The notes below the pieces were generated by a model. It ran no database searches. It saw only the letters and a program-made list of their open reading frames with translations, and was not told the DNA's origin. Both the position numbers and the translations under genes were made by a program. Below are positions 1 to 10,993 of a stretch of 10,993 bases of DNA, in pieces. Source of the stretch: Candidatus Woesearchaeota archaeon (GTDB lineage: Archaea; Nanobdellota; Nanobdellia; SCGC-AAA011-G17; JACPNG01); contig JAGVXQ010000050.1 of the NCBI GenBank assembly GCA_018303705.1, positions 1 through 10,993 on the forward strand, written 5' to 3'. The number at the start of each line of letters is the position of its first letter. Position 1 is the first letter of the stretch.

Positions 1-21
1 GAAATAACTAAAACTATCAAT

Positions 22-371
22 TCAAACCATATAATAGCTTGGATTCCATAGCCCTGAATCCCAAAAATATCTCTTCTTTACATCAGGAAATTTTGCAAGC
101 AGCTTCCTTGCAACATACCCCTTCAAGCATTTTGCAATCTCAGGCTTGCTTCTCAATCCAAGGTCTGCTATAAAATGCAGATGATCCGAATCAAATCCTG
201 TCTCAGAAAGATTTATTGAATAATACTCTGCTGCTTCCTGAAGAAGCCTGTAGCATTCTTCTCTCACTTCAAGGATATCCAATATTTATGGCAGTATTTC
301 ACCTTGAACATTACATGAAGCCAGGCTTCTCCTACAGCAGAGCTGTATCTAACAGGGTTTTCTTTTCTCAT
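22..371 (-). pseudogene. tnpA: IS200/IS605-type TnpA (Y1 HUH transposase) remnant, frameshifted and truncated
   Basis: TnpA of this family cuts and joins single-stranded DNA with an HUH metal site and one catalytic tyrosine. Two minus-strand pieces make up the protein. The N-terminal piece begins near an ATG at 371 (MRKENPVRYSS) and carries the beta strand AWLHVMFKVKYCHK typical of the family. It runs out of frame near 283, and the rest (LDILEVREECYRLL onward) continues in another frame to a TGA at 22-24. One missing base would explain the change. The HUH motif is visible as DHLHF. The protein stops at NPSYYMV, before the C-terminal helix that carries the catalytic tyrosine in family members such as the IS608 enzyme, and bases 1-21 do not encode that helix. 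Intact members have about 130-155 residues; about 115 remain here. It looks non-functional. No TnpB partner is visible in the window. Confidence 0.8.
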
Positions 372-403
372 TTTTTTTCCTGACGCAAAGTTTTTAAGGA
401 TGA

Positions 404-454
404 GAAAGCTCACGCTATTGTGATCTTTCAAGCAGCGCAGCGTCAACGCTACGC
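404..454 (-). repeat. Two adjacent hairpins upstream of the TnpA remnant
   Basis: Positions 435-443 pair with 446-454 (nine pairs, one G-T, two-base loop). Positions 404-429 form a second stem: GAAAG with CTTTC, then TCAC with GTGA after one mismatch. They lie 33-83 bases upstream of the remnant's likely ATG. IS200/IS605 elements carry subterminal hairpins that TnpA recognises, and in IS200 a hairpin upstream of tnpA limits its translation. I infer these belong to the element's left end; the exact end is not defined. Confidence 0.5.
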
Positions 455-496
455 TTTTTAGTTTATTTACAAAAAGAAATAGCTTTTGGTTTTCAC

Positions 497-519
497 CCAC
501 CGGTCAAATAGACCAGTGG
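497..519. repeat. Strong 9-bp hairpin between tRNA-Leu and the IS remnant
   Basis: CCACCGGTC at 497-505 pairs with GACCAGTGG at 511-519 around a five-base loop, with one wobble pair. It lies 22 bases past the 3' end of the tRNA-Leu-like gene on the minus strand. It could be an outer hairpin of the IS end or a structure in the tRNA trailer. No long T run follows it directly, so a simple terminator is not clear. Confidence 0.45.
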
Positions 520-554
520 AACTCAATGATTAGAATAAAGTGCGGGGCACAGGA

Positions 555-592
555 CTTTCAAACCAGGAGGTATCGGAACCTCGGTTCTGATG
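555..592 (-). other. Predicted tRNA-Leu intron 2 in the T-loop (59/60)
   Basis: This 38-nt segment interrupts the T-loop. The T-stem GCAGG/CCTGT is the outer helix, TTCA pairs with TGAA as the 4-bp central helix, and the bulges are AA^C and AG^T, cut after the second base in each case as in archaeal bulge-helix-bulge motifs. Inside the intron GAGGT pairs with ACCTC, extended by CAG/CTG. Splicing restores TTCAAAT. A continuous pairing of TTCAAAC with GTTTGAA competes with the first bulge. Confidence 0.65.
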
Positions 593-624
593 TTTGAACC
601 TGCGTAGGCACTAAGCCACAGGAT

Positions 625-645
625 TTCTCCTCCAAAATCTGGAAA
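625..645 (-). other. Predicted tRNA-Leu intron 1 (anticodon loop, 37/38)
   Basis: This 21-nt segment follows G37. Inside it TCCA and TGGA form a hairpin around a five-base loop, and GAG near its 3' end can pair with CTT of the anticodon loop, leaving bulges AG/T and AA/A. That is a relaxed bulge-helix-bulge of the kind cut by the archaeal tRNA splicing endonuclease. Confidence 0.45.
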
Positions 646-708
646 CTTAAGTTTAGCAATTTACTATCACTCTGGCAACCCCGCATAAGAAAAATAGCCA
701 ATACCATG

Positions 709-716
709 TTAATAAA
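709..716 (-). promoter_or_regulatory. TATA box for the tRNA-Leu-like gene
   Basis: TTTATTAA on the minus strand lies 25-32 bases upstream of the first tRNA base (684), the normal archaeal TATA distance. Confidence 0.5.
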
Positions 717-728
717 GTTTTTTGTTTT

Positions 729-1175
729 CTACTTTCTTTTTCCAAGAAGCAACAGTACAAGAACTATCACAATCCCAAAAATTATTGCCGTCTTTAAAAA
801 GTCAGCAGACACATAATCCAAAACAAGGTAAAATGGGTATATCGAGGTACCAACCAAAAAAAGCGTAGCAATAATGAATATTATGAATATAGCCAACGCA
901 GATATATTCGCAAGAACCATCAGCACTGCTATTACTAACGCGAAAATTATCAAAAAAGCAGCATTTGAAGAAAAATCAAGTATAAATCCAGAAACCCTTT
1001 CATTAAGCAAAACATAAATCCCTATTGCCAATGAAACCAAAAGGTTTATCGCCTTGTTCTTTCCAATGACCTTAGATTTCTGCAATATTCCGAATACAAT
1101 GAGCATTACAAAGAATCCTGCAGCAACCCTCAGCAAGTCCAAGTCTTCAAATGAAAACGGAAACTCTAAAGCCAT
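729..1175 (-). CDS. Small four-helix membrane protein of unknown function
   Basis: I do not recognise the family. The 148-residue protein is very hydrophobic, with about four or five membrane segments: residues 14-31, 40-58, one or two within 71-120, and 127-145. It ends in a basic tail (GKRK), which suggests the C-terminus lies in the cytoplasm. There are no cysteines and no catalytic motif. The ATG at 1175 overlaps the end of the upstream membrane-protein gene by 10 bases. A TATA box inside that upstream gene sits 22 bases before this ATG, so it can probably be transcribed on its own as a leaderless message. It is likely real because of its length, its promoter and its clean hydrophobic pattern. 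A role together with the neighbouring membrane protein is possible but unproven. Confidence 0.75.
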   Translation of the reverse strand: MALEFPFSFEDLDLLRVAAGFFVMLIVFGILQKSKVIGKNKAINLLVSLAIGIYVLLNERVSGFILDFSSNAAFLIIFALVIAVLMVLANISALAIFIIFIIATLFLVGTSIYPFYLVLDYVSADFLKTAIIFGIVIVLVLLLLGKRK

Positions 1176-1555
1176 CCTAAAATGATAGAGTATAGTTCTT
1201 TATATAAGCCTTCTGATTTTTTAGAGTTATAGAAGAAAATTGACAAAGGCAAAAGCCCATTTAGAGCCACAACAATATTGCTAATCCTGCTGTTTTTCTT
1301 GTTTCCATTGCCATTATACTGCAAAAAATTATACAATAACGAACCAAACCCAGAGAACACAAAATACCCTAAAGAATCATAAGTAAGCCTAAACGAAGGG
1401 TCTGCATTTACCCCCTTCAACAACTCGCCTGTTTGAATTATAGTCTCGGATAAAACAATGCCTGCCAATCCTCCTAAAGTTGAATAAGCTGCCTGTCCAC
1501 CAGCATAGTTCTCAGTTGAATTGCTTATGCTCTCTAATTGATTGCCACTCCCCAT
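1166..1555 (-). CDS. Hypothetical membrane-associated protein
   Basis: I do not recognise the family. From the ATG at 1555 it has 129 residues; a TTG two codons upstream is less likely because the TATA box sits 22 bases before this ATG. The first 20 residues are polar and rich in Ser, Asn and Gly. A glycine- and alanine-rich, weakly hydrophobic stretch follows at about 21-44, then a hydrophobic segment near 63-78 and a clear membrane segment near 92-108 (NIVVALNGLLPLSIFFY). A short NGNGNKKN loop separates the last two. The gene ends inside the start of the next membrane-protein gene. Function is unknown. Confidence 0.65.
   Translation of the reverse strand: MGSGNQLESISNSTENYAGGQAAYSTLGGLAGIVLSETIIQTGELLKGVNADPSFRLTYDSLGYFVFSGFGSLLYNFLQYNGNGNKKNSRISNIVVALNGLLPLSIFFYNSKKSEGLYKELYSIILGWL
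1198..1207 (-). promoter_or_regulatory. Internal TATA box for the 729-1175 gene
   Basis: TTATATAAAG on the minus strand, inside the upstream coding region, ends 22 bases before the ATG at 1175. This matches the TATA-to-start spacing of several other genes here and points to a leaderless transcript. Confidence 0.6.
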
Positions 1556-1577
1556 AAGCAATTTTTATCTAGAGTTA

Positions 1578-1586
1578 CTTTAAAAA
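1578..1586 (-). promoter_or_regulatory. TATA box for the 1166-1555 gene
   Basis: TTTTTAAAG on the minus strand ends 22 bases before the ATG at 1555, with no Shine-Dalgarno between. This supports a leaderless message and fixes the start codon. Confidence 0.55.
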
Positions 1587-1613
1587 TTAATATATTGTCA
1601 AACAGTAGTTTTC

Positions 1614-1630
1614 AAAAAAAATAAAAAAGA
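1614..1630 (-). terminator. Poly-T tract downstream of tRNA-Thr
   Basis: On the minus strand this reads as two T runs (TTTTTT and TTTTTTTT) broken by one A. It lies about 70 bases past the tRNA-Thr 3' end, and archaeal RNA polymerase commonly stops at such tracts. An inverted repeat at 1663-1668 and 1682-1687 (CTGCAA/TTGCAG) lies between the tRNA and the tract. Confidence 0.45.
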
Positions 1631-1697
1631 AATTAATTATTTTTTGTATACATTATATATTACTGCAAGTCGCAAAGCATTTTGCAGAAAGCACTAT

Positions 1698-1782
1698 AGC
1701 CTTCGGCAGGATTTGAACCTGCGATCTGCTGATTTTTCTTAGGCATACGAATCAGCCGCATTAACCACTATGCTACGAAGGC
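1698..1782 (-). tRNA. tRNA-Thr(CGU) with a 12-nt intron
   Basis: The acceptor GCCTTCG/CGAAGGC is fully paired, the discriminator is U as in archaeal tRNA-Thr, and CCA is not encoded. The D-arm (GCAT, AGTGGTTA, ATGC) and T-arm (GCAGG, TTCAAAT, CCTGC) are normal, and the variable loop is AGATC. The anticodon stem is GCTGA/TCAGC with loop TTCGTA plus A after splicing, which gives anticodon CGU. A 12-nt insert at 1734-1745 occupies the canonical 37/38 position. GAA near its end can pair with TTC of the loop, a relaxed bulge-helix-bulge. The mature length is 73 nt. The first tRNA base follows the stop codon of the zinc-ribbon gene with no gap, so both are probably on one transcript and released by RNase P. 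Confidence 0.93.
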
Positions 1783-1926
1783 TTATTTTAACCTCTCTTT
1801 CAGCTCTTGTATTGTATGCTTTTTTTGGCATTCAGCACAAACAGCTCTCTTGTTTATGTAAGTTCCCCTGATCTTTCCCAAGAAAGTTTCCCCAATCTTT
1901 TCCCTGCACACTTCGCATTTAGCCAT
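1783..1926 (-). CDS. Small C2C2 zinc-ribbon protein
   Basis: The 47-residue protein starts MAKCEVCREKIG and has two Cys pairs, CEVC near residue 4 and CAEC near residue 31, which should hold one zinc ion. It has a basic central part and a short helical tail (IQELKERLK). Small two-knuckle proteins of this kind are common in archaea, but I cannot assign a function. I chose the ATG at 1926 because a TATA box lies exactly 22 bases upstream; an in-frame upstream extension to 1989 would run across that TATA box and does not look like protein. The tRNA-Thr gene begins at the base after its stop. It is divergent from ABCE1, with both promoters inside a 72-base spacer. Confidence 0.72.
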   Translation of the reverse strand: MAKCEVCREKIGETFLGKIRGTYINKRAVCAECQKKHTIQELKERLK

Positions 1927-1948
1927 GCAGCAATCTAGAACCTGCTTT

Positions 1949-1956
1949 CTTTTAAA
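1949..1956 (-). promoter_or_regulatory. TATA box for the zinc-ribbon/tRNA-Thr unit
   Basis: TTTAAAAG on the minus strand ends 22 bases before the ATG at 1926. No Shine-Dalgarno is visible, so the message is probably leaderless. Confidence 0.55.
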
Positions 1957-1968
1957 CCTTACCAAAAC

Positions 1969-1976
1969 TTTATTAA
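1969..1976 (+). promoter_or_regulatory. TATA box for ABCE1
   Basis: TTTATTAA ends 22 bases before the ABCE1 ATG at 1999. The spacer is A-rich and lacks a Shine-Dalgarno, as expected of a leaderless gene. Confidence 0.6.
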
Positions 1977-1998
1977 AACAAAAAAACAATTTTCATTC

Positions 1999-3762
1999 AT
2001 GTCAAGAATAGCAATAGTTGAAAGGGAAAAATGCCATCCTCAAAGATGTGGGAATTACTGGTGCATGGGTGTTTGCCCTGTCAACAGGAACGAAGAGGAA
2101 TGCATATGCAAAAACGAGCAGACAACCAAGATTGTGATAGATGAAAAGCTCTGCATAGGCTGTGGCATCTGCGTTAAATGCCCTTTTGATGCCATAAAGA
2201 TAATAAACCTCCCAGAAAAGCTCAATGAAAGCCCGATAATCCGTTATGGCATGAACAGCTTCGAGCTTTTTAGGCTTCCAGTTCCAAAGGAAAACAAGTG
2301 CATAGGGATTTTGGGAAGGAACGGCATAGGAAAAAGTACTGCATTAAGCATATTAAGCAATGCCCTGAAGCCAAATTTTGGGGATTACACTAAAAAGCTT
2401 GATCAAAATTCAATTATATCAAATTTCTCTGGAACAATTCTTGGGTCATACCTCAAAAGGCTTTACAACAACGAAATAAAAATATCATACAAGCCTCAAA
2501 GGGTTGACCTAATACCATCTTACTACAAAGGCACAGTAATAAGCATCATGAAATCAACAGACCAAAAAGGCACCGCAGAAAAGCTTCTTAATGACCTTGA
2601 CCTTTACAATATAAAAGATAGGGACATTCAAAGCCTCTCTGGCGGCGAGCTTCAAAGGCTTGCCATAGCATCAGCCATGTCAAAGAAAGCAGATTTCTAT
2701 TACTTTGACGAGCCAGCATCTTTCCTTGACATAACGCAAAGGGTAAAGGTTGCTAAGCTAATAAACAATCTTGGAAAAACCTCAAGTGTTATGGTTGTCG
2801 AGCATGACCTGGCAACTCTAGATTATATATCAGACGAAATCCAGATATTTTACGGCGAGCAATCTGCATACGGAATAGTGTCCCAAAACAAGTCAGTAAG
2901 GCGGGGCATTAATGAATACCTTGATGGCTTTCTTCCTGATGACAATGTAAGGTTTAGAAATTATCCCATAAGATTCAGCAAGCCAGTTGAGTCCAACCTC
3001 AAGCAGGAAACATTATTCGAGTTTCCAGAGCTTGAAAAAGACTATGAAACATTCAAGCTAAAAACTAATCAAGGCTCATTGAAGAAAGGTGAAGTTCTTG
3101 CTATAATGGGCTCAAACGGGCTTGGAAAAAGCACATTTCTCAAGATGCTTGCTGGAATAGAGCAGCCTACAAAAGGAGACTTGAAAGAAATTAAGATATC
3201 CTACAAGCCCCAGATATTGCATGCAGAGAACGGCATTGTAAAGGATTACCTCAAGGGCATAGCAATAGAATCCTTTGAATCTGGCTGGTACAAGCAGAAC
3301 ATCCTTGAAAAGCTCAACATAAAAAGCATACTCAACAATGAAATAAAAACCCTGTCTGGAGGCGAATTGCAAAAGGTAAACATAGCAGCATGCCTCAGCA
3401 ATGACGTTGATGTATATGCTCTTGATGAGCCTAGCGCTTTCATAGACATCGAAGATCGCTTGAACATAGCAGAAGTAATAAAGGAATTCTGCATACGAAA
3501 GGACTGCTGCGCAATAGTTGTTGACCATGACATACAGTTCATAGACTATCTTGCAGATTCCATTATAGTATTCGAAGGCTCTCCTGGCCTGCATGGCTAT
3601 GTTTTCGGCCCAACTAACAAGAAAACAGGCATGAACAGGGTTCTAAAAAACCTCGACATAACCTACAGAATGGACAAAGAGACTCACAGGCCAAGAATAA
3701 ACAAGCCAGACTCGCAGCTTGATGCTCAGCAAAAGAAAAACAACAATTATTATTACATTTAA
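1999..3762 (+). CDS. abce1: ABCE1/RLI ribosome-recycling ATPase
   Basis: ABCE1 splits 70S ribosomes into subunits after termination, acting with aPelota or aRF1 in the cytoplasm. The 587 residues are close to the usual 590-600. An N-terminal iron-sulfur domain holds Cys 12, 17, 22, 26 and Cys 52, 55, 58, 61. ABC domain 1 has Walker A at about 106-113 (GRNGIGKS), signature LSGGELQR near 213 and Walker B/catalytic Glu in FDEPASFLD near 236. ABC domain 2 has Walker A GSNGLGKS near 371, signature LSGGELQK near 455 and LDEPSAFID near 475. The tandem ABC order and paired signatures leave little doubt. One oddity: the second cluster motif is C-x2-C-x2-C-x2-CP, one residue shorter before the last Cys than the usual C-x2-C-x2-C-x3-CP. 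The DNA there (tgc gtt aaa tgc) is unambiguous. The ATG at 1999 is supported by its TATA box. Confidence 0.96.
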   Translation: MSRIAIVEREKCHPQRCGNYWCMGVCPVNRNEEECICKNEQTTKIVIDEKLCIGCGICVKCPFDAIKIINLPEKLNESPIIRYGMNSFELFRLPVPKENKCIGILGRNGIGKSTALSILSNALKPNFGDYTKKLDQNSIISNFSGTILGSYLKRLYNNEIKISYKPQRVDLIPSYYKGTVISIMKSTDQKGTAEKLLNDLDLYNIKDRDIQSLSGGELQRLAIASAMSKKADFYYFDEPASFLDITQRVKVAKLINNLGKTSSVMVVEHDLATLDYISDEIQIFYGEQSAYGIVSQNKSVRRGINEYLDGFLPDDNVRFRNYPIRFSKPVESNLKQETLFEFPELEKDYETFKLKTNQGSLKKGEVLAIMGSNGLGKSTFLKMLAGIEQPTKGDLKEIKISYKPQILHAENGIVKDYLKGIAIESFESGWYKQNILEKLNIKSILNNEIKTLSGGELQKVNIAACLSNDVDVYALDEPSAFIDIEDRLNIAEVIKEFCIRKDCCAIVVDHDIQFIDYLADSIIVFEGSPGLHGYVFGPTNKKTGMNRVLKNLDITYRMDKETHRPRINKPDSQLDAQQKKNNNYYYI

Positions 3763-3834
3763 ATTATAAAATATATTTCACAGCATATCATTCTTTAAAA
3801 AAGATGCAACACTACGAAGGTATAGTTATAAAAG

Positions 3835-3843
3835 TTTAAATAA
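3835..3843 (+). promoter_or_regulatory. TATA box for the ribonucleotide reductase operon
   Basis: TTTAAATAA lies 26-34 bases before the ATG at 3869. It is followed by a GAGGT Shine-Dalgarno-like element at 3860-3864, four bases before the ATG. A start about 25 bases from the TATA box would leave almost no leader, so whether the GAGGT is used is uncertain. Confidence 0.5.
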
Positions 3844-3868
3844 AGGGGTTGTAAAAAAAGAGGTAAAA

Positions 3869-5686
3869 ATGGTTTCTAAAATAAAACAACACTCAACAGG
3901 CATGGGCTATATTGGTGGTTCCCAAAAATACCCTGTTTATGATACATTTGAGCCTGCATTTGTTGGCTTCAAAAAAGATAAGGCAAGAGGCTTGGAATCC
4001 AAAATAAAATCAGGCTACAAGGTTGAAGACCTACAAGACGCCAATAATATGGGTTTTCTTGGTTACAAAATAACAAATACGTCAACAGGTGAAATATACA
4101 CATTTTCTCCAAATTCAAGGCTTACTCTTGAAACAAGATATCTCGAAAAGAATGAAAAAAAAGAAGTTGTTGAAAATGTCTTAGACTTAATGACAAGAGT
4201 TGCTGTGAATATAGCTAGCGCAGATTTAAAATACAATAAAAAAGTAAATATCGAGCCAACTGCAAGGCAATTCTTAGAAGTTATGCTAAATCGTGAATTT
4301 CTGCCGAACACACCAACATTATGCAATGCAGGCCGTGAGCTTCAACAGTTGTCAGCATGCTTTGTATTGCCTATAGATGACTACATAGCTACAGACGACA
4401 TTGGTGAGGATCCAGAAAAGCAAGGCAATGGGATTTATGACGCAAACCGTTACATGGCAATGATACACAAAAGTGGGGGTGGCACCGGCTTTAATTTTTC
4501 AAGGCTAAGGCCCAAATCAGACAATATTTGCACCACTTTCGGCTCATCATCAGGCCCAATACCGTTCATAAAATCCCTTGATTCATCTACAGATGCAATA
4601 AACCAGGGTGGATTTAGGCGTGGAGCCAATATGGGTATACTTGAATACTGGCATCCAGACATTTTCGAATTTATACATGAGAAAACAAAAGGCACACTAC
4701 AGAATTTCAATCTTTCAATAGGTATTGATTCCACATTCATGAAAGCAGTAGAAACAAATGGTTATTTTTCACTAATAAATCCAAAGAACCAGGCAACAAT
4801 GCCTCTCGAAGAGAGAATATACAAGGCACATAGCTTATTCAAGCAGAAAAAATTTGATGGCGAACTAACAGAACAGCAAGAACGTGAAAGAACTGAATAC
4901 GAGCGCATACTTAAAGAAATGGCTCCTTCCCTTGTCTTAAGCGAAGACAGCAATCTGGTAATCAATTATTACAACAACCAAGTTGTCGGCAAAATTGGTA
5001 AAAATAATGAGGTCCTAATAGAAGCAAAAGCCTTGTTCATGTACATTGCAGAATGTGCACATGCAACTGGCTGTCCAGGACTGATATTCCTTGATCGTAT
5101 GAATAAAGACAATCCAACACCTCATATAAGTAAGATAGAATCAACAAATCCCTGTGTAATAGGTAGTACTTTGGTTGCAACATCAAAAGGTTTAGAAAGA
5201 ATTGACAGCCTTATAGGGAAAGAAATTGAAATACTTACAAACATAGAACTATCTAGCTCAAATGGGATAATACAGAGAAGCTTAATTATAAGAAAAATAA
5301 AAGGTGCTTTTAAGACAGGCACAAAGCAAACTTACAAATTAATAACAGAATCAGGTTATGAAGTTATAGCTACGTCTAACCATAAGATATTGGCCAGCAA
5401 TGGATGGAAACAACTAAAAGATATAAAGATAGCAGATAAAGTAATTATACAATCAGAAAAGTCCTTATTTAACCAAAATGTAACATTGCCTTTTTCAGAT
5501 AAAAAATGGACGAAAGGATTAGGTATAATGTTGGGCTGGTTAATTGGAGACGGTTGGTTCATAAACAAAGGCAAAAATTGCAGAGCAGGCTTTATTTTTG
5601 GCAGCAACACAATTAAATATTTAAAAATCATTAAAAAAACGTTCAATGAGATTTATGGTAAGGATATAAAAGAGATTAAATTATAA
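3869..5686 (+). CDS. nrdJ: Class II ribonucleotide reductase, N-extein plus N-terminal part of an interrupted intein
   Basis: Adenosylcobalamin-dependent reductases convert ribonucleotides to deoxyribonucleotides through a cysteine thiyl radical. Residues 1-428 are the N-terminal part of the barrel: FLPNTPTLCNAG at 144-155, the redox Cys 164 in LSACFV, GGGTGFNFSRLRP at 203-215, and NQGGFRRGANMG at 245-256. No ATP-cone precedes the barrel. The reductase breaks at STNP, and an intein begins with Cys at 5153 (CVIGSTLVATSKG). About 177 intein residues follow: splicing block A, block B with TSNH (Thr 74, His 77 of the intein), and the first LAGLIDADG helix LGWLIGDGW with its Asp. The frame then ends at TAA 5684-5686, and the intein resumes in the -1 frame. 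The gene starts an operon with the dUTPase-fold gene. No second reductase is seen in the window. Confidence 0.93.
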   Translation: MVSKIKQHSTGMGYIGGSQKYPVYDTFEPAFVGFKKDKARGLESKIKSGYKVEDLQDANNMGFLGYKITNTSTGEIYTFSPNSRLTLETRYLEKNEKKEVVENVLDLMTRVAVNIASADLKYNKKVNIEPTARQFLEVMLNREFLPNTPTLCNAGRELQQLSACFVLPIDDYIATDDIGEDPEKQGNGIYDANRYMAMIHKSGGGTGFNFSRLRPKSDNICTTFGSSSGPIPFIKSLDSSTDAINQGGFRRGANMGILEYWHPDIFEFIHEKTKGTLQNFNLSIGIDSTFMKAVETNGYFSLINPKNQATMPLEERIYKAHSLFKQKKFDGELTEQQERERTEYERILKEMAPSLVLSEDSNLVINYYNNQVVGKIGKNNEVLIEAKALFMYIAECAHATGCPGLIFLDRMNKDNPTPHISKIESTNPCVIGSTLVATSKGLERIDSLIGKEIEILTNIELSSSNGIIQRSLIIRKIKGAFKTGTKQTYKLITESGYEVIATSNHKILASNGWKQLKDIKIADKVIIQSEKSLFNQNVTLPFSDKKWTKGLGIMLGWLIGDGWFINKGKNCRAGFIFGSNTIKYLKIIKKTFNEIYGKDIKEIKL

Positions 5687-6240
5687 GCTTCTTGGAATCT
5701 TTAGGTGTAAAATCTGCCAAGGCTGCTGAAAAATCAGTCCCAACAAGTATTCTTACAGCACCAGAATATGCTGTTAAGGGATTCTTACAAGCATTATTTA
5801 GTTCTAATGGTACTATAAATATTACAAAAAACAAAACTAGGTACATACGGTTAACTTCAAAATCTAATAAATTATTGAAAGAGGTCCAAATTTTGCTATT
5901 AAATTTCGGGATAAAAAGCCATATTTACGAAAGGCATAGAAGTAAAAGAATCGTATTTAGCTATAAAAATCTTAAAGGTGAACTGAAGCTTTATCAAAGT
6001 GATGGTAAATCGTATGAACTACAAATAAATAAAGACATGCTGCCATTATTCCTAAAAGAAATAGGCTTCATTTATGATATGCATTCTAATGAAATAACCG
6101 AATTAAAGAATGCTTCTTATTATCATACAGATTTTACAGATAGTGTATTCTCTATAGAGGAATATAGCATTGAAGACGTATTCGACTTAACAGAACCATC
6201 AACACATTCATTCATAGCAAATGGGATAATTGTACATAAC
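5153..6240 (+). other. LAGLIDADG intein in nrdJ, out of frame internally
   Basis: The element runs from Cys1 (5153) to the terminal Asn (6238-6240) and is followed directly by Cys+1 of the reductase. It is 1088 bases, one short of 363 codons, which independently shows the frame problem. Splicing residues are present: Cys1, block B Thr and His, block F (VFDLTEPSTHSFIANG), and the His-Asn pair at the end (IIVHN). The endonuclease is of the two-motif type: LGWLIGDGW near 5530 and FLQALFSSNG near 5782. In the second motif the acidic catalytic residue is replaced (SSNG instead of DADG), so cleavage activity is doubtful. The switch from frame 2 to frame 1 can only lie in 5678-5686, between a stop in each frame. 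Confidence 0.9.
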
Positions 6241-7842
6241 TGCGGGGAACAGCCATTACTCCCTTATGAGTCATGCAATCTTGGCAGCATTAACTTAGCA
6301 GGATGCATAACAGATAATGGCAATATAAATTTCAATAAAATAGAGTATCTTACAAGAACTGGAGTGCATTTTCTGGATAATGTCATAGATAAGAGCAAGT
6401 ATCCAACAAAGAAAATATATATGGCCACAAAAGGCAACCGCAAGATTGGCTTAGGTGTAATGGGATTTGCAGATATGCTATGCATGCTTGGCATTCCATA
6501 CGAAAGCAAGGAAGCATCAGAACTTGGTGCAAAAATAATGAGTTTCATAGATGAAACAGCAAAAAATGAATCAGAACATCTTGGAAAAGTTCGCGGAGTA
6601 TTCCCTCAATGGAAAGGCAGCATATATGATCCAGACTCTGAATTTTGTGATCCAAGCAAAAAAGGCAATCTATACAGAAACGCAGCAGTAACTACCATAG
6701 CGCCAACAGGTACAATATCTATGATAGCTGGTGTTTCAAGTGGCATCGAGCCATTGTTTGGCCTGGTATTCACAAAAAACTGTATGGATGGCAGAGTATT
6801 GCATTATACTAATAACATATTAGATAACAGATTAAGGAATGGTGGTTGCAGGCCGGAAACAAACCTTGAAGAATTAATGGCTGAAATTGAAAAAAAAAGC
6901 AGCATACAAAGCATAGGCAGCATAGACCCAAAAACAAAAGCAATTTTTATGACAGCACATGAAATATCACCAGACCAGCATATAGGAATGCAACAAATAT
7001 TCCAAAATCATGTAGACAATGCAGTTAGCAAGACAATAAATCTAGGTAATGAAACGTCTGTTGAAGAAATTGCTGCCATATACATGTATGCCTACAAAAT
7101 GGGTTGCAAAGGCATAACTATCTACAGAGATGGCTCTAAGGACAATCAAGTCCTAACAAAAGGTAAAAATTTAGCAGACCTTGTTGTAGAGGAAGTGAAA
7201 TTACCAAAAATAGTTCATGAATCAGACTCTGCCAGTAAATACAAGGTAAGAAGGGAGCTAAACAAAGACAGTTTGCATATAACAATAACAGATAAGCTTC
7301 ACGTAGATAGGAAAACCAACAAAGCCTATCTGGTTCCAAATGAAATTTTCCAAGACCGAGCACCTCTTGGAGAGGAAACAACAGTCGACTTCCAGCAAGA
7401 AGGCATGGACAGGAGCGAGATGTTAAAGGCGCCAAATCCGGATTATGCAGAGATTACAAGAAGATGGAAGTCAGCTTCTTCAAATGATGAAGAAGGTTTA
7501 GGCCAACTAAGAATCAAGTCAAAGCATCATGCAGTTGGCGTTACAATGGAATATCATTTGTTAAAGCATGGTATTGTAGGCTACGATTCAGCAAATAACA
7601 ATGCTCTAATTAACCTTGTTAGAAAAGCGGACCTAGAGCTTGTTATCGACGCAGAAGAAAAAAGAAGAATATTGTCTAATGGTCGTGTAGCTAAAAACAA
7701 AGATAATGTACTTCAAGTAAACACAGCAGATAGCAATGCAGATTTCAAATGTGATTGTGGAAGCACAGAATATTATTTTGAAGCAGGCTGTCACAGCCCA
7801 AAATGCAAGAAATGTGGCTGGAGCGAAGGGAATTGTGGTTAA
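5692..7842 (+). CDS. nrdJ: Class II ribonucleotide reductase, C-terminal intein part plus C-extein
   Basis: This frame is open from 5680. The first possible start is a TTG at 5692, without a Shine-Dalgarno; the next is an ATG at 6037, also without one. About 183 residues belong to the intein: the second LAGLIDADG helix, then blocks F and G ending HN. The C-extein begins CGEQPLLPYESCNLGSINL. Joined to the N-extein it rebuilds NPCGE, where Cys is the thiyl-radical residue and Glu the general base, and ESC supplies the partner of redox Cys 164. The spacing of 11 between these cysteines matches the Thermotoga enzyme. APTGTISMI near 6700 is the phosphate-binding loop. The C-terminus has CDCG and CKKCGW cysteine pairs, likely a zinc ribbon or reducible tail. 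The spliced enzyme would have 961 residues. The TAA is followed after 3 bases by the next ATG. Confidence 0.9.
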   Translation: MESLGVKSAKAAEKSVPTSILTAPEYAVKGFLQALFSSNGTINITKNKTRYIRLTSKSNKLLKEVQILLLNFGIKSHIYERHRSKRIVFSYKNLKGELKLYQSDGKSYELQINKDMLPLFLKEIGFIYDMHSNEITELKNASYYHTDFTDSVFSIEEYSIEDVFDLTEPSTHSFIANGIIVHNCGEQPLLPYESCNLGSINLAGCITDNGNINFNKIEYLTRTGVHFLDNVIDKSKYPTKKIYMATKGNRKIGLGVMGFADMLCMLGIPYESKEASELGAKIMSFIDETAKNESEHLGKVRGVFPQWKGSIYDPDSEFCDPSKKGNLYRNAAVTTIAPTGTISMIAGVSSGIEPLFGLVFTKNCMDGRVLHYTNNILDNRLRNGGCRPETNLEELMAEIEKKSSIQSIGSIDPKTKAIFMTAHEISPDQHIGMQQIFQNHVDNAVSKTINLGNETSVEEIAAIYMYAYKMGCKGITIYRDGSKDNQVLTKGKNLADLVVEEVKLPKIVHESDSASKYKVRRELNKDSLHITITDKLHVDRKTNKAYLVPNEIFQDRAPLGEETTVDFQQEGMDRSEMLKAPNPDYAEITRRWKSASSNDEEGLGQLRIKSKHHAVGVTMEYHLLKHGIVGYDSANNNALINLVRKADLELVIDAEEKRRILSNGRVAKNKDNVLQVNTADSNADFKCDCGSTEYYFEAGCHSPKCKKCGWSEGNCG

Positions 7843-7845
7843 AAA

Positions 7846-8397
7846 ATGGTTCTTGGCATAGACAAAGTTCTGGAACTGGTTGATAAGAATAAGTTAATTG
7901 AAAACCTTTCTGAAAAGGAGCCAGAAGGCGTTGAGCTAGAATTAAGGGTTGGTGAAGTATACAAGTTAAATCCTGATGAAGAATACTCATTGTACATAGC
8001 AAAGAGAAAACTTCCCAAAGAAGTGCTAGTCGCAAAATATGATGGCAAAGAAGGCAACATGGTACAGATTATGCCAAACACCTATTACTTGCTAAAAACA
8101 ATCGAGTCATTGAACACCCCAGAAGATTTGTTTCCTCAGCTTGCTCCCAGGACAACATTGCAAAGGGCAGGTATAAAGCTAACTTACTCAACAACATCTC
8201 CAGGGTATAAGGGTCCATTGATTGTTGGAGCCTTTAATTATCACAGCAAGCCATTCAATCTAGAGCTAGGCTCGCATATATTGAAGATTAGCTTCCATGA
8301 GGTAAATGGCACCAGCAGGCTATACAATGGCCAATGGCAGCATGGCAGGGTTTCAACAAATGGAATCGTAGAAAAACAGACTGGTTTTGGAAAGTAA
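7846..8397 (+). CDS. dUTPase/dCTP deaminase-fold protein
   Basis: Members of this trimeric beta fold hydrolyse dUTP to dUMP or deaminate dCTP, feeding thymidylate synthesis and keeping uracil out of DNA. The 183 residues show the fold signatures: LELRVG near 31-36, PRTTLQRAGI at 101-110 (motif PRSSL), SPGYKG at 118-123 followed by N131, and FNLELGSHI near 137-145. YNGQWQ at 160-165 resembles the dCTP deaminase ending YxGxYQ, and a C-terminal GFG recalls dUTPase motif 5. Two catalytic positions look changed: the Asp of the usual TIDPG is Ser118, and the Glu of TLELxN is Gly128. So the activity cannot be named, and an inactive or regulatory form is possible. It starts 3 bases after the reductase stop, in the same operon, and thyA follows. 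Confidence 0.8.
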   Translation: MVLGIDKVLELVDKNKLIENLSEKEPEGVELELRVGEVYKLNPDEEYSLYIAKRKLPKEVLVAKYDGKEGNMVQIMPNTYYLLKTIESLNTPEDLFPQLAPRTTLQRAGIKLTYSTTSPGYKGPLIVGAFNYHSKPFNLELGSHILKISFHEVNGTSRLYNGQWQHGRVSTNGIVEKQTGFGK

Positions 8398-8423
8398 GAT
8401 GTCTATCTTCTAATACAAATCAA

Positions 8424-8431
8424 TATAAATA
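8424..8431 (+). promoter_or_regulatory. TATA box for thyA
   Basis: TATAAATA in the 53-base gap after the dUTPase-fold gene ends 19 bases before the ATG at 8451, within leaderless spacing. It gives thyA its own promoter and favours 8451 over the TTG at 8442. Confidence 0.5.
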
Positions 8432-8450
8432 AACTATCTTCTTGATTTCA

Positions 8451-9320
8451 ATGGCAGAGAAATTCATAAAAAACGTCCATGACTTAAGGGACAATTTAAA
8501 AAAAATATTTCCTGAAAATGATGTTTCTATAATCCCAAGTGTTTCTATACAAGCAACAACACTTGATGACTTATATTTCAAAACAATAGTCTCGTGCCTA
8601 AAGCATGGCAGGTTATACAAGATAGATTCTGGCAGCTACAGCGGCTCGCACAGGATAGAATTTGATGAAGCAAATTTGTATGTTACGAACCCCACTGCAA
8701 GGCCCTTGGCTCCAATTCCTAGGCAAGGTATACCTGTCTCTACAAACGATGAGAAAATTGCTGAATATTTTTTAACATATCTAATGGATGGCAGGCTTGA
8801 GCCAAATGAGCATTACAAGTACAGCTCATGGATAGTAGGCATGCCAAGAGAAGTTAATCTTGAACATAAAGGTGTTCAGAGGGGAACGAGATTAAATCAG
8901 CTGGAATGGTGCATGAATCATTTCTTGGAAGATGGTTATGGCACAAACCATTGTTATATTACCGTAGGATGTGCAGAAGGCCTGCAAAGATATGATTGGA
9001 GCGAAAAAGGATGCAGTGATGCAGAAAAAGGCAGCACTGAATGCCTCAGGGGAATTTCATTAAAAATCAAAGACCATAGGCTAAACTTAAAATGCATATT
9101 CAGGTCATGGGATCTAATTGGCGGCCTACCAGAAAATCTCGGTGGACTAACTATGCTAATGGAATACATAGTAGACTCAATCAATGACAGAAAAAAACCA
9201 GGCATGCCAGAGATAAAGACAGGTATTCTGTATGCATCAAGTGATGGCCTGCATATATATGAACATCATCTTGACCTTGCAAAATTATGGACGAATATTG
9301 TAGATGACAAGTCAAAATGA
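8451..9320 (+). CDS. thyA: Thymidylate synthase, ThyA family
   Basis: ThyA methylates dUMP to dTMP using methylene-tetrahydrofolate. Sequence identity to textbook ThyA is low, but the active-site layout fits. Numbered from the ATG at 8451 (289 residues): catalytic Cys198 (TECLRG), Arg218-Ser-Trp-Asp221 exactly 20 residues after it as in E. coli (Cys146 and Arg166), then GLPEN with Asn229 at the position of Asn177, which selects dUMP over dCMP, and LHIYEHH with His268 and Tyr270 for the usual LHIYxNH. The second base-binding Phe before Asn177 is Glu here, and the usual PPC before the Cys is TEC. This divergent form resembles archaeal ThyA proteins. It lies downstream of the reductase and the dUTPase-fold gene but has its own TATA box. 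Its stop overlaps the next ATG (ATGA). Confidence 0.85.
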   Translation: MAEKFIKNVHDLRDNLKKIFPENDVSIIPSVSIQATTLDDLYFKTIVSCLKHGRLYKIDSGSYSGSHRIEFDEANLYVTNPTARPLAPIPRQGIPVSTNDEKIAEYFLTYLMDGRLEPNEHYKYSSWIVGMPREVNLEHKGVQRGTRLNQLEWCMNHFLEDGYGTNHCYITVGCAEGLQRYDWSEKGCSDAEKGSTECLRGISLKIKDHRLNLKCIFRSWDLIGGLPENLGGLTMLMEYIVDSINDRKKPGMPEIKTGILYASSDGLHIYEHHLDLAKLWTNIVDDKSK

Positions 9321-9652
9321 CATCCAACAGATGTGGAAATTTTTTTGAAAGTTACAGTGAAAATGATTTGCTGGAAAAGGTAGCAGAAATCCTTCTTGGC
9401 AATTTTAAAACACATCACAGAATAGTCTTAAACTTTAGCAGCAAAGAAAGCCGCGAAGCATTTATGAAAAAAAATCGGTCAATAAAAGCTGTTTCTACAT
9501 CCCTTGGATACCATGAAATTCTTGAAGAAAAATCAGCTTCAGAAAGGCTGGACAAAATGATGTACATTGATTCAAAAAAGCAAGGTTATCGCATAGAAAC
9601 AATATTCATAGGGGAAGATTACATCATATACGAAAAATCATCAGTGCATTGA
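9317..9652 (+). CDS. Unknown small protein translationally coupled to thyA
   Basis: I do not recognise this 111-residue protein. Its ATG overlaps the thyA stop by four bases (ATGA), so it is probably translated by reinitiation. It is soluble, mixed alpha/beta in appearance, with a charged middle (SSKESREAFMKKNRS) and a beta-rich end (GYRIETIFIGEDYIIYEK). One Cys occurs near the N-terminus. There are no membrane segments or known motifs. The tight link to thyA hints at nucleotide or folate metabolism, but nothing in the sequence proves it. Confidence 0.7.
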   Translation: MTSNRCGNFFESYSENDLLEKVAEILLGNFKTHHRIVLNFSSKESREAFMKKNRSIKAVSTSLGYHEILEEKSASERLDKMMYIDSKKQGYRIETIFIGEDYIIYEKSSVH

Positions 9653-9670
9653 ACAAAAGAACTTCAAATT

Positions 9671-9676
9671 CTTTTT
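9671..9676 (+). terminator. T-rich stop site after the thyA unit
   Basis: A CTTTTTC run lies about 20 bases after the stop at 9652 and just before the ferredoxin TATA box. It is a plausible archaeal terminator with no strong hairpin. Confidence 0.35.
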
Positions 9677-9684
9677 CAAAAAAA

Positions 9685-9692
9685 TTTATAAA
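9685..9692 (+). promoter_or_regulatory. TATA box for the ferredoxin gene
   Basis: TTTATAAA ends 23 bases before the ATG at 9716, with no Shine-Dalgarno. This fits leaderless transcription. Confidence 0.6.
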
Positions 9693-9715
9693 CCAATATT
9701 TTCTAGTCGGATTGT

Positions 9716-9922
9716 ATGGCAAAATATAAGGTATCTGTTGATGAAAATGAATGCATAGGCTGCGGCGCTTGTACATCAGTATGCAACAACTTTGACCTTG
9801 CAGAAAAAAAAGGCTCTTTCAAGGCAATAGTAAAAAAATCTGATGTAGACACTCTTGGCTGCAATGAGGAAGCAAAAAACATCTGCCCTGTTGACGCTAT
9901 AAAAATACAGGAAAAGAAATAA
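9716..9922 (+). CDS. Single [4Fe-4S] ferredoxin
   Basis: A 68-residue soluble electron carrier. CIGCGACTSVC at residues 13-23 gives three cluster ligands, and the fourth is in NICPVDAI near residue 57; the order CxxCxxC...CP is that of one-cluster ferredoxins of archaea and thermophilic bacteria. Cys49 (LGCNEE) lies at the place of one of the second-cluster remnant cysteines found in such ferredoxins, where it can form a disulfide. The redox partner is not shown by the context. A leaderless TATA box precedes it. Its stop is only 4 bases from the stop of the convergent deoxyhypusine synthase gene. Confidence 0.93.
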   Translation: MAKYKVSVDENECIGCGACTSVCNNFDLAEKKGSFKAIVKKSDVDTLGCNEEAKNICPVDAIKIQEKK

Positions 9923-9926
9923 TCAG

Positions 9927-10565
9927 CTAAAACCTTTCTTTCACAGCAGCATATATCAAAGGCAGGGCTATAGTGGCATCGCATATTACATTCACATACA
10001 TGGCATTCTTGCTTAGCTTTCCCCATGATATTCCCTCTTTCAAGTCAGCCCCAGAAGAGCCGCCATATTGTGGTATGTCAGTTGATATTTGTACAGCATA
10101 ACTTGCTGACTTGGAAAACTGCAGTGCCTGCTGTATGTAATTCTTTGGAACACCGCCCCCAACATAAATAACACCTGTCTTCTTGCTGCTCCATGATAGT
10201 TCTATGATATCATTTAGGTCATCGAAATGCCCAAGCATCATTTTCTTGCCCTTCAGCATTTGCCCCCAAATCATTAATCCAATTGCAGAATCAGATATCG
10301 CAGGGCAAAATATAGGTATCTTGTTCCTGTAAGCAGTTTTCAGTATGGATTCATTCTTTTCAGGAAGCATCTTCCCTATTATCCACAAGAATTCCTTAAT
10401 GTTCTTTGCCTTGCTAAGCTCATCAAAATTTTTCTTAAAAAATCCTTCAAGCCCTATGTAAACATCATTTGGCATGAAAGAATCATATATTCTGTCAATG
10501 TGCTTTCTATTTAGTTCAACATCATCAATCCTTCCAAGGCCCTTTAAGAGCCTCGACCATATCAT
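9927..10565 (-). CDS. dys: Deoxyhypusine synthase, C-terminal part (frameshifted gene)
   Basis: Deoxyhypusine synthase transfers the aminobutyl group of spermidine to a lysine of aIF5A using NAD. This frame gives 212 residues from an ATG at 10565, but true homology begins around residue 9 (LGRIDDVEL) and includes RIYDSFMP, the NAD-site loop GGGVPKNYIQQ at 136-146, and SWGK with the catalytic Lys183 (Lys329 in the human enzyme). The region QYGGSSGADLKEGISWGK is the family hallmark. The preceding part of the enzyme is encoded in the other frame. Joining them near 10538-10546 gives a protein of about 300 residues, near the usual archaeal length. Independent start at 10565 would give a protein lacking the first third of the NAD-binding core. 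Confidence 0.85.
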   Translation of the reverse strand: MIWSRLLKGLGRIDDVELNRKHIDRIYDSFMPNDVYIGLEGFFKKNFDELSKAKNIKEFLWIIGKMLPEKNESILKTAYRNKIPIFCPAISDSAIGLMIWGQMLKGKKMMLGHFDDLNDIIELSWSSKKTGVIYVGGGVPKNYIQQALQFSKSASYAVQISTDIPQYGGSSGADLKEGISWGKLSKNAMYVNVICDATIALPLIYAAVKERF

Positions 10566-10833
10566 GGGTCAAGGTTGCCCCGGTTGTAACAAAAACATCA
10601 ACATATTTGTTTTTCAGAATGTCAATTATTATATTTTTCATTCCTCCTGGAACCATTGCTCCAGCCTGGCCAAGAAAGACCCTACAGTCTTTGTCTTTTA
10701 TCATCGCTTCCATTATGTCTGCTGCTTCTGCAATTCTTCCAGCGCCAAAAACACCGCTCTTTGACATTTGCATTACTATCTCGTTGACAGTCATTCCCCT
10801 TCTTACATTAATATGCTCTATCTTTTCTTTCAT
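10525..10833 (-). CDS. dys: Deoxyhypusine synthase, N-terminal part (frameshifted gene)
   Basis: 102 residues from the ATG at 10833. It carries the N-terminal half of the NAD-binding domain: FLGQAGAMVPGG at 53-64 and the conserved GATLTHDMVEAL at 85-96. After LKG the frame runs into PWKD and a TGA, while the homologous continuation is found one base further on in the +1 frame. The shift lies in the short run AAAGGGCC (minus strand). The ATG overlaps the upstream gene's TGA (ATGA), so the two genes are coupled. The enzyme is essential wherever it is known because aIF5A needs hypusine or deoxyhypusine, so a true null would be surprising. Confidence 0.85.
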   Translation of the reverse strand: MKEKIEHINVRRGMTVNEIVMQMSKSGVFGAGRIAEAADIMEAMIKDKDCRVFLGQAGAMVPGGMKNIIIDILKNKYVDVFVTTGATLTHDMVEALKGPWKD

Positions 10834-10993
10834 CTTTTTATTGCCATCTTGCTTTCCCCAGAAACAGGCAATATAAAATCAACAAAACATATTGAAACTA
10901 ATGCTGTTCCATACCTTTTGCTAGGCTCAAAACTTTTTATAAGCATTTTAACATCCCTCAGCTCTTTGTCCCTAAAGCTTGCCCTTGCAATCT
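10830..10993 (-). CDS. C-terminal end of an unknown gene, cut by the window edge
   Basis: The frame is open from the window end to a TGA at 10830-10832 and encodes at least 53 residues, ending GESKMAIKR. A hydrophobic stretch (ALVSICFVDFILPV) follows a charged region. I cannot name the family. Its stop overlaps the deoxyhypusine synthase ATG by four bases, so they share an operon. No other frame is open across this segment. Confidence 0.5.
   Translation of the reverse strand, partial: IARASFRDKELRDVKMLIKSFEPSKRYGTALVSICFVDFILPVSGESKMAIKR

Follow-up and report, generated by a model that had tools for sequence, protein, structure and literature searches.

Why does the only ribonucleotide reductase (RNR) gene found in the draft genome of an archaeon change its reading frame inside an intein? 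The stretch of DNA analysed here, called the window, is the entire contig C49 (10,993 bases) of genome G000, a draft of 615,432 bases on 63 contigs that is 70% complete. A class II RNR gene at 3869-7842 is interrupted by an intein, the halves of which lie in different frames, and RNR and intein domains are found on either side of the break. A gene for an ABCE1/RLI-type ATPase lies upstream of the RNR gene, and a dCTP deaminase-like gene and a deoxyhypusine synthase gene lie downstream; the best named match to the RNR locus is L031, from a Nanoarchaeota draft genome, which indicates an archaeal source, probably a member of the DPANN group. A match to an IS200-like (Y1) transposase is also seen near the contig end (22-282, minus strand). 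The gene is laid out as follows.

3869 to 5686, plus strand: upstream frame of 605 aa, which encodes the N-extein of the class II RNR (3869-5152) followed by the intein's N-terminal portion (5153-5683) and ends at the stop TAA 5684-5686
5153 to 6240, plus strand: intein of 1088 bases, inserted before the Cys of NP/CGEQ (codon 6241-6243; the slash marks the insertion point)
5678 to 5686, plus strand: the break, where alignment with relatives places a net 43 missing bases (versus P0003 and P0004) and the frame changes
5692 to 7842, plus strand: downstream frame, 716 aa when read from the TTG, with the second half of the endonuclease, the C-terminal splicing blocks and the RNR C-extein (6241-7842)

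An earlier note on this DNA had described the intein as 1088 bases long (5153-6240) and not a multiple of three, with an upstream frame that stops at 5684-5686 and a downstream frame that opens after a TAA at 5677-5679, and the present analysis agrees on each of these points. The two frames overlap at 5680-5683. The two start codons suggested for the second polypeptide, TTG 5692, five bases past the upstream stop, and ATG 6037, do both lie in the downstream frame.

The break falls in an intein that otherwise retains its splicing machinery. The motifs read from the sequence and its translation, and compared with relatives, are these.

5372 to 5383, plus strand: splicing block B, TSNH (TxxH), with T and H each present in 120 of 120 listed relatives
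5531 to 5557, plus strand: first LAGLIDADG motif, LGWLIGDGW, with its Asp kept, as in 114 of the 120 listed relatives
5779 to 5811, plus strand: second LAGLIDADG motif, GFLQALFSSNG, with Asn at codon 5806-5808, where the 120 listed relatives have Asp (117), Asn (2) or Cys (1)
6178 to 6240, plus strand: splicing blocks F and G (VFDL ... VHN), with the Asp and the terminal His-Asn kept, by comparison with the listed relatives

All of the residues expected of a class 1 intein are thus present, namely Cys1, the block B TxxH, the C-terminal His-Asn and a Cys at +1, and the claim that the splicing residues are intact at both ends is upheld by the listed relatives. The single frame continuous with the extein that class 1 splicing in cis calls for is absent from C49, whereas the nearest listed relatives have it. 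The pair of LAGLIDADG motifs also departs from the expected pattern of catalytic acidic residues, in that the second carries Asn; because this Asn replaces Asp, endonuclease activity may be missing whether or not the frame is intact. The position of the insertion can be placed on a known enzyme. Residue 815 of P0003, an RNR with a closely related intein, is the last residue of that intein and starts a match to residue 321 of the Thermotoga B12-dependent RNR (1xjk, 1xje), so the +1 Cys corresponds to residue 322, which we take to be the catalytic cysteine. An RNR from which the intein had not been spliced should be inactive. Apart from the frame break and the Asn, the element has the appearance of an ordinary mobile RNR intein inserted at the catalytic cysteine.

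Mobility is also suggested by comparison of inteins with their hosts. Between P0003 and the window, the intein halves are 88% and 90% identical and the exteins 71% and 68%; for P0004, another intein-bearing RNR, the corresponding values are 84% and 88% for the intein halves and 46% and 40% for the exteins. Intein identity so far above extein identity suggests that the intein has moved from one RNR gene to another. The presence of related inteins in strongly diverged RNRs (P0003, P0004 and P0005) suggests that horizontal movement has been recent. Some relatives have an empty site: G004, a genome of the same family, and P0124 have an RNR that lacks an intein at this position. The window's intein resembles the LAGLIDADG class II RNR inteins of P0003 and P0004 (NF006207/PRK08332) in its site before the catalytic Cys, its splicing blocks and its endonuclease fold family, and the NCBIfam profile NF006207 (PRK08332) gives one match spanning the intein and C-extein of P0003. 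It differs from them in that theirs are one open frame, whereas the window's copy lacks bases and has Asn in the second motif. Three other inteins found in G000 (on C10, C43 and C59) are each encoded by one unbroken frame. Two further RNR loci were observed in passing. At L005 (G015:C4), an RNR has, at the same site, an apparent short intein that lacks an endonuclease and is truncated where the contig ends; at L011 (G023:C15), the G023 RNR is interrupted by an in-frame TGA at about 2218-2220, a few residues ahead of its intein, and no stop is present there in G039, which belongs to the same genus.

How large is the lesion? The intein search found 1179 relatives, 120 of which were listed, and the counts given here rest on those 120. 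The inteins of P0003 and P0004 are each 377 residues, or 1131 bases, as against 1088 in the window, which amounts to a net loss of 43 bases located between the two LAGLIDADG motifs. In alignment A1, each of the seven relatives with an intein carries 15 residues at precisely the position of the break (615-629 in P0003), and all seven run through the segment in a single frame. The segment is also well conserved in length among the 120 listed of the 1179 relatives, being ungapped in 114, one position short in four, two short in one and five short in one. A one-base indel is ruled out by this 15-residue gap, and the earlier description of a one-base frame change is accordingly not borne out. Comparison with related genomes, as the earlier note had recommended, does place the break in C49 and continuous frames in the relatives; it is the size of the lesion that had to be revised. 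The missing segment was not found elsewhere in G000, where P0003 matched only the RNR locus and, at 30% identity, a distant intein on C10. The closest intact intein among the 120 listed of 1179 is 86% identical; an intact copy from the same species was sought, and none of the matches listed is closer than this over the intein.

The gap also bears on whether the two frames might be read as one. A -1 shift within the overlap at 5680-5683 could join them, and programmed -1 frameshifting or some other recoding would then yield one polypeptide from two frames. The overlap codons AAA TTA TAA do not re-pair in -1, however, no in-phase -1 slippery heptamer was seen by eye in 5672-5686, and recoding leaves the 15 missing residues unexplained. 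We consider recoding highly improbable, and a programmed frameshift was set aside because inspection by eye showed no in-phase slippery site.

If bases have been lost, it is informative to ask whether the RNR gene is alone in its condition. We surveyed 34 stretches of G000 (286,531 bases, 47% of the genome, window included) against 29 stretches (383,905 bases) of G004, the sole comparison relative for frame breaks. Two of 109 query frames were dropped as shadow frames, which left 107 genes, among which some shadows remain. Frame breaks were found in 7 of these 107, RNR included, and in 5 of 105 outside the window, an N run included. The breaks other than that of RNR are the following, each measured against G004.

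9930 to 10833 of the window, minus strand: deoxyhypusine synthase, split over two frames (10528-10833 and 9930-10565) by a net change of -14 bases near 10546
L068 (G000:C61): SMC, net -50 bases
L066 (G000:C53): PEP synthase-like gene, net -125 bases
L064 (G000:C41): glycosyltransferase, net -70 bases
L058: frame without a Pfam family, which may be a shadow frame, net -17 bases
L054: 14-base N run (N-filled gap), +13 bases

The reverse comparison gave breaks in 2 of 102 G004 genes, a DNA ligase (-11) and a methyltransferase (+14). The ligase, at L118 (G004:C11), has a net loss of 11 bases that breaks its frame, which shows that the G004 draft contains such lesions too. None of the breaks in the survey is a shift of one or two bases, although shifts near gene ends would escape the method, and this absence is unlike ordinary gene decay. 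Decay by nonsense mutation was likewise rejected. Stops fall inside matches in 13 of the 107 kept genes when G000 is the target, and in 11 of 102 when the comparison is reversed; in 12 of the 13 G000 cases the last stop lies near the match start, which is what alignment of stop-to-stop frames ahead of a true start should give. The remaining case (target L113) has a stop in mid-match. Several of the 11 reverse cases have a stop away from the match start, and at least one of these is a shadow frame (window 10478-10873, opposite deoxyhypusine synthase).

Similar lesions therefore occur in unrelated genes of the same assembly, and the only RNR found, SMC and deoxyhypusine synthase, all broken by multi-base deletions, are together hard to square with a living cell; an uncurated draft assembly accommodates them easily. 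Because several core genes are broken alike, we propose that a local assembly deletion is the best explanation of the break and probably the correct one. The real gene would be one uninterrupted frame for a class II (B12-dependent) RNR in an archaeon with a small genome, and its mobile LAGLIDADG intein, placed immediately ahead of the catalytic cysteine, would be removed by self-splicing in cis. A local error of assembly or sequence would have deleted a net 43 bases of the endonuclease region from the contig, which would put the downstream part out of frame. The deletion would then be absent from the living cell, and the spliced enzyme would be active. That error or recent mutation is the simplest view had been suggested earlier, and the intact frame of the relatives and the other multi-base breaks in G000 lend it support. 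Local assembly errors in draft genomes are reported to put incorrect genes into public databases, 13 of them in one 1.13-Mb genome (PMC7111523). The break described here resembles those errors of metagenome-assembled genomes in producing incorrect protein-coding sequences in an uncurated draft (PMC7111523). It differs in how it was recognized, in that the errors described in PMC7111523 were identified by missing read support and this break by sequence comparison, in a genome for which we infer a metagenomic origin.

Some observations run counter to an assembly deletion. A C-terminal half identical over all 716 aa (P0123) is present in the protein database on a 13,714-base contig, in a cluster of 3 member sequences; as this contig is longer than C49, another assembly or version has the C-half, and the reads behind it may or may not be those of C49. 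The N-half itself did not turn up in the protein database. As noted, the matches listed include no intact intein closer than 86%, and the frame-break survey relies on a single relative, G004. In addition, the replacement of Asp by Asn in the second motif is what one would expect of an endonuclease in true decay that has escaped selection, which leaves room for a real deletion. It is unlikely, though still conceivable, that the 43 bases are missing from part or all of the sequenced population through recent mutation, with the endonuclease under relaxed selection, as the Asn suggests, and with this RNR copy non-functional. Such cells would draw dNTPs or a working RNR copy from other strains, from a host or from the unrecovered part of the genome. 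A second RNR was not found in the recovered 70% of G000, and a copy made dispensable by a second RNR was rejected on this ground; with the genome only 70% complete, however, a second RNR could be missing from the assembly. A real deletion sits poorly with the several other core genes of G000 that carry the same kind of lesion, and with exteins that show no further frame break relative to G004.

The remaining possibility takes the junction at face value. Natural split inteins are known, as in Nanoarchaeum equitans PolB and the set of 'fractured genes'. As the sequence stands, and if the junction is real, the window holds what such an intein needs, namely two frames, each with extein and complementary splicing blocks. 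Trans-splicing is chemically possible, since Cys1, TxxH, the block F Asp, His-Asn and Cys+1 have all been retained, each on its proper half. A deletion would have split the gene between the endonuclease halves, and trans-splicing of two polypeptides, the second begun at the closely spaced TTG, would restore RNR at the catalytic cysteine, in what is the sole RNR found in the recovered genome. Split inteins are also known from metagenomes, for example NrdJ-1 (PMC13123727), and the likeness is that of two polypeptides, each with half a splicing domain plus extein, if both are made. Here, in contrast, endonuclease remnants are kept on both halves, the halves are adjacent, no relative with the same split was identified and trans-splicing is hypothetical. 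The nearest relatives of the RNR intein are unsplit (A1). Of the 315 proteins from the database that were compared, 9 have their start and 3 their end within the intein; P0123 is one of these, and the others mostly come from contigs shorter than 2,600 bases or carry a partial label. An exception is P0152, an RNR in the database whose contig has 10,202 bases; it starts within the intein and is possibly another broken or split case. Breaks of the same kind also occur in intein-free genes such as deoxyhypusine synthase and SMC, no Shine-Dalgarno sequence was seen by eye, and positive support for a split reductase was found in nothing beyond the intact splice motifs and the TTG spacing. We therefore regard a nascent natural split intein as improbable. 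There is only a slim chance that a small-genome archaeon has just split a mobile RNR intein within its dying homing endonuclease and rebuilds its only detected RNR by trans-splicing.

These data correct the lesion in this gene from one base to a net 43 bases, and they illustrate that a deletion in a draft genome can imitate a split essential enzyme. Should the junction prove real, it would represent a natural split intein observed as it arises, and a relative whose intact intein is 86% identical would serve for comparison.
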